Assembly: GCA_027623315.1 (NCBI GenBank)
Contig: JAQBYD010000004.1
Coordinates: 1 to 64,000, forward strand
DNA from: Verrucomicrobiota bacterium
Lineage (GTDB): Bacteria > Verrucomicrobiota > Kiritimatiellia > CAJWTS01
Length of the DNA stretch: 64,000 bases
Direction of reading: 5' to 3'
The position numbers and the translations under genes are program-made. Of this stretch, positions 1 to 64,000 are shown piece after piece. The notes beneath the pieces are model-generated. The model made no database searches. It worked only from the letters and a program-made list of their open reading frames with translations, and was not told the DNA's origin. Every line of letters begins with the position of its first letter. The first letter of the stretch is position 1.

Positions 1-59
1 GCAAGGTAGAGAGCGGAAGAGATGTCATAACCGCAAACCAGTACGGGACCTTTTTCCAT
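1..59 (-). CDS. Start of an unidentified gene after carB (partial)
   Basis: An ATG at 59 on the minus strand opens a frame that stays open to the window edge and reads MEKGPVLVCGYDISSALYLA. It lies about 23 bases beyond the carB stop and is preceded by a weak AGGG Shine-Dalgarno-like stretch, so it would be the next gene of the same transcript. Only about 19 codons are visible, too few to assign a family. Confidence 0.4.
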   Translation of the reverse strand, partial: MEKGPVLVCGYDISSALYL

Positions 60-82
60 GTCCCTGTCCGCTTAATCTGAGC

Positions 83-3000
83 CTAGGAACCGATGGCCTC
101 GTGATATTCCTGCAGGGAGCAGACGTCCATCTGGCTGGCGCTGCCCAATGTCACCAGGCCGTTGACGGCCGCGCGCAGGCCATGCACGGTCGTGGTAATC
201 GGGATCCCGCGCAGGACGGCATGCGAGCGCATCTTGATCTCGTCCTGGCGCTGCGTGGCGCCTTCACTCGGCGTGTTGACGATCCAGTCGAGCGAGGCGC
301 TCTCGATGAGGTCGATGGCATTCGGATGCCCTTCGGAGATTTTCATGACCCGGGTGCTCTCGATCCCATGCTCCTTGAGGTACTTGTGAGTTCCGCTCGT
401 GGACTGAATACCGTAGCGGAGCTCTTGCAGGGAGCGAACCACGGTCTCGAGCCCGGGCTTGTCGGAGTCCCTGACGCTGAGGAATACATTTCCGGACGTC
501 GGGAGCATGTTGCCGGCCGCCGCCTGGCTCTTGAGGAACGCGATTCCTGGCTGGGCATCGATGCCCATGACCTCACCGGTTGATTTCATCTCGGGCGTGA
601 GGATGATATCGATGCCCGGGAAACGATTGAACGGGAAGACGGCTTCTTTGACGGAGTGATGCGCAGGAACGATCTGGGAGGTGAACCCCAGATCGCTCAG
701 CTTCTGTCCAGTCATCACCAGCGCGGCCAGCTTGGCCAGCGGAACGCCGATCGCCTTGCTCACGAAGGGCACGGTGCGCGAGGCACGGGGATTCACCTCG
801 ATCACGTAGACGTCGTTCCCTTTGACCGCGTACTGAACGTTCATCAGGCCGCAGACGTTGAGGTCCCTGGCCATGCTGAAGGTGTAGTCGCGAATCGTGG
901 CCTCGGCCTCCGCGCTGAGGTTAGCCGGCGGAATCATGCACGCGCTGTCCCCGGAGTGAATGCCGGCGAGTTCCACATGCTCCATGATCGCGCCGATCAC
1001 GGAGTCCGTGCCATCAGAAAGGCAATCGACATCGACCTCCACGGCGCCCTCCAGGTACTGATCGATCAGGACCGGCCGGTCCTCGGAGGCCTCCACGGCA
1101 TCGGTCATGTAGCGCGTTAGCATCTCGTGGTCGTATACGATCGCCATGGCGCGACCTCCCAGGACAAAAGAAGGGCGTACCAGGACGGGATAGCCGATGC
1201 GTTCGGCAATCTCGACCGCCTCCTCCGCGCTGACGGCGATGCCGTTGCGCGGTTGGCGGATATTGAGACGTTGCGCCATCTCCTGGAAGAACTTGCGGTC
1301 TTCGGCGGCTTCGATGCTGTCCGGTTTGGTGCCCACGATGTTGACACCGTTGAGTTCCAGGTCCTTCGCGAGGTTGAGCGGCGTCTGCCCGCCGAACTGA
1401 ACAATCGCGCCGTCGCACTTTTCGTGGCGATAGATGTGCAGGACATCTTCCAGTGTGAGCGGCTCGAAGTAGAGGCGGTCGCTGGTGTCGTAGTCGGTGC
1501 TGACGGTCTCGGGGTTGCTATTGACCATGATCGTTTCGATGTTCGCCTCGCGCAGCGCGAAGGATGCGTGAACGCAGCAGTAGTCAAACTCAATTCCCTG
1601 GCCAATTCGGTTGGGGCCGCCACCGATGATCATGATCTTGCGGCGGTCGGACGGGACGGCCTCGCTGGATTCGCCGTACGTCGAGTAGAAGTAGGGGGTA
1701 AACGCTTTGAATTCCGCGGCGCACGTGTCGACCAATCCGAAGATGGGCGTGATGCCGGCGTCCGCACGTGCGGCGCGGACCTCGCCCTCGCTCGTCTGGA
1801 GGAGATACGCGATCTGGCGGTCCGAGTAACCGAACTCCTTGGCCTGGCGGAAGAGGGGAACATCCCTGCGCAGCCCGTCGAGGGAACCGGCGGAGGCGAT
1901 CTCATCCTCGTACGCGGTCAGTTCCTCCATGTGCCGCAGGAACCATGGATCGATATTCGTCAGGTCGTGAACGTCCTCCACACTCCAGCCCCGCCGGAAG
2001 GCCTCGCGGGTCAGGAAGATGCGCGCGGCGTTGGGGCGGACGAGTTCCGCCGTGAGCGTCTCGTCATCCATCTCTTTGAATGCGGCGTCGCGGCCGTCCG
2101 CACCGTATCCGTAGTGATTGATCTCGAGAGAACGCAACGCTTTCTGAAGCGATTGTTTGAAGGTGCGCCCAATGGCCATGGCCTCGCCGACTGACTTCAT
2201 CTGGGTGTTCAAAGTGTCGTCCGCCGCGGCGAACTTCTCAAAGGCAAAGCGCGGAATCTTGGTGACGACGTAATCGATCGTCGGTTCGAACGAGGCGGGG
2301 GTCTCTTTGGTGATGTCGTTCGAGATCTCGTCGAGCGTATATCCGACGGCAAGCTTGGCGGCAATCTTGGCAATCGGAAATCCGGTCGCCTTGGATGCCA
2401 GGGCGCTGGATCGAGAGACGCGCGGATTCATCTCGATGATAACCATGCGGCCGTCATCAGGATTGATCGCCCACTGGACATTGGATCCGCCGGTGTCCAC
2501 GCCGATTTCACGCATCACGGCAATGGAGGCGTCGCGCATGCGCTGGTACTCGCGATCGGTCAACGTCTGGGCAGGCGCCACCGTAATGCTGTCGCCGGTG
2601 TGAACTCCCATGGGGTCGAGATTCTCGATCGAGCAGATCACGACACAGTTGTCGGCGTGGTCGCGCATGACCTCGAGTTCGAATTCCTTCCAGCCCAGGA
2701 TCGACTCCTCGATCAGGACTTCGTTCGTGGGGCTGTAAAACAGGCCGCGTGTCACGATTTCCTCGAAATCCTTCTCGTCATACGCGATGCCGCCTCCCGT
2801 TCCGCCGAGGGTGAAGCCCGGGCGGATGATCAGGGGGAAGGGGCCGATCTTCAGGCGGACCTCGCGGGCCTGCTCGATCGTATGCGCTGAGAAGCTGAGG
2901 GGAAGATCCATGCCGATCTTCTTCATCGCCTTCTTGAAGAGATCGCGATCTTCGGCTTTGCGGATGACCTCTGCATTCGCGCCGATCATTTCGACGTTGT

Positions 3001-3331
3001 ACTTTGCGAGCACACCGCTATCGGAGAGGGCGATTCCGAGGTTCAGCGCCGTTTGCCCGCCAAGCGTGGGGAGCAGGGCGTCGGGGCGCTCGCGTTTGAT
3101 GATCCGGGTCAGGATCTCCGTCGTCAATGGCTCGATGTACGTGCGATCCGCAAACTCCGGGTCGGTCATGATCGTCGCGGGATTGCTGTTCACGAGGACC
3201 ACTTCGAATCCCTCCTCACGCAGTGCCTTGCAGGCCTGGACTCCCGAGTAGTCGAATTCGCATGCCTGCCCGATCACGATCGGTCCAGAGCCGATGAGCA
3301 TGATCTTATGAATGTCGCTACGCTTGGGCAT
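83..3331 (-). CDS. carB: Carbamoyl-phosphate synthase large subunit
   Basis: This is the large subunit of carbamoyl-phosphate synthase, which makes carbamoyl phosphate from bicarbonate, ATP and ammonia delivered by the small subunit CarA, for pyrimidine and arginine synthesis. At 1082 residues it has the usual full length. The two homologous ATP-grasp halves are plain: the N half opens with [19 protein letters not shown] and the C half repeats the motif as [17 protein letters not shown] near residue 570. An oligomerisation region lies between them and an MGS-like allosteric domain fills roughly the last 140 residues. carA is not in the window. The gene follows pyrG by about 115 bases on the same strand, so the two may share a transcript. 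Confidence 0.97.
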
Positions 3332-3445
3332 GCGTTTGGATATAGGGTGTCCGATCCGTCGTGTCGAGCGCGAACGGATCCGTCGACGGGTCTGGAGCCG
3401 AGACTTTCCTGACGCGAAGCCGCGACCAGTTTCGGCTGCGCGGAG

Positions 3446-5116
3446 TCACGAGGCCGGGCAGGCCTGCGCGGCAGACGTCGTCTGGCTCGTCGTGGCGTCC
3501 GGCGCCGGGGAGGACTCCTGCCGACCCCCGATAGCCGCCGCAACAAAATCGCGGAAGAGCGGATGCGCTTGCAGCGGAGTGGACTTGAACTCCGGGTGGA
3601 ACTGGCAGGCCACGAACCACGGATGATCGGACAGTTCGACGATTTCGACGAGATCGCCTGCAACGAACCGGCCGGAAATCTTCATTCCGGCCTGCTCCAA
3701 CTGCTCCCGGTACGCGTTGTTAAACTCGTAGCGGTGCCGATGTCGCTCCTGAACGGTCTCGGTCGCATAGGCAGCGAAAGTCCGGGTGTCGGGAGTCAGT
3801 TGGCACGGGTAGACGCCGAGGCGCATGGTGCCTCCCATGTCGGTGATCGTTTGCTGTTCTTCCATCAGGTCGATCACCGGGTGCGCCGTTTCAGCGTCGA
3901 ACTCGGTGCTGTTGGCGCCCTCGAGTCCGCAGACGTTGCGCGCGAACTCCATCACGGCGCATTGCATTCCCAGGCAGATTCCAAAGAAGGGAATGCGGTT
4001 CTGCCTGGCATGTTGAATCGCCCGGATCTTTCCATCGATACCACGGAATCCGAATCCGCCGGGCACCAGGACGCCGGCCACGCCATCCAGGAGCTTGGAG
4101 GTGTTGTCGGGGGTCAGATCCCCGGCTTCAATCATTCTGAAGTTTACCGCGGCGTCATTGGCGACGCCGGCGTGGGTCAGCGCTTCATAGATGCTTTTGT
4201 ACGAATCTTGCAGGCTGATGTACTTCCCGATCACCGCGATCTCGACCTCGCGGCGTGGAGCGATCAGGGTTTGGACCATGTGAGTCCACTCATCGAGATC
4301 GAGTTCGTTCTCGGGGAGTTGCAGCATCTTCAGAATATGCTGGTCCACGTGTTGGCGCGCGAGTTCGCCGGGGACCTCGTAGATGGAGTGGTCGACGTCC
4401 TTTTCCTCGATGACGTACTGATCCTCCACATTGCAGAAGAGGGCGAGCTTCTGGCGGTGCTCTTCCTCCATATGCCGCTCGCAGCGGCAGATCAGCATGT
4501 CGGGTACGATACCGATGGTGCGCAGGATCCCGACCGATTGCTGGGAGGGCTTGGTCTTCATCTCGCCCGCCGCCTGGATATAGGGGACGAGGGTCATGTG
4601 AATAAAGAGCCCGTTTTGACGGCCGATCTCCTGTCTAAACTGGCGTATCGCCTCAAGGAAGGGTAGGGACTCGATGTCACCGGCTGTTCCGCCGATCTCG
4701 GTTATCACGATATCGACATCGTCCGTAGCCAGCGACCGGATGGCCGCTTTGATCTCGTCGGTAATGTGCGGAATGACCTGCACCGTCTTTCCGAGATACC
4801 CGCCCTCACGCTCGCGAGCGATGACGGCGCTATAGATCCTCCCCGTTGTGTAGTTGCTGCCCTGGTTGCAGTAGATACCGGTAAATCGTTCGTAGTGCCC
4901 CAAATCAAGGTCTGTCTCGGCACCGTCTTCCGTCACGTATACTTCGCCGTGCTGGTAGGGCGACATCGTGCCCGGATCCACGTTCAGATACGGATCCAGC
5001 TTCTGCATGCGGATTCGATATCCGCGCTGTTTGAGGAGCAGGGCGATCGAAGCGGCCGTCAGGCCTTTGCCGAGAGAGGATACGACACCGCCCGTGATGA
5101 AGATGTGCTTCGCCAT
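3446..5116 (-). CDS. pyrG: CTP synthase (glutamine-hydrolysing)
   Basis: CTP synthase aminates UTP to CTP with glutamine and ATP. The synthetase domain begins at [19 protein letters not shown]. The glutamine amidotransferase domain occupies about residues 290-540, with the nucleophile Cys in GICLGMQ near residue 385 and the His-Glu pair in FHPEF near residue 515. I chose the ATG at 5116 because family members begin MAK/MTKxIFVTGG and an AGGAT Shine-Dalgarno sits just upstream; the longer frame to 5134 adds only six residues. The product is 556 residues. The last 20 or so ([16 protein letters not shown]...) form a low-complexity tail. It sits between glnK and carB, both tied to glutamine. Confidence 0.96.
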
Positions 5117-5203
5117 GGGAATCCTGATTAACAAGCCTGTAGCGCTCCGTCAAGTCCGCGCGTTGCCGCCGCTGAAATTCCTTGGTCAGGGCCCACGAAG
5201 TGT

Positions 5204-5244
5204 AGAAAAAAAGCGAGCCCTGTTGGGCAGTCGCGGGGCTCGCT
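5204..5244 (-). terminator. Rho-independent terminator after glnK
   Basis: On the minus strand a 9-bp stem (5236-5244 pairing with 5212-5220) is followed directly by seven T residues. It ends the amtB-glnK transcript and separates it from pyrG. A second, stronger hairpin lies just before it at 5252-5284. Confidence 0.85.
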
Positions 5245-5251
5245 GTGAAAC

Positions 5252-5284
5252 CGCGGGTTGCGGGAAAAGCTCCCGCAACCCGCG
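5252..5284 (-). terminator. 14-bp perfect hairpin downstream of glnK
   Basis: Bases 5252-5265 and 5271-5284 are exact reverse complements around a 5-base loop. It has no T tract of its own, so it probably works together with the T-tailed hairpin directly downstream, giving a tandem terminator. Confidence 0.6.
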
Positions 5285-5306
5285 TCATGTGATTCAGACC
5301 TGCCGC

Positions 5307-5651
5307 TCAGCCACCGATAGCGTCTTTGCCACGCTCTCCGGTGCGGATGCGCACACAATCGCTCAGTTCAGTTACGAAGATCTTGCCGTCGCCGATGTTC
5401 CCCGTACGGGCACCTTCGATGATGGCTTCGATCACAGGCTCGACGAACTCATCGTTCACCGCCACCTCGAGGCGCATCTTCTTGAGAAGATTCACCTCCA
5501 CGTCAGCGCCGCGATAGTGCTCCTCGTAACCCTTCTGTTGACCGCAGCCCAGGGCGTTGGTCACCGACATGCGGTGGACTTCCTTCTGATACAGGGACTG
5601 CTTAACCTGGCTCAGCCGCTCGGGCTGAATGTACGCGGTAATAAGTTTCAT
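5307..5651 (-). CDS. glnK: P-II nitrogen regulatory protein
   Basis: P-II proteins sense 2-oxoglutarate and ATP/ADP and in the GlnK branch gate the AmtB channel. The 114-residue product has the standard length, the T-loop region ([16 protein letters not shown], residues 35-50) and the C-terminal signature [11 protein letters not shown]. Aligned without gaps to E. coli GlnB, the uridylylation site Tyr51 is Val51 here, while Tyr46 is kept, and position 49 is Ala rather than the Ser phosphorylated in cyanobacteria. Known covalent control sites are therefore absent. The gene follows amtB by 29 bases, has an AAAGGAGA ribosome site, and is followed by tandem terminators. Confidence 0.93.
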
Positions 5652-5680
5652 AGCTTAACGTCTCCTTTCTAATTCAGTGA

Positions 5681-6997
5681 TTACTGTACCGAGAAGATTT
5701 GGAACCCGGCGTAGGACTCCATCGCGTGCTCGCTGATGTCGAGTCCGCGGATTTCCTCTTCTTCCGACACGCGAAGCCCGATCGTCGCCTTCAGTATACC
5801 GAACAGGACGCCGGCTCCGATGACGCATACGACGCCATAGGTCACGATACCGATGACCTGGGTCACGATGCTGTGGTCGGCGCTGAAGATGCCGACGGCC
5901 AGTGTGCCCCATACGCCGCACACGAGGTGGACGGAGATGGCGCCGACCGGATCGTCCAACTTGGCCTTGTCCAATGCGATCACGGAGAAGACCACGATGA
6001 CTCCCGCCACGAGGCCAATGATGATGGCCGAGGTCACGGAAACCACGTCGGCACCCGCTGTAATCCCCACGAGTCCCGCGAGGCTGCCGTTGAGCGCCAT
6101 GGTCAGGTCAGGTTTTTTCTGCACGATCCAGGACGTCGTGATGGCAGCCATGATTCCGGCGGCTGACGCCAGGCAGGTGGTTACGAGAACGAATGAGACG
6201 GCTTCCGGGTCCGCTGAGAGCACCGATCCGCCGTTGAACCCGAACCAGCCGAGCCACAGCAGAAAGACACCGATGGCGGCCAGCGGTAAATTGTGTCCCA
6301 TGATCGGCCGGATGCTCCCGTTGGAGTATTTCCCGATACGCGGTCCAAGCATCAGCACACCCACCAGGGCAGCCCATCCGCCGACGGAGTGCACCAGCGT
6401 CGATCCGGCGAAGTCATAAAAGCCCTTCGCATCCAACCAGCCACCGCCCCACTTCCAGGATCCTGCGATCGGGTAGATCACCGCCACGTAGATCGTCGAG
6501 AAGATCAGGAACGAGCTGAGCTTGATACGCTCGGCTACGGCACCTGAAACGATCGTCGCCGCGGTTGCCGCGAACATGCCCTGGAACAGGAAGTCCGTCC
6601 AGTACGTGTAGGCTCCATCCGCATATGCCTTAGGCGAGTAGTCGACACCGGGATTGAGCCCGAAGCCGGCAAACCCGAAGATACCAGCGCTTCCTTCTTC
6701 GAAGCCGGGATACATCAGGTTGAAGCCGCACAGCGCATAGGTCAGTAGACCGATCGCAATGATCGACGTGTTTTTGAATAGGATGTTGACCGTATTCTTC
6801 GCCCGTGTGAGGCCCGCCTCGAGGCTTGCAAAGCCCAGGTGCATGATGAAGACCAGGAAAGTGGCCACCATCATCCACGTATTGTTCACCGTGAACATTG
6901 CGTCGGAAACGCCTTGCTCTTGAGCGTAGCCGGTGTACCCGGCTGCGCCGCAGAGCGCGAGGACCAGACCCCAAGTCCATACCCATCGTTTGTGCAT
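5681..6997 (-). CDS. amtB: Ammonium transporter
   Basis: Amt/MEP/Rh family channel for ammonium uptake across the inner membrane. The 438-residue product begins with a cleavable-looking signal peptide ending around TGYAQEQ, as in AmtB, and then shows about eleven hydrophobic segments. The pore twin-histidine helices are visible in AGSTLVHSVGGWAALVG and ISVHLVCGVWGTLAVG. Start at 6997 is supported by AAGGAG upstream. It is the first gene of an amtB-glnK operon preceded by a sigma-54 promoter at 7073-7089, which suggests induction under nitrogen limitation. Confidence 0.96.
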   Translation of the reverse strand: MHKRWVWTWGLVLALCGAAGYTGYAQEQGVSDAMFTVNNTWMMVATFLVFIMHLGFASLEAGLTRAKNTVNILFKNTSIIAIGLLTYALCGFNLMYPGFEEGSAGIFGFAGFGLNPGVDYSPKAYADGAYTYWTDFLFQGMFAATAATIVSGAVAERIKLSSFLIFSTIYVAVIYPIAGSWKWGGGWLDAKGFYDFAGSTLVHSVGGWAALVGVLMLGPRIGKYSNGSIRPIMGHNLPLAAIGVFLLWLGWFGFNGGSVLSADPEAVSFVLVTTCLASAAGIMAAITTSWIVQKKPDLTMALNGSLAGLVGITAGADVVSVTSAIIIGLVAGVIVVFSVIALDKAKLDDPVGAISVHLVCGVWGTLAVGIFSADHSIVTQVIGIVTYGVVCVIGAGVLFGILKATIGLRVSEEEEIRGLDISEHAMESYAGFQIFSVQ

Positions 6998-7072
6998 CTG
7001 TGTGCTCCTTCGTTCTAGTTCTGCCCAACAGTCGAACCGTTCCTGGCTCGACGCGATAATCTGATGGGCTTA

Positions 7073-7089
7073 TGCAACTAGCGTGCCAA
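7073..7089 (-). promoter_or_regulatory. Sigma-54 (-24/-12) promoter of amtB-glnK
   Basis: The minus strand reads TTGGCACG-CTAG-TTGCA, matching the sigma-54 consensus with the GG and GC doublets exactly 10 bases apart. Transcription would begin near 7062, giving a leader of about 65 bases before the amtB ATG. A short dyad (GATACA/TGTATC) lies about 100 bases upstream, at a typical enhancer distance. rpoN and ntrC are not in the window. Confidence 0.8.
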
Positions 7090-7185
7090 CCGGTCAGACG
7101 CGCTCAGGAAGCGCCCGTGAAACGGGAGAAAATTCATCTCGAATGGGATTGGACGAAGCTCCGGGCGTCGGCGGCCCCTCGGGTT

Positions 7186-7201
7186 TGATACATATTTGTA
7201 T
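7186..7201. promoter_or_regulatory. Short dyad upstream of the amtB promoter, possible activator site
   Basis: GATACA and TGTATC form a 6-bp inverted repeat around 4 bases, about 100 bp upstream of the -24 element. Sigma-54 promoters need an upstream activator site, and this is the only clear dyad between the promoter and the glnII terminator. It does not match the classical NtrC consensus, so the assignment is tentative. Confidence 0.25.
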
Positions 7202-7225
7202 CGGATGGGAGGGGGCCTTCGGAAC

Positions 7226-7260
7226 AAGAAAAAGGCCGGCAGTTGCCTGCCGGCCTTTTC
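7226..7260 (-). terminator. Terminator after glutamine synthetase
   Basis: A strong GC-rich inverted repeat (AAAAGGCCGGCA ... TGCCGGCCTTTT) lies 20-50 bases past the glnII stop. It ends in A/T runs on both sides, so it could also act in both directions. Confidence 0.8.
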
Positions 7261-7279
7261 GAATGATCTCGTGTGGTGT

Positions 7280-8299
7280 CTACTTGGCCAAGGCCCTCTT
7301 GGTGGTCTTGATGATCACCGCGGCGACGCGGTACGGGTCGGCGTTGGAGGCAGGGCGTCGGTCCTCGAGTCGCCCTTTCCAGCCGTTCTGGATGGTCGCC
7401 ACCGGAATTCGGATCGAAGCGCCGCGATCGGACACACCGAAGGTGAAGGTGTCGATCGACTGTGTCTCGTGCGCACCGGTCAAACGCTGCTCGTTGTGTG
7501 CGCCGTATACCACGATATGCTCGTCGAGGTTGTTTCCGAACTCCTCGCAGATCTCGGTGAGCATTTCTTCACCGCCCTGATCGCGCATCGCGCTGTTGGA
7601 GAAGTTCGCGTGCATGCCCGAGCCGTTCCAGTCGCCCTTGATTGGTTTCGGATGAAGGTCAACGGCAACACCGTATTTCTCGCCGGTACGCTCGAGGAGA
7701 TAGCGAGCCATCCAGATCTGATCGCCGCAATCCGCAGCGCCCTTGGCGAAGATCTGATATTCCCACTGGCCTGCCATCACCTCGGCATTAATGCCTTCGA
7801 CGTTCAGGCCGGCCTCGAGGCAGTAATGCAAATGCTCATCCACAAGCTCGCGCCCGTAAGTCTTGCGCGCACCCACGGAGGTGTAATAGGGGCCCTGCGG
7901 ACCGGGATACCCGTTCTTCGGGAAGCCAAGCGGAAGGTTGGTCTCCGTGTCGATCAGGGTGTACTCCTGCTCCAGGCCGAACCAAAAGTCGTCGTCGCCG
8001 TCGTCGATTGTGGCGCGCCCATTGGATTCGTGCGCGGTCCCGTCCGCATTGAGCACTTCACACATCACCAGCCATCCATTGCCGCCGAAACGATCAGGGT
8101 CCGGGTACACCGCCACGGGCTGCAGCAGGCAGTCCGAGTCACTTCCATCGGCCTGTTCCGTCGATGAACCATCGAAGGACCATTGCTTCGCGTCCTCCAG
8201 CTTGCCGCTGAAGTCCTCGGCGTTCAGGGTCTTGCTGCGAAGGCTCTGGGTCGGCTTGTAACCATCAAGCCAGATGTATTCCAACTTATGCTTGCTCAT
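7280..8299 (-). CDS. glnII: Glutamine synthetase, type II (eukaryote-like)
   Basis: Makes glutamine from glutamate, ammonia and ATP. The 339-residue length and the motifs EVMAGQWEYQI, GDWNGSGMHANFS and DRGASIRIP mark the GSII class (octameric/decameric, eukaryote-like), not the roughly 470-residue GSI usual in bacteria. GSII enzymes lack the adenylylation loop, so control should be transcriptional or by effectors. The gene stands upstream of amtB-glnK on the same strand but has its own terminator. A second, weaker -24/-12 match at 8495-8510 would give it a leader of about 185 bases containing an 18-bp palindrome. Confidence 0.95.
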   Translation of the reverse strand: MSKHKLEYIWLDGYKPTQSLRSKTLNAEDFSGKLEDAKQWSFDGSSTEQADGSDSDCLLQPVAVYPDPDRFGGNGWLVMCEVLNADGTAHESNGRATIDDGDDDFWFGLEQEYTLIDTETNLPLGFPKNGYPGPQGPYYTSVGARKTYGRELVDEHLHYCLEAGLNVEGINAEVMAGQWEYQIFAKGAADCGDQIWMARYLLERTGEKYGVAVDLHPKPIKGDWNGSGMHANFSNSAMRDQGGEEMLTEICEEFGNNLDEHIVVYGAHNEQRLTGAHETQSIDTFTFGVSDRGASIRIPVATIQNGWKGRLEDRRPASNADPYRVAAVIIKTTKRALAK

Positions 8300-8398
8300 C
8301 TGTGTTGCCTGTCTTTCTTGTTTGTTTGATGTTGGCCCAAGGCCACTTCATATTGCCCGTCCCCCCCCCCACGAAGGGTTTGACGGCCGACCCCATAA

Positions 8399-8416
8399 CG
8401 CGCCGCATGCGGCGCG
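8399..8416. repeat. 18-bp perfect palindrome in the glnII leader
   Basis: CGCGCCGCA and TGCGGCGCG form a perfect palindrome about 100 bases before the glnII start. It can fold as a hairpin in the leader RNA or serve as a protein site. A run of ten C residues (8361-8370) lies between it and the gene. Apart from these, the candidate promoter at 8495-8510 and a TCCTGATCAGGA palindrome at 8475-8486, the 8300-8692 gap shows no gene. Confidence 0.5.
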
Positions 8417-8494
8417 AAACGGCTCTGGTTAGCAAAGGGCATTCCGCATGTCCAGCGGAAATCGCCCTCCGAAATCCTGATCAGGAATTCAACC

Positions 8495-8510
8495 GCACGA
8501 TCTGTGCCAA
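8495..8510 (-). promoter_or_regulatory. Candidate sigma-54 promoter of glnII
   Basis: The minus strand reads TTGGCACAGATCGTGC, with GG and GC 10 bases apart as in the amtB promoter, but with GTGC instead of TTGC at -12. One mismatch in a core element and the long leader make this less certain than the amtB site. Confidence 0.4.
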
Positions 8511-8692
8511 CTGCTCAGCGAATTGGATTCCGACGGCCGGAAGTGGCGTTGGCTGGTGAAGATGGCCCCCGCAGACACCGCACGTAATCCCCATGCCACG
8601 TGCGTTCCTGGCCGATGATTCAAAACTGTAACACGGATTCTCCCGTACTACATTTATGTAACTTATGGTTCCTTGTGGATGCGGGGCTCGGG

Positions 8693-9643
8693 TTACCAAC
8701 CTTCGCTCAGAATACGGACGATGTCGGAACAACCTTGAACGCGGTCCAGCGGGTCTTTGGAGATACACTGCATCGCGACCTCCTCCAGACGTTCCGGGAT
8801 GCCCGTCCCGACGATGTCCGACGGCTTGCGCGGCGTGACGTCACAGATTTCGCGGGTCATCTCGCCGACCGTTTGAGCGACCGAAGGCGGCTGTCCGGCG
8901 AGTATCTCGTACAGCACGGCGCCCAGGCTGTAGATGTCGGTTCGATAGTCGATCTCCGGGTCACGCTTCAGCTGCTCCGGAGACATGTACTCGATGGTGC
9001 CCTGCAGATTTCCCTGGCCGGTGATCGACCGCACCGGAGTTTCGGGATCGATCTCGCCGGGTTCACTCAGTTCGACCGAATTTCCCTCTTCGGTCCAGAC
9101 TTTGGCGAGTCCCCAGTCAAGCAGCAGGACTTCTCCGAATGGGCCGACCAGGATGTTCTCGGGCTTGATGTCACGATGAATGACACGGTGATGGTGCGCG
9201 TAGTCAAGTGCCTGCGCGATCTCCTTCAGGATATGAACCTGCCGGCGGGTCTTATCGGGCTCGGTGGAATCGAGTATTTCCCTGAGCGTGTGCCCGTGCA
9301 CGAACTTCATCGTAAAGTAGTAATGGCCGCGCGGATCACGGCCGACCTCATAGGTCGGGATCGTATTGGGATGCTGTAGCATCGCGCTCACACGCGCTTC
9401 GCGCAGAAAGCGGCGCTGCTCGACCGGGTCTTCTTGAAGCTCGGGGCGCAGCGTCTTGTAGCAGATGACGCGACCGAGATGCAGATCCTTGCAGGACTTA
9501 ATGATCGACTTCCCCCCACGGGCAATCGTCTTAAAGGAGGTGTAGCGGGTGCTTTGGAGGATCTTCTTGGGGAGCGTGCGGTCTGTGTCCTCCATGTAGA
9601 CGACGCTGTAATCGTCTTCGGGTAGTGCGGGGAAAGCGGTCAT
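8693..9643 (-). CDS. Serine/threonine protein kinase
   Basis: A 316-residue Hanks-type kinase that consists of little more than the catalytic domain. Visible elements in order are a glycine-rich loop (IARGGKSIIK), the ATP-binding Lys in VICYKTL, the catalytic loop HRDIKPENILV, DWG in place of the usual DFG metal-binding motif, and a GTIEYMSPEQ activation/P+1 region with a DIYSLGAVLYEILAG helix. No transmembrane segment or sensor domain follows, so it is probably cytosolic. AAGGTG precedes the start. No obvious substrate or phosphatase gene is adjacent. Confidence 0.92.
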   Translation of the reverse strand: MTAFPALPEDDYSVVYMEDTDRTLPKKILQSTRYTSFKTIARGGKSIIKSCKDLHLGRVICYKTLRPELQEDPVEQRRFLREARVSAMLQHPNTIPTYEVGRDPRGHYYFTMKFVHGHTLREILDSTEPDKTRRQVHILKEIAQALDYAHHHRVIHRDIKPENILVGPFGEVLLLDWGLAKVWTEEGNSVELSEPGEIDPETPVRSITGQGNLQGTIEYMSPEQLKRDPEIDYRTDIYSLGAVLYEILAGQPPSVAQTVGEMTREICDVTPRKPSDIVGTGIPERLEEVAMQCISKDPLDRVQGCSDIVRILSEGW

Positions 9644-9813
9644 GAATCACCTTGTCTGGGCAGGAGCACGTTCACGGCACTGAACATATCCGCACGAGGA
9701 CCGATGGGCAAGCACAGCGTGGGCCTGCCGGAGAGAAATACGTTGCCGGGATTCGGAGAATGCTCTACCGTACGCCAGCTTCCAGTACAGACGCAGGCTC
9801 AGCCTGTGCCGAC

Positions 9814-9897
9814 GCACCCGTGGTGGAATTGGCAGACACGCAAGATTCAGGTTCTTGTGCCGGCGACGGCGTGGAGGTTCGACTCCTCTCGGGTGCA
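9814..9897 (+). tRNA. tRNA-Leu (anticodon CAG)
   Basis: The acceptor arms GCACCCG and CGGGTGC pair fully. The anticodon stem CAAGA/TCTTG closes a 7-base loop TTCAGGT with CAG at 9848-9850, and the long variable arm and GGTTCGACTCC T-arm fit a class II leucine tRNA. CCA is not encoded. The 3' end is duplicated directly downstream. Confidence 0.93.
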
Positions 9898-9923
9898 GTT
9901 TCCAGACGGGTGCAGTTTCCAGA
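9890..9923 (+). repeat. 17-bp tandem duplication of the tRNA-Leu 3' end
   Basis: CGGGTGCAGTTTCCAGA occurs twice head to tail (9890-9906 and 9907-9923). The first copy includes the last eight bases of tRNA-Leu. A repeated tRNA 3' end is what an integration scar would leave, though no integrase gene is visible. Confidence 0.7.
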
Positions 9924-9968
9924 GCGCCCGGCAGGGGCGCGCGGACTCTCCGCTGCGACCGATTGGAT

Positions 9969-10655
9969 TCATCGGCTTCGATAGCGCATGCCCTTCCGAA
10001 GCATTCGGATCTTCAGGTACAGATCGGTCACCAGCAGATGGAGTCTGTCCAGCAGGGAGACGGCGATCGAGCCCTTTTTGACAAACACTGAATCCGTCTT
10101 GCCCTTGTACCACAGGGCATAGCCCTCATCAGCCATCCAGATCCGAATCTCTTCGAGATGTGGATTCGTGTAGCGCTTGCCGTGCGTCTCCACCGAGATC
10201 ACGCTGGGGCGGCCGGTCATATGCTTGATGACGAACCATTCGCTTCCTTCGACGTCGATACTCAGAAGGTCGATCGTTCCGTCATCAACCGCATCAAAGG
10301 TGACGGCTCGCGCTGTGAATCGGTCCTCCGGGACCGGGACGTAGCCGTCATTGACGACCGCCGGGCTGTTCTTGATCTCACTGACATACGTGGACTCATG
10401 CCGTTGTGACAGCTCCAGTTCGCCGTTGAAATCGTAGGCGGCCACAGGGTAGAGCGTGATGTTTTTGTACTGCTCGCAGAGCTTCTGAATGCGCTTGATA
10501 GAGTCCGGTTCCGGCTCGACCAACGTGCATCGTGTCCCGCAGACGATATAGTCACAGATGTTCGAGAGCTCGGGACGATTCACGTCGACCTCGGCGGCGT
10601 GATCCGGACGGAATCCCTTTCCCTCAAGTTTTCTATATAGTCTCAGGGAGGTCAC
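9969..10655 (-). CDS. FkbM-family methyltransferase
   Basis: The core motif IDLLSIDVEGSEWFVIKHM and the upstream CTLVEPEPDSI mark an FkbM-type SAM-dependent methyltransferase; the family often O-methylates sugars or other secondary products. The open frame extends to 10904, but that N-terminal stretch is Arg/Pro-rich and unlike the family. I prefer the GTG at 10655, giving VTSLRLYRKLEGKGF and a 228-residue protein, which matches how these proteins usually begin. The substrate cannot be judged from the neighbours. It is the first gene inside the tRNA-Leu boundary. Confidence 0.8.
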   Translation of the reverse strand: MTSLRLYRKLEGKGFRPDHAAEVDVNRPELSNICDYIVCGTRCTLVEPEPDSIKRIQKLCEQYKNITLYPVAAYDFNGELELSQRHESTYVSEIKNSPAVVNDGYVPVPEDRFTARAVTFDAVDDGTIDLLSIDVEGSEWFVIKHMTGRPSVISVETHGKRYTNPHLEEIRIWMADEGYALWYKGKTDSVFVKKGSIAVSLLDRLHLLVTDLYLKIRMLRKGMRYRSR

Positions 10656-10753
10656 CTGGTTCGAGGCGCATCCCCGCGCACAGGCAGGTGGCCGCGAGGG
10701 CACGGCAGGGGGCAGCATTGCAGTTCTCATGCGCCCTAGAGTTCGGCGCAGCA

Positions 10754-10855
10754 TTACCGTTCCCCTGCGCCCCAGAGCTTGCTGTTTTTTTCGCAGGCGT
10801 GGGCGGTGAAGGCGAGAAAAACGGCGGCCAGAAAGGTCGGCATCACTTCGTTCAT
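10754..10855 (-). CDS. 33-residue ORF with a signal-like N-terminus (doubtful)
   Basis: An AGAGGA Shine-Dalgarno precedes an ATG at 10855 that opens a 33-codon frame with a hydrophobic core (PTFLAAVFLAFTAHAC). The hydrophobic stretch ending in Ala-Cys resembles a truncated signal or lipoprotein leader. It ends about 100 bases before the methyltransferase start. It may be a leader remnant of a lost gene; no family is recognised. Confidence 0.3.
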   Translation of the reverse strand: MNEVMPTFLAAVFLAFTAHACEKNSKLWGAGER

Positions 10856-10947
10856 AGAACATTCCTCTGCGGTGTGTTGCGGCTTCGATAGCTATCCGAC
10901 ACAACTACGCTCTGCTGACACCTCACTTCAGTCAACGGGATTCTCCG

Positions 10948-11376
10948 TTACAGAAGGGGATTCTTCCAGCGCACGCCGCGGAAGCGCATGAAGTCCGTGT
11001 CGGCGCTATGGACCTCCGCCCGACAGCGCTTGGCGACGGCGGCAATCTGTGCATCCGTTGTGAGGTTTCCCCCGACACCAGCCTCGCTCAACCATTCGAG
11101 CGCCTGCTCGACATCGGATCGCGAGACACTCAACAGCTCCGCCATCGGCGTCTGGAGCCAGGATCGCACGTGGCCCGCTGCCTCCGTGATCGTCAGCGGA
11201 TTCTCAAAGACTTTCCCGCTGGTGCCGATCCGTATGAACGCGAAGAGTACGACCGCCACCAATCCAACAGGCTCGGCTCCTGCAAGAGAGGCGCTCCACC
11301 ACTGCTTCGCCCTGGGATGGAAGGGACTCGCTTCGTCGTAGGCGTAGAGAAGCAGGTTGGCGTCGGGAATGATCAT
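10948..11376 (-). CDS. vapC: PIN-domain ribonuclease toxin
   Basis: A 142-residue PIN-domain protein of the VapC type, predicted to cleave RNA as the toxin of a type II toxin-antitoxin pair. Acidic residues expected at the metal site are visible in PDAN near the N-terminus, TTDAQIAA in the middle and SADTDF near the C-terminus. Its ATG overlaps the antitoxin stop as ATGA, so the two are translated together. Confidence 0.88.
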   Translation of the reverse strand: MIIPDANLLLYAYDEASPFHPRAKQWWSASLAGAEPVGLVAVVLFAFIRIGTSGKVFENPLTITEAAGHVRSWLQTPMAELLSVSRSDVEQALEWLSEAGVGGNLTTDAQIAAVAKRCRAEVHSADTDFMRFRGVRWKNPLL

Positions 11377-11651
11377 CTTCCCTGTTTCGACAAGCGGGCT
11401 GTCTTGCGAAGGAACTCCTGGATCTCAAGATCATCATCCAATTCTCTGATCTGTGCCGGATCCAGACCCGCACGTAGACCGAGTGACCTGGACTCGACCA
11501 CGAACGGCGTGCCGCCGTCGTCACCATGCGCGCGCCCGAGCCCACGGCGCAGCGCCTCATTCAGGGCCTCCTTGAAGCCCTTGCCCTGTCGCTGCATCAC
11601 CTCTCGCAGGTGCTGCTCAACATCAGACTCGAGCGTAACGGTAGTTCTCAT
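11373..11651 (-). CDS. vapB: VapB-type antitoxin
   Basis: A 92-residue protein with an N-terminal ribbon-helix-helix-like segment (MRTTVTLESDVEQHLREVM) that would bind the promoter, and an acidic C-terminal half (ELDDDLEIQEF) that would wrap the toxin. I chose the ATG at 11651 over the TTG at 11663 because it gives the usual MRTTV start. Two 15-bp direct repeats upstream are good operator candidates for autoregulation. Confidence 0.85.
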   Translation of the reverse strand: MRTTVTLESDVEQHLREVMQRQGKGFKEALNEALRRGLGRAHGDDGGTPFVVESRSLGLRAGLDPAQIRELDDDLEIQEFLRKTARLSKQGR

Positions 11652-11659
11652 AGTTGCTA

Positions 11660-11698
11660 TCAAAGCATCATTTTATATTGCAGTCAAGGCATCATTTT
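11660..11698. promoter_or_regulatory. Direct repeats upstream of vapBC, probable operator
   Basis: TCAA(A/G)GCATCATTTT occurs at 11660-11674 and 11684-11698, 24 bp apart with one mismatch. The repeats sit just upstream of the vapB start in an AT-rich stretch, where an RHH antitoxin would bind. Confidence 0.55.
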
Positions 11699-11755
11699 GA
11701 TTCCAGTTGTTTCGGGCTCCCGTTTACATTAGCCTGCCAGTGATGCAACGCAGTT

Positions 11756-11977
11756 ATGGCCGTCTTACACGCAACCGAAAATCTAACGGTGAACGAGTTT
11801 TTAGCACTTCCACAGTCGGAGGAGTGGCTGGAACTTGTTGATGGCGAGATGGTCGTTACCCCGAAACCCTTTCGTCACCACCAGCAGGTGGCTTGCAATC
11901 TGGCCCATTTATATCTCAGCCAGCTCGCGCTCCCCTGCGAGTCCGAGGTCAGCGACCTGTTTGCCGTTATGGAATAG
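11756..11977 (+). pseudogene. Truncated Uma2-family endonuclease remnant
   Basis: The 73 codons (TVNEFLALPQSEEWLELVDGE, then VVTPKPFRHHQQVACNLA) match the N-terminal third of the Uma2/DUF820 family, a PD-(D/E)XK nuclease-fold group whose members are usually about 190 residues and common near mobile DNA. The frame stops after EVSDLFAVME, before the region carrying the conserved catalytic residues, and the next gene begins about 80 bases later. I see no clear C-terminal half in other frames, so this is a broken copy. Confidence 0.75.
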
Positions 11978-12054
11978 AGCGAGTGCGATTCTCAAATGGG
12001 CGTCTTCAGACGGCAATAAACGCGTGCCCGTCGACATTGCGGGAAAGGAAATTC

Positions 12055-14673
12055 TTGTTGACCTTGAATCGTGCGTCGGCACTCGCGACTGCTTGTTTCC
12101 TGCTGCTGGGCGCAAGCCCGGCGCGTGCGGCGTATGTCCCGTTTGCCGGCAACGTGCGAGTCGCTCCACGCGACAACAAGACGGCAACGGTTCACTTCGA
12201 CGTTTCCATGGGGGGCTGGCGCAACGAGGTCAACCGCGGCGGCGCGTGGGTGTTTTTCAAGGTACAGGCCGAGGGCAGTACCGAGTGGCAGCCTGTCCGG
12301 CTCGTGGCCGACCGCGTGGTTAACCCCACCGGCTACAGCCAGGGGGAGGGCGGCCCGCTGCAGTTTGTCGTGCCCGACGGCGACGATGGGTTCACCGGGA
12401 TGTTCTTGCTCCCCGCGAAGGGCAGTACGGAGGCAGGAGGCGCGGGCAACATCACGGCGCTGTGGGACTTCACGGCGAACAAGGGCATCACGAAGGACGT
12501 CAAGGTGCGCGTGCGCGTATTCGCAAGCGCGATGGCCTATGTGGCCGAGGGACCGTTCTACCTGGGATCGGGCGGGACTGAATGGAACCGGTTCTATAAG
12601 TACACTGACGGCAGCCAACACACCGAGCCGTACCGTGTCATGGGCTCCGGCGCGATCCCGAGCGGTCGACAGGATGGCAGGCTCTGGGCAAGGAAGGGCG
12701 CCCAGCCCGATGACGGCGGCGAGATCCCGGCCGCCTTTCCCAACGGGTATGCGGGCTTCTACTGCATGATGTTCCAGGTGACCTATGCGCAGTACGTCGG
12801 CTTTCTGAATACGCTGCCGGCAGAGGTGGCGGACAAGTATCACGTTCCAGGCATCAAGCCCTACTACGTGTGGTACAACCATGCGGGGACGCAGCCGATG
12901 CGCATCATCCGCACAAACGATGCATCGAAGGACCCCTTCACGGTGGAACTGCATACGCAGGGCCGTTGGAACCCGGCCAACGGCTGGGATCGGGAGTTGC
13001 ATGGGATGTCGTGGGCCGATGGCGCGGCGTACGCGGCCTGGGCCGGCATGCGCCCGATGAGCGAACTGGAATTCGAGAAGATCTGCCGCGGGCCGCGCGA
13101 TCCGGTTCCGCATGAGACCGGACCGTCGCACTGGAATATTTCGTCGTTTCCCGGCGGGAACGATTTCGGCGCGCAATGGCCTGCGCATCGGCGCCACACG
13201 GATCGCGCAGTCACGGTTGCCAACCCCGAGGGGCGCGGCTTCAAGGGCACGCACGGCAACGGCACGTGGATCTTGCCCGCGGACTGGCCGAAGGACGACG
13301 CTGTCGGGGCCGGGTTTCGCGGCGGCGGGATGAGCATGCCGGGCTCACGCCTGTCCGACCGGCTCCATGCGGCCTACGTGGACCTCCGCCGGCGACCCTA
13401 CTGCTCTTTCCGCTGCGTCCGCACGGCACCCAATGAAGACGAGCAGGACGCCGCGCTGAACAAGACCCCCGCCGTGGGTGACGGCTCGGTGCTCAAGATG
13501 GATCCGCTGCCCGATCTGCGCGACTCGGACATCGGCATCTTCTACTTAGCGGGCAGTTTCCAGAGCGCCGGGGACAAGCCGCTGAATGTCGAACTGACAT
13601 CGACGTTGCCCGAGGCGTGTTTCCCGAAAGGCGCCGCGTCGCTCGCCCTGGCGGCAAAGCCGAAGGAGGCTACGCCGTTCCGAATCACGACCACGCTGAC
13701 CCTCAAAAACGCACGCACCGCCCGCTATGGCCAAAGCGTGCCATTCCGGGTAAAGACGACCGGAGGCGACGTGCTGGCCGAACAATCGGTCCGGCTGCCC
13801 TTGTCCGGCACGACGCCGTTTGTGGTCGGCTCACTCGACGGCGGCACGGTGACGCTGCGCATCACCAACGCCACCGACCGACCGCAACCACTGGTGATCG
13901 CGCTGCAGCCCCCGCCGCGCATCACGCTGCCCGAGGCGGAGCAGCGCGTTGAACTCGCCGCCGGAACGCAGGCCCGCGTGTCGTTTCCCGTCCCGCGCCA
14001 GGTATTCCGCGAGAACGGGGTCTGCCCGATTCCCTACCGTGTCACCGTCGCGGACGGCGCCCCGCAAAGTGGCGAAATCGTCACCGATCTGCGTCTGCAG
14101 TCGCGCTGGTGGGTCTCGCGGCGCGTAGCACTCGGGCCGAAGGTGGGGGCCGGGGTGGATTCCGAGAATGACGGCCTCGGCGATCTGGGGGAGGCGTTCG
14201 GCACCGACGAAATCGTCAACGACGACGGCAGTGTCTTCAAGGCCGCCACGCGACCGGCGGGATGGAGTCTCGCGGTTTACGGTGCGGGCATTCCCTTCGG
14301 CGGCGGCGGCGCGCTTCCGTCGCGCGGGTCCGTCGCGCTGGCGGCGACACTGGTGGTCTCGCGCATCGCAGGGGAGGCGGTTCTCGACGCCCGACACGAT
14401 ATTCCCTGGTCACGGGCCGTATTGCCCTCTGGAAAGAAGGTCGACTTCCCCGTGCGCGTCTGGCTCAACGGCGCGATCGCGTACGACTCGCGCGCCGACG
14501 CGAAGGAGCGCAGCAAACCCGTTCGCATGCGCAAGGGCGGCAATACGATGCTGGTGGAGTGCCGGTCGGAAAATGATGGGTCCGCCACGCCCGGGGACGT
14601 CTTCGTGACGTTCCAGGGGGCCGCGGACGGCAAAGCGCTGGATGATCTCGTACTCGACATGGACAGTCGCTAG
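12055..14673 (+). CDS. Secreted formylglycine-enzyme-fold (SUMF1-like) protein
   Basis: About 872 residues. A signal peptide (ending ASPARA-AY) is followed by a beta-rich N-terminal domain, an FGE-sulfatase/SUMF1 fold (GYAGFYCMMFQVTYAQYVGFL ... GMRPMSELEFEKICRGP) around residues 220-455, and a long beta-sandwich-like C-terminal region. The FGE family converts a sulfatase cysteine to formylglycine. Here the C-terminal block reads RRRPYCSFRCVR without the usual GGS-type catalytic context, so catalysis is doubtful. I chose TTG at 12055 because AAAGGA precedes it and the signal peptide begins there; upstream frame overlaps the Uma2 remnant. A paralogue follows 14 bases downstream. Confidence 0.8.
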   Translation: MLTLNRASALATACFLLLGASPARAAYVPFAGNVRVAPRDNKTATVHFDVSMGGWRNEVNRGGAWVFFKVQAEGSTEWQPVRLVADRVVNPTGYSQGEGGPLQFVVPDGDDGFTGMFLLPAKGSTEAGGAGNITALWDFTANKGITKDVKVRVRVFASAMAYVAEGPFYLGSGGTEWNRFYKYTDGSQHTEPYRVMGSGAIPSGRQDGRLWARKGAQPDDGGEIPAAFPNGYAGFYCMMFQVTYAQYVGFLNTLPAEVADKYHVPGIKPYYVWYNHAGTQPMRIIRTNDASKDPFTVELHTQGRWNPANGWDRELHGMSWADGAAYAAWAGMRPMSELEFEKICRGPRDPVPHETGPSHWNISSFPGGNDFGAQWPAHRRHTDRAVTVANPEGRGFKGTHGNGTWILPADWPKDDAVGAGFRGGGMSMPGSRLSDRLHAAYVDLRRRPYCSFRCVRTAPNEDEQDAALNKTPAVGDGSVLKMDPLPDLRDSDIGIFYLAGSFQSAGDKPLNVELTSTLPEACFPKGAASLALAAKPKEATPFRITTTLTLKNARTARYGQSVPFRVKTTGGDVLAEQSVRLPLSGTTPFVVGSLDGGTVTLRITNATDRPQPLVIALQPPPRITLPEAEQRVELAAGTQARVSFPVPRQVFRENGVCPIPYRVTVADGAPQSGEIVTDLRLQSRWWVSRRVALGPKVGAGVDSENDGLGDLGEAFGTDEIVNDDGSVFKAATRPAGWSLAVYGAGIPFGGGGALPSRGSVALAATLVVSRIAGEAVLDARHDIPWSRAVLPSGKKVDFPVRVWLNGAIAYDSRADAKERSKPVRMRKGGNTMLVECRSENDGSATPGDVFVTFQGAADGKALDDLVLDMDSR

Positions 14674-14687
14674 ACGGCAGGAAGCGC

Positions 14688-16595
14688 ATGATCAACAACA
14701 AGACGGAGACGACAACGCTGATGCGCCGCGGCGTGGCGGCGCTCGTCTGTGCTCTGCTGTTGATGTGCTGCTCGACGGTCCGTGCGCAGAACGATCCGGA
14801 CGCGCGCTTCCGGGGCACGGGCAAGGCCGACTTGATTCGGATCAGCAAGGCCACCTGCGAGCCGTCCGGCGTCAAAGGCGCAGGCGTCATTGCGTTCGAT
14901 ATCGCGTGGGATCACTCCTGGCGCGCGGCCTGGGACGTTGGCGAAGAACAACACGAAGCGAGCGGAACGCTGTCGCTCGAAAACTGGGATGCGGCCTGGG
15001 TGTTCGTCAAGGTGCGCAGGCCCGGCACCGCCGGCTGGTCGCAGGCGACGCTCTCGAACGATCGCGCCCATCACACGGTGCCCGCCGGAGCGGCGCTGGA
15101 TCTCGCTCCGAGCAGCGATGGCAAACGTGGCGCCGGGGTGTTTATCTACCGTGACGCTGCTGGTCACGGCGCGAATAACTGGAAGGGCGTGACGCTGCGC
15201 TGGATGCATGCCGCGGATGGCGTACCCGACCTCAACAAGGTCATGCTGTCGAATGATAAGCTGACGCGCTGGCTAGCCGGCGCAGGCATCATGCCCGATC
15301 TCGATAAGACATTCCCTGCGGACGACGGACTCGGCCTTGACGATTCGTTCTCCTCGGAAGACGGGTTGGATGGCCTGCTGCAAGGCGAGGACGGCGTGGA
15401 AATCCAGGTTCACGCCATCATGATGGTCTATGTGCCGCAGAGCCCGTTCTGGGCCGGTGACGGGGCGACACCGGATCTCCCGCAAAGCGCGTTCTGGGCG
15501 GAAGCTACCAACGCCTGGGAATATTCGCCGCTCGGCAAGCCGGAGAGCGTGGTGGCCGGCCAGTTTTCCGCCGGCGACAGCGCCGCTCCCTTCCGGATCA
15601 CAAGCGAAAACGAGATGACGATCGGCGGCGAGTCGACGGATGTGCTTAACAACCGGGACGCGATCGGGATGCAGCTGATCGACGATTTTAATATGGATCA
15701 GCCGCGTACGCTTCCTGCCGGATTCCCCAAGGGATACCGGGCATTCTATTGCATGAAGCACGAGGTCACGCAGGGCGAGTACGTCGCGTTTCTGAACACG
15801 ATTGCGAACGCCGGCGCCCATCGTATAGTCCTGCCCCCCGAGGCTCCTCACTATCGTTATTCGATCACCGGCGAGGGCGGATCGCTTGGGGCGACCGAAC
15901 CCTATGTGGCCTGCAACTACTTGTCGTCCATCGACGGCCTGGCTTACGCGGCATGGGCGGGCTTGCGGCCGATGACGGAGTTGGAATACGAGAAGGCCTG
16001 TCGCGGCCCGCTGAAACCGGTTCCGAACGAATGCGCGTGGGGCACCGACCGCGTCGCCGGAATGGAGGCTGAGAGCGGCGGGTACACGATTAATAATCCC
16101 GGCGGGCCTGACGAAACCGTCACATGGGTGGGGAGTAACAGTCCCTTCGACAAGGCGCAGGGCGGGACAGATGCGGCGCACGGCAACGCCCTATGGGAGG
16201 GGACGGCCAGGCGCATACCCGCCGGGTCCGCCCAGTCCGGCGGGCCGTTGCGGGTGGGGATCTTCGCAAGGCCGGACAGCGACCGCGCACGTGCCGGCGC
16301 CTCGTACTGGGGGATCATGGAACTCAGCGGTAATCTGGGGGAGCTTGCGGTGACCGTCGGTAGCCCCGCCGGACGTGGGTTCGGCGGCACGCACGGGGAC
16401 GGCACGCCGGTCCCTCCTGCCGGATGGAATTTCGTTGCACGTGAAGGGGGGTCGGATAGCTATCAGTCGTCCGGCATCGGGAGTCGCGGCGAAGGTGGCA
16501 AAAGCCTCCGCACATCGTCCCGCAGGAGCGCGGCCGTAGGCGGCAGCACGCGGACTCGGAGCAGCGGATTTCGTGCCGTGCACACGGCGCCATAG
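14688..16595 (+). CDS. Second SUMF1-like secreted protein
   Basis: A 635-residue paralogue of the preceding gene, with a signal peptide (CALLLMCCSTVRAQ), a similar N-terminal domain (WDAAWVFVKVRRPGT) and an FGE-fold block (GYRAFYCMKHEVTQGEYVAFL ... YWGIMELSGNLGE). The region where catalytic cysteines lie in true formylglycine-generating enzymes is Ser/Gly/Arg-rich and has no cysteine, so this is probably a binding or structural paralogue. AGGAAG precedes the ATG. The TAG stop codon is supplied by the edge of a MITE-like element, so the original C-terminus may have been slightly longer. Confidence 0.85.
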   Translation: MINNKTETTTLMRRGVAALVCALLLMCCSTVRAQNDPDARFRGTGKADLIRISKATCEPSGVKGAGVIAFDIAWDHSWRAAWDVGEEQHEASGTLSLENWDAAWVFVKVRRPGTAGWSQATLSNDRAHHTVPAGAALDLAPSSDGKRGAGVFIYRDAAGHGANNWKGVTLRWMHAADGVPDLNKVMLSNDKLTRWLAGAGIMPDLDKTFPADDGLGLDDSFSSEDGLDGLLQGEDGVEIQVHAIMMVYVPQSPFWAGDGATPDLPQSAFWAEATNAWEYSPLGKPESVVAGQFSAGDSAAPFRITSENEMTIGGESTDVLNNRDAIGMQLIDDFNMDQPRTLPAGFPKGYRAFYCMKHEVTQGEYVAFLNTIANAGAHRIVLPPEAPHYRYSITGEGGSLGATEPYVACNYLSSIDGLAYAAWAGLRPMTELEYEKACRGPLKPVPNECAWGTDRVAGMEAESGGYTINNPGGPDETVTWVGSNSPFDKAQGGTDAAHGNALWEGTARRIPAGSAQSGGPLRVGIFARPDSDRARAGASYWGIMELSGNLGELAVTVGSPAGRGFGGTHGDGTPVPPAGWNFVAREGGSDSYQSSGIGSRGEGGKSLRTSSRRSAAVGGSTRTRSSGFRAVHTAP

Positions 16596-16773
16596 CCCGG
16601 ACATCTCACACTTTTTCGTAGCGAGAGCGCGAAGAGCCGGTCAGGCTTGATCGAAACAGGGCTTTGCCGATGAAACGGTATGGACATACTGTGAATTGGC
16701 GAAGCCCTGTTTCGATCAAGCCTGACGGAGCTATGCGTGTTCGTAGTAGGAAAAGTGTGAGATATCCGGGCTA
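16593..16773. mobile_element. 181-bp palindromic MITE-like element, copy 1
   Basis: The element starts TA-GCCCGGACATCTCACAC and ends GTGTGAGATATCCGGGC-TA, so it is flanked by TA on both sides. An inner inverted repeat built on GTCAGGCTTGATCGAAACAG makes nearly the whole element one long hairpin. A second copy of exactly the same length lies in opposite orientation at 36352-36532 with about six differences. It carries no ORF. TA flanks and terminal repeats are typical of MITEs mobilised by IS630/Tc1-like transposases. Confidence 0.85.
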
Positions 16774-16784
16774 GAATCGACCGC

Positions 16785-16960
16785 TCACTCGGAATCGAGA
16801 TCCTCGAGCATGACGTCGTCGAACCAGGCGGCGCCCTCGCCGTCAACACGCACATAGGCCGCCCCTTCGCACAGATCGGTTTTCACCCAGGCGCTGAGCC
16901 GATAGCGATCCGGTTTCACAGGCATCAACCCCGTGCCTGGCTGTGTCGGCACGCGCACGC
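16785..16960 (-). pseudogene. Orphan C-terminal fragment of a carbohydrate-binding-like domain
   Basis: The last 50 or so codons of this frame (MPVKPDRYRLSAWVKTDL ... GEGAAWFDDVMLED) resemble the end of galactose-binding-like (CBM-type) domains common on secreted enzymes. The rest of the frame runs antisense to nothing recognisable and overlaps the SGNH gene region, so only the tail of a gene remains. It lies between the MITE-like element and the SGNH hydrolase gene. Confidence 0.5.
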
Positions 16961-16965
16961 GCGCG

Positions 16966-18171
16966 TCACTGCCGATAGGCCGGCGGCTTGGGATCGAGCC
17001 AGTCGATGAGGTCCCGTCGGATAGTGGAGGCGAACACGAAGTTGCCGTAGGGGTTGTAGTGACCGAACACCTGGGCGCCGGCGCGCTCCACGTAGAGTTT
17101 CTCGCAATATTGCTGGATCGTGCCCTTGAACAACTTGGCATCCTGGATGATCTTGGGAAGGGTATCGATGTAGGTGTACTTTTCCTTGTCCAGAAACTGC
17201 ACGAACTCGGCGTCAAATCGCGTGCCTTTCTTCGCGTAGGTCTGCACCGTAGGCACGTCGTAGCTCAACAGGATCATGAGCTTGCGCTTGTTGGCCTTGC
17301 ACCACTTTCGGAACATGTCCACGACGAACATCGTGGAGTGGATTCCGTAGGCGATGTGGAGTTTCTTCGCGTCGGCCTGGCGTGTCCTGGCGTTGCGCAG
17401 GTTGACCTTGACGCCGAACGCTTCCGCCAGCTTCTCCAGTTCCTCCACGGGCGCGACGCCGCCTTCGCGCAGGCAGTACAGGTGGGCGACCGTGTCATCC
17501 TTGAACGCGTTGTAGTAGTTGTCCTTACCCACGAGCTTGCGAAGGTCGCCGGCCTTCTTGCACATGCCCGGCCGTTCTTCCCATCGCCCCTGCGCGAGAT
17601 CGTAACGCACATGCATCCATGGGAATCCGTGCACGGGATAGCCGTCTTTCTTGCCGCGCGGGAGATCCCGGCACATCCAGGCCACGCGGACCCAGCGCGC
17701 GGCGTCGATATTGCGCATGTAGTCGTCATCCCACACGTTCAGGATGATGTACTCCGCCGCCAGGTCTTTCATGGCTTCCGTGCGCATCGCCCGCCGGTAG
17801 GCCTGGTAGACTCCGTAGCCGCCGACGCCGAAGTTGCGGATCGGCTCGCGGAAATTGGCGGCCAGCGCTTCCTGCCAGGTTTCGCCATCGCTCACCTGCG
17901 CGCACTGCGTGTAGCTATCGCCGTAGGTGTTGATGCGGCAGGACTGATCCGCATAGTTGATCATCGAGCGGTGTCCGCCGCGGCGCGCATAGGTTCCGGC
18001 CGTAACGGCGCCGTCCGCGCCGTCCTTCATGCAATGCTCCTGGTGCAAATATCCCAGCTCAGGATCGAACTTCAGGATCGCCGGGTTCTTCGGGTCCATG
18101 TATCGCTCGATCTCGATTGAGTGGTATGCCGCCTGGTGAAGCAGCTGTTTCAGATCCTTTAGTTCGCTCAT
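16966..18171 (-). CDS. SGNH/GDSL-like hydrolase
   Basis: About 401 residues. Block I is INTYGDSYTQC with the presumed nucleophile Ser, block II NFGVGGYGVYQ, block III has Asn in IILNVWDDDY, and block V His in FGHYNPYGN. That set fits the SGNH fold, whose members are esterases or deacetylases, often on polysaccharides. No signal peptide is obvious. I chose the ATG at 18171 (MSELKDLKQLL), with AGGAGA 11-12 bases upstream, because the longer frame adds Arg-rich sequence unlike a domain. The exact substrate is unknown. Confidence 0.75.
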   Translation of the reverse strand: MSELKDLKQLLHQAAYHSIEIERYMDPKNPAILKFDPELGYLHQEHCMKDGADGAVTAGTYARRGGHRSMINYADQSCRINTYGDSYTQCAQVSDGETWQEALAANFREPIRNFGVGGYGVYQAYRRAMRTEAMKDLAAEYIILNVWDDDYMRNIDAARWVRVAWMCRDLPRGKKDGYPVHGFPWMHVRYDLAQGRWEERPGMCKKAGDLRKLVGKDNYYNAFKDDTVAHLYCLREGGVAPVEELEKLAEAFGVKVNLRNARTRQADAKKLHIAYGIHSTMFVVDMFRKWCKANKRKLMILLSYDVPTVQTYAKKGTRFDAEFVQFLDKEKYTYIDTLPKIIQDAKLFKGTIQQYCEKLYVERAGAQVFGHYNPYGNFVFASTIRRDLIDWLDPKPPAYRQ

Positions 18172-18331
18172 GCGTGCGTGTTCTCCTCTGGGTTTTTTCC
18201 CTGATGCGCCGGAACCGTGTGCCAAGCGCTGGGGCAAGTCAATGCCAAGATGTGACGCGCGGCACCGAAGAATCGCGATGTGTCGGGCGTCAGGTTTCAG
18301 TCGAATCACGGATGGAGCGGGTGCCAGAGCG

Positions 18332-19228
18332 CTACATCAATTCAGCCGTTTCGCCGATGCTGTCGAGGCGGGTTTTGGCCTCGGCATAGACTTCCGCGGA
18401 CAAGGGGCCTCGCTCAGCTGCATCGACGTTTTGCTGGAGGTGCTCCGGGTTCACGGTTCCAGCGATGGTTGTGTTCATGGAAGGGTGTGAGATCGTATAC
18501 CTCAGCAGGAAGGCCATCGTGCTTTCGCCGTCCTCACGCAGGTCATCCAGCCCGGCCTTCTCCCACGTGTCCCGGCGAGCGCCTTCGGTGGGTTGTCCGC
18601 CGGCCACGCCGCCACGCACAATGACGCCGGCGCCGGCTTCGGCGACGAGCCTGATGGCATCTTCGTGCCGCCGCTCAAGCGCTGAATAAGGAATCTGGTA
18701 GGAGTCAAAGACGCCCCACTCCAGGTAGGTTGGGATGTGGGGCAGCGTGGAACTGATCGATATGTGGCGCGCCTTGCCGGATGCCTTTACCGCTTCCATC
18801 ACGCTGAGGAGATCACCCTCCTGCACCTGCGCCGGCTCGGCATTGTGCAGTTGCCAGATATCGACGTAATCCGTCTTCATGCGCTCGAGACTCGAATCGA
18901 TGTTGGCCAGCAGGGTTTCACGCGTCCATACGTGCGGCGTGTCGTCGTGGTCGCCGCAGTCCACCCACGTGCACCCGCATTTTGTCGCGAGAATATATTC
19001 GTCGCGACGCCCGCTGATGTATTTGCCGATATACTGTTCGCTCAGCCCGTAGTCCCAGGCTGTATCGATGAAATTGATGCCCGCATCCAGCACGGCATTC
19101 AGAATGCGCTCCGCCTCGGCGTCGGTAACGCTGCGCCCGCCCCAGATGCGCGGCCCGCGAATCTCCATGGCCCCGTGGCCCAGCACGGTGACTTCCAGCC
19201 CTGTTCGCCCCAGTGTTCGTTTTTCCAT
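18332..19228 (-). CDS. Aldo/keto reductase
   Basis: A 298-residue NAD(P)H-dependent oxidoreductase of the AKR superfamily. The catalytic tetrad residues are visible: Asp and Tyr in FIDTAWDYG, Lys in YILATKCG and His in IWQLHNAEP. The start at 19228 has an excellent AAGGAGA and gives the typical MEKRTLGRTGLEV beginning. The C-terminal part (NTTIAGTVNPEHLQQNV) fits cofactor binding. It lies in the carbohydrate-oriented accessory region, but no partner gene pins down the substrate. Confidence 0.9.
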   Translation of the reverse strand: MEKRTLGRTGLEVTVLGHGAMEIRGPRIWGGRSVTDAEAERILNAVLDAGINFIDTAWDYGLSEQYIGKYISGRRDEYILATKCGCTWVDCGDHDDTPHVWTRETLLANIDSSLERMKTDYVDIWQLHNAEPAQVQEGDLLSVMEAVKASGKARHISISSTLPHIPTYLEWGVFDSYQIPYSALERRHEDAIRLVAEAGAGVIVRGGVAGGQPTEGARRDTWEKAGLDDLREDGESTMAFLLRYTISHPSMNTTIAGTVNPEHLQQNVDAAERGPLSAEVYAEAKTRLDSIGETAELM

Positions 19229-19359
19229 GATCGATCTCCTTAGTTCCTTGAATTTTGATGGTTTGAGTAACGGAGTTAAGCAATCCCATCTGGACATTGC
19301 AAGTTATCGGCGTTTTGAGTGTATCAGAGTTCAGGGGTTCAGAACTCGCGGTGTGCTTA

Positions 19360-20625
19360 TCACCGGATGTTGAAGATCATGCCCTTCGCCAGACCAACAT
19401 GGAGGACGCCGATTCCGGCGAAGTAGGTGTCGTCCGCATATGCGACCGGGCTGGCGGAGGAGCCGTACGCGCCGTCGCGAATTCGCACGCCATCGATCCA
19501 GAGTGCACCTCTGCGCACGTAGACGTGGGTGTCGAGCTGCAGCATTCCGTGAAGATCGATTCTCACGTCTTCCGGCAGACTCTCGCTGCCCTTGAGGTGC
19601 AGGGCGGCGCCTGCCGCCATGATCAGCTCCGAGCTCGTCAGTGTTGCGTCAGGACCGAGTGTGAGTGTGCCTGCACGGACCGTGGTTGTGCCGGTGTACG
19701 TGCCGGCGCCGGTCAGCTCGAGCGTGCCGGCGCCCGTCTTCACCAGGGCGGTCGTGGGGAGATGCGGGTGGGTGCCGTTGGTGATCGCGCCGACGGTGAA
19801 GACGGCGGCGCCCACATTCACGGTGCGGACAGGGCCGGGCGAAGTGCCCAGCGACACGGGGCCGGTGCCCATATTCAGATTGGTGCTTCCCGCGAACACG
19901 AAATCGGCGTTCCATGCCTGCGCGTTGTTGTTCGACAAGGTTACGGGAGCCCCGCTGCTGTTGTCGATGACGGCGGGCGAGCCGCTCACACCGGAGCCAT
20001 TGATCCATAGAGGCCCGGTGCCGAGCGCTCCCCCGCTGTTGATGTTCAAGGACGAGCCCCAGCCCGGCGAGAAGTCTGTTCCCCCGGAGTAGGTGCTGGC
20101 ACCGGACAATGTAACGTAATGTGGCGTTGTGATCGTGAGTTTTCCGGGGACACCGTTGGTGTTGTCGACGATAGGAACCGAAATGTCGTACCAGCACGTG
20201 CTGAGGACCAAATCATTCGCGTCGCCAATGATCAACTTGCCGGTGCTTGTTTCGGTGCGAAAGATCGTCCAGCCGAGCGTACCGCGTACAGGCACCCCTG
20301 AACCCAGGCCGTTAATCGTCAGGTCGTTGTCCCCCTCCGATCCAAGATCGACGTCACGGGACCCGATGTTGCCGTTGTAGTTGGTCCAGATTGTCAAGGT
20401 GTTGGCAAAAGCATCACTTTTCAGGGAGAGCCTCGCGTGGAACTGGTTCGCGAAGTTCGCAAGCTCGTAGTTGACGTCTGGGGACGTTGGGGTTTGGAAG
20501 CCCCCCCAGAAATCGCCACCGAGGGCGTTCGTCCAGAGCGTCGCTACGTATCCGGTGAGCGTAGCATTTGTTACGCGGGCATAGCGCCAGTGCTCGCCAG
20601 TGGTGGTCAGCAACCAGGGACCCAC
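19360..20625 (-). CDS. Autotransporter-associated beta-strand repeat protein, 3' part (other frame)
   Basis: The frame continues the product of the upstream ORF in the -1 frame. It contains repeat units typical of autotransporter-associated beta-strand proteins (LVKTGAGTLELTGAGTYTGTT, then VRAGTLTLGPDATL) and a DVSGIVGPWLL motif at its beginning, in codons just upstream of the first ATG-like start. The C-terminus ends GVLHVGLAKGMIFNIR without a PEP-CTERM tail or a beta-barrel. It has no ribosome site of its own, so it is translated either by frameshifting from 20607-21593 or not at all. Confidence 0.65.
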   Translation of the reverse strand: MGPWLLTTTGEHWRYARVTNATLTGYVATLWTNALGGDFWGGFQTPTSPDVNYELANFANQFHARLSLKSDAFANTLTIWTNYNGNIGSRDVDLGSEGDNDLTINGLGSGVPVRGTLGWTIFRTETSTGKLIIGDANDLVLSTCWYDISVPIVDNTNGVPGKLTITTPHYVTLSGASTYSGGTDFSPGWGSSLNINSGGALGTGPLWINGSGVSGSPAVIDNSSGAPVTLSNNNAQAWNADFVFAGSTNLNMGTGPVSLGTSPGPVRTVNVGAAVFTVGAITNGTHPHLPTTALVKTGAGTLELTGAGTYTGTTTVRAGTLTLGPDATLTSSELIMAAGAALHLKGSESLPEDVRIDLHGMLQLDTHVYVRRGALWIDGVRIRDGAYGSSASPVAYADDTYFAGIGVLHVGLAKGMIFNIR

Positions 20626-21593
20626 GATGCCGCTGACGTCATTGGAATTCTCGACGTGCGCCTGCCTTCGACTGTTCCCCCCGACGGGTTTGCTAATCTC
20701 AGCGTCCCGCCGCTGCGGGTAATGGTCCCCATATCGAATGTGGCGCCGGCGTCCATGCTGATCGTGTTGACGCCGGCCTCAATGCGGAGGTCGTTGTGGG
20801 TGTAGTTGGCGTTGGGGCCGCTCAGGTAGAGTTGCCCCCCGCGCAGGATCAACGGGCCGTTAGTGGGCATGGCGGCGCTCGTTGTCACCGTCAACGTCCC
20901 TCCCTGCACGATCGTGCCGCCGCTGTGTGTGTTGGTGGCTGACAGGGAGAGTGTGCCGTCGCCGGTTTTCCAGAGCGTGAGCGCGCCCGCGGCGCCGCCG
21001 TCCCCGACGCCGCCCTGCAGGTTCGCGCTTTGCGTATTCAGAAGTCCGACATCGAGCAACAGTGTCCTGTCGGCGCTGTCCAGGGGCTGCCGGCTGATGG
21101 CGTTCCTGATGGACAGGACCCCGCTTCCGGTGCGTGGGCCGACCCAGCGCTGCGAGCCGTTCAGCAGCACATTAACTTTCTGGCCGGCGCTGGTCGATCC
21201 GATGCTATTGCCCTGTTCGCTGATCAATCCGCCCGGACCGATGGTCAGCGTGCGATCGGCGCCCCCGCCTTGCAGGACCGTGGCGGCGGTGTTGGATGGA
21301 TTGATCGTCACCCCGTAGACTGCCTGGTCGCTGGTCAGCAGAACCGGGTTCGCGCCATCGAGGTCGCTTGAGATACTGAAGAAGGCGGTATCGTTCGTGC
21401 CGGGCGGGGTCGCTGGATCGGGCAGGGCGGCATTGTTGCTCATGGACCAGTTCGATGCCGTCTCCCAGTTCGAGCTGACCGCACCGTCCCAGTAGAGCGT
21501 AGCGGCGGGCGCGGCGCCGACGGCAAGCGCCTGGAAAATCGCCGTCGCCAGTAACAGGTAGGGGGTGCAAAGATGTGCTTTAGTGGCTTGCAT
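20607..21593 (-). CDS. Autotransporter-associated beta-strand repeat protein, 5' part
   Basis: It begins with a signal peptide (LLATAIFQALAVGAAPAA) and then LYWDGAVSSNWETASNW, the usual opening of these secreted repeat proteins, followed by repeats such as LWKTGDGTLSLSATNTHSGGTI. The frame ends after 328 residues, while the -1 frame carries on with family sequence. The switch lies at a G6A run at 20676-20682. Together the two parts would make a secreted protein of about 745 residues. The start at 21593 is chosen for the signal peptide. Confidence 0.7.
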   Translation of the reverse strand: MQATKAHLCTPYLLLATAIFQALAVGAAPAATLYWDGAVSSNWETASNWSMSNNAALPDPATPPGTNDTAFFSISSDLDGANPVLLTSDQAVYGVTINPSNTAATVLQGGGADRTLTIGPGGLISEQGNSIGSTSAGQKVNVLLNGSQRWVGPRTGSGVLSIRNAISRQPLDSADRTLLLDVGLLNTQSANLQGGVGDGGAAGALTLWKTGDGTLSLSATNTHSGGTIVQGGTLTVTTSAAMPTNGPLILRGGQLYLSGPNANYTHNDLRIEAGVNTISMDAGATFDMGTITRSGGTLRLANPSGGTVEGRRTSRIPMTSAASWVPGC

Positions 21594-21808
21594 GATAATC
21601 GATCGCGATCGGCGGCTAGCAACTCGCAATATTATGGTTGGGTTCCGTCCCGCCGTCAAGTAAGCGCGCGATAACAGAAAGTAGGATCGCGTTATCGAGC
21701 GTGGATCGCCTTCGAGCAGTGCATGGTCGCGAGCCTGGGTATGCGGGGCCCAGTTGCTTCAGGAACGCCGCGGTTGTGTCCCGCATAAAGTGCGCAAGGA
21801 TCTTGTCC

Positions 21809-23050
21809 TTAGTTCGCGAGCAGTGCCTTGAATTCCGGCTCCTCGCGGATGGAATCCAGCGCTTTGTCGTTCTGGAGGAGGGCGAAATTGATGAGGCCGG
21901 TCTCCACGGCCCGGGTTAGGAACGTGAGCGCTGCCGCCTTGTCCCCGCGCTGGGCGCATTCCCGGGCGCGCGCATACATGAGTTCGGGTGGCAGTTCCAC
22001 CGAAGGCGGCGCTTGCTGACCCCTCTTCAACTTCTCCAGAAAGGCCCTGCCGGGCGGGTCCAGTTTATCAATGGCGAGCGTGATGGCGTCGGCCGTCGCG
22101 GGCTTTAGCCGCATGGTCTGATCGTTCAACTCCAGCAACTCGGCGGCGATCTCCGTTCCATCGAGCGTTTTCCAGTTTCTGAAAAGGGCAAACTCAATCT
22201 GGGACAGTTGCCCTCTGCCATTCTGGCGGTGCTTGATGAAATCCGCGAAGGAGACTTCCCAGTCCGGCCAGCGGCCCGGGTCATGGATGATGAAGCGCTC
22301 GCTGGCGAGATCGTAACCGATCAGCAGCACAATATGATCGAAAGTCCAGCCGGCCTGTTGCACCTGATAATTCCCCCACAGGCCGAGCAGGACGGGGTGG
22401 TTCTGTCGCAGGCAGGTCAGCAGACGCATTCGCTCCGCGACAAAATCGTCAGCGGTGGCTCCGGGCCAGCTACCGGCTGACGCGATCTTCAACTCCAGTT
22501 TATTGATGACCGCGGCCAGCTCTTCGCCGTGGCAGCCCCGCTTGCCGGCCAGGCCGGCGAGTTCGTTGACTTTGTCCTGTGACACAGGCCGGTCCAGAAA
22601 TGTTGAAACCATTTCAACGCATGCCTCTCCGCAATAATCCGGCTTCTGCCGGACGTACGGCACGTCCAGAATGTGGCGCGGTCTCGCCACCGGGTAGAGC
22701 TCCGCTTCCAGGAGTTCTCCCAGGCGCAGCGTCGCGGGTTTCCCCTCAAGATCCTTGCCGGCAAAGTGATCGTTCGTAAACGACGACACTACGAGGAGGC
22801 TGCTCGTACCGTCCCGGTTGGTCACACGCGCGCAGCGGTCGCCCGCGGGGAAGTCGAGCGAGAAGCTCTTGACCGTGTCTCTCGCCTGCGTTCGGGTCGT
22901 GCCGTCTGCCTGCAGGAGCAGAATGGAATTCGTGGTGAGCTGGAGAATCGTCCCCGTGATGGCGGGGCCGGTGGTGAGCGCGACGTCATCCGCCCTGACG
23001 GCGCGTGCCGCCAACAGGAAAAGCACCAGACTCCATGCCGACCATTTCAT
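21809..23050 (-). CDS. Secreted C39-like cysteine peptidase domain protein
   Basis: A 413-residue protein with a signal peptide (LVLFLLAARAVRA), a small N-terminal beta region, a papain-like C39 domain (about residues 130-275) and an alpha-helical C-terminal tail. The presumed catalytic Cys is in KPDYCGEACVEMV, the His in FDHIVLLIGYD and the Asp in IIHDPGRW. C39-like domains of this kind cleave or bind peptides; no ABC transporter or bacteriocin gene is nearby, so a role in leader-peptide cleavage is not supported. Function is otherwise unknown. Confidence 0.75.
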   Translation of the reverse strand: MKWSAWSLVLFLLAARAVRADDVALTTGPAITGTILQLTTNSILLLQADGTTRTQARDTVKSFSLDFPAGDRCARVTNRDGTSSLLVVSSFTNDHFAGKDLEGKPATLRLGELLEAELYPVARPRHILDVPYVRQKPDYCGEACVEMVSTFLDRPVSQDKVNELAGLAGKRGCHGEELAAVINKLELKIASAGSWPGATADDFVAERMRLLTCLRQNHPVLLGLWGNYQVQQAGWTFDHIVLLIGYDLASERFIIHDPGRWPDWEVSFADFIKHRQNGRGQLSQIEFALFRNWKTLDGTEIAAELLELNDQTMRLKPATADAITLAIDKLDPPGRAFLEKLKRGQQAPPSVELPPELMYARARECAQRGDKAAALTFLTRAVETGLINFALLQNDKALDSIREEPEFKALLAN

Positions 23051-23068
23051 ACGTGAGCATCCGTTTCA

Positions 23069-23340
23069 TCAGGCAACAGGCCTTGCTCTGACAATGGGGC
23101 TTTCGGGCTCGTGCAACAAGCGCTTCTTTCCGGTCTTCGCATTACGGACGGAGACGCAGGTCGGGGGGCTGATGAAGAGGGTTCCGTTCACGGAGACAAA
23201 GGCCCAACGGCCGTCGGTCAGGCGGTAAACCTTTCGTGCTCCGCCGCTAAAGGGAGCACGGTCCTGCGGCAGGGGCGTCAGGCCGTTGGCATCGAGTACA
23301 CGCAGGTTCGTGCCCACGCGCACCAGGAATTGACCGTCTC
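23069..23340 (-). pseudogene. Unidentified ORF remnant
   Basis: The frame reads DGQFLVRVGTNLRVLDANGL ... KVYRLTDGRWAFVSVNGTLF and ends at 23069. An in-frame stop just upstream removes any normal start, and the composition looks protein-like, so this may be the tail of a lost gene. I cannot name the family. The rest of the 23051-23578 gap holds the palindrome and repeats at 23382-23444 and nothing else I recognise. Confidence 0.35.
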
Positions 23341-23381
23341 AGAGAGCGGGAAGGCCTGCAATGGCGTATTGCTCTTCAGGC

Positions 23382-23444
23382 ACGAGTCAGGGCCAAACCT
23401 AGGTTTGACCCTGACTCCGTCTGACCCCCTGCTTGACCCTGACT
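23382..23444. repeat. 34-bp palindrome plus repeated TTGACCCTGACTCC
   Basis: Bases 23382-23415 form an almost perfect inverted repeat (one mismatch). TTGACCCTGACTCC ends it and recurs 28 bases later at 23431-23444. Palindromes of this sort resemble REP-type sequences or regulator sites; it lies between an ORF remnant and the GH94 gene. Confidence 0.6.
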
Positions 23445-23578
23445 CCCCTTCGCCACGTAGCGCATGTGGTACTCAACGGGAAGAGAGACTGTCTTTTGGG
23501 CGTGCAAGACAATTGGCGTGGGATTACGCTGCCCGTGTTGAGATCGTTCGCGTCAAACGTTGAACAAGGGAACAATTC

Positions 23579-25882
23579 ATGGCTTTGCATGACGATTTCT
23601 GGAGCTATTCGGATGATGGCAGAGAGTTTTCGTTCACGAAACGCGATCTCAGGACGCCCTGGCGAAACTGCATTTCGACTGATCTCCTGAAATCGAGTTT
23701 TACGCATACGGGCAGCGGGCCGTCGTTCGGTCGCTCCCCCTACAACGACAGTCTGCTTGCCGAGGACAACCCGCGCCTGGTCTTTGTGCGCGATCAGGAA
23801 AGCGGCGATTGCTGGACCGTAAACGGTACTGACTCGCCGCGGCAGCCCGCCGACTGGACCTGCACGCATGGTTTCGGCTACACGCGGTTGAACTCCCTGA
23901 CCAACGACATCGCCGGCAGCGTGACCTATTTCATGCCCGTGGATGAAGCCACCGAGGTGTGGCGTATCCGGCTGGTGAACACCGGCGAACAAGCCCGCCG
24001 TCTGCGCGTGTTCGTATTGGCGCTCTGGAGCTTTGGCCTGCGGAACTACGATCCGGACTTCAGCCACGTGTTCTTCGCCGACGACATGATCGTCGGCGAA
24101 TGCCACCATTGGCCGTTTGTGAATTTCCGCACCACCCACGCCGAGTATAACCGCGACTGGGACCGGGTAGGCTTCATGGCCGCGAGCCCGGCCCCTTCCG
24201 GTTTCGATTGCATGGTCGACCAGTTTGTGGGGGAGGGGAACGCCGTGGTTCGTCCCGCGGCGGTGCAGGCGGGCGAATGCCGGAACTCGTCAAAGATGGG
24301 CGCCGCCAACTGCGGCGCCTTGCAGTTCGATGTCACCGTGGCGCCGGGCGCCGCGGCGGACCTGGTCGTCCTGGTGGGCATGGCCGAAAACGCCGGGGAC
24401 GCGGCGCGGATCCGGACCCGGTACGGAACGCCTGCGTTGGCGGATGCCGCGCTGGCCGACGTGAAGCAGTGGTGGACGGACTACCTCGACCGGATGCGCA
24501 TTGACCTGCCGGATCGCGATATCGCCACGTTTGCCAACGGCTGGAACCGTTACGGCATGTACACGCGGTACTATCACCGCTTCGGCGTGCGCGACACGGC
24601 CCAGGACATGGCCGCGTTTGCCTCGTTCGACCCCGTGCGCGCCAAGGCGCGGATGCAGCGGCTTTACGAGGCCCAGTATCAGGACGGCAGCGCCAACCAT
24701 GATATTGACCAACTGGAATCGCCCTATCACAAATCGATCAACTCAGACGTCCCGCTCTGGCTGCCCTGGGCGGCCGGCAAGTACATCCGCGAAACAGGCG
24801 AGTACGCGCTGCTCGATCAGGAATACCGTTACTTCGACGGTGGGGCCGGAACCGTCTACGAGCATTGCGTCCGGGCGATTGACCACATCCAGCGTGAGAG
24901 CGGCCGGTTCGGGTTGCCGCTTCTCAAGTGCGGGGACTGGAACGACTGCTTGATGGGAGCCAACAAGACGGGCGTGAGCGTCTGGCTCGGCATGTTCCAC
25001 CACATCAACCTGATGGAGATGCATGCGTTAGCCGCCCGCACGGGGCGGGCCAGCGATGCCGCGCGTTTCCTGGCGCGGGCGCGTGAGCTCGAAACCACCA
25101 TTAACACAGAATGCTGGGACGGCCGCTGGTACCTGCGGGCGTTTGACGATGACGGCGGCGTCATCGGCGGTCACACGGAAGCCGAAGGCCGGATCTATCT
25201 GAATCCCCAGACCTGGGCTATTATGGCCGGCCTTGCGCCGCCCGACCGTGCGCGGGCCTGCATGGAGGCGGTCGAGGAGTTGATGGATACACCGGTGGGC
25301 ATACCCATGCTGGCGCCGCCTTATACCAGGCGGCAGGAGCGGATTGGCGTGATCAGCCGGATGGCGCCGGGCGCCCATCACAACGGCGGCGTCTGGAATC
25401 ACGCGGCGACCTGGGCGATCCTGGCGGAATGCCGGATCGGCCGTCCCGATCGTGCGCTGGAGCTGTACCGCAAACTGATGCCGGCCTATATCAGTCAGAA
25501 ATGGCCGGCGTGTATTGCTGAGCCGTACGCCTACTCATCGTTCACGAACACGCCGGCGTCCGGCGAAACCGGTCGCACGGGCGTCGCCTGGAATACCGGG
25601 ACCGTATGCTGGATCTACCGGGTCCTGTTTGAAGGTTTCGCCGGGATAACGGCCGGGTTCGACGGGTTGCGGGTTGAGCCCAGTCTCCCGGCCGGATGGC
25701 GCAAGATGTCTATCAAGCGCCCCTACCGCGGCAGCATCTACAACATCACAATCGAATCGCCATCCGGCGCTTCGCGCGGCGTCAAGGAACTGCACGTCAA
25801 CGGCGAGTCGATTGCCGGCAATTGCATTCCGGTCCTGCCGCCCGATCAGGCGGCCGACATTCGCGTGGTGCTCGGCACATAG
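23579..25882 (+). CDS. GH94-family glycoside phosphorylase
   Basis: A 767-residue enzyme of the cellobiose/chitobiose phosphorylase family, which splits beta-linked disaccharides with phosphate to a sugar 1-phosphate. An N-terminal beta-sandwich (about residues 1-270) is followed by an (alpha/alpha)6 barrel. The catalytic acid Asp is visible in LLKCGDWNDCLMG, and the barrel motifs YHKSINSDVPLWLPWAAGKY and GRTGVAWNTGTVCW are present. No signal peptide, so it acts in the cytosol. AAGGGAA precedes the ATG. The exact disaccharide cannot be read from sequence. No transporter gene lies beside it. Confidence 0.9.
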   Translation: MALHDDFWSYSDDGREFSFTKRDLRTPWRNCISTDLLKSSFTHTGSGPSFGRSPYNDSLLAEDNPRLVFVRDQESGDCWTVNGTDSPRQPADWTCTHGFGYTRLNSLTNDIAGSVTYFMPVDEATEVWRIRLVNTGEQARRLRVFVLALWSFGLRNYDPDFSHVFFADDMIVGECHHWPFVNFRTTHAEYNRDWDRVGFMAASPAPSGFDCMVDQFVGEGNAVVRPAAVQAGECRNSSKMGAANCGALQFDVTVAPGAAADLVVLVGMAENAGDAARIRTRYGTPALADAALADVKQWWTDYLDRMRIDLPDRDIATFANGWNRYGMYTRYYHRFGVRDTAQDMAAFASFDPVRAKARMQRLYEAQYQDGSANHDIDQLESPYHKSINSDVPLWLPWAAGKYIRETGEYALLDQEYRYFDGGAGTVYEHCVRAIDHIQRESGRFGLPLLKCGDWNDCLMGANKTGVSVWLGMFHHINLMEMHALAARTGRASDAARFLARARELETTINTECWDGRWYLRAFDDDGGVIGGHTEAEGRIYLNPQTWAIMAGLAPPDRARACMEAVEELMDTPVGIPMLAPPYTRRQERIGVISRMAPGAHHNGGVWNHAATWAILAECRIGRPDRALELYRKLMPAYISQKWPACIAEPYAYSSFTNTPASGETGRTGVAWNTGTVCWIYRVLFEGFAGITAGFDGLRVEPSLPAGWRKMSIKRPYRGSIYNITIESPSGASRGVKELHVNGESIAGNCIPVLPPDQAADIRVVLGT

Positions 25883-25929
25883 GTCTGCTGCTGCGCCTGG
25901 GGAGGTCAACCACGCGCCTGATCCATACA

Positions 25930-26592
25930 TCAAGTACTGCTCAGCAGCCATTCGCGCCGTTCGTCAAGTCCCGCGGCGGCCGGAAGCGGCTCGGTGGTCT
26001 GCCACACGACGATCTTCCGGTCGCCGGCCATGATGAGGTCGTCGCCCACGACCGCCATGTGTTCGACCTTGGGCAACGGCAGCCCCATAACCGGCGTGAG
26101 CAGCACCGCCTCATGGGGGTAGATCGCGACCAGCATGCCGTTGTTGTTGCACGCTCCAGCGACCAGCAGGTTTGTCCCCATCCGGAACGGACCTGTTCCA
26201 GTACCGTCGTCGGCGAACGACGGAGGCGCCCTGACCGTGACGGCATCGGGCGTGGCCCACACGGCGTCGGAGGCATAGAAAAGAAAGACGCACCCTGGCT
26301 GCCACTCGCACGGGTGGCGGAATCTGAGCCCGTAGCCCGGCTGGCCCATCGGCCGTTCCAGCAGCGTCTCGTCCTTTTCCACGACGAGGAGCCGCTCCCG
26401 GGTCTGGAGCCACGCGCGACCCAGCGCATCCACATACCACCGCTCGCAGGGCTCGTTCGGCGCCGTGGCTACGAGCGCGGTATCGACGCCCGACAGATGA
26501 TGAATGGCGCACGGATCTTCAGATCCTGACGGGCGAAGACTTCCCGCCCCGCGTTCTCGGAGAGATCCACCACCCCGTCGAGCGCCAGGGCT
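25930..26592 (-). pseudogene. 5'-truncated hypothetical gene next to tRNA-Val
   Basis: A protein-like frame (RWYVDALGRAWLQTRERLLV ... PKVEHMAVVGDDLIMAGDRK) ends at 25930. It runs back without a stop into tRNA-Val, but no ATG, GTG or TTG suited to a start occurs between the tRNA and the conserved-looking part, so the 5' end appears to be lost. The repeated short beta-strand pattern hints at a propeller-like domain. No family is recognised. Confidence 0.45.
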
Positions 26593-26624
26593 TACGACGA
26601 CGACGGGGCGACTATGGAGCGGGG

Positions 26625-26700
26625 TGGTGGGCGATACAGGACTCGAACCTGTAACATCCAGCGTGTAAAGCTGGCGCTCTGCCAATTGAGCTAATCGCCC
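26625..26700 (-). tRNA. tRNA-Val (anticodon UAC)
   Basis: On the minus strand GGGCGAT pairs with ATCGCCC, the anticodon stem CCAGC/GCTGG closes loop TTTACAC with TAC, and the T-arm reads CAGGTTCGAGTCCTG. The CCA end is encoded, unlike in the tRNA-Leu gene of this window. Confidence 0.94.
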
Positions 26701-26701
26701 A

Positions 26702-26757
26702 TAACAAATAGCCGATCAAGCCTGCATCTTCCAACCAGGCTTTATCAACTATTTGTT
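26702..26757 (-). terminator. Hairpin between membrane-protein gene and tRNA-Val
   Basis: AACAAATAG...AAGCCTG pairs with CAGGCTT...CTATTTGTT with a few mismatches, and its arm includes the stop codon of the preceding minus-strand gene. There is no T tract, so it may be a weak terminator or a processing hairpin ahead of the tRNA. Confidence 0.4.
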
Positions 26758-27270
26758 CTTCTTGAGGAACCCCTCGTGCTCTTCCTTGCGATCGCCGATC
26801 TTCTTAAAGTCTCTATTCTTCTGTTGGATCGCACCGATGGCTCCGTCTGCCGCAAAGCAGAGGATTACGGCCGCCAGGACGCTGCTCGCCACGCACATCA
26901 TTGATTTTAGATAGTTGGCCTTCGTCATCGCGCAGAACATGGGGAGGATTAGTACGAGCACGGTGACGACCACAGCACCGATAGCTGTATAAAGCGGTTT
27001 TACGCCATCGAGAACGGGCTCCAGGTAGAGTCGCACTGCCGTGACCACGATCAAGATTAGAAGCGTGCCTACCCCGACAGTGATCCACGAGTGCGACGTC
27101 AGCATGCCTTCCAGTCGGCACGCGGCGGCCGCCATGTTCAACCCGACCAGCGCGGCAACGAGCGCAACGACAAGCATGACCGTCCACTCTATGGACGACT
27201 CGGGATGCCCCAAAACCGTCCGCAGGATCTCGATCATCTGCAGTTTGAACGTTGCAATCGTTTTCGCCAT
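26749..27270 (-). CDS. Hypothetical four-helix membrane protein
   Basis: A 173-residue protein with four hydrophobic segments (around WTVMLVVALVAALVGL, ITVGVGTLLILIVVTAV, AIGAVVVTVLVLILPMF and VASSVLAAVILCFAADG), a short N-terminal helix and a charged C-terminal tail of about 25 residues (KNRDFKKIGDRKEEHE). It therefore sits in the inner membrane. AAGGTAAC precedes the ATG. I recognise no family. It lies upstream of tRNA-Val and diverges from the histidine kinase gene. Confidence 0.7.
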   Translation of the reverse strand: MAKTIATFKLQMIEILRTVLGHPESSIEWTVMLVVALVAALVGLNMAAAACRLEGMLTSHSWITVGVGTLLILIVVTAVRLYLEPVLDGVKPLYTAIGAVVVTVLVLILPMFCAMTKANYLKSMMCVASSVLAAVILCFAADGAIGAIQQKNRDFKKIGDRKEEHEGFLKKNK

Positions 27271-27404
27271 GATGTTACCTTACCAACACATAAACCGATT
27301 GTCTACGGGCATTGCTACAGCAGTTCCTGTGCCGCGAATTGCAGGGCGTGGTTCCGGCGGGACACGTCCCTACAAAGTAGATCGAGAGCGAGCGGGGAGG
27401 CATT

Positions 27405-28988
27405 GTGACCGAACGTGTTGCACGTACCATACGGATCGAGATCGATCCAGAGCATGGAGCGCTGCCGCCCGAAGGCATAACCCCCGCTGTCGCTGATGCC
27501 AGCTGGACCATGGCGTCGGCCGCGACGGATTACCAGGGGTTATTGCAGTGCATCTATGACGCGGTGCTGATCACGGATACCGCGGGTGTCGTCGTAGATT
27601 TCAACTGGCGCGTAGAGGAGTGTTTCCTGTTCGAGGCCGGTGCCTCCCCATGGACGAATGTGCTGGATTTCATCAGCGGCGCCGGGACGGAACTGCTTAC
27701 CAGCCTCGAGCAGACACTGCAGGAGAATCACTACGTGCTGATCGAGGCGCGTTGCGGTCGTTTCGACGGGTCCTTGTTCCCGGCGGAGATCGCCGTCAGC
27801 AAGTTGCGGTGCTCCCCGGAGAGTCGCTTCGCCTTCTTTTTCCGCGACATCACCGTACGGCGCCAGGCCCTGGAAGCCCTGGAAGACGCCGTGCGTCGCC
27901 TCGAGGAGCACGATCGCGCACGGTCGGATTTCGTCGATAATGTTTCGCACGAGCTCCGCACTCCCCTGACCTCTATGATCTACGGTATCGCCAACATGAT
28001 GAAGGGCGTCGCCGGTCCGGTACCAGACCGCGTGCGCGGGTACCTGGAGATGCTGGATGGTGACGCCCGCCGCCTCTGGACCACGATCAACGATATTCTC
28101 GATCTCAGGAAGATCGAGGACCGGAACCTGAATTTGTCCATTTCATGCGTGCCCCTGGCTTCGATTATGGAGCGCTGTGTCAGTGCCGTGAAGGTTCAGG
28201 CCGATGCCAAGGAACAGTCACTCGAGCTGGCGGTGGATGAAGGCCGGTGGTTTGCTGAATGCGATGCACAGAAGATGGAGCGCGTGTTTTACAACCTGAT
28301 GTCCAACGCCATCAAGTACACGCCGTCGCGTGGCCGAATCGAGATCCGCGTGCGATCGGATCACGAGCACGCGAATAGCGTCGCCGTGGACGTGCGCGAC
28401 AATGGATCCGGGATACCTTCGGAGTCGATCGACAAGGTCATGGAGCGGTACTACCGCGTCGGGGAACAGGTCAGCGGTACGGGGCTGGGCCTGCCGATAT
28501 CAAGGGAGATTGTAGAAATGCACGGCGGGACGATCAAGTTGACCAGTCCGCCTCCGGGAGAAGAGCAGGGGACGCTGGCGACGGTGAATCTTCCAATTTC
28601 GGCCCCACCCCGTGTTCTGGTCTTCAGCCGAGACGGAGGCCCCGCTGCCGAGCTGGCGGGGTTGTTGGAGAGGGGGGGCTACGAGGTGCTTCGTGCTTCG
28701 GATGTCGCGGAGGGCAAGCGATGCGCCCACGAGCAGAATCCGGCGCTCATGGTCGTCAATGTGCCCGAAGCGGGTGATGATGAAGGCGCCCTGATCCTGG
28801 AGCTGATGGGCCGCAAGGAGACCGAGAATCTGAGGATTCTCGCGGTGGTTGATAAGAATACGCCCGAGGGGACACACGAACTCTTGACTCATTTTGCGTC
28901 TGCGGTCATCGTACGGCCTTTGGATGAGAAGAGTTTCACGACCGCTATCTCTACGAGCTTTCTAGGCAAGGCTGGGTTTCGTACATAG
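27405..28988 (+). CDS. PAS sensor histidine kinase with C-terminal degenerate receiver-like domain
   Basis: 527 residues with no transmembrane segment, so probably a cytosolic sensor. A PAS domain (about 45-150) leads by a coiled linker into a HisKA domain with the phosphoacceptor His in DFVDNVSHELRTP near residue 182. The ATPase domain follows with N box NLMSNAIKYT, G1 DVRDNGSGIP and G2 GTGLGLPIS. The last 120 residues (RVLVFSRDGGPAAELAGLLE ...) have receiver-like pattern but lack the acidic pocket and phospho-Asp. GTG start with GGGGAGG upstream. A response regulator gene follows 26 bases later, so the two form a two-component pair. Confidence 0.92.
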   Translation: MTERVARTIRIEIDPEHGALPPEGITPAVADASWTMASAATDYQGLLQCIYDAVLITDTAGVVVDFNWRVEECFLFEAGASPWTNVLDFISGAGTELLTSLEQTLQENHYVLIEARCGRFDGSLFPAEIAVSKLRCSPESRFAFFFRDITVRRQALEALEDAVRRLEEHDRARSDFVDNVSHELRTPLTSMIYGIANMMKGVAGPVPDRVRGYLEMLDGDARRLWTTINDILDLRKIEDRNLNLSISCVPLASIMERCVSAVKVQADAKEQSLELAVDEGRWFAECDAQKMERVFYNLMSNAIKYTPSRGRIEIRVRSDHEHANSVAVDVRDNGSGIPSESIDKVMERYYRVGEQVSGTGLGLPISREIVEMHGGTIKLTSPPPGEEQGTLATVNLPISAPPRVLVFSRDGGPAAELAGLLERGGYEVLRASDVAEGKRCAHEQNPALMVVNVPEAGDDEGALILELMGRKETENLRILAVVDKNTPEGTHELLTHFASAVIVRPLDEKSFTTAISTSFLGKAGFRT

Positions 28989-29014
28989 TTGCGATGAGAT
29001 GAAGGAGGTGCCCG

Positions 29015-29806
29015 ATGGAAACTGGCGACAACAAGCTGATTCTGCTGATTGACGACGACACCAGCCTCTTGCTGACGCTGAGTGACTTTTTGATCCACGA
29101 GGGTTACGAGGTCGTGACCGCGAATAGCGGCGAGGCGGGCCTCAAGCAACTTGAGCTGTGCGATCCGGACCTGATCATATTGGACATGAGTATGCCCGGG
29201 ATGGGCGGTGTGGGATTTCTCCGCGAGATCACAGATGAATCCGGAAAACCTTCGCATTCTGTGATGGTCCTTACCGCCCGTGCAAACATGGCGGATTTCT
29301 TCGCCAACGTCGACGTCGATGGCTTCATCGCGAAACCGTGTGATCCGAGCGATCTACTCATGGAGGTGGGGCGAATCATTTTCCTGCGAACCTCTGGAAA
29401 ACCTGCCGCTGAGTCCGCGCCGCCGACGCGCGGTGGGCGCATCTTGCTCGGCGAGGACGACCTGGCGGTCCAGCGCGATATTGCGCGTGCCCTTGAGAAC
29501 GCAGGTTACACCGTAGACCTGGCCTCGAAAGGACCGCAGGTGCTGGAGCATGCGGTCGTCGATAAGCCGGATGTGATCGTGATGAAGCGCGTGCTTCTGA
29601 ACATGAACGGGGATGCAGTCGCGGATATGCTGGGCAAGATGCCGAGTACGCAGGATATTCCAGTCGTGCTTTATGACGACTCCACGGGCGGCAGCCTGAG
29701 CGCGCGTGATCTTAGCAGGAAGCACCCTGCGATAAAAGAATTTGTGTCCGGCAACGCGGCGCGCGACCTGCTGGGGGCCGTCGATCGGACCCTTGGAGTT
29801 ACCTGA
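29015..29806 (+). CDS. Response regulator with two receiver domains
   Basis: 263 residues with no output domain. The first receiver has an intact acidic pocket (LLIDDDTS), the phospho-Asp57 in LIILDMSMPG and the Lys in IAKPC. The second (about 143-263) keeps an acidic start (GEDD) but has Lys where the phospho-Asp should be (VIVMKRVLLNMNG), so it cannot be phosphorylated normally. Such proteins relay or titrate phosphate or act by protein contacts. AAGGAGGT gives a strong start. It follows the histidine kinase and is 6 bases ahead of nrdR. Confidence 0.88.
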   Translation: METGDNKLILLIDDDTSLLLTLSDFLIHEGYEVVTANSGEAGLKQLELCDPDLIILDMSMPGMGGVGFLREITDESGKPSHSVMVLTARANMADFFANVDVDGFIAKPCDPSDLLMEVGRIIFLRTSGKPAAESAPPTRGGRILLGEDDLAVQRDIARALENAGYTVDLASKGPQVLEHAVVDKPDVIVMKRVLLNMNGDAVADMLGKMPSTQDIPVVLYDDSTGGSLSARDLSRKHPAIKEFVSGNAARDLLGAVDRTLGVT

Positions 29807-29812
29807 CCCCTT

Positions 29813-30268
29813 ATGCGCTGCCCCAAGTGCACTCATGCCGAGGACCGCGTGCTGGATAGCCGCGCTGCCCGCAACGGTTCTGTAACTCGCCGCCGTCGCG
29901 AATGCCAGAGCTGTGGCTATCGCTTCACGACGTATGAAGAGGTCGTTCGTGCAAAATTGCGCGTTGTGAAACGTGACGGCCGGCACGAGGAGGTCGACCG
30001 CCTTAAACTCCAGACCGGCCTGGAGCGTGCATGTGAGAAAAGACCCATCAGCCTTGACGTGATCGAGGGTATGGTCGATAGCATTATCGACGAGATCGAG
30101 AACGAGCACGAACGTGAAGTCAGCAGCGAACTGATCGGCAAGAAAGTCATGGAGCGCCTCGAGAAGCTCGATGAAGTTGCCTATGTACGCTTCGCGTCCG
30201 TCTATCGCCGCTTCCGCGACGTCAATCAATTCCTGGGCGCTATCGAGGGACTCCTGGACCGGACATGA
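29813..30268 (+). CDS. nrdR: Transcriptional repressor NrdR
   Basis: NrdR represses ribonucleotide reductase genes according to bound dATP/ATP. The 151-residue protein has the N-terminal zinc ribbon (CPKC ... CQSC) and the ATP-cone (VVKRDGRHEEVDRLKL ... VAYVRFASVYRRF), at standard length. It sits in an apparent operon with the two-component pair upstream and an overlapping unknown gene and purC downstream. No nrd gene is in the window. Confidence 0.95.
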   Translation: MRCPKCTHAEDRVLDSRAARNGSVTRRRRECQSCGYRFTTYEEVVRAKLRVVKRDGRHEEVDRLKLQTGLERACEKRPISLDVIEGMVDSIIDEIENEHEREVSSELIGKKVMERLEKLDEVAYVRFASVYRRFRDVNQFLGAIEGLLDRT

Positions 30269-30888
30269 TCCAACGGACGCACAGCGATACCCGTTCGGCC
30301 CTTCACAGCCACGTTCTTCGCGAGATTCGCGTATTGAGCCGGAGGCCGGGCTCCGTCACGCCCGAGCATGCCAATGATATCGCAACGGGCATCGTTCAGT
30401 ACCTTTCGGACCAGGCGCGTAGTCCCGCTACGCAGAGGCGGCACACGCGTGCGCTGGTGGCGCGGGCCTTGTCGGGGTGCGGCTACGGGGATTCCGGGCG
30501 CCATTCACTTCTGGAACTAAGCCGCATCGTGCGCTCGTCACACTGGGCGGTCGTGGGCGATGCGCCGGTCGTGGCCCTGGACCTCGCAAGGCTCTTCGAG
30601 GGAGAGACAGCGGGCATGGAGTTGATGATTCAACACGCCGTTGGCCGCGTGCTGACCTCCCTGGAGCACATTTGGGACGAGTCGAACGGCTGCGGTTTTC
30701 TGGGCCTGCGTAACGCGAGCGTGGTCGCATCGCATACACTTCAGCGTCCCGCGAAGGACCACCGCTCGAGGGCGCTGGTGTCGGACATTCGCGACTATTG
30801 TGAATCCGCCCTGCTCGCCGCGGCATCCCGGCGTGGATGGGGCGATACGCCGGGTATTCTGGATTTGGATTGGGTCCATCGTAAGTAA
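30265..30888 (+). CDS. Unknown protein coupled to nrdR
   Basis: 207 residues whose ATG overlaps the nrdR stop by 4 bases (ATGA), so translation is coupled. Mostly alpha-helical by appearance, Arg- and His-rich, with no signal peptide or membrane segment. Motifs worth noting are HANDIATGIVQYLSDQ, a central ALDLARLFEGETAGMELMIQ and a C-terminal SDIRDYCESALLAAAS. I recognise no family. purC follows about 26 bases later. Confidence 0.7.
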   Translation: MIQRTHSDTRSALHSHVLREIRVLSRRPGSVTPEHANDIATGIVQYLSDQARSPATQRRHTRALVARALSGCGYGDSGRHSLLELSRIVRSSHWAVVGDAPVVALDLARLFEGETAGMELMIQHAVGRVLTSLEHIWDESNGCGFLGLRNASVVASHTLQRPAKDHRSRALVSDIRDYCESALLAAASRRGWGDTPGILDLDWVHRK

Positions 30889-30914
30889 ACTGGAGAGTCA
30901 ACACGGAGAATAAG

Positions 30915-31877
30915 ATGGTTTCGGAGGATAGAATTCGTGAGGAGTTGGGGCAGACGCTGGAGTATTTCGACGCACCCGAACTTGGAGAGATGGAGCGAGG
31001 CAAGGTGCGCGACGGCTTCCTGCAGGGCGATCGTCGCATCATCGTCGTGTCAGACCGCATTTCAGCCTTTGATATCGTGCTGGGCACGATCCCGTTCAAG
31101 GGGCAGGTTCTAAATCAGATCGCTGCATTCTGGTTCGAGAAGACGAAGGATCTCGTCCCGAACCACGTCATTGATGTCCCCGATCCGAACGTCATGATCG
31201 TCGCCGAATGCGAGCAGATCCCGGTTGAATTTGTCGTGCGCGGCTATATCACCGGAGTCACGAAGACCTCCGCGTGGTACAACTACGAGCAGGGCGTGCG
31301 CGACTTCTGCGGCAACTTGCTGCCGGAGGGATTGCGCAAGGACCAGAAGTTCGACAAGCCGATCCTGACGCCGACCACCAAGCTCGAAGAGCATGACCGC
31401 TCGATTTCACGGGACGAAGCGATCGCGGATGGTTTGATCGATGCCGGGACGTTTGATGAGGCGGCGGACCTTTGCTTCAAGCTGTACAATGCTGCCGTCG
31501 AGCATGCCGCGAAGCAGGGCCTGATCTTCGTCGATACGAAGTACGAAATCGGCCGGCGCGGCGGACAGATGGTCGTCTCCGACGAGATCAACACACCGGA
31601 CTCCTCGCGCTACTGGTTCGCGGATACCTACCAGGAGCTTCTCGAGAAGGGCGAGCCGCAGCGCAAGATCGACAAAGAGTATGTCCGCGAATGGTATGCC
31701 GCGCAGGGATACCGTGGTGAAGGCGAGCCCCCCGCGCTGACCGACGAGGTGCGCGTGGAAGCGGCGAGACGCTATATCCAGGCCTACGAACTCGTGACCG
31801 GACAGGATTTCGTCCCGGCCGAGGGACCACCCGCCGAGCGCATCCGCGCCAACCTATCCGCTAACGCGGTTGCGTGA
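30915..31877 (+). CDS. purC: SAICAR synthase (phosphoribosylaminoimidazole-succinocarboxamide synthase)
   Basis: Catalyses the ATP-dependent joining of aspartate to CAIR in purine synthesis. It shows KVRDGF near the N-terminus, VSDRISAFDIVLGTIPFKG, the CAIR-binding region EFVVRGYITG, and PTTKLEEHDRSIS. At 320 residues it is of the longer bacterial/eukaryotic type rather than the 240-residue type. ACGGAGAATAAG precedes the ATG. Confidence 0.96.
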   Translation: MVSEDRIREELGQTLEYFDAPELGEMERGKVRDGFLQGDRRIIVVSDRISAFDIVLGTIPFKGQVLNQIAAFWFEKTKDLVPNHVIDVPDPNVMIVAECEQIPVEFVVRGYITGVTKTSAWYNYEQGVRDFCGNLLPEGLRKDQKFDKPILTPTTKLEEHDRSISRDEAIADGLIDAGTFDEAADLCFKLYNAAVEHAAKQGLIFVDTKYEIGRRGGQMVVSDEINTPDSSRYWFADTYQELLEKGEPQRKIDKEYVREWYAAQGYRGEGEPPALTDEVRVEAARRYIQAYELVTGQDFVPAEGPPAERIRANLSANAVA

Positions 31878-32168
31878 GCTGCACTCGCGAGTGTGTGTCA
31901 GGGCGAGCGTCCCCGCGAGCCGATGCCCAGGCGGCGTGGTTGCGGCTTCCCTCTCCCAATTATTCTCCCCCAAATAATTTTGCCGGGTGTACGGACGACG
32001 AGCGATATGCCTTCGCCGAACGGGCACGTCGAAGGGACACGACGAAGGGGCACGACGCAGGAGGGTCGGAAATTCCGCTGGATCTTCGAGACGGAAATAT
32101 CCGGACTGTGACCGCGGTTCCTCGCTGGGCTCCATTCGTGGTCATTCGCGGGCCCAAATATGGAGGTC
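31878..32168. other. Intergenic region with short dispersed repeats, no gene
   Basis: The gap between convergent purC and the Nudix gene holds an AT-rich motif ending AATAATTTTGCC (31958-31984) that recurs in degenerate form at 41684-41709, and a 13-base-period G-rich array at 32021-32058 that recurs at 36655-36689. I see no coding potential. Confidence 0.6.
32021..32058. repeat. 13-base-period repeat (GGGRCACGAC family), copy 1
   Basis: Three imperfect units of GGG(A/G)CACG(A/T)C with a 13-base step, at about 32021, 32034 and 32047. The same motif with the same period occurs in opposite orientation at 36655-36689. Confidence 0.6.
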
Positions 32169-32777
32169 TCAGGCCAGCAGACTGTCAAGGCTGTCCACGC
32201 ACAGCTGCGACCAGGTTTCGAGGGACTCGCGCATCTCGCGCAACTCGTCCAGCGTCCGGAACCCGCCGTCGGTGATCATGCTCTCGCGCTTCGACACGTC
32301 CGGGGTTGGGCAGCGGACGATATGGATAATTCCCAGGTGCACTTTGCCGACATCGTTGGAGTCGTCGTTCAGTAGCGCCACGATCTTCTGCGTGTAGCCG
32401 TCCGGAACCACGACCTCCTCAGTCAGCTCGCGCTCGGACGCGCGCTCGTAGATGTCCTCGAAGAGATCGGCATCCTCGTCATTGATATGGCCACCGATCC
32501 CAATCGAAGCCTTGGCGACCAGCCGCTCCTCGCCGGACTTCTTTCCACGGACATAACTCCAGATGCGGTCCTCGTGCGTGATGATGAAGTAGGGGATGAT
32601 CTGCTTCAGGGACGCATCCCCCTCCGCCGAGCTGCGCGCACAGAAGGTGTAGTTCTCCGGATGGAGAAGCGTTGGAATATACTTCTCCGTATCCAGCGTG
32701 ACTCCCTGGAACGCACCCAATTCATCGAACAGGCTGCGTTGTACTACCAGTACACGTTCATCTTTTGCGGCTGCCAT
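32169..32777 (-). CDS. Nudix-like hydrolase
   Basis: 202 residues. GGHINDEDADLFEDIYERAS followed by ERELTEEV gives a Nudix-box-like pattern (G...E...REUxEE) with an insertion between the Gly and the REUxEE core. Nudix enzymes hydrolyse nucleoside diphosphates linked to another group. The N-terminal part (VLVVQRSLFDELGAFQGV) and the basic middle (SYVRGKKSGEERLVAKASIG) fit this fold. The substrate is unknown. AAGGAGAC lies 3-10 bases before the ATG. It lies downstream of ligA on the same strand. Confidence 0.75.
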   Translation of the reverse strand: MAAAKDERVLVVQRSLFDELGAFQGVTLDTEKYIPTLLHPENYTFCARSSAEGDASLKQIIPYFIITHEDRIWSYVRGKKSGEERLVAKASIGIGGHINDEDADLFEDIYERASERELTEEVVVPDGYTQKIVALLNDDSNDVGKVHLGIIHIVRCPTPDVSKRESMITDGGFRTLDELREMRESLETWSQLCVDSLDSLLA

Positions 32778-32846
32778 AGGTCTCCTTCAGTTAATTCGTC
32801 CTGCCCAACGTCATCTTGTGATACTCGGGTCGGGACGCACAAGGAG

Positions 32847-34892
<2,046 letters not shown>

Positions 34893-34990
34893 TCATCGCA
34901 CGAAGAAAAGGGCGGAGTGAAAACAGCATCGAGACCGAGGTTATCCGCGCCCATCCGCGTAATCCGCGGTCGAACATTGAGTGCACATTC

Positions 34991-36046
34991 ATGAAAATCG
35001 ACATCGCATGTGGCGGGACCGGTGGGCACCTCATTCCCGGACTGGTGACCGGTGAGGAGTTGCAGCGGCGCGGGCATGACGTGACCCTTTGGCTGACCGG
35101 GCGCGAGATCGAGAGCGCCATGATCCAGGGGTGGCGCGGAGGTAGCGAAATCGTGTCGGGTCGTGGACTCCTCGCCGCTGTGCGCGCCGTGTGGGTTTGC
35201 CGCGGCAAGATGCGCGCGCGGCGTCCGGATGTCGTGCTTGCGATGGGAGGATACGGATCCATCGGGCCGACGGTGGCGGCGAAGCTTCTCGGCTGTCCGG
35301 TCGTACTGCACGAGGCCAACGTGATTCCAGGGCGTGCCGTAAAGTTTATGGCCCGGTTTGCGTCGGCCGTGGCCGTGGCGTTTGAGGGCGCCGTGGGTCG
35401 ACTCAGGCATTCCAATCTTACCGTCACGGGGATGCCGCTCCGGCCCGGTGTCGTTCCAGTCGCCGAGGGTGAGTGCGCGTGGCCGTCCGTCCTTAAGGAA
35501 CGCGGATTAACATCCGGGAAGTGGACCTTGCTCGTCCTCGGCGGAAGCCAGGGGGCGCATCGGTTGAACACGCTGATTCCAGCCGGCGTCGCCGCGGTTA
35601 GAGAAGAGGGCAGGGGGTTGCAGGTCGTTCACCTTGCCGGTGCCCGGGACCTCGCTGCGGTCGAGAATGCTTATCGCGACCTCGGGATCCCCGCCGCCGT
35701 ATTCGCCTTCCATGAGAAGATCGAGGAGCTCTACGCGGCGGCGGACTACGCGGTGTGTCGCGCCGGGGCGGCCACCTGCGCCGAGTTGCAGGCGTGCGGT
35801 CTTGCGGCGTTGCTGATTCCGTACCCGCACGCGCAGGACAATCACCAACTGGCGAACGCGCAGGCCATCGCCGAGCCTGGCCACATTGAGATCGCGCTCG
35901 AGACAACACTCAGTGAGGAACAACTGGCCACTATTCTGGGCAAGCGCGTCCGCGCGGCGAAGACGGACCGCGAAGCGGGATTTGCAGCCGGCCTGCATCG
36001 CGACGCCGCTCAACGCTTGGCGAGCCTCGTCGAGACCGTGAAATAG
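34991..36046 (+). CDS. murG: UDP-GlcNAc-undecaprenyl-MurNAc-pentapeptide transferase
   Basis: Adds GlcNAc to lipid I to make lipid II at the inner face of the membrane. The 351-residue protein shows the N-terminal G loop (CGGTGGHLIPGL), GGYGSIGP, the HEANVIPGRA motif and the second-domain VLGGSQGAHRLN and RAGAATCAELQACG. In most bacteria murG lies inside the dcw cluster between ftsW and murC. Here it stands alone, about 7 kb upstream of mraZ, and diverges from ligA. Confidence 0.95.
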   Translation: MKIDIACGGTGGHLIPGLVTGEELQRRGHDVTLWLTGREIESAMIQGWRGGSEIVSGRGLLAAVRAVWVCRGKMRARRPDVVLAMGGYGSIGPTVAAKLLGCPVVLHEANVIPGRAVKFMARFASAVAVAFEGAVGRLRHSNLTVTGMPLRPGVVPVAEGECAWPSVLKERGLTSGKWTLLVLGGSQGAHRLNTLIPAGVAAVREEGRGLQVVHLAGARDLAAVENAYRDLGIPAAVFAFHEKIEELYAAADYAVCRAGAATCAELQACGLAALLIPYPHAQDNHQLANAQAIAEPGHIEIALETTLSEEQLATILGKRVRAAKTDREAGFAAGLHRDAAQRLASLVETVK

Positions 36047-36058
36047 TCGGACAGGTAG

Positions 36059-36295
36059 ATCGAATGCCGGCGCGGGTTCTATGCCTACGGCGGGCGCATG
36101 CAGTCCAAAGACGCGCTGGCTTTCTTCGATTCGACCGGCAACTCGCCCTACGCCAGCCTGATGCAGGCGCTGCGCGCTTTCGTCGTGGACGGTACGGTGC
36201 CCGTGTCTTTGTCCGAAGCCCAGGAAGTGATGGCGATCCTCGAGGCCGGCGAGCAGGCGGTAGCAACTGGCGATCCGGCTGCCGTCACGCCCTGA
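36059..36295 (+). pseudogene. C-terminal remnant of a Gfo/Idh/MocA-type oxidoreductase
   Basis: The frame YAYGGRMQSKDALAFFDSTG, then NSPYASLMQALRAFVVDG and SLSEAQEVMAILEAGEQA, matches the C-terminal end of the Gfo/Idh/MocA sugar oxidoreductase family. An in-frame stop lies directly upstream and no start or NAD-binding domain is present, so only about 79 codons survive. It lies between murG and the second MITE-like element. Confidence 0.55.
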
Positions 36296-36351
36296 CGCGA
36301 GCCGAGTCCTAAATTCCGCCGTCGACGGGCTGCTCCTGTCTCTCCAAATTC

Positions 36352-36532
36352 TAGCCCGGATATCTCACCCATTTCCTACTACGAACACGGATAGCTCCGT
36401 CAGGCTTGATCGAAACAGGGCTTCGCCAATTCACTGTATGTCCATACAGTTTCATCGGCAAAGCCCTGTTTCGATCAAGCCTGACGGGCTCTTCGCGCTC
36501 TCGCTACGAAAAAGTGTGAGATGTCCGGGCTA
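36352..36532. mobile_element. 181-bp palindromic MITE-like element, copy 2
   Basis: Inverted relative to copy 1 at 16593-16773, of identical length, with TA on both flanks and about six differences by eye. One of the differences near the loop replaces a G.T mismatch by a T-A pair, so the hairpin is kept. It lies beside the oxidoreductase remnant, just as copy 1 lies beside a domain remnant. Confidence 0.85.
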
Positions 36533-36571
36533 GATTCTACGGCGTGTTGCCCAAATCACGAAGCACACTTT

Positions 36572-36655
36572 CCAGACCGCCTAAAGGCGGAACTACGAGC
36601 TGGGTTTCGAGCGAATCATAAGGTTTGTAGTTCCGGCTTCAGCCGGTCCGCTGCT
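36572..36655. repeat. REP-like palindromic unit
   Basis: Two small hairpins, CCGCCTAAAGGCGG near 36577-36590 and CCGGCTTCAGCCGG near 36633-36646, flank inverted copies of the word GTAGTTCC. The arrangement resembles REP/BIME-type repeats. No gene is visible here. Confidence 0.45.
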
Positions 36656-36689
36656 CGTGTCCCACCGTCGTGCCCCCCAGTCGTGTCCC
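36655..36689. repeat. 13-base-period repeat (GGGRCACGAC family), copy 2
   Basis: On the plus strand TCGTGTCCC, TCGTGCCCC and TCGTGTCCC begin at 36655, 36668 and 36681, exactly 13 bases apart. It is the reverse-complement form of the array at 32021-32058. Confidence 0.65.
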
Positions 36690-36738
36690 GATCTGCTTGC
36701 GCCGACGTACTGTGCGAAATACTGTTGGGGTCTTGCGT

Positions 36739-37122
36739 CTATTCAAAATGACATTCAATAATACGCTCGATATAGGGAAGTTCGGCCAATGCCTGAAGAA
36801 CATCCCGATAGTCTTCTCTGGTAGAACCAATGCAAAGACATTGATTTTTGTTCGCACCAATTCTTCCTCTGGATCCTGGGCTGAATTGAACCGTGCGATC
36901 GATGGCATGGACCTCTGCTTTGCATTGGTCAGTGTTCGGAATGCAAAACTCATAGGATATCGAAACCTTTCCGTCAGCCGGACCACGTAATCCGTCTTGA
37001 TCCAGTACGCTCAAGTCGATCTCAACTTTTTGCAATGCGTTGTTTGCATCGGGTTTTCCGGTGGTAGTGCAGGATGTGGCAAACACCAAGAGCCCGGCCA
37101 GGATAAGGCAATAATATTTCAT
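36739..37122 (-). CDS. Small hypothetical lipoprotein
   Basis: 127 residues with a lipoprotein signal peptide whose lipobox reads FATSC, so the mature protein should be membrane-anchored through Cys18. The mature part has four further cysteines (FCIPNTDQC ... CLC) and ends ELPYIERIIECHFE. No family is recognised. Its DNA is visibly more AT-rich than its neighbours, a possible sign of transfer. It stands alone between a repeat zone and gmhB. Confidence 0.65.
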   Translation of the reverse strand: MKYYCLILAGLLVFATSCTTTGKPDANNALQKVEIDLSVLDQDGLRGPADGKVSISYEFCIPNTDQCKAEVHAIDRTVQFSPGSRGRIGANKNQCLCIGSTREDYRDVLQALAELPYIERIIECHFE

Positions 37123-37180
37123 CTGTACTTCCTCACGCTTCTATCCCGGGGCACAACCCCGCCACTCACGACGTTTCAGA

Positions 37181-37765
37181 TCAGGAGTTCTTCACCCGCT
37201 CGAGAATCAGCGCTGTTGCGTCGTAGAGATCGGCGCAGATGGCGTCGGGGGTGATGTCGCCGTCGATCTCGGGGGCCGGGCCGCTTCCGGACTCGACGAG
37301 GATGCTGTAACAGCCGGCGGCCTGGCCGGCCATGATGTCGCGCATACGGTCGCCGACGAGATACGATTTCTGCAGATCGATTCCGTGCCGGCGCTTCGCC
37401 TCGAGCAGCATACCGGGCTTCGGTTTGCGGCACGCGCAGTCGATGCGGTACTCGCCGACCCCTGCGGTGGGGTGATGCGGACAGTATAGGTAGTCATCGA
37501 TACGCGCACGCCCTCCGCTCTGGTCGCGCAAGGCTTCGAAATACTGCCCCGTGAAGAGGGCGAACTCTTGCGGCGTACACATGCCACGCCCGAGACCGGA
37601 CTGGTTGGTGACGATGATCACGCGAGCCTCGTCGCGCGGCAACACCTGGTTGAGTAGGGCAAGGGCGTCGAGCGAACGCGGAGAAAATCGAACGTCTTCC
37701 ATGCGCAGCACGTACTCGGCGTCCTCATTGATCACACCATCGCGATCGAGAAAGATGCCGATCAT
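37181..37765 (-). CDS. gmhB: HAD-family phosphatase, GmhB-like
   Basis: 194 residues resembling D-glycero-D-manno-heptose 1,7-bisphosphate 7-phosphatase, a step in ADP-heptose synthesis for lipopolysaccharide. HAD motif I is FLDRDGVINED, motif II VTNQSG, and motif III/IV KPKPGM ... LVGDRMRDI. The zinc loop CPHHP ... CAC is present, which is typical of GmhB. It is preceded on the same strand by a TIM-barrel gene that overlaps it by 4 bases. Confidence 0.85.
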   Translation of the reverse strand: MIGIFLDRDGVINEDAEYVLRMEDVRFSPRSLDALALLNQVLPRDEARVIIVTNQSGLGRGMCTPQEFALFTGQYFEALRDQSGGRARIDDYLYCPHHPTAGVGEYRIDCACRKPKPGMLLEAKRRHGIDLQKSYLVGDRMRDIMAGQAAGCYSILVESGSGPAPEIDGDITPDAICADLYDATALILERVKNS

Positions 37766-38622
37766 GTGACGGACGACTCCCCGGTGTGCCGGTCCAGAAA
37801 GGCGAAGCTCTCACGCACGAAGGAGTCGGCGTCGGGACAGACGTTGTGGAACATGCCCCGACTGTGCGCGAATTGCTCGTTGGCGGAGTTATACGTCTCG
37901 AGAATCAGGTATCCGTTGTACCCGCTGCTGCGTAGCTCCGAGAAGAGCGCGTCCCATGGCACGAGGCCTCCGCCGGGTGCCCCGCGGTCGCTTTCACAGC
38001 AATGGACGGCATAGAGACGGTCAGCATAGGTCCTGACCGCGGCGGCGAAGTCGCGAATCTCGGTGACGAGATGATACGTATCCATTACCGCCACCAGATT
38101 GTCGTGATCAGCGAGCCGGATCAGCGCCATGATCTGCGCAGGCGTATTCGCGATGTGGCTGCGAAAGTGACTCACGGCTTCGAGGCCAATGCGCACGCCG
38201 TGCTGCTCTCCATACTCAGCCAGCTTGTGCAGTCCCTCGGCCGTGCGCTCGTATTCGTCACGTGGCGCGATGCGCCGCTGGATCACGCCGATGTGGCCGT
38301 AGAGGCAGCCATAGTATGCCTTGGCTCCTGCCTCGGCCGAGACATTGACCTGCCGCTTGTGCCATTCCAGTCCGCGCTGCCGAGAGAGCGGGGCATCGGC
38401 GGACAGATCGCAATCCAGCGGCCAGTGCCCGCCGGGCCCAGTCATTACGGCCAGTTCGAGCGACTCGGCGTGCCGGCGCGTTCGTTCGGGGTCGAAGACT
38501 ACATCGTCCCCGACGACGATTTCGATCGCGCCGGCACCAAGCGCCTTGACCGAATCCATGACATGCAAGCGGTCGTCCGCCCATGTTTCGGAGTAAACGT
38601 AGCAGTGGACGCCGTAAGTCAT
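37762..38622 (-). CDS. Sugar phosphate isomerase/epimerase-like TIM-barrel protein
   Basis: 286 residues of the xylose-isomerase-like TIM-barrel superfamily (AP_endonuc_2). Metal-ligand positions are suggested by GLEAVSHF, VMDTYHLV, VHCCESDRG and LILETYNS. Members isomerise or epimerise ketoses or act on myo-inositol derivatives; the specific reaction cannot be told. Its stop overlaps the GmhB-like start by 4 bases, implying coupled translation and perhaps a shared sugar pathway. Confidence 0.78.
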   Translation of the reverse strand: MTYGVHCYVYSETWADDRLHVMDSVKALGAGAIEIVVGDDVVFDPERTRRHAESLELAVMTGPGGHWPLDCDLSADAPLSRQRGLEWHKRQVNVSAEAGAKAYYGCLYGHIGVIQRRIAPRDEYERTAEGLHKLAEYGEQHGVRIGLEAVSHFRSHIANTPAQIMALIRLADHDNLVAVMDTYHLVTEIRDFAAAVRTYADRLYAVHCCESDRGAPGGGLVPWDALFSELRSSGYNGYLILETYNSANEQFAHSRGMFHNVCPDADSFVRESFAFLDRHTGESSVT

Positions 38623-38655
38623 GACCCCAATCCCTAAATAGACTCATCCATAATC

Positions 38656-40218
38656 GTGTCGGCACGCTTATTGCTCATGCAACTGTGCAGGAAGGACGGC
38701 CTGAGACATGCCACTTGGGAGATGAGTTTGGCGCATTCTATTTACGGAGACAAGCAGGAGTTCGGGCTTCAGCGAACCGACCTCTTGCGTGGTTGCGAAA
38801 CCTCTTTGAGCGATCTGAGGCGCGATGGCCAGCAGTTCCTTGCGCGGCAGTCTGCTCTAGAGAGGGAACTCACGGCCTTGCGATCGTTTCCGGCTGCGCT
38901 TTTCACGTGCCTGTCTGCCGAGAAGCGCGCACGTCGCACCGCGCTCGAGGAGGAGTTGCACCGCCTGGCCCGCAAAGCTGACAGGACGAATCGCGAGATT
39001 CGCAAGGTCAAAGGCCGGATGCACGAGTTGCAATCCGAAATCAAGGACAATAGCCCGCGTGTGCTGTGCGCGGCCGCCCGCAAAAGCCTCAAGCTTGCGC
39101 CGGGGCGGTTCCAGGGACTGCGTGAAGATCGTCGATTCTTCGGGCACAGCCTGACGGAGGCCTACCCGGTCAACCTCGACGTGGATTACCTCGGACACTC
39201 GGGGGACGTCGATGGTGTCTTTCGTGCCTTGCGGCGCCGGATCGCCGAGGCCGACGGCAATTCTGGTGCGAATCGCGAGTCGCTCCGGCGTCACGTGGAG
39301 CATGCGGGTGCGAGCGCGGACCTGGGCGAACTCATTGCAGCCGCACGTAATCATCTCGCGGTCAGTCGGTCCTGTGTCGAAGATCAACGACGGTTGGAAT
39401 CCGCCCTTGAAGCGTTTGTGATGCGGGACTTGCTGGTGTGGGAAACGCCCGATCTCGTGGCCGGCGCATCGGTCCTCCTGTCGCAGAATCTATTCCACGC
39501 GCTGAACGACTTTGCGCAGCGCGGCGGTCTCGAACTGCAGGTTCAGACCGTGAACATCCCGCACGAGCTGGCATGGACAAGCATTCGGACCGTACGGGTT
39601 GAGTCTCGTTACGCGATTCGCGAGAAGATTCTTGGCCAGATGGTTGACTGTGATGTCATCGAGTATACGGCCCACGATTCATCGGGGGGGAGAGGCGGCG
39701 CAATCTATGACGCGAATCTTCGAGCGATCTACATCAACTGCGCCGAGTTCAGCCGCGGGAGCGGAGATTCGATGCACGACCAACTCCTGGCGGCGGAATA
39801 CGGATTCCTGCCTGCGTCGGAGCTCGAATCCCAGCTTCGTCGTTCCGAGTTTGTCGGTGGGGCGATCGACGCCGTACTCCAGGACGCCTGTGCGCCGCAC
39901 GAGTCCCTCGCGTCGGCACTGCCGGCCCGCCTGTGCCGGATTCTCGCATCCCTGATTATGAGCCCGTTGACCAAGTACGAGATCGCTCGACTGGACGACC
40001 TGCTGCACGGAAGCGTTCTGGACGAGCTGGCGGCGTTCTGGCTGCGCGCGGCATACAGCGGACGCCTCGGTTATGCTTTAGCTTTCGGGGATCTGACGAG
40101 GCACGATTTCCCCGAGCTTGTGGCCGCGTCCAAGGAGTTGCTGACACGCGTTCTCGATGCGTGGCATGTGGACGGGCATGGCTCCTTATACAAGGAGCTT
40201 CGTCACCTCGCGGCGTAG
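38656..40218 (+). CDS. Large uncharacterised protein with N-terminal coiled coil
   Basis: Up to 520 residues. Roughly residues 45-135 are strongly charged heptad-like helix (EKRARRTALEEELHRLARKA, then DRTNREIRKVKGRM), a likely coiled coil. The remainder looks globular and mixed alpha/beta, with no signal peptide or membrane helix. The GTG at 38656 has no clear ribosome site; ATG codons at 38677 and within GDWEM-like codons near 38719 are alternatives. I recognise no family and no catalytic motif. It diverges from the isomerase gene and precedes the class II aldolase. Confidence 0.65.
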   Translation: MSARLLLMQLCRKDGLRHATWEMSLAHSIYGDKQEFGLQRTDLLRGCETSLSDLRRDGQQFLARQSALERELTALRSFPAALFTCLSAEKRARRTALEEELHRLARKADRTNREIRKVKGRMHELQSEIKDNSPRVLCAAARKSLKLAPGRFQGLREDRRFFGHSLTEAYPVNLDVDYLGHSGDVDGVFRALRRRIAEADGNSGANRESLRRHVEHAGASADLGELIAAARNHLAVSRSCVEDQRRLESALEAFVMRDLLVWETPDLVAGASVLLSQNLFHALNDFAQRGGLELQVQTVNIPHELAWTSIRTVRVESRYAIREKILGQMVDCDVIEYTAHDSSGGRGGAIYDANLRAIYINCAEFSRGSGDSMHDQLLAAEYGFLPASELESQLRRSEFVGGAIDAVLQDACAPHESLASALPARLCRILASLIMSPLTKYEIARLDDLLHGSVLDELAAFWLRAAYSGRLGYALAFGDLTRHDFPELVAASKELLTRVLDAWHVDGHGSLYKELRHLAA

Positions 40219-40397
40219 CCGCACAGGCGGCGATGTTTTTCGTGGGCGGGTTGCAAACCCGCCTTCCGGAGTTGGACGATTGGGGCCGCACTCCAGAGGC
40301 ATCTCCCCGGACTCTTGTTTTGGAAGCAATTCGTTCTCGCGATGCGCTGCTCGTCTACGGTACTAATGGGGCTTTGGCGGGAATAGGGAAACTCAGA

Positions 40398-41456
40398 ATG
40401 GATTTGAATACGATTATTGAACTGTCGCATGAATTCGGCGGGACGGACTATGTTAAGGGAGGTGGCGGGAACACCTCTGCGAAGGACGAGTCCGTCGTTT
40501 GGGTGAAACCATCAGGTACGACCTTGAAGGGGTTAACGCGAGACCGTCTGGTCGGCGTGTCTCGACCCGCGGTGGAGAAGCTCTTCGAAACCGAAACGCC
40601 CCGTGATGGGGCCGCACGCGAGGAGATGGTGCGGGACCTGATGGCGCGCGCCGTCGTGGAAGGGGCCGGGCGCCCGTCGGTTGAGGCGCCTCTGCATCAC
40701 GTGTTTGACGCCACCTACGTCGTGCATACGCACGCGATCCTGGTGAACGGCATGACCTGCGCCAGGAACGGCGCGCAAGCCTGCGCCGAGCTTTTTCCGG
40801 ACGCCTTGTGGGCCGAGTACATTGACCCCGGCTATACGCTCTGCATGGAAATTCGCAAGCGCATCGACGCGTACCGCGCGGAGCATGGCCGGCAGCCGTC
40901 GTCGTTGATCCTCGAGAATCACGGCATCTTCGTGGCAGCGGATACGGCGCAGGAGATTCGTGAGATCTACGGGAAGACCCTGGGACGTCTGAAGGAGGTC
41001 TGTACCCAGGCGGGGTGTTCGGCCGAACTCTCGCTTGGCAAAGCGGCGACGTCGCCGCAGACAGAGGCCCGCATCCGGGAGTGTTTCGGCGACGATGCCG
41101 CCTTTCTAAGTTCCAGCGGATGGTTCCCCTGCGTTGCCGGTCCGATCAATCCGGATCAGCTCCTATATACAAGGGCCTCTCCGTTTACGGATGAGATTAG
41201 CGTGGAGAATGCGGATCGATACCGCGCTGAGCGCGGCTATGCCCCCAAGGTGGTCGTCGCGGACGATCGCGTGTATGGCGTCGGGACATCCCAGAAGAAT
41301 GCCGACCTGGCACTTGCGATGGCGCAGGACGCGGCACAGATCGCGCAGCTCGCCGACGCGTTCGGCGGGATCCAGTTCATGAGTGACCGGGCCCGTGATT
41401 TCATCGAGAGCTGGGAAGTCGAGCACTACCGCGAAAAGGTGATCGGCGAGAACTAG
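40398..41456 (+). CDS. Class II aldolase/adducin-family protein
   Basis: 352 residues from the ATG at 40398 (MDLNTIIELSHEFGG); the longer open frame overlaps the preceding gene and is not protein-like. The aldolase features are GGGGNTSAKDESVVWVKPSG near the N-terminus, the zinc-binding VVHTHAILVNG and ENHGIFVA. Family members cleave sugar-phosphate aldols such as fuculose- or rhamnulose-1-phosphate. The last 120 residues are an extension beyond the usual 220-residue domain. The substrate is unassigned. Confidence 0.82.
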   Translation: MDLNTIIELSHEFGGTDYVKGGGGNTSAKDESVVWVKPSGTTLKGLTRDRLVGVSRPAVEKLFETETPRDGAAREEMVRDLMARAVVEGAGRPSVEAPLHHVFDATYVVHTHAILVNGMTCARNGAQACAELFPDALWAEYIDPGYTLCMEIRKRIDAYRAEHGRQPSSLILENHGIFVAADTAQEIREIYGKTLGRLKEVCTQAGCSAELSLGKAATSPQTEARIRECFGDDAAFLSSSGWFPCVAGPINPDQLLYTRASPFTDEISVENADRYRAERGYAPKVVVADDRVYGVGTSQKNADLALAMAQDAAQIAQLADAFGGIQFMSDRARDFIESWEVEHYREKVIGEN

Positions 41457-42029
41457 GCGCCAGCATGCTTCGGAGTGCGGCGGCCTGCGGTGCCCTCCGA
41501 AGCAAGCGCAGCGCGAAGGATGGGACGCCGCTCTGTGTTTACGGATAGCGCCCAGTCCCGCGACATGAGAGCGCTGCCGGGTCAGCGCACTCCAGAGCGC
41601 TTCGCGCGGGACTTCATTCTATAGCGGCATTCCACCCCGGCCCCCAATCGTCCTGTCGAGTAATCGTCCTGTCTCGCCCTCTGATCATTTTCCCCAGAGT
41701 CATTTTGCCAAGTTTCGAGGGCCCGCGCGGTCGACAAAGCCTGCGGCGAAGCCTGCGATCACGTGACCACGTCGGCACGTGGTACGTGACTTCACCTGGC
41801 AAAGAAGGGTTACATTCATCATTCCCGAGTTCGCTCAATCTGGGTTCTTAGTCTAACCCTCCCTTGGGGCGCCCTTTACGACTTTCCATGGGCGCCTCAT
41901 CCCGGCGACCACGCCTAAAAATCGTGCGACGGCACGAATCGACTAATTTTTCTTCATTTATTGCCAATATTTCTGTTGACCATGGTGGGGAGATGTGGTG
42001 GATTATCCCATGTTGTGGCAAGCAAGGAC
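41457..42029. other. Non-coding stretch ahead of the dcw cluster
   Basis: About 570 bases without a convincing gene. It contains two copies of AATCGTCCTGTC (41646-41657 and 41662-41673), a degenerate copy of the ATTTTGCC motif (41684-41709) and, just before mraZ, an AT-rich stretch likely to hold the cluster's promoter. Two TGGNG words 10 bases apart at 41986-42000 recall the spacing of MraZ-binding repeats. Confidence 0.5.
41986..42000 (+). promoter_or_regulatory. Possible MraZ-binding repeats
   Basis: TGGGG at 41986-41990 and TGGTG at 41996-42000 are spaced by 10 bases, like the TGGGN repeats bound by MraZ upstream of mraZ in other bacteria. Only one copy matches the core exactly. Confidence 0.3.
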
Positions 42030-42494
42030 ATGTCTACCCCAGAGCGCGATGGCTCGCCGAAGTTTGTCCATCACTTCGTGCACGCCCTTGACGCCAAGAA
42101 GCGCGTCACGATTCCGGCAGAGTTTCGTGAGCGGGTTCCCGAGACCAACGGGCTCTACATGTTGCCCGGGGTGCCGGAGCGATGCCTCTATCTCTATGCG
42201 CCGCGCGAGTTCGATATCCGGCTCAAGAAGCTTCAGCGCGACGCGCGCGGCGACCGCAAGGTCCGCCGCTTCCTGGCAAAGCTTGGGGCCTGGACCGATT
42301 TTGCAGCATGGGATGGGCAGGGGCGCATTCGCATCAAGGACAACCTGCTCGACTACGCGGGCATCAAGGACCACGCGATGCTGATAGGCGCATTCGAAAT
42401 GATCGAAGTGTGGGCTCCAGAATCCTGGGAGGCCACCAACCCGATGGACGACAAGGAGTTGAGAGAAGCGGCCGAGTACGCGGGCTTCTTTTAG
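42030..42494 (+). CDS. mraZ: Transcriptional regulator MraZ
   Basis: The 154-residue product has two AbrB-like MraZ repeats, HALDAKKRVTIPAEFRE and WDGQGRIRIKDNLLDYAG, which form the DNA-binding ring. The start at 42030 (MSTPERDG) is taken because AAGGAC precedes it and the longer frame is not conserved-looking. MraZ regulates the division and cell-wall cluster from its first position, as here. Confidence 0.93.
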   Translation: MSTPERDGSPKFVHHFVHALDAKKRVTIPAEFRERVPETNGLYMLPGVPERCLYLYAPREFDIRLKKLQRDARGDRKVRRFLAKLGAWTDFAAWDGQGRIRIKDNLLDYAGIKDHAMLIGAFEMIEVWAPESWEATNPMDDKELREAAEYAGFF

Positions 42495-42507
42495 GCTGAG
42501 ACTTTTT

Positions 42508-43425
42508 ATGCATCGCCCGGTGATGCTTCAGGAACTGCTCAACGAGCTGAACGTTGAAACGAGAAAGGTATTTATCGATGGAACGGCGGGACACGGCGGA
42601 CACGCAAGAGGGATCCTCGAGCGCAGCCCGGGTGTACGGATGCTCCTGGTAGATCAAGATGATGACGCACTGGAAATTGCGCGAGTCGCACTGCAGCCCT
42701 GGGCATCGCAGTGTGTCTTCGTGCGTTCGAACTTCGCGGAGTTGGAACGTGTGGCGCACGAGCACGGGTTCAAGGATGCCGACGCGGTACTGCTCGACCT
42801 TGGAGTCTCCTCGGGGCAACTCGATCAGCCGGAACGAGGATTCAGTTTCATGAGTGACGGACCCCTGGATATGCGGATGGACCGGCGTGCAGCGCGGACG
42901 GCCGCGGACGTGGTCAACACGTTCGACCGAAGCGAATTGGTCGAGATCATGCGCTCGCTTGGTGAGGAGCGTGCGGCTGGACGGGTCGCGAGCGCTATTG
43001 TCCGCGAGCGCGAGAAAGAACCGATTGAGACCACGGGGCGACTGGCCGACATCGTCGCTCGCGCCAAGGGCGGACGACGAAGTCGAATTCATCCGGCGAC
43101 GCAGGCTTTCCAGGCCATCCGTATGACGGTGAATCGGGAATTGGAGAGCCTGGAGAGCGGACTTGATGCGTCGCTGAACGTTTTGAAGCCGGGCGGAGTC
43201 ATTTCAATAATCTCGTTTCACAGCCTGGAAGACCGCATGGCGAAGCATTTTCTGCGCGATCATGAGGGCCGCTGGGAGTCGCAGCCCGAGGGCGGCCGAA
43301 CCTGGCGCGGCGCGACTCCGGCCGTTCGACGATTGAACCGGCGGCCCTTGCGCGCCGCCGAAGAGGAAGTGGCAGACAACCCGCGGGCCCGGTCCGCAAA
43401 GCTGAGGATGGCCGAACGAATATGA
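42508..43425 (+). CDS. rsmH: 16S rRNA (cytosine-1402-N4) methyltransferase
   Basis: RsmH (MraW) methylates C1402 of 16S rRNA. The 305-residue protein starts MHRPVMLQELLNEL and shows the SAM-binding FIDGTAGHGGHARGIL, DAVLLDLGVSSGQLDQPERGF, and C-terminal ISFHSLEDRMAKHF. Second gene of the dcw cluster, 13 bases after mraZ. Its stop overlaps the next ORF by 4 bases. Confidence 0.96.
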   Translation: MHRPVMLQELLNELNVETRKVFIDGTAGHGGHARGILERSPGVRMLLVDQDDDALEIARVALQPWASQCVFVRSNFAELERVAHEHGFKDADAVLLDLGVSSGQLDQPERGFSFMSDGPLDMRMDRRAARTAADVVNTFDRSELVEIMRSLGEERAAGRVASAIVREREKEPIETTGRLADIVARAKGGRRSRIHPATQAFQAIRMTVNRELESLESGLDASLNVLKPGGVISIISFHSLEDRMAKHFLRDHEGRWESQPEGGRTWRGATPAVRRLNRRPLRAAEEEVADNPRARSAKLRMAERI

Positions 43426-43610
43426 ACTACCAGGTCATAAATCGAGAAAATACGATGATCGCGACAGGGCGGGATCTGTCGGGGGAGATTCGCATGAAAA
43501 TCCGGTCCGGTATTGTCGGCCCCGGTAGCAGGCCACCCGTCGTGCGCGTGAAGCGCGCAACGCCGGAATGTGTGAAGTACATGGATCTCTTCAAGTACAG
43601 CATGAATTGA
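43422..43610 (+). CDS. 62-residue ORF coupled between rsmH and ftsL
   Basis: The ATG overlaps the rsmH stop (ATGA) and its own TGA overlaps the first ATG of the ftsL-like gene (TGATG), so both junctions look like translational coupling. The peptide is basic (several Lys/Arg, e.g. PPVVRVKRATPECVKYMDLF), with no signal or membrane segment. I know of no standard dcw gene here. It may be a real small protein or a coupling device. Confidence 0.55.
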   Translation: MNYQVINRENTMIATGRDLSGEIRMKIRSGIVGPGSRPPVVRVKRATPECVKYMDLFKYSMN

Positions 43611-44023
43611 TGGATTCGTGGGAAGTGGGACTAGCAATGGCACGGCGTAAGACTCGAAAGCGCAATACGAAGATGGACTCCTCGTACCTCTTGCCGCCAC
43701 CGGCGCTTGCCGTGGTGATCCTGGCCTCGATTATGGCGCTGGCGTACATCTCTGTAGGGGAGCGCTGTGAAGATCTCGGACGCGAGGTCTCCCGGCTTGA
43801 GCGTGATCTTGATGCCAAGCGCAAGGTGCTTGGCAACGAGCAAAGCAAGTGGCAGCGACTCAAATCGAAGCCACAGGTAGAGTTGGCACTCAAGGCCTTT
43901 GGTCTTGAGATGGATTGGCCGCAGCAGAACCAGGTCTTGTACCTGGTGCGGCGGCCGTGGGGGCAGGCGGGCCAATTGGCCACTGCCAATCAGAGCGCGA
44001 CATGGGGACAGGTCGCAAATTGA
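43610..44023 (+). CDS. ftsL: FtsL-like septal protein
   Basis: 137 residues from the coupled ATG at 43610, or 128 from the ATG at 43637 (MARRKTRKRN). A basic N-terminus is followed by one transmembrane helix (ALAVVILASIMALAYI) and a coiled-coil stretch (CEDLGREVSRLERDLDAKRK), the layout of FtsL, which with FtsB/FtsQ activates FtsW-FtsI. Assignment rests on topology and its place between rsmH and ftsI, since FtsL sequences diverge. Which start is used is unsure. Confidence 0.72.
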   Translation: MDSWEVGLAMARRKTRKRNTKMDSSYLLPPPALAVVILASIMALAYISVGERCEDLGREVSRLERDLDAKRKVLGNEQSKWQRLKSKPQVELALKAFGLEMDWPQQNQVLYLVRRPWGQAGQLATANQSATWGQVAN

Positions 44024-44038
44024 GAAATCCCATGAGTC

Positions 44039-44092
44039 CTGAACCCTCACCAGGTTCCTCTCTCCGCTTCGGCGGCGAGAGGGGTGAGGGGG
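44039..44092 (+). repeat. Nested hairpin between ftsL and ftsI
   Basis: CCCTCACC and GGTGAGGG enclose a second stem built on CCTCTC/GAGAGG around CCGCTTCGGCGG. It has no T tract, so it might tune read-through or mRNA processing inside the cluster. Confidence 0.45.
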
Positions 44093-44111
44093 CAGGCCCT
44101 GGGGAGGCAGC

Positions 44112-45842
44112 ATGACAGAAGAGCAACCCGTATCGGCGTGGCGATGCTATTCGGTCACCGGATCGATGCTCCTGGTCATGATCGGCCTGTCTGTGCGACT
44201 TGCGCACTTCCATTTCTGGGTCCCAGATGCGAATAGGCAGGAACTGCGGAGTCACCGCACCGTGGTGCGTCACGCCCTCGTCCGTCGCGGTGCGATCCGG
44301 GATCGAAACGGCGCTCGCAACATCCTCGCGATGGACATCAACGTGAAGGATGTCTGCGCGGACCCCTACATTATTCACAAACGCAGCGCGGTGCACGACG
44401 TCTCGATGATGCTGGGAGGTATCCTGGAGATCGAACCGAGCACAATCCTGGAGTGCCTCGACGATCCTTCGCGGCGCTTCGCCTACGTTCGCCGATTCGT
44501 CGATGAACGCGTCGCTAATCGCGTCGGAGCGTTTGGCTTTGAGGGCATTTTCTTCCAGGAAGCTTCCGTCCGGCGCTATCCGCAGGACTCCTTGATGTGT
44601 CATGTGCTGGGCTTCGCGAATTACGCCGGCTATGGCGGCGCCGGCGTTGAGTTGTCCATGGATCGTTACCTGCGTGGAAGTCCGGGCGAGATCGTGACGG
44701 AGGTCGATGGTCTGCGCCATGACCGGTATCTGCGCCGGACCATGGCGGTTCCGGCCCGAGACGGGGCACACGTCGAGTTGACGCTTGACCAGACCATCCA
44801 GTACTTCACGGAAGAGGCGTTGGGCAATGCGGTCAAAGCACATTTCGCGCGTGCCGGCTGCGCCATCGTGATGCGCGTGCAAACGGGCGAGATCCTGGCG
44901 ATGGCCAGCTATCCGGCTTTCAATCTGAACGAGTTCACCACGGCGGACCCGAATGCCATGTTGAATCGCGCGATCGCCTCGGTCTATGAACCAGGATCTA
45001 CGATGAAGGCGCTTGTCATTGCGGCGGCGATGAACGAAGGCCTCGTCAGTGATACAACACCTATCGATTGTGAAGACGGGGCCTGGTCGCACCATGGGCG
45101 CATCCTGCGCGATCATGGACATCGCTACGGTACGATTCCCGTAGCGGACGTGTTGCGGAAGTCGAGCAATATTGGCGCCGCGAAAATATCGCTCATGCTC
45201 GGCCCGCAAAAATTCTACGACTACACGCGCCAGTTTGGCCTTGGCAAGTCCCTGAAATTGGATCTTCCGGGAGAGGAAGCCGGGATCCTGCATCACGTCG
45301 ACCGTTGGACGGGCATCAGTTGCAGCCGAATCGCCATCGGGCAGGGCGTTGCCGTGACCCCTCTGCAGATGTTGAGCATCTACAACACGATTGCCAATGA
45401 AGGCAGAATGATGAAACCGCGTGTTGTGCGGCGTGTCCTCGGCAGAGAGGGTAACGTAGTGCTTGAGAACAAAGCCGAGGTGCTCGCGACGCCCATCAAC
45501 CCACATGTTTCGCACACGATGTGGGAATTGCTCGCGCGCGCGACCGAAGAAGGCGGCACCGGCAAGCGGGCCAGGATCGACGGCATGCGTGTGGCCGGCA
45601 AGACCGGCACGGCACAGAAACCGGAGAACGGCGGATACTCCGACACCAACTACATGGCATCTTTCGTGGGCTTTGTTCCGGCCGAGAGTCCGGAACTGAG
45701 TCTAATCGTGGTGATCGACGAGCCGCAACCGCGTCACAGCGGTGGGTACGTCGCTGCACCTGTTTTCAAGCTTATTGCGGAGCAGGCAATCCGGTACCTC
45801 CACCTCCCTGCCAGCCCCTACCAGGTTGTCTCCCGCATGTAG
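44112..45842 (+). CDS. ftsI: Septal peptidoglycan transpeptidase (class B PBP)
   Basis: A 576-residue class B penicillin-binding protein for septal cross-linking. One N-terminal membrane anchor (VTGSMLLVMIGLSVRLAHF) precedes the dimerisation region (RGAIRDRNG) and the transpeptidase domain with SxxK (YEPGSTMK), SxN (KSSNIG) and KTGT (GKTGTAQKPENGGY). No PASTA domains. GGGGAGG precedes the ATG. Place between ftsL and murE supports FtsI rather than an elongation PBP2. Confidence 0.94.
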   Translation: MTEEQPVSAWRCYSVTGSMLLVMIGLSVRLAHFHFWVPDANRQELRSHRTVVRHALVRRGAIRDRNGARNILAMDINVKDVCADPYIIHKRSAVHDVSMMLGGILEIEPSTILECLDDPSRRFAYVRRFVDERVANRVGAFGFEGIFFQEASVRRYPQDSLMCHVLGFANYAGYGGAGVELSMDRYLRGSPGEIVTEVDGLRHDRYLRRTMAVPARDGAHVELTLDQTIQYFTEEALGNAVKAHFARAGCAIVMRVQTGEILAMASYPAFNLNEFTTADPNAMLNRAIASVYEPGSTMKALVIAAAMNEGLVSDTTPIDCEDGAWSHHGRILRDHGHRYGTIPVADVLRKSSNIGAAKISLMLGPQKFYDYTRQFGLGKSLKLDLPGEEAGILHHVDRWTGISCSRIAIGQGVAVTPLQMLSIYNTIANEGRMMKPRVVRRVLGREGNVVLENKAEVLATPINPHVSHTMWELLARATEEGGTGKRARIDGMRVAGKTGTAQKPENGGYSDTNYMASFVGFVPAESPELSLIVVIDEPQPRHSGGYVAAPVFKLIAEQAIRYLHLPASPYQVVSRM

Positions 45843-45960
45843 CGGCGTGTGTGCAAACGCACGCCGTAATACCTGCGGCCGACCATGGTCTGCGCCCGTG
45901 CGCCCTCACGGCCGGACCTGGCGGTCGCGCTCTTTTTTTAAGGTTAGGAGGAGGCCGGCG

Positions 45961-47424
45961 ATGGAATTGGTTGAACTGCTCCGTGTGATCGAGCCTTCGA
46001 GTATCGAGGGTTCCGCTCACCTCCAGATCGAGGGAGTCGAGAGCGATTCCCGTCTTGTTCGAGAGGGATTTCTCTACGTCGCGATCCCCGGCCGCCAACA
46101 CGAGTCGAACGCTTTCGTCCACGATGCCGTCGAGCGCGGTGCGACCGCGATCGTCACCGAGCGACCGATGTCGGGTCTGCGGGAGGTAGCCGTCATCCAG
46201 GTTGCAGACTCGCGCGCAGCACTTGCCAGCCTTGTGGCCCGGTTTTTCGGCTACCCCGCCGAGGCGATGACTTTGCTCGGGGTCACTGGAACCAATGGCA
46301 AGACGACCACGACGCACTTGATCGCGCAGGTCCTTGAGGCGGCGGGGTTGAAGACGGGGCTGATCGGGACGATTCAATACCGCATTGGTCGACGAACCAT
46401 TTCGGCCACGCGCACGACCCCCGAGCCCGTGGAACTCTACCGGTTGCTCAGCGAGATGAGGGATACGGGATGCGAAAATGTGGTGATGGAGGTATCCTCA
46501 CATGCGATCGATCAGAAGCGCATCGCGGGCCTTCCTTTCAAAGTGGCGGCGTTCACGAACCTCAGCCGCGACCATCTTGATTATCACGAAACGACGGAGT
46601 CGTACTTCGAGACCAAGGCCAGGTTCATTCGAAGTGTCGCTGAGCGGGCGGATTCAAGCGTTGTGCTCAACACCGACGATGCGCGGATCCGGTCGCTTGC
46701 GGCCGGGGGCCTCCCCCTGGGAAGTTGCATCCGCTACGGGCTGGGACCGGATACCGACGTCCGTGCCGAGGAGATTCAGTCGAGCGCGGAGGGGAGCCGT
46801 TGCCGGGTACACACTCCCTGGGGCAGCCAGGATCTCTCTGTGCCGCTGCCGGGAGACTTCAACCTGTCAAACGCGCTGGCGGCCCTGGCCTGTTGCGTTC
46901 TCGCCGGGATCCCGCTGGATTCCGTGCTCGCAGTGCTCGATCGCGCGACGACGGTGCCGGGTCGAATGGAGGAGGTGTCCACCGAGCGCGGATTTCGCGT
47001 CATCGTGGACTACGCTCATACGGATGATGCCCTGTCGAATGTCTTGCGAACGCTAAAGCAACTGGAGCATAACAGGTTGATCCTGGTCTTCGGATGTGGC
47101 GGGGATCGGGATCCCTCGAAGCGCCCGGTGATGGGAGGCGTGGCTTCGGAACTGGCGGACCATTCGATTATCACGTCGGACAATCCACGCGGCGAGGACC
47201 CGGCGGCTATCATCGAGCAGATTCAGACCGGGTTCAGCGAAACGAGTGCCTTCGAGTCGGTCGAAGATCGTCGCACGGCGATTGCTCGTGCGATCGGAAT
47301 GGCGGAGCGCGGTGACATCGTGCTGGTGGCTGGAAAGGGACATGAAAATTTTCAGGACTTCGGAACGCGAGTCGCTCCCTTCGATGATCGGGCGATCGCG
47401 CGCGAAATACTTGCAGGTACATAG
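45961..47424 (+). CDS. murE: UDP-MurNAc-tripeptide synthetase
   Basis: Adds the third amino acid to UDP-MurNAc-L-Ala-D-Glu. 487 residues from the ATG at 45961, which has a strong AGGAGGAGG. The Mur-ligase ATP loop is GVTGTNGKTTTTH. The substrate-specifying motif reads DNPR (TSDNPRGEDP), typical of meso-diaminopimelate-adding enzymes, so the cell wall is likely of the m-DAP type. About 120 bases lie between ftsI and this gene. Confidence 0.95.
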   Translation: MELVELLRVIEPSSIEGSAHLQIEGVESDSRLVREGFLYVAIPGRQHESNAFVHDAVERGATAIVTERPMSGLREVAVIQVADSRAALASLVARFFGYPAEAMTLLGVTGTNGKTTTTHLIAQVLEAAGLKTGLIGTIQYRIGRRTISATRTTPEPVELYRLLSEMRDTGCENVVMEVSSHAIDQKRIAGLPFKVAAFTNLSRDHLDYHETTESYFETKARFIRSVAERADSSVVLNTDDARIRSLAAGGLPLGSCIRYGLGPDTDVRAEEIQSSAEGSRCRVHTPWGSQDLSVPLPGDFNLSNALAALACCVLAGIPLDSVLAVLDRATTVPGRMEEVSTERGFRVIVDYAHTDDALSNVLRTLKQLEHNRLILVFGCGGDRDPSKRPVMGGVASELADHSIITSDNPRGEDPAAIIEQIQTGFSETSAFESVEDRRTAIARAIGMAERGDIVLVAGKGHENFQDFGTRVAPFDDRAIAREILAGT

Positions 47425-47473
47425 CCCCCTGGAACCGAGATGATCAAAGTGACAATGATGGGTTCGGACGGCG

Positions 47474-48835
47474 TTGTTTAATCCGGACCAGATCGCGACG
47501 TGGTGTAGCGGACGATGGGTCTCCGCGCCGCCGTCATGTATCGAGGGCGTGTCCCACGATACTCGCACGCTGCGGGCGGAGAATCTCTACGTGGCCATTC
47601 GCGGTGACCGATTCGACGGCCATGCGTTTGTGGAGGATGCGTTTGCGCGCGGCGCGGCCGGCTGTGTTGTGGACGCGGCGTACGCGGCCGAGACTGCCGC
47701 CGGTCCCCTCCTCGTGGTAGACGACCCGCGCATCGCGCTGGGGCGTATGGCATCCGGGTACCGCGCGCAGCACGGTGCGCGATTGGTGGGGGTCACGGGG
47801 AGTGCGGGCAAGACGACCGTCGTCGCCATGCTGGCTGGAATCGTGTCGCAAGTCTTTCCGACAGCCACGACGCTGGGAAATTGGAACAATGATATCGGAC
47901 TGCCCCTCAGCCTGTTGAATATGGATTCGGCCGATGAGATCGGTATTTTTGAAGTGGCGAGCAATCACCCCGGCGAGATCGCAAGCCTGTGCCGGATCTT
48001 GAAGCCGGACGTCGGCCTCTTGACCAACATTGGGTTGGCGCACATGGAGTTCTTCGATGATATCGAAGCTGTCGCGAGGGAGAAGGCGGCGCTTCTGGAA
48101 GCGCTGCCGTCCGACGGCAGTGCGGTGATCGTCGGAGATGCCCCCTTCGCGTCGCGCCTGCGCGAGGTCGCCCCGTGCGCTGTAACCACCGTGGCCTGTG
48201 CGGGGGACGCAGACTACATGACGACATTACCGGATTCGGACGGCTCGGTGGAGATTCGCGAGAAGTCCAGCGGCGAGAGCCTGGAGGTCCGCCTACTCAT
48301 CCCGGGCAGGCACTCCGCGCTCAATGCGACCATGGCTGCTGCGGCCGGCCGTCTCCTTAACGTGCCCTGGGAGGCCGTTGAAAGCGGCCTCAAGTCCTTT
48401 GTTCCTTGTCCGATGCGTTGGGAGACAGTCGACCTCCGTGGCGTGACTGTGATAAATGACGCTTACAACGCGAATCCACTGAGCATGCGCGCCGCGCTGC
48501 AAGCCTTTGCTACGCTTTCCGCATCCGGCCGAAAGTGGCTGGTGCTGGGAGACATGCGCGAGCTGGGCGAGTCGGCACTGGCGGCGCACGCGTCGCTCGG
48601 CGAGGAGATCGCCCGCGCGGATTGGCCGGAGTTGATCACGATCGGAGAACAGGGCGCGGGAATCGGTCGTGCCGCGCAGGGCGTGGAGTCCACGTCGATT
48701 CGGGTTCGGATTTGCGATGAGTCGTCGGACGCAGCTGCGATATTGAAAGATGAAGCCCGGAGCGGAGATGCCGTCCTGTTGAAGGCATCCCGCGCGGTTC
48801 AGTTGGAGAGCATCATTGATTTACTTCTTGCATGA
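47474..48835 (+). CDS. murF: UDP-MurNAc-tripeptide:D-Ala-D-Ala ligase
   Basis: Completes the UDP-MurNAc-pentapeptide. 453 residues with the ATP loop GVTGSAGKTTVVAM, the central EVASNHPGEI and NIGLAHMEFF, and VINDAYNANPLSM. The start appears to be TTG at 47474; an ATG upstream reads a different frame that stops at 47478-47480. The 3' end overlaps mraY by 20 bases. Confidence 0.93.
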   Translation: MFNPDQIATWCSGRWVSAPPSCIEGVSHDTRTLRAENLYVAIRGDRFDGHAFVEDAFARGAAGCVVDAAYAAETAAGPLLVVDDPRIALGRMASGYRAQHGARLVGVTGSAGKTTVVAMLAGIVSQVFPTATTLGNWNNDIGLPLSLLNMDSADEIGIFEVASNHPGEIASLCRILKPDVGLLTNIGLAHMEFFDDIEAVAREKAALLEALPSDGSAVIVGDAPFASRLREVAPCAVTTVACAGDADYMTTLPDSDGSVEIREKSSGESLEVRLLIPGRHSALNATMAAAAGRLLNVPWEAVESGLKSFVPCPMRWETVDLRGVTVINDAYNANPLSMRAALQAFATLSASGRKWLVLGDMRELGESALAAHASLGEEIARADWPELITIGEQGAGIGRAAQGVESTSIRVRICDESSDAAAILKDEARSGDAVLLKASRAVQLESIIDLLLA

Positions 48836-49916
48836 GTTTACAGAATCCTTCTCGTGGCTGCGGGTCTTCCGCTACATCACGGTGCGTACCTTTGGAGCGG
48901 CCGCCACATCTTTCCTCGTGTGCGTGGTCCTGGGTCCGTGGGTGATCGCGAAGCTGCGACGCCTGAAACTTGAGCAGGTCTTGCGCAAGGAGGAGGCCGC
49001 CCCGCTCTACGATCTGCACGAAGGGAAAGAGGGCACGCCGACGATGGGCGGCCTGATCATCATCGGCGGAATTGGAATTTCGACCGTGTTGTGGGCCCGC
49101 CCGGATAACGCGTTTGTCTGGTTGGCCCTCGGTACGCTCTTCTTCATGGGGAGTATCGGGTTTCTCGACGATTGGTTAAAGATCGTTCGGCAGGATACCA
49201 AGGGGTTGAGGGCGCGTCACAAGCTGGTGCTGCAATTGGCGTGGTCGCTCGTCGCCGTGGCCGTGATGGCCGCGGTGCCGGATACGCGAATGCATATGAC
49301 GGAGTTGATGGTGCCCTTTCTCAAGGATCCCGTCGTGGGCGACCTTGGAATCGTACTGACGTTCCTGTTCATCGCGCTGGTGCTGATCGGATCCAGCAAC
49401 GCCGTCAACTTGACGGACGGCCTGGACGGGCTCGCGATCGGGTGTACGAGTTCGGTCGCCATGGCCTACATGGTGCTTGCCTATGTCGCCGGACACGCCG
49501 TCCTGGCGGACTACCTGCTGGTCCCGCATATATCCGGAAGTGGAGAATTGGCGGTGCTTTGCGGGAGCATGCTGGGTGCAGCCCTCGGTTTTCTATGGTT
49601 CAACTGTCACCCTGCGCAGGTCTTCATGGGTGACACTGGAAGCCTGGCGCTGGGCGGCACGATCGGCATGATCGCGATCCTGATTAAGCAGGAGCTTCTT
49701 CTGGTCATCGTCGGGGGCGTCTTCGTGATCGAGGCACTGAGTGTGATCATCCAGGTCGTTTCCTTCAGGTTGCGTGGCAAGCGGGTCTTCGCCATGGCGC
49801 CACTGCATCACCATTTCGAACTCAAACAGTGGAGTGAGACACAGGTCACGATCCGGTTCTGGATCATCTCGATTATTTTCGCCCTGCTCGGCGTGTTGAG
49901 TCTGAAGATGCGATGA
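48816..49916 (+). CDS. mraY: Phospho-MurNAc-pentapeptide transferase
   Basis: Makes lipid I in the membrane. 366 residues with about ten hydrophobic helices and the signature motifs FRYITVRT at the N-terminus, EGTPTMGG, FLDDWLKI, NLTDGLDGLA and MAPLHHHFEL. The TTG start at 48816 has GGAGAG upstream and gives the expected MIYFL beginning; no ATG is available in frame nearby. Start overlaps murF, end overlaps murD by 4 bases. Confidence 0.95.
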   Translation: MIYFLHEFTESFSWLRVFRYITVRTFGAAATSFLVCVVLGPWVIAKLRRLKLEQVLRKEEAAPLYDLHEGKEGTPTMGGLIIIGGIGISTVLWARPDNAFVWLALGTLFFMGSIGFLDDWLKIVRQDTKGLRARHKLVLQLAWSLVAVAVMAAVPDTRMHMTELMVPFLKDPVVGDLGIVLTFLFIALVLIGSSNAVNLTDGLDGLAIGCTSSVAMAYMVLAYVAGHAVLADYLLVPHISGSGELAVLCGSMLGAALGFLWFNCHPAQVFMGDTGSLALGGTIGMIAILIKQELLLVIVGGVFVIEALSVIIQVVSFRLRGKRVFAMAPLHHHFELKQWSETQVTIRFWIISIIFALLGVLSLKMR

Positions 49917-51244
49917 CGTCTCAAGAAGGGATCCTTGTGCTCGGCCTTGGAGTCAGCGGCAAAGCGGCAGCCGAACTGCTCTGCTCCGAAGGTCGGAAAG
50001 TCACCGTGGTCGATGCGGCATGTAGCGAGAACCTGCAGCGGGAAGCGAACGCGCTCCGGAATCTCGGCGTCGAGGTGCGACTCGGTGAGGATCAGCAATT
50101 CGGTGATTTTGAGCTTTGTATTGTGAGTCCGGGCATAGCGTTCGACTCGGCATGGATCCGGGAGCTGCGCTCTCGTGGCGTGCGCGTGATCTCCGAGTTG
50201 GAGTTTGGCTGGGCACGCTGTGCGGCCAAAACGCTTGCGGTGACCGGGTCCAACGGCAAGAGCACGTGCGTCAAGCTGTGTCATGATGCGCTTACCCTCG
50301 CGGGCATAACCTCCGTGATGGCCGGAAACTGCGGACTTCCGTTCAGCGCGGTGGCCGCTTCTGGAACGTCCGTGGACTGGATTCTCGCGGAGGTCAGTTC
50401 CTTCCAACTCGAAACGGTAGATCAATTTAGACCGGACGTCGGCATTCTCTTGAACATTCTACCCAACCACCTGGACCGTCACGGCGACATGGATGCCTAT
50501 ACACGCCTTAAGAGTCGACTGTTTCGGCGGATGACCGAGCATGACGTCGGCATCGTAGGCGCCGATTGGCTCGACGTCGTGCGGCGAGAGAGTCATGGCC
50601 GCTGCCGCTGGGTATCCATCGGCGGCGAAGGCCCCGACGCCTGCCGGTTCAGGGACCATGAGCTGGTATGGGGAGAGAACCGGTGTGTCGATGTGAGGGG
50701 CACGCCGTTCGATAATGCCGTCTTGGGGACGGCGGCGGCGGCTGCCGCCGTCGCGGTGGAGGCGTGTGGAGCCGGTGCTCAATGCGTGGCAGAGGCCACT
50801 CGCGGCTTCGAGGCGCTGCCGCACCGCTTGGAGCCCGTGGCAGCCCGGGGCGGGGTTGCGTTTGTGAACGATTCGAAGGCGACCAATATTGCGGCCCTGG
50901 ATGCCGCGCTTCGAACCATCGACGGTCCGGTCCGGCTCATTGCCGGCGGTCGACTGAAGGAGATTGATGTGACGAAGCCCAAAAAAGTGCTCGCGTCCAA
51001 GGTTCGCGCCGCCTACCTTATCGGCGAAGCGATGGCGACATTGGAATCGGAATGGCGTGACGTGGTTTTATGTCGCCCATGCCGTACGCTGGATGTTGCG
51101 GTTGAGAAGGCGTGGTTGGAGAGTGAGCCCGGAGATACCATTCTGCTGTCTCCGGCGTGCGCGAGTTTTGATCAGTTTCAAAGCTTCGAGGAACGAGGAA
51201 ATGTATTTGTCAAATGTATTAGCCAATTGGATGAGGAGGTCTGA
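49913..51244 (+). CDS. murD: UDP-MurNAc-L-alanine:D-glutamate ligase
   Basis: Adds D-glutamate to UDP-MurNAc-L-Ala. 443 residues with an N-terminal GLGVSGKAAAELL nucleotide fold, the ATP loop AVTGSNGKSTCVKL, LNILPNHLDRH, and FVNDSKATNIAALDAAL with IAGGRLKE. Overlaps mraY by ATGA and is followed after one base by the GTG of the LysM lipoprotein gene. Confidence 0.95.
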   Translation: MTSQEGILVLGLGVSGKAAAELLCSEGRKVTVVDAACSENLQREANALRNLGVEVRLGEDQQFGDFELCIVSPGIAFDSAWIRELRSRGVRVISELEFGWARCAAKTLAVTGSNGKSTCVKLCHDALTLAGITSVMAGNCGLPFSAVAASGTSVDWILAEVSSFQLETVDQFRPDVGILLNILPNHLDRHGDMDAYTRLKSRLFRRMTEHDVGIVGADWLDVVRRESHGRCRWVSIGGEGPDACRFRDHELVWGENRCVDVRGTPFDNAVLGTAAAAAAVAVEACGAGAQCVAEATRGFEALPHRLEPVAARGGVAFVNDSKATNIAALDAALRTIDGPVRLIAGGRLKEIDVTKPKKVLASKVRAAYLIGEAMATLESEWRDVVLCRPCRTLDVAVEKAWLESEPGDTILLSPACASFDQFQSFEERGNVFVKCISQLDEEV

Positions 51245-51245
51245 C

Positions 51246-52196
51246 GTGCGAAAAAAAACCGTTTTGGGAATCGTAGGCGCAGTTCACGTGATCGGGGTAG
51301 GGGCACTGGTATGCCTTCAAGGGTGTCGTCCGACGACGACCACGGGTGCTGACGCGGCGTTATCGCCGCCGCCGCCGGTGATGCCCCCGCCCACCTTCTC
51401 CGCGCCGGTCGTTACGAAGGCGGGCCCAAGCACGGCCGCCGTCTCATCGGCCGTGCTGCCATTCACGTCGACCTATGTCGTTACGAAGGGCGACAGTATC
51501 TCGGTGATCGCGAAGAAATTCGGTGTGCGCACGCGGGATATCGTGGCGCTGAACCAGTTGAAGAATCCGAACAAGATCCGCGTCGGCCAGAAAATCCTTC
51601 TGCCCGGACCGGCTGACACGTCGAAGCCGCCAACGGTGCGATCGGCGGTAGTGGCTCCGAAGGCGGGGCCGAACCAGATCGTGGTTAAGAAGGGCGATAC
51701 GCTCTCGCAACTCGCCAAGCGTCACGGGACGACAACCCGCGCGCTGCGCGACGTGAACAAACTCACCACGGATATGATTCGAGTCAACCAGGTGCTTTCG
51801 TTGCCGTCGGGGTCATCCGCGACAAGCGTGGCGAAAGCACAAACGCCAGGGCCGAGTGATGCGCAGCCGCCGGCGGTCGAGCTCAAGCCGGCCCAACCCG
51901 TGAAGACTCCGTTGGTCGCCGCACCACCTCCCGCCGCGACCGACTTGCCGCCGATGCCCGTGATTGAGGAGGCCGAGCCGATCGTCGAGGAGACGCTCGC
52001 TACGGAGCCTGCCGGCGAGGTGGATCCCGGGGCCGATTTCATCGTGCACACGGTCGGGAAGGATGAAGACGTTTTCGACGTGGCTCTACGCTATACCGTT
52101 CTTCCGGACGAGGTGAGGAGACTGAACAATCTCGACGGAAACGAACTCCAGGAAGGGCAGCGGCTCAAGATCAAGGTGAGCGGCATCCGGGAGTGA
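51246..52196 (+). CDS. LysM-repeat lipoprotein in the dcw cluster
   Basis: 316 residues from GTG at 51246, with GAGGAGGT in the murD end as its ribosome site. A lipobox (CLQGC) ends the signal peptide. Two clear LysM domains (YVVTKGDSISVIAKKFGVR; IVVKKGDTLSQLAKRHGTT) and a third, more divergent one (VHTVGKDEDVFDVALRY) are separated by Pro/Ala-rich linkers. LysM binds peptidoglycan glycan chains, so the protein should tether a membrane to the wall. There is no enzymatic domain. Its place between murD and ftsW, overlapping ftsW by 4 bases, suggests a role in septal wall synthesis. Confidence 0.88.
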   Translation: MRKKTVLGIVGAVHVIGVGALVCLQGCRPTTTTGADAALSPPPPVMPPPTFSAPVVTKAGPSTAAVSSAVLPFTSTYVVTKGDSISVIAKKFGVRTRDIVALNQLKNPNKIRVGQKILLPGPADTSKPPTVRSAVVAPKAGPNQIVVKKGDTLSQLAKRHGTTTRALRDVNKLTTDMIRVNQVLSLPSGSSATSVAKAQTPGPSDAQPPAVELKPAQPVKTPLVAAPPPAATDLPPMPVIEEAEPIVEETLATEPAGEVDPGADFIVHTVGKDEDVFDVALRYTVLPDEVRRLNNLDGNELQEGQRLKIKVSGIRE

Positions 52197-53326
52197 AGTG
52201 GAATCCAGCCCGGATCCTGGTCGTCCTGATCGTGCTCCTCCTGTGGATCGGGATCGTCATGCTCGCCAGCACCAGCGTGGTGAAGGGTTCCGCGAGCAAG
52301 GACGACTCCTCCTATTTCATCAAGCGTCAGCTGGTGTGGCTCATGGTGGCGCTCGCCGTCGGGGTGGCTGCCTCCAATGTAAAGGTCGATTTCTGGCGCC
52401 AACACGCGTTTTTCTTGCTCGGTTTCGCCGTGCTGCTGTTGGTGTCGGTCCTGCTCTTCGGTCGAACCATCAACGGCAGTAAGCGATGGCTCGTGCTGGC
52501 GGGCGTATTGCGTTTTCAGCCTTCCGAATTCGCTAAATTTGCCATCGTGACGGCCCTCGCGAACTGGATGTCGCACGTTGGTAGCATGTCATCTCGCTTC
52601 CGAGAGGGACTGCTTATTCCGGGAGCTGCGATAGGACTTGTCGCCGCGTTAATCATTGCCGAGCCCGACTTCGGCACGTGCATGCTCGTCGGCGCTGTAG
52701 GGATGCTCGTGATGTTTATGGGCGGTACGCGATTGCGCTATCTCGTCGTTACCGGCGTCGCGGCCTTTCTCTCGATCGCACTCTTGATTCTGCACAACCC
52801 CGTGCGCGCGAATCGTATCTGGGCGTTTCTAAATCGTGAAGAAAATCCAGAGGGGGCCTATCAACTGGTGCAATCGATTAACTCTCTCGTCCTCGGGGGT
52901 ACGACAGGGGTCGGTTACGGCAACAGTTTGCAGAAGTATCACTACTTGCCGGAAGCGCACACGGATTTCATCCTGGCGATTATCGGTGAGGAACTGGGCG
53001 CGATGACCATCGGTATCGTCATCTTGTATGCGGGGATCCTGATGTGCGGCACGAAGATCAGCATGGGCTGTCGGGACCCGTTCGGTCGATTGCTGGGCAT
53101 GGGTATCACGGCGATGATCACCATGCAGGCGGCGATCAATGTCGGCGTCGTAACGGGTTGCCTGCCCACCAAGGGCTTGCCCTTGCCGTTGATCAGCTAT
53201 GGTGGAACGAGTCTGGTGATGACGATGCTAAGCCTCGGCGTGCTCCTCAGCATCGCGAGGTTCAGCGGAGACACGCGCAAACCGGCGACGGTGCCGATCG
53301 TGAAAAACCGCGCGCACTCGGTGTGA
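52193..53326 (+). CDS. ftsW: Septal peptidoglycan glycosyltransferase FtsW
   Basis: A SEDS-family polymerase that works with FtsI. 377 residues with about ten membrane helices and the motifs NGSKRWLVLAGVLRFQPSEF, TTGVGYGNSLQKYHYLPEAH followed by TDFILAIIGEELG, and KGLPLPLISYGGTSL. GTG start at 52193 overlaps the LysM gene (GTGA). Last gene of the cluster here; murG, murC, ftsQ, ftsA and ftsZ do not follow. Confidence 0.95.
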   Translation: MKWNPARILVVLIVLLLWIGIVMLASTSVVKGSASKDDSSYFIKRQLVWLMVALAVGVAASNVKVDFWRQHAFFLLGFAVLLLVSVLLFGRTINGSKRWLVLAGVLRFQPSEFAKFAIVTALANWMSHVGSMSSRFREGLLIPGAAIGLVAALIIAEPDFGTCMLVGAVGMLVMFMGGTRLRYLVVTGVAAFLSIALLILHNPVRANRIWAFLNREENPEGAYQLVQSINSLVLGGTTGVGYGNSLQKYHYLPEAHTDFILAIIGEELGAMTIGIVILYAGILMCGTKISMGCRDPFGRLLGMGITAMITMQAAINVGVVTGCLPTKGLPLPLISYGGTSLVMTMLSLGVLLSIARFSGDTRKPATVPIVKNRAHSV

Positions 53327-53356
53327 GTGGTGGATGCTGAAATTCGGGAGAGTAGA

Positions 53357-53452
53357 GCCCACGAATCACGCGAATCCACACGAATGCAGACAGAGATCGA
53401 ACCGCGGTCTCTCCTCTCTGGAAATTCGTGTCGATTCGCGTGATTCGTGGGC
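53357..53452. repeat. 96-bp hairpin between convergent ftsW and dnaG
   Basis: Arms 53357-53385 and 53424-53452 are reverse complements at 28 of 29 positions, built from repeated words such as CACGAATCACGCGAAT. No T tract follows on either strand. It may be a bidirectional terminator or a mobile palindromic repeat. Confidence 0.7.
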
Positions 53453-53474
53453 CCAACATCCGTGAAGTCGCAGC

Positions 53475-55304
53475 TCAAGCCTCGGCGAGATTCTCCATCT
53501 CCATCTCGATGATGACGCTGCCGCTATCCCATTGGCCGAGCGCCTTGATGTCGTACGTGAGCTGGGTCTGACGCTCCACGTTCTCCGCAGCGAGGCCCTG
53601 CCGCTCGGCCGATAGACGGCGTTTCCAGATCCCCAGGATGAGATCGCGGACCGCATCTTCGCGCGTGTACTCGCGGCCGGACGACTTGGACGGTTCCTCC
53701 AGCACCCGGGATGTGAGAGACCACAAGGCCCCGGAGCGATCCTCGCCGGCGCGAGCACTCACCAGGTCCTGGATCCGCTGTCCCGTTTTCGCCGATTCAA
53801 TCGAACATTCGATGAAGTGCCGACAAGGTTCCGAGGAGACGAGCTCAAAGCGCAAGTAGGACTCTACAAGCCGTGCGAGCTCGGGATGGTCCGCCGCGTG
53901 CACGAGATGACGAGCGAGTTCGAGTTCCTCGGGTGGAAACGCGGGCGCCGCGGGAGCTTCGGGTTCGGTCTCCCCGCGGGAGCGAGCACGGGTCTGCCGA
54001 CCCACCTGCTTGAGCTCGCTATGTAACGCTTCCACCGGAATATTGAGGCGTTGGGCGGCCTCCTGGACGAGTTTCGCGCGCTGCACGGCGTTGGGGCTCT
54101 GCGAGATCGTCTCCAGAACCGCACGTGTTGCGCGCATGAGTCCGATCTCGGATTTTGTGTCGTGGGTTTCCTGCAGCACATTAATGTGAAAATGCAGGAG
54201 TGACGTTGCCGCATCGAGGATGCTGCGAAACGCATCCGCGCCCTGCTCCGTGATGACAGTGTCGGGATCCCCGCCGGGGGGCAGGGTTGCGATGCGGACC
54301 GCGAGGCCGGAGTTGAGGAAGAGCCGTGCCGTGCGAATGGCCGAGTCGCGTCCGGCGGCATCGGAATCGAACGCGATAATCACGCTGTCGGCATAGCGTT
54401 TGAGCTTGCGGGCGTGATTTTCAGTGACAGCGGTGCCCTGTCCGGCCACGGCCGTCGCGAATCCGGCGCTCTGGCAGCGAATGACATCGATCTGGCCTTC
54501 GCAGATGACGGCCTCGCGGGACTGCACGATGTGCTGCCGGGCCTGGTGCAGGGCGTAGAGGACGTTGCTCTTTTGAAAGAGCGGTGTCTCCGGGCTATTG
54601 ACGTACTTGGCCGCCTTGGCATCGGCTTCGAGCAATCGTCCACTGAACCCGATGACGCGGCCTTGCTCGTCGCAGATCGGAAACATGAGACGATTCCGAA
54701 ATCGATCGTAGAAAGGACTTCGCGAGTCCGGATTGGTGGAACGGATAATCAGGCCGGCCGTCTCAAGCTGATCCTGCGTATATTGCTTCTTCTCGGCCCA
54801 CTGCAGGCAGGCGCTCCAGCTGTCAGGTGCAAATCCTATTCTGAATTCTTCAATCGCGGCGGCGTCAATCGATCTGGACTGCAGATATTCGCGGGCGTGT
54901 GCGGCTGCCGGTCTCTCCAGCAGGCACCGGTGAAAGGAGTCTGCGATCTCGTGGTGCAGCTTGTAGAGAACATCCTTCTGGGCGCCGTGAACTCCGTCGT
55001 CATCTTCGAGGCGAAGCGTAATCCCGGCGCGTTGCGCCAGCATTTTGATGGCGGTCATGAATTCCACGCCCTCGTAGAGCATGACGAAGCGGACGACGTC
55101 ACCCCCCTCACCACATCCGAAACAGTGGAAGATCTGGCGTGACATATTGATATGGAAGGAGGGGGATTTCTCCTTGTGGAAAGGGCACAGGGCCTTGAAG
55201 GCGGTGCCGGCGCGTTGGATATTGAAATAGCTACCGATGACTTCGGAGATCTCGCAGCGAAGCTTGATCTCTTCGATCGTCTCCTTGGGGATTATGGCAG
55301 CCAT
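53475..55304 (-). CDS. dnaG: DNA primase
   Basis: Makes RNA primers for DNA replication. 609 residues with the CHC2 zinc-binding domain (CPFHKEKSPSFHI ... FHCFGCGEGGDVV), the primase core and a TOPRIM fold (VICEGQIDVIRCQ ... VIIAFDSDAAGRDS), and a C-terminal region for helicase contact that ends in an acidic tail. Start ATG 55304. No rpoD or rpsU is adjacent. Confidence 0.96.
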   Translation of the reverse strand: MAAIIPKETIEEIKLRCEISEVIGSYFNIQRAGTAFKALCPFHKEKSPSFHINMSRQIFHCFGCGEGGDVVRFVMLYEGVEFMTAIKMLAQRAGITLRLEDDDGVHGAQKDVLYKLHHEIADSFHRCLLERPAAAHAREYLQSRSIDAAAIEEFRIGFAPDSWSACLQWAEKKQYTQDQLETAGLIIRSTNPDSRSPFYDRFRNRLMFPICDEQGRVIGFSGRLLEADAKAAKYVNSPETPLFQKSNVLYALHQARQHIVQSREAVICEGQIDVIRCQSAGFATAVAGQGTAVTENHARKLKRYADSVIIAFDSDAAGRDSAIRTARLFLNSGLAVRIATLPPGGDPDTVITEQGADAFRSILDAATSLLHFHINVLQETHDTKSEIGLMRATRAVLETISQSPNAVQRAKLVQEAAQRLNIPVEALHSELKQVGRQTRARSRGETEPEAPAAPAFPPEELELARHLVHAADHPELARLVESYLRFELVSSEPCRHFIECSIESAKTGQRIQDLVSARAGEDRSGALWSLTSRVLEEPSKSSGREYTREDAVRDLILGIWKRRLSAERQGLAAENVERQTQLTYDIKALGQWDSGSVIIEMEMENLAEA

Positions 55305-55406
55305 GTTTGAAGTCTAACGCGAGATCGTCGAGCTGTCGAGCGGCTCCCGAGAACCCAAAGAAGTCGTCGCCGCGCCGATGGGATGCGCGAAACGACGGGG
55401 ATCGGT

Positions 55407-55991
55407 TCACCTCGGGCGCCGGCCCGTTGCCGGGGGATCATGCTCGCCGTCGGGGTCCTCCTCCTGCGCCCCGTCGCCAAATCGGTCGAGCTGATCCTGC
55501 ACGACCGGAAGATGCTCGCGCAGCGCGCGCCCGACGGCAGATTCGTGACTGGCCAGCCGCACCAGGTACTCACTCGGCGACATCATCATCAGGTAGAGTA
55601 CCGCGGCGGCAATGGCGCCGAACTTGACGGCGCCCGCGATCAGCCCGCCCCATCGGTCGAAGCCGGGCTTGATATGGAGTTCCATGACTCCCTTGAGGAT
55701 CGTGCGCAAGAGGGACATGGCCAACAGGACGACAACGCATGCGCCGACGAAGGCGACTGGCCGCGCATAGGTGTCGTTGAGGCGAGTAAACTCGGTGATG
55801 AGAGCGGAGAGCGGCGCCAGGGCGCGCCATCCGACCAGGAGCATGGCGGCCACGCTGATGACGTGCGCCAATTCTCCGGAGAGCCCATGTCGCAGTCCCT
55901 GGATGGCGCCGATCAGAACGGCAACGAGAATAATGGCGTCGACGAGGTGAAATCCCTGCGGGGGAATCAGTTCGGTTGCAGCGTCAGCCAT
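55407..55991 (-). CDS. cvpA: CvpA-family membrane protein
   Basis: 194 residues with four hydrophobic helices (e.g. VDAIILVAVLIGAIQGLRHG, VAFVGACVVVLLAMSLL) matching the CvpA family, an inner-membrane protein first linked to colicin V production. The C-terminal 30 residues are acidic and Pro-rich. It overlaps the TPR gene upstream by 25 bases and lies about 100 bases ahead of dnaG. Confidence 0.82.
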   Translation of the reverse strand: MADAATELIPPQGFHLVDAIILVAVLIGAIQGLRHGLSGELAHVISVAAMLLVGWRALAPLSALITEFTRLNDTYARPVAFVGACVVVLLAMSLLRTILKGVMELHIKPGFDRWGGLIAGAVKFGAIAAAVLYLMMMSPSEYLVRLASHESAVGRALREHLPVVQDQLDRFGDGAQEEDPDGEHDPPATGRRPR

Positions 55992-57550
55992 CGGGTGGCA
56001 TCCTGTGCGAACTGGCCGTCGGGAGCAAGTGCGATGTACTCTTGGTAGGCCGTGCGGGCCTGCACGGGCTCCCCGGCCGATATCTCGATCACCCCGAGAA
56101 GGTAATAGGCCTCGGCCGCGCCCGACTGCAGGGCGAGAAGTTTCTGTAGCTTCGAGCGTGCCGCGTCGTGCTGATTCATGGCGATCAGAACGCGCGCGAG
56201 GGCGTACCAGCTCTCGGTGCTGTCGGGTCGAATGGCCACGGCCTCCTGCAACGCCTTCCCGGCGGACCTGAGATCACCCAGTTCACGTGCCGTGATACCG
56301 AGATAGTGGAAGGCCTGGGCGTGATAGGGGTCTGCGGCAATAGCCAACTTGTAGTAGTGTGCCGCGCCGTCGAAGTCCTCCGATTCTTGACATAAGCGGC
56401 CCTGGATGAAGGCTTTGCCGGCGCGCTCAATATCCGGCTGGAGCTGTGCGCGACGGGTGCGGTGCAGTTGTTGCTCGAAGTCGCTCGGCAGCATTTCGGC
56501 CATCAAGGTCTGGATGCGGCGCCGGGCGGATAGCGCCCGGTTATCGTCCGGGAACTTCTCCTGGAAGTAACTGTATCCCCGGATCGAGCGGGGAACGCTG
56601 CCCACGTGCTTATCGTACATGATCACGAGCTCCCAGAACGCATCGGGGTCGAGCGGGTAGTCTCGTACGGCGCTCTTAAGTCGCTCCAGCGCGACGTCGA
56701 GATTGCCGTTCGCGACATCCGCATGGGCCAGCCCAATTGTGGTCTGCAGTTTGCGGCGATTCTCTTGCGACGTGGAAGTGGTGGGCGCAGCCGGCGTCGT
56801 GGTGGAGTCTGCGACGTGCGCGGCGACGGGCGTGGTCGGTGCGCCGGAGTCACTGGCGCTCTCGACGGTCTGCGCGGCGTCCAGGGCGCGTAGTGCCCCG
56901 CGCACGGCCTGGGCCCGTTTGTGCTTCGGCGCGATCTTCAGAAATTGTTCGTAATAGGAACGGGCGACCTCGGGGTTGTGTAGTTTCAAGTGGTTCAAAC
57001 GAGCGAGGTTGAAGATGGCCGAGGGATAGTTGGGGTCACGCTTCAATGCCTCCTCAAGATACTGCGAGGCCAACTCCAGGTTTTCGTCGCTGATTTCCAC
57101 CAGGGCCAGGCTTGTGATAACGCGCGCGGATGGGTCAAGGGCGCTGGCCTGCCGTAAGGCCTGGCGTGCGTAATCCAGTTTGCCCTGCTTCTTGTGGATG
57201 ATCGCGAGAAACTCAAGTGGGCGCGGATCCGCACTGGCCTCATCCGCTGCGCGAATGAATGTACGTGCGGCGTCGTCGAGACGCTGCATGTGCATGTACG
57301 CGATTCCGAGCTGGATCATCAGATCGGGATTTTGGGGTTCGAGGTCGAGCGCCTGCTCGAGATAAAGCGCGGCGGCGTCGTACTTTCCCTCGCGAATCTT
57401 GGCGAGGGCCCGCTCCAGGAGGGGTTCCGAGGTCTGATCGGCGCAACCGGCCAGAAAGACGCCGGCAAGGCACGCGGTCAGAAGCATAAGCGCAAGCCTC
57501 TGCGCGGTAGTGAACATGGGTCTGGAGTTGCTCAGGGTCATGGGAGCCAC
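55967..57550 (-). CDS. TPR-repeat lipoprotein
   Basis: Up to 527 residues. A signal peptide with lipobox (VFLAGC) is followed by tandem TPR units (e.g. AALYLEQALDLEPQNPDLMI; AGKALQEAVAIRPDSTESWY), interrupted by an Ala/Thr/Pro-rich linker around residues 225-265. TPRs mediate protein contacts, often in envelope assembly complexes. Starts at 57550 (GTG), 57541 or 57526 are possible; the ATG at 57541 has no strong ribosome site. Partner proteins cannot be inferred. Confidence 0.85.
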   Translation of the reverse strand: MAPMTLSNSRPMFTTAQRLALMLLTACLAGVFLAGCADQTSEPLLERALAKIREGKYDAAALYLEQALDLEPQNPDLMIQLGIAYMHMQRLDDAARTFIRAADEASADPRPLEFLAIIHKKQGKLDYARQALRQASALDPSARVITSLALVEISDENLELASQYLEEALKRDPNYPSAIFNLARLNHLKLHNPEVARSYYEQFLKIAPKHKRAQAVRGALRALDAAQTVESASDSGAPTTPVAAHVADSTTTPAAPTTSTSQENRRKLQTTIGLAHADVANGNLDVALERLKSAVRDYPLDPDAFWELVIMYDKHVGSVPRSIRGYSYFQEKFPDDNRALSARRRIQTLMAEMLPSDFEQQLHRTRRAQLQPDIERAGKAFIQGRLCQESEDFDGAAHYYKLAIAADPYHAQAFHYLGITARELGDLRSAGKALQEAVAIRPDSTESWYALARVLIAMNQHDAARSKLQKLLALQSGAAEAYYLLGVIEISAGEPVQARTAYQEYIALAPDGQFAQDATRWLTLQPN

Positions 57551-57712
57551 GCGGTCTTAAGTTAGCCGAGCGGTCGGCCGAATCCAATATCTATAATCTC
57601 CCTGGCGCGGAAGCATAGGCAGGAGTCCAAAAGAATGCCAAATTAAAGGGTTGCAAGGGGCGGTGGTGATTCAGTAACCTAAATCTTTGTAACCATGAGG
57701 CTGGAGAGAGAG

Positions 57713-57916
57713 ATGAAAGCAGAAATTCACCCGAAATACGAAGAAGCGACAATCACGTGTGCCTGCGGACACGTGATGCAGACGCGTTCCACCGTGAAGA
57801 GCATGCACGTCAACACCTGCTCCCAGTGTCATCCATTCTTTACCGGTAAGGCGAAGTTTCTGGATGCGGAAGGACGCGTGGAGCAGTTCAACAGGCGTTA
57901 CAAGCGCAACACGTAG
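57713..57916 (+). CDS. rpmE: 50S ribosomal protein L31
   Basis: 67 residues from the ATG at 57713 (MKAEIHPKYEEATITCACG), preceded by GGAGAGAG. The zinc-binding cysteines of the C+ form are present (CACGH ... CSQCHPF). Binds at the subunit interface. Followed by a terminator. Confidence 0.95.
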   Translation: MKAEIHPKYEEATITCACGHVMQTRSTVKSMHVNTCSQCHPFFTGKAKFLDAEGRVEQFNRRYKRNT

Positions 57917-57933
57917 CTGCGCTTGGTGTGAGA

Positions 57934-57970
57934 GGCCGGAGTAGCGGAATGTCCGCTTCCGGCCATTTTT
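57934..57970 (+). terminator. Rho-independent terminator after rpmE
   Basis: GGCCGGA/TCCGGCC encloses an inner stem AGCGGA/TCCGCT, followed by ATTTTT. It separates rpmE from prfA. Confidence 0.85.
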
Positions 57971-58036
57971 GCGTCCCGTTCCGATTCTCGCGAGGACGAG
58001 AACGGTCCGCTCACGGTCTCGAACCCACAGGACCCC

Positions 58037-59122
58037 ATGATCGAGGAATCCCGTCTTAACTCTCTGCGCGAAAAGTTGGCGGATGCCGAAGGCCAGATCG
58101 CCGATCCGTCTGTCCTTGCCGACCAGAAGAACTTTCGCCGCCTTTCACGCGAGTACGCCTCGCTAAGGCGGCGCGTGGAGAAGGCGGATGCCTACAGCAG
58201 GATACGCAACGAAATCGAAGCGAATCGTTCGTTGCTGGCCGACCATGCCGTGGATGAGGACATCGCAGAACTCGCGCGCGAGGAACTAGCCGTTCTGGAG
58301 GAGACACTTCCAAAGGTGGAGCAGGACCTGATGCTGGCGCTGATACCCGTGGACCCGAACGACAGCCGCAATGCGATCATGGAGATCCGTGCCGGAACCG
58401 GCGGTGATGAGGCCGCGCTTTTCGCGGGAGACCTCTTCCGCATGTATAGCCGCTATGCCGAGCAGAAGGGCTGGAAGGTCGGCGTGATCGATGCGAGCGC
58501 CTCTGACATCGGCGGGTACAAGGAAATCGTGTTCACCGTCGAAGGCGAGGATGCGTTCCTGAATCTAAAGTTCGAGATGGGCGGGCATCGGGTGCAGCGT
58601 GTGCCGCGGACCGAGTCCCAGGGCCGCATTCATACCTCCGCCGCCACGGTGGCCGTCTTTGCCGAGGCCGAGGCCGAGGATGAGCTGGATATCCCTCCGG
58701 ACGAGTTGCGTGTCGATACCTTTTGTGCGTCGGGCCCCGGCGGACAGAGCGTCAATACCACCTACTCGGCGATTCGTGTGACGCATCTTCCCACCGGCCT
58801 CGTGGCGCAGAGCCAGGATGAGCGATCGCAACAGCGCAATAGGCAGAAGGCGATGGCCGTCTTGTACGCGCGCCTCCTGGATTTTCGCCGCTGCGAGGAG
58901 GAGGCCAAGATGGGCGCCGAGCGTCGCAGCCAGATTGGATCCGGAGACCGCAGTGAGCGCAGCCGGACCTATAACTTCCCGCAGAATCGACTGACCGATC
59001 ACCGCATCAACCTGACGGTCTACAGCCTGGACCGGGTCATGGAGGGGCAGTTGAATGACATCATTGCCGGCCTTCGCGCGCACGACGTGGAGGCCAAGTT
59101 GTCCGCAATCGGGGCGGAGTGA
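58037..59122 (+). CDS. prfA: Peptide chain release factor 1
   Basis: Terminates translation at UAA/UAG. 361 residues with the coiled N-terminal domain, the GGQ loop (ASGPGGQSVNTTYSAIRVTH) and SRTYNFPQNRLTDHRINLT. Its stop overlaps the start of prmC by 4 bases, the common arrangement for the factor and its methylase. Confidence 0.96.
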   Translation: MIEESRLNSLREKLADAEGQIADPSVLADQKNFRRLSREYASLRRRVEKADAYSRIRNEIEANRSLLADHAVDEDIAELAREELAVLEETLPKVEQDLMLALIPVDPNDSRNAIMEIRAGTGGDEAALFAGDLFRMYSRYAEQKGWKVGVIDASASDIGGYKEIVFTVEGEDAFLNLKFEMGGHRVQRVPRTESQGRIHTSAATVAVFAEAEAEDELDIPPDELRVDTFCASGPGGQSVNTTYSAIRVTHLPTGLVAQSQDERSQQRNRQKAMAVLYARLLDFRRCEEEAKMGAERRSQIGSGDRSERSRTYNFPQNRLTDHRINLTVYSLDRVMEGQLNDIIAGLRAHDVEAKLSAIGAE

Positions 59123-59985
59123 TGGTCGACGGACATCCAACCGTACGCGAGGCCGTCGCGCGTGCGGCGACGCGGCTTCAACAGTACGATACGCCGGAGG
59201 CGCAGCGCGTCGCCGAACTGCTGGCCTCACACGTCGTCGGGCTACCCCGTCTCGAACTCTACGCGAATCCCGGTCTGAGTCTCAACGAAGCCGGCGAAGA
59301 CGTTTTTCAGAATGGCGTTGAACGGCTCGTCGCAGGCGAGCCGCTGCAATACGTCACCGCCGAGACGGAATTTCGGGGGCACCGCATCATGTGTGACCGC
59401 CGCGCGCTGATTCCGAGGCCGGAAACCGAGGAGCTTGTTGAGGCGGTTCTGGACGACGAGCATGTCTGGTCGAAGCCGTCGCCGGAAATTCTCGACATCG
59501 GCACCGGCTCCGGATGCATCGCGATCAGTCTAGCGCTCGCGTATCCCACGGCGCGCGTCACGGCGATCGACGTCAGTTCCGATGCGCTCGTGCTCGCGGC
59601 CGCGAACGCCAGTCGCCTCGGATGCGCCGACCGAATCGAGTTCATCGTCGGCGATCTGCAGGCAACCGACGGACCATTCGACCTGATGGTCTCCAATCCG
59701 CCCTACATCCCCGCTGCCGAGGTCGCGCAGTTGGATCCGCACATCCGGGAGCATGAGCCTCGCGTGGCGTTGGATGGTGGCACAGACGGCCTCCGTGTCA
59801 TCGAGACGATCGCGGCAAGCGCCCCCGAGCGGCTGGCGCCCGGGGCGCCGATTCATCTCGAGATCGGCGACGGACAGGCCGCACGTGTGATGGAATGTCT
59901 TCAGCGCAACGGATTCGGGAAGCTCTCGTCCCGCAACGATCTGTGCGGTCGCGAGCGCATGGTGCGGGGTGAGCGCGCGCCGTGA
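59119..59985 (+). CDS. prmC: Release factor glutamine methyltransferase
   Basis: Methylates the Gln of the release factor GGQ motif with SAM. 288 residues with the SAM-binding ILDIGTGSGCIAISLAL and the substrate-binding NPPY (MVSNPPYIPAAEV). Coupled to prfA by ATGA, and its own stop overlaps the next gene by 4 bases. Confidence 0.95.
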   Translation: MMVDGHPTVREAVARAATRLQQYDTPEAQRVAELLASHVVGLPRLELYANPGLSLNEAGEDVFQNGVERLVAGEPLQYVTAETEFRGHRIMCDRRALIPRPETEELVEAVLDDEHVWSKPSPEILDIGTGSGCIAISLALAYPTARVTAIDVSSDALVLAAANASRLGCADRIEFIVGDLQATDGPFDLMVSNPPYIPAAEVAQLDPHIREHEPRVALDGGTDGLRVIETIAASAPERLAPGAPIHLEIGDGQAARVMECLQRNGFGKLSSRNDLCGRERMVRGERAP

Positions 59986-60812
59986 TCTGGCCCAAGCTGG
60001 AGCACTGGCTGGAGTGGGGTGAGCGCTGTGCCCTGGGGCGCTGTGCGGAGCACACCCGAGACCGGCTCACGTCCTTTGCCGGTCACCGCTTCGCGCTCTT
60101 CCTGAGAGTGTTTTCTCCGCTGACGTCGATCGCCAGCGACGAGATCGAGGTCCCCTCGGGGCGTGATGCGTGGCATCTCTTTGAGACGCATGCGGTTGCA
60201 CGCTCGCTGGGCACGGGGAAAGTATTTAAGCGCTGGATCTTCGGACGCATGGGGAAGGACCCGGAAACCTGGTACGACAGCGTATCGTCCGGGGCCACGC
60301 TGATTCTGCGGAACGTGGTCCGCGAGTATACGGTGCGCGAGTTGCCGCGTGATCGAACGATCTCGCTGGAGTCCCAACTGGATGCCGGATACGAGTTTGC
60401 GTCCGGAGATGAGCTTTTGCCGTCGGTGCCCGGTGTGGAGGCCGAGGTGCACCTGCACGATCTGGACGAGATCGCGCGGACGCTCGAGCAGTCGGTCTTT
60501 GATATGTCCACGCCCAGGGAGCGGATTGCCCTGGTGGCCAAAAGCACCGGATTGTCACTCGACCACCCGCTCGTGAACAAGGCCGCCGGCTGCGGGAGGA
60601 CCGCGCTCGGCGCAACCTATCGGAACTACGTGCTCTCGATCGGTGGGATGCTCCGCGACCGATATCCGGACGACGAACCCGAGACATTGATGCTCCTGTC
60701 GATGCAATTACTCGAAAGAATAAAAAAAATCACTTTTCTGTGGTTTGAGGCGGAAAACGCCTTCCCTGAACTATCCCTTTATATAGAGGAGCATCGTGCC
60801 GTTGAATCATGA
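59982..60812 (+). CDS. Unknown protein coupled to prmC, faint sigma-like segment
   Basis: 276 residues from GTG at 59982, overlapping prmC (GTGA). Residues about 176-225 (PRERIALVAKSTGLSLDHPL, then GCGRTALGATYRNYV) recall the helix-turn-helix of sigma-70 region 4 in layout, and residues 65-120 could correspond to a region-2-like helical part, but both likenesses are weak and may be chance. A run of eight A residues (60722-60729) lies near the 3' end. I do not assign a function. The next gene overlaps it by 4 bases. Confidence 0.6.
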   Translation: MIWPKLEHWLEWGERCALGRCAEHTRDRLTSFAGHRFALFLRVFSPLTSIASDEIEVPSGRDAWHLFETHAVARSLGTGKVFKRWIFGRMGKDPETWYDSVSSGATLILRNVVREYTVRELPRDRTISLESQLDAGYEFASGDELLPSVPGVEAEVHLHDLDEIARTLEQSVFDMSTPRERIALVAKSTGLSLDHPLVNKAAGCGRTALGATYRNYVLSIGGMLRDRYPDDEPETLMLLSMQLLERIKKITFLWFEAENAFPELSLYIEEHRAVES

Positions 60813-61807
60813 GTGAACTGCCACCGATCGAATTTGAGCCGACTTCAGTTGCCGAACAGGCACTATTAGGAGCCTGGCTGACCGAATTCTACGCTGATCT
60901 CGCGCTACGGAGCGTGGACATAGTCGAGAATCCGGGCTCTGGCCGCGTGCTCGACACGTCCGGGGCGATCACGCAGTGGCCGGACGAGGTTGGTGCGGGT
61001 GACGCGGAGCCTGAGCCCGGCGCGATTCGCCTGATGCATCCCACCGTGCCGGGCATGGGTTCGCGTCTCTATTACCTGGCCGTCTTGCGGCGCGAAGGGC
61101 CTCGCGGGTGGCTCTGCACCCCGTTCAGCCCGTATTCCACACCGGCGAGTCCGGGCGAAGTCGCATCCGGTATCGATGAACCCGGCTTGAGAGTCATCAG
61201 TCTCTGGAACGCGCAGACGCTCTCCGACGAAGGTATTGCTCAATCATGGCCGGCGGGGCAGCTTCCCGAATATCTTCTGTCGCGCTGTGAGGCGCTGCTT
61301 GAGGATCCGCCGCACACATGGCTGCTTGCCCCGCGTAGATGGGAGACTCAAGGGCCGCGGGTCGTCCATTCGCTGGATCCGCGGCACGACTACATGGCGG
61401 AAGAACTCGTGACTGCGGCGGGACTAAATCGAGAGGGTAGCGAAGGGGGGGAGGAGGGGGAGTCGCACGGACGTGTGATCGAATATCCGGACGCGAGTAG
61501 TGACCAGCTGCTGGTCGCCGCCGAGGAACGCGCGCCCTATGGAATGGTGGCGACATACGCCGTAGAGGATAGCCCGCTCGTCATCAATTTCTGGCTGGGT
61601 TCCCGAACCATGTTGCTCGTTCGAGTCGTCGATCAGGACGATCGACCCTCCAGTGCGCTCGATGGACACCGCCTGATGGGGCCTCGCGGCATCGTTTCAC
61701 CCCGCATCTCGACCGGGTGCCTCACGGTTCCCAGAACATACATGCGCGACGATCTGCGACTCCAGGCTCCGGACGAGAGCACTCTCGATCTGCGCCGTCT
61801 CGCGTAG
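60809..61807 (+). CDS. Unknown protein, second gene of the prmC-linked pair
   Basis: 332 residues, start overlapping the preceding stop (ATGA). It opens MSELPPIEFEPTSVAEQALL and contains a Gly/Glu-rich linker (NREGSEGGEEGESHG) near residue 210, so it probably has two domains. No signal peptide, membrane helix or catalytic motif is visible. The strict coupling with the previous gene suggests a fixed ratio of two partners. No family is recognised. Confidence 0.6.
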   Translation: MSELPPIEFEPTSVAEQALLGAWLTEFYADLALRSVDIVENPGSGRVLDTSGAITQWPDEVGAGDAEPEPGAIRLMHPTVPGMGSRLYYLAVLRREGPRGWLCTPFSPYSTPASPGEVASGIDEPGLRVISLWNAQTLSDEGIAQSWPAGQLPEYLLSRCEALLEDPPHTWLLAPRRWETQGPRVVHSLDPRHDYMAEELVTAAGLNREGSEGGEEGESHGRVIEYPDASSDQLLVAAEERAPYGMVATYAVEDSPLVINFWLGSRTMLLVRVVDQDDRPSSALDGHRLMGPRGIVSPRISTGCLTVPRTYMRDDLRLQAPDESTLDLRRLA

Positions 61808-61993
61808 CGGTGTAAGTGCCTTATCCTCCGCAGGATACGCCCAATGTTTTCAATGCTTTCCGAGCATACCTGAAACTTTTTTCACTTTTTTCCGGAATTC
61901 GCCCGGGCTGACCTATCCCTTCTTATAGAGGCCACTGCTGGATCGGCCGCGTGGCGCGGCCGCAGCAGAGCCCGGAACAGAAGGAGAAAGAAG

Positions 61994-62401
61994 ATGAGCG
62001 GATACAACAGAGTAGTGGTGATGGGCAACCTGACGCGCGACCCGGAACTGAAGTCAATCAGTGGCGACACATCGGTCGCCGTGATGGGATTGGCTATCAA
62101 CGACACCTACCGCAGCCGGGACGGGAAGGAGATCGACCGGACCTGCTTCGTCGAAGTCGAAGCCTGGGGTAAGCAGGGCGAGACCTGCGCGGAGTACCTT
62201 GCCAAGGGCTCGCCGGCGCTGATCGAGGGCAAGCTCCAGTTGGATCAGTGGGAGTCCAAGGAGGGTGAGCAGCGCAGCCGGATCAAGATCCGCGCCGACC
62301 AGGTCAAGTTCCTCGGCAAGCCGCGCAACGCGGACTCGAACGGCGGGAGCAACAACGGAAGCCGCCGCCAGAATCGGGAACCCGAGCATCTGCACGCGTA
62401 G
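61994..62401 (+). CDS. ssb: Single-stranded DNA-binding protein
   Basis: 135 residues with the OB fold (YNRVVVMGNLTRDPELKSIS ... DRTCFVEVEAWGKQGETCAEY) and GSPALIEGKLQLDQW. The C-terminal tail is Asn/Gly-rich but ends EPEHLHA instead of the acidic DDDIPF-type tip used to recruit partner proteins. AGAAGGAG gives a strong start. A perfect GC-rich hairpin follows at 62414-62439. Confidence 0.93.
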   Translation: MSGYNRVVVMGNLTRDPELKSISGDTSVAVMGLAINDTYRSRDGKEIDRTCFVEVEAWGKQGETCAEYLAKGSPALIEGKLQLDQWESKEGEQRSRIKIRADQVKFLGKPRNADSNGGSNNGSRRQNREPEHLHA

Positions 62402-62413
62402 ATGGTCTCAACA

Positions 62414-62439
62414 GCGGGGCGCCCGCCCGGGCGCCCCGC
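62414..62439 (+). repeat. 12-bp GC-rich hairpin after ssb
   Basis: GCGGGGCGCCCG and CGGGCGCCCCGC pair perfectly around two bases, 13 bases past the ssb stop and just before the ribosome site of the next ORF. No T tract follows. Confidence 0.55.
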
Positions 62440-62452
62440 GGGAGGTGATGTC

Positions 62453-62722
62453 ATGGCAAACGGACATCAGAAGTTTCTCGAACAGAACGCATACGCGATG
62501 GGGTTCGGTGATTTGATCGGTCTGCTGGTGATTCTGGTCGCCATCGCCATTCTTGTCGGCAGCGGCCGTTGCTTCGTCGGTGAATCGGATAAACGGAGCG
62601 CCCGGCCTGACTTCGCACTGGGCGAGCCGAAAGCTGTCGCCGAGTGGCACCCCGCGCAGCGCGGGGTGAGAGTGGCGAGTGACGAGTGGCAGGTGGCAGG
62701 TGGCAAGGGAGACGGACGATGA
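62453..62722 (+). CDS. Small membrane protein after ssb
   Basis: 89 residues from ATG at 62453 with GGAGGTGAT upstream. One hydrophobic segment (DLIGLLVILVAIAILVGSG) is followed by a polar part whose coding DNA runs into repeat sequence (from about 62648), so the C-terminus may have been altered by repeat insertion. No family is recognised. An ATGA overlap at its end could start a further short frame. Confidence 0.5.
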   Translation: MANGHQKFLEQNAYAMGFGDLIGLLVILVAIAILVGSGRCFVGESDKRSARPDFALGEPKAVAEWHPAQRGVRVASDEWQVAGGKGDGR

Positions 62723-62937
62723 GTAGTGGCAATCTTGATCGCAAGGGGCTCCTTGCGGGAGACACACGGGCGCTATCGACGATTGAGGCATTGGATGCCC
62801 AGCGACATGGTGATCCATCGCATGGCTTTGGCAGACCAGATCAACCGTATGCTGGGCGCAACGATCGATACCTTGGAGCACAAAGAAAAATGAGCACCTG
62901 CCACCTGCCACCTGCCACTCACCACTCACCACTCGCC
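62648..62937. repeat. Inverted repeat-bounded unit between ssb and recQ
   Basis: A hairpin CACCCCGCGC/GCGCGGGGTG lies at 62648-62668. A tract with repeated GGTGGCA (62671-62709) is inverted at 62895-62937, sharing a 22-bp core. About 185 bases lie between, with only short ORFs (for example one ending MLGATIDTLEHKEK). It may be a small non-autonomous repeat element. Confidence 0.5.
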
Positions 62938-62963
62938 GAACGCAACAGAAAGGACCTCATGAA

Positions 62964-64000
62964 ATGAGTACTACCATCGACACCATCGAAACTATGCGCC
63001 GCCTGTTTGGGTTTCATAAGTTTCGCCCGAACCAAGCCGAGATTGTAAACGCCATATTGGAGCGGCGAGATGTATTTGCCGTCATGCCGACCGGTGGCGG
63101 CAAATCCCTATGCTTTCAACTCCCCGCGGCGATTCTGCCCGGAACTTGCGTCGTGATCAGTCCGCTGATCTCGTTGATGAAGGACCAGTTGGATGCGGTG
63201 CGTGCGCTCGGGTTGTCGGCGGAGTATCTGAACAGTTCCCAGGCGGCACGCGAGCAAGCGCGCGTCACGGGCCAGTTGAAGGCCGGAGCCTGCCGTCTGC
63301 TCTATGTAGCCCCGGAACGATTCGCGATGCAGGACTTTCGTGCCGTGCTGAAGCGTCTGACCATCTCATTCTTCGCGATCGACGAGGCGCACTGTATCTC
63401 CGATTGGGGCCATGACTTCCGGCCTGACTACCTGACGCTCTCGGAGATCATGCGGGACTTCCCGGGTACTCCGGTCGCCGCCTTCACGGCCACCGCGACC
63501 GAGAGTGTTCAGTCGCAGATCGTGCATCGGCTCGGATTGCGCTCACCCTTGACCGTGCGCGCATCGTTCAATCGCCCGAATCTATTCTACGAAGTAGTCC
63601 AAAAGACGGATGAAGACCGGCAGGTCCTGAACTTCGTGCGCTCGCGACCCGGGCAGTCCGGGATTATCTACCGCACGACGCGCCGCGATGTCGAGGAGAT
63701 GGCGCAGTTCCTGTCCGCGAATGAGATCCCCGCGGTTCCTTATCATGCGGGGCTCGAGCCGGCGGAGAGAACTCGCAACCAGGAGGCGTTCATTCGAGAT
63801 GAAGCGCCTGTGGTGGTTGCTACGATCGCCTTCGGTATGGGAATCGACAAGCCAAACGTGCGCTACGTGGTCCACGCCGATCTTCCAAAGAATCTGGAGG
63901 GCTATTACCAGGAGACCGGCCGCGCGGGCCGCGATGGTGATCCGGCACATTGTCTGTTGCTGTACGGATTCGAGGACGTACCCCGGCTCAAATTCTTTAT
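62964..64000 (+). CDS. recQ: RecQ-type ATP-dependent DNA helicase (partial)
   Basis: The frame runs from ATG 62964 to the window edge, about 345 codons. Motif 0 FRPNQAEIV, Walker A MPTGGGKSLCFQLP, motif II IDEAHCISDWGHDFRPDY, motif III AFTATAT and motif VI QETGRAGRDG are all in place, as in superfamily 2 RecQ helicases, which unwind DNA 3' to 5' in recombination and repair. The zinc-binding and HRDC parts lie beyond the window. Confidence 0.94.
   Translation, partial: MSTTIDTIETMRRLFGFHKFRPNQAEIVNAILERRDVFAVMPTGGGKSLCFQLPAAILPGTCVVISPLISLMKDQLDAVRALGLSAEYLNSSQAAREQARVTGQLKAGACRLLYVAPERFAMQDFRAVLKRLTISFFAIDEAHCISDWGHDFRPDYLTLSEIMRDFPGTPVAAFTATATESVQSQIVHRLGLRSPLTVRASFNRPNLFYEVVQKTDEDRQVLNFVRSRPGQSGIIYRTTRRDVEEMAQFLSANEIPAVPYHAGLEPAERTRNQEAFIRDEAPVVVATIAFGMGIDKPNVRYVVHADLPKNLEGYYQETGRAGRDGDPAHCLLLYGFEDVPRLKFF

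Follow-up and report, generated by a model that had tools for sequence, protein, structure and literature searches.

Is the 62-codon ORF found between the rsmH and ftsL genes of this dcw cluster translated, and is it a new division gene, a device acting on FtsL, or a young ORF carried on inserted DNA? The features of the window (the whole 64,000-nt stretch of DNA that was analysed) that bear on this question are the following:

42508..43425, + strand: rsmH (mraW), 305 aa, ending at the conserved C-terminus (NPRARSAKLRMAERI*); Pfam Methyltransf_5, E 1e-101, and relatives' C-termini
43422..43610, + strand: orphan ORF of 62 aa; ORF list, codon statistics, without homologue
43426..43636, no strand: lineage-specific spacer of 211 nt from rsmH to the homology-defined ftsL start; junction survey of 46 relatives
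43637..44023, + strand: ftsL with the homology-favoured start MARRKTRKRN..., 128 aa; alignment with relatives' FtsL, SD comparison
44112..45842, + strand: ftsI (PBP transpeptidase), 576 aa; Pfam Transpeptidase, E 3e-74

Boundaries of the small ORF and the start of ftsL

The small ORF opens with ATG and is translated in the ORF list of the window as MNYQVINRENTMIATGRDLSGEIRMKIRSGIVGPGSRPPVVRVKRATPECVKYMDLFKYSMN. Its ATG overlaps the TGA of rsmH (43423-43425), giving ATGA at 43422-43425 as the earlier note had described, and the A of its own TGA (43608-43610) is also the first letter of ATG 43610, which lies in the ftsL frame (TGATG). Among the long ORFs chosen in the window, ATGA was found at 7 of 53 ends and TGATG at 2 of 53, and 9% of the dinucleotide shuffles of the small ORF remain open; the product of these three rates (our own arithmetic) gives a joint chance of both overlaps and an open frame of about 5e-4 per junction. 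The claim that the two-sided overlap is unlikely by chance therefore stands for one junction, with many junctions available from which it could have been picked. On the start side ATGA is ordinary in the class, ftsL itself beginning at exactly -4 in 14 of the 46 relatives.

The downstream end had been read as lying within the ftsL start, which is borne out for the TGATG overlap but not for ATG 43610 as the true start of FtsL. The alignment with relatives' FtsL begins at MARRKTRK, i.e., at ATG 43637, and in many relatives FtsL opens with MA[KR] and then has a similarly long basic stretch ahead of the membrane segment; a start at ATG 43610 would add nine residues (MDSWEVGLA) that have no counterpart in the relatives. 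SD pairing is lacking at ATG 43610 (-0.2 kcal/mol) and weak at ATG 43637 (-4.9, with 22% of random sites reaching as much). Upstream, the frame of ftsL continues open to 43529, and the FtsL_2 match of the ftsL product is weak (E 0.01, under the Pfam cut-off). To judge from these sequence comparisons, FtsL probably does not start at ATG 43610; homology and SD favour 43637, and the coupling is therefore probably one-sided, with a gap of 26 nt ahead of ftsL, although reinitiation at 43610 may occur.

The junction in relatives and the inserted segment

The kin set comprised 57 genomes, with rsmH located in 52 (the window's own genome counted), and the junction was measurable on both sides in 46 clusters of relatives, all of the same class. 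The distance from the rsmH stop to the ftsL start ranges from -26 to +23 nt in these relatives (median -4, n = 46) with one exception, a single outlier at -152 that is an artefact of start choice; in this genome it is 211 nt. The small ORF is absent from the rsmH-ftsL junction in all 46 measured relatives, with ftsL intact there. This includes the nearest relative (G001), a member of the same family and the sister row in the RsmH tree (support 97), although its RsmH is only 57% identical to that of this genome; its rsmH and ftsL overlap by 17 nt, which leaves no space for the small ORF. In L155, L158 and L159 ftsL was missed by the FtsL search, and the next ORF after rsmH begins at -14 to +3 nt. 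A contig from the rumen is nested within the class in the RsmH tree; the class itself may be Kiritimatiellia.

The proposal of a new small division protein is not supported by this survey, as the relatives examined all lack the whole segment yet have an intact ftsL. Conservation of length and frame in related dcw clusters had been suggested as the check; the segment is absent altogether, which goes beyond the mere broken frame that had been named as a refutation.

In a Planctomycetota contig (L126:3921-4103), the end of rsmH is overlapped by an ORF of 60 codons whose stop lies just ahead of a LysM-like gene of 365 aa in the ftsL position; by eye, this ORF shows no sequence resemblance to the small ORF of the window.

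Several sources of the inserted segment were considered and rejected. The insert has no second copy in its own genome, as a repeat or mobile-element fragment might, and at its edges inverted repeats were lacking and the sole direct repeat, of 11 nt, is attributable to chance. A structured RNA was not indicated (no Rfam match; fold z = 0.10), nor was there a match to an internal promoter. Three consecutive junctions are expanded in this cluster, i.e., rsmH-ftsL (211 nt), ftsL-ftsI (88 nt) and ftsI-murE (118 nt, measured to the murE ATG at 45961), and the corresponding values in G001 are -17, -8 and about +9 to +21 nt. The loosening of junctions in this lineage thus extends beyond the small ORF, and this speaks for an ordinary origin.

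The two other expanded gaps have features of their own. The ftsL-ftsI gap (44024-44111, 88 nt) forms a strong hairpin (z = -3.3) that does not belong to a repeat family in its own genome; in the relatives these two genes overlap or nearly so, the largest gap being 48 nt. Two strong hairpins (z = -3.0) lie in the ftsI-murE gap (45843-45960, 118 nt); seven consecutive T come after the second, an arrangement resembling an intrinsic terminator or attenuator within the dcw cluster.

Coding signal and homologue searches

The window itself served to train the codon statistics. The small ORF has a GC content by codon position of 0.50/0.42/0.71 (window genes: 0.64/0.46/0.75) and a codon log-odds of 0.23 bits per codon, compared with 0.14 for rsmH, 0.19 for ftsL and 0.25 for ftsI; the remaining five frames of the same stretch score lower (0.005 down to -0.56). 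Its codon score was equalled by 1 in 6000 dinucleotide shuffles and its GC3 contrast by 2 in 6000, and the window's 60 ORFs of this size class (60-70 aa) include only two that rank above it. Harder controls were less clear-cut: about 7% of off-frame open stretches match the codon score, as do about 5% of the windows outside called genes, a set that still includes some real genes and in which 28% of the windows are open. The codon use is therefore gene-like, with only moderate contrast against off-frame open stretches, the hardest of the controls. Because of this gene-like codon use and the ATGA start position, the small ORF is probably translated, in agreement with what had been proposed for it.

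Elsewhere in the window, an ORF of 65 codons at 36098-36295 (high coding score of 22 bits, within the stretch 36046-37181, most of which has no assigned gene) is possibly another small gene.

No convincing homologue of the small ORF was found in its own genome, in 346 genomes of the class and 388 of the phylum, or in phages, plasmids and viral contigs, and no convincing match was obtained in Pfam, NCBIfam, PHROGs or the PDB sequences. The few weak matches all fall in unrelated proteins: a hypothetical protein of 199 aa in G051 (E 0.0012) and an acyl-CoA-synthetase-like protein in G472 were not convincing, and in G409 a protein whose N-terminal stretch is GntR-like reached E 1.2e-4, for a single genome out of 388. 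By eye, residues 20-41 (GEIRMKIRSGIVGPGSRPPVVR) resemble the start of a GntR helix-turn-helix, and no Pfam family was matched at E<=1. Single-sequence structure prediction of the product was of low confidence and not usable (mean pLDDT 46.8), and inspection of the sequence revealed no hydrophobic stretch of membrane-segment length. A frameshifted RsmH tail or FtsL head was rejected because rsmH runs to its conserved C-terminus, FtsL begins with its conserved N-terminus, and the small ORF, rsmH and ftsL lie in three different frames. Among the publications searched by title or abstract, none reported a comparable ORF.

A probable young orphan ORF ahead of ftsL

We consider it rather probable, on the codon and junction evidence, that the small ORF is a young orphan ORF within a lineage-specific insertion of about 200 nt, translated from the rsmH-coupled start and bridging the spacer ahead of ftsL. 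As its codon use and position suggest, ribosomes ending rsmH would reinitiate at the overlapping ATGA, the place at which relatives start ftsL itself and which would now feed ribosomes into the small ORF. Translation would stop at 43610, and the likely FtsL start at 43637, with 26 nt in between, would then be used by the same ribosomes or by fresh ones. The main effect would be to keep the inserted DNA covered by ribosomes, limiting polarity on ftsL-ftsI and allowing both genes to be expressed; the peptide may be of little consequence in itself, or may serve a purpose private to this lineage. The expanded ftsL-ftsI and ftsI-murE junctions were counted in favour of insertion and bridging.

An untranslated spacer, whose frame stayed open by chance in a moderately GC-rich insertion and whose ATGA is a coincidence or a remnant of the ancestral ftsL start, seems unlikely. 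The open fractions given above (9% of shuffles, 28% of windows outside called genes), the frequent ATGA at the rsmH stop of relatives and the lack of a homologue are all consistent with it, but the codon score and GC3 contrast, so rarely reached by shuffles (1 and 2 in 6000) and, for the score, by about 5% of windows outside called genes, argue against it. It is distinctly doubtful that a newborn small protein or coupling leader, inserted at rsmH-ftsL in one lineage, controls the amount of FtsL. An improbable alternative is a lineage-specific coupling device setting the FtsL level, in which reinitiation at TGATG 43610 would yield FtsL with nine added residues in proportion to small-ORF translation; the overlap is exact and its ATG lacks an SD, as expected for reinitiation, yet homology and the SD-like stretch point to 43637, relatives do without any such device, and the ftsL frame is also open farther upstream.

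That the small ORF encodes a new small division protein beside its partners is very improbable: its location within the dcw cluster and its coding signal would fit, whereas its absence from all measured relatives, the nearest included, with ftsL intact, the lack of a match to any family or solved structure, the low-confidence structure model (mean pLDDT 46.8) and the lack of a hydrophobic stretch of membrane-segment length speak against it. The small ORF is probably a lineage-private orphan gene and not a new conserved division gene, and it adds none to the cluster. If translated, it would be a clean example of an orphan ORF born within a tightly packed operon, at a place where relatives couple rsmH to ftsL, and would show a young ORF carried by pre-existing translational coupling.

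Taxonomically restricted small orphan ORFs are described from bacterial genomes, for example from E. coli O157:H7 (PMC4683798, PMC4765031). Like those, the small ORF is short, has no homologues in relatives and shows coding-like features; it differs in lying at the boundary between two genes of a cluster, where its start overlaps the upstream stop as ATGA. Compared with the usual rsmH-ftsL ATGA junction of dcw clusters, it overlaps the rsmH stop just as ftsL does in 14 of 46 relatives, whereas here it is the small ORF that the ATGA opens, with ftsL moved 211 nt away.
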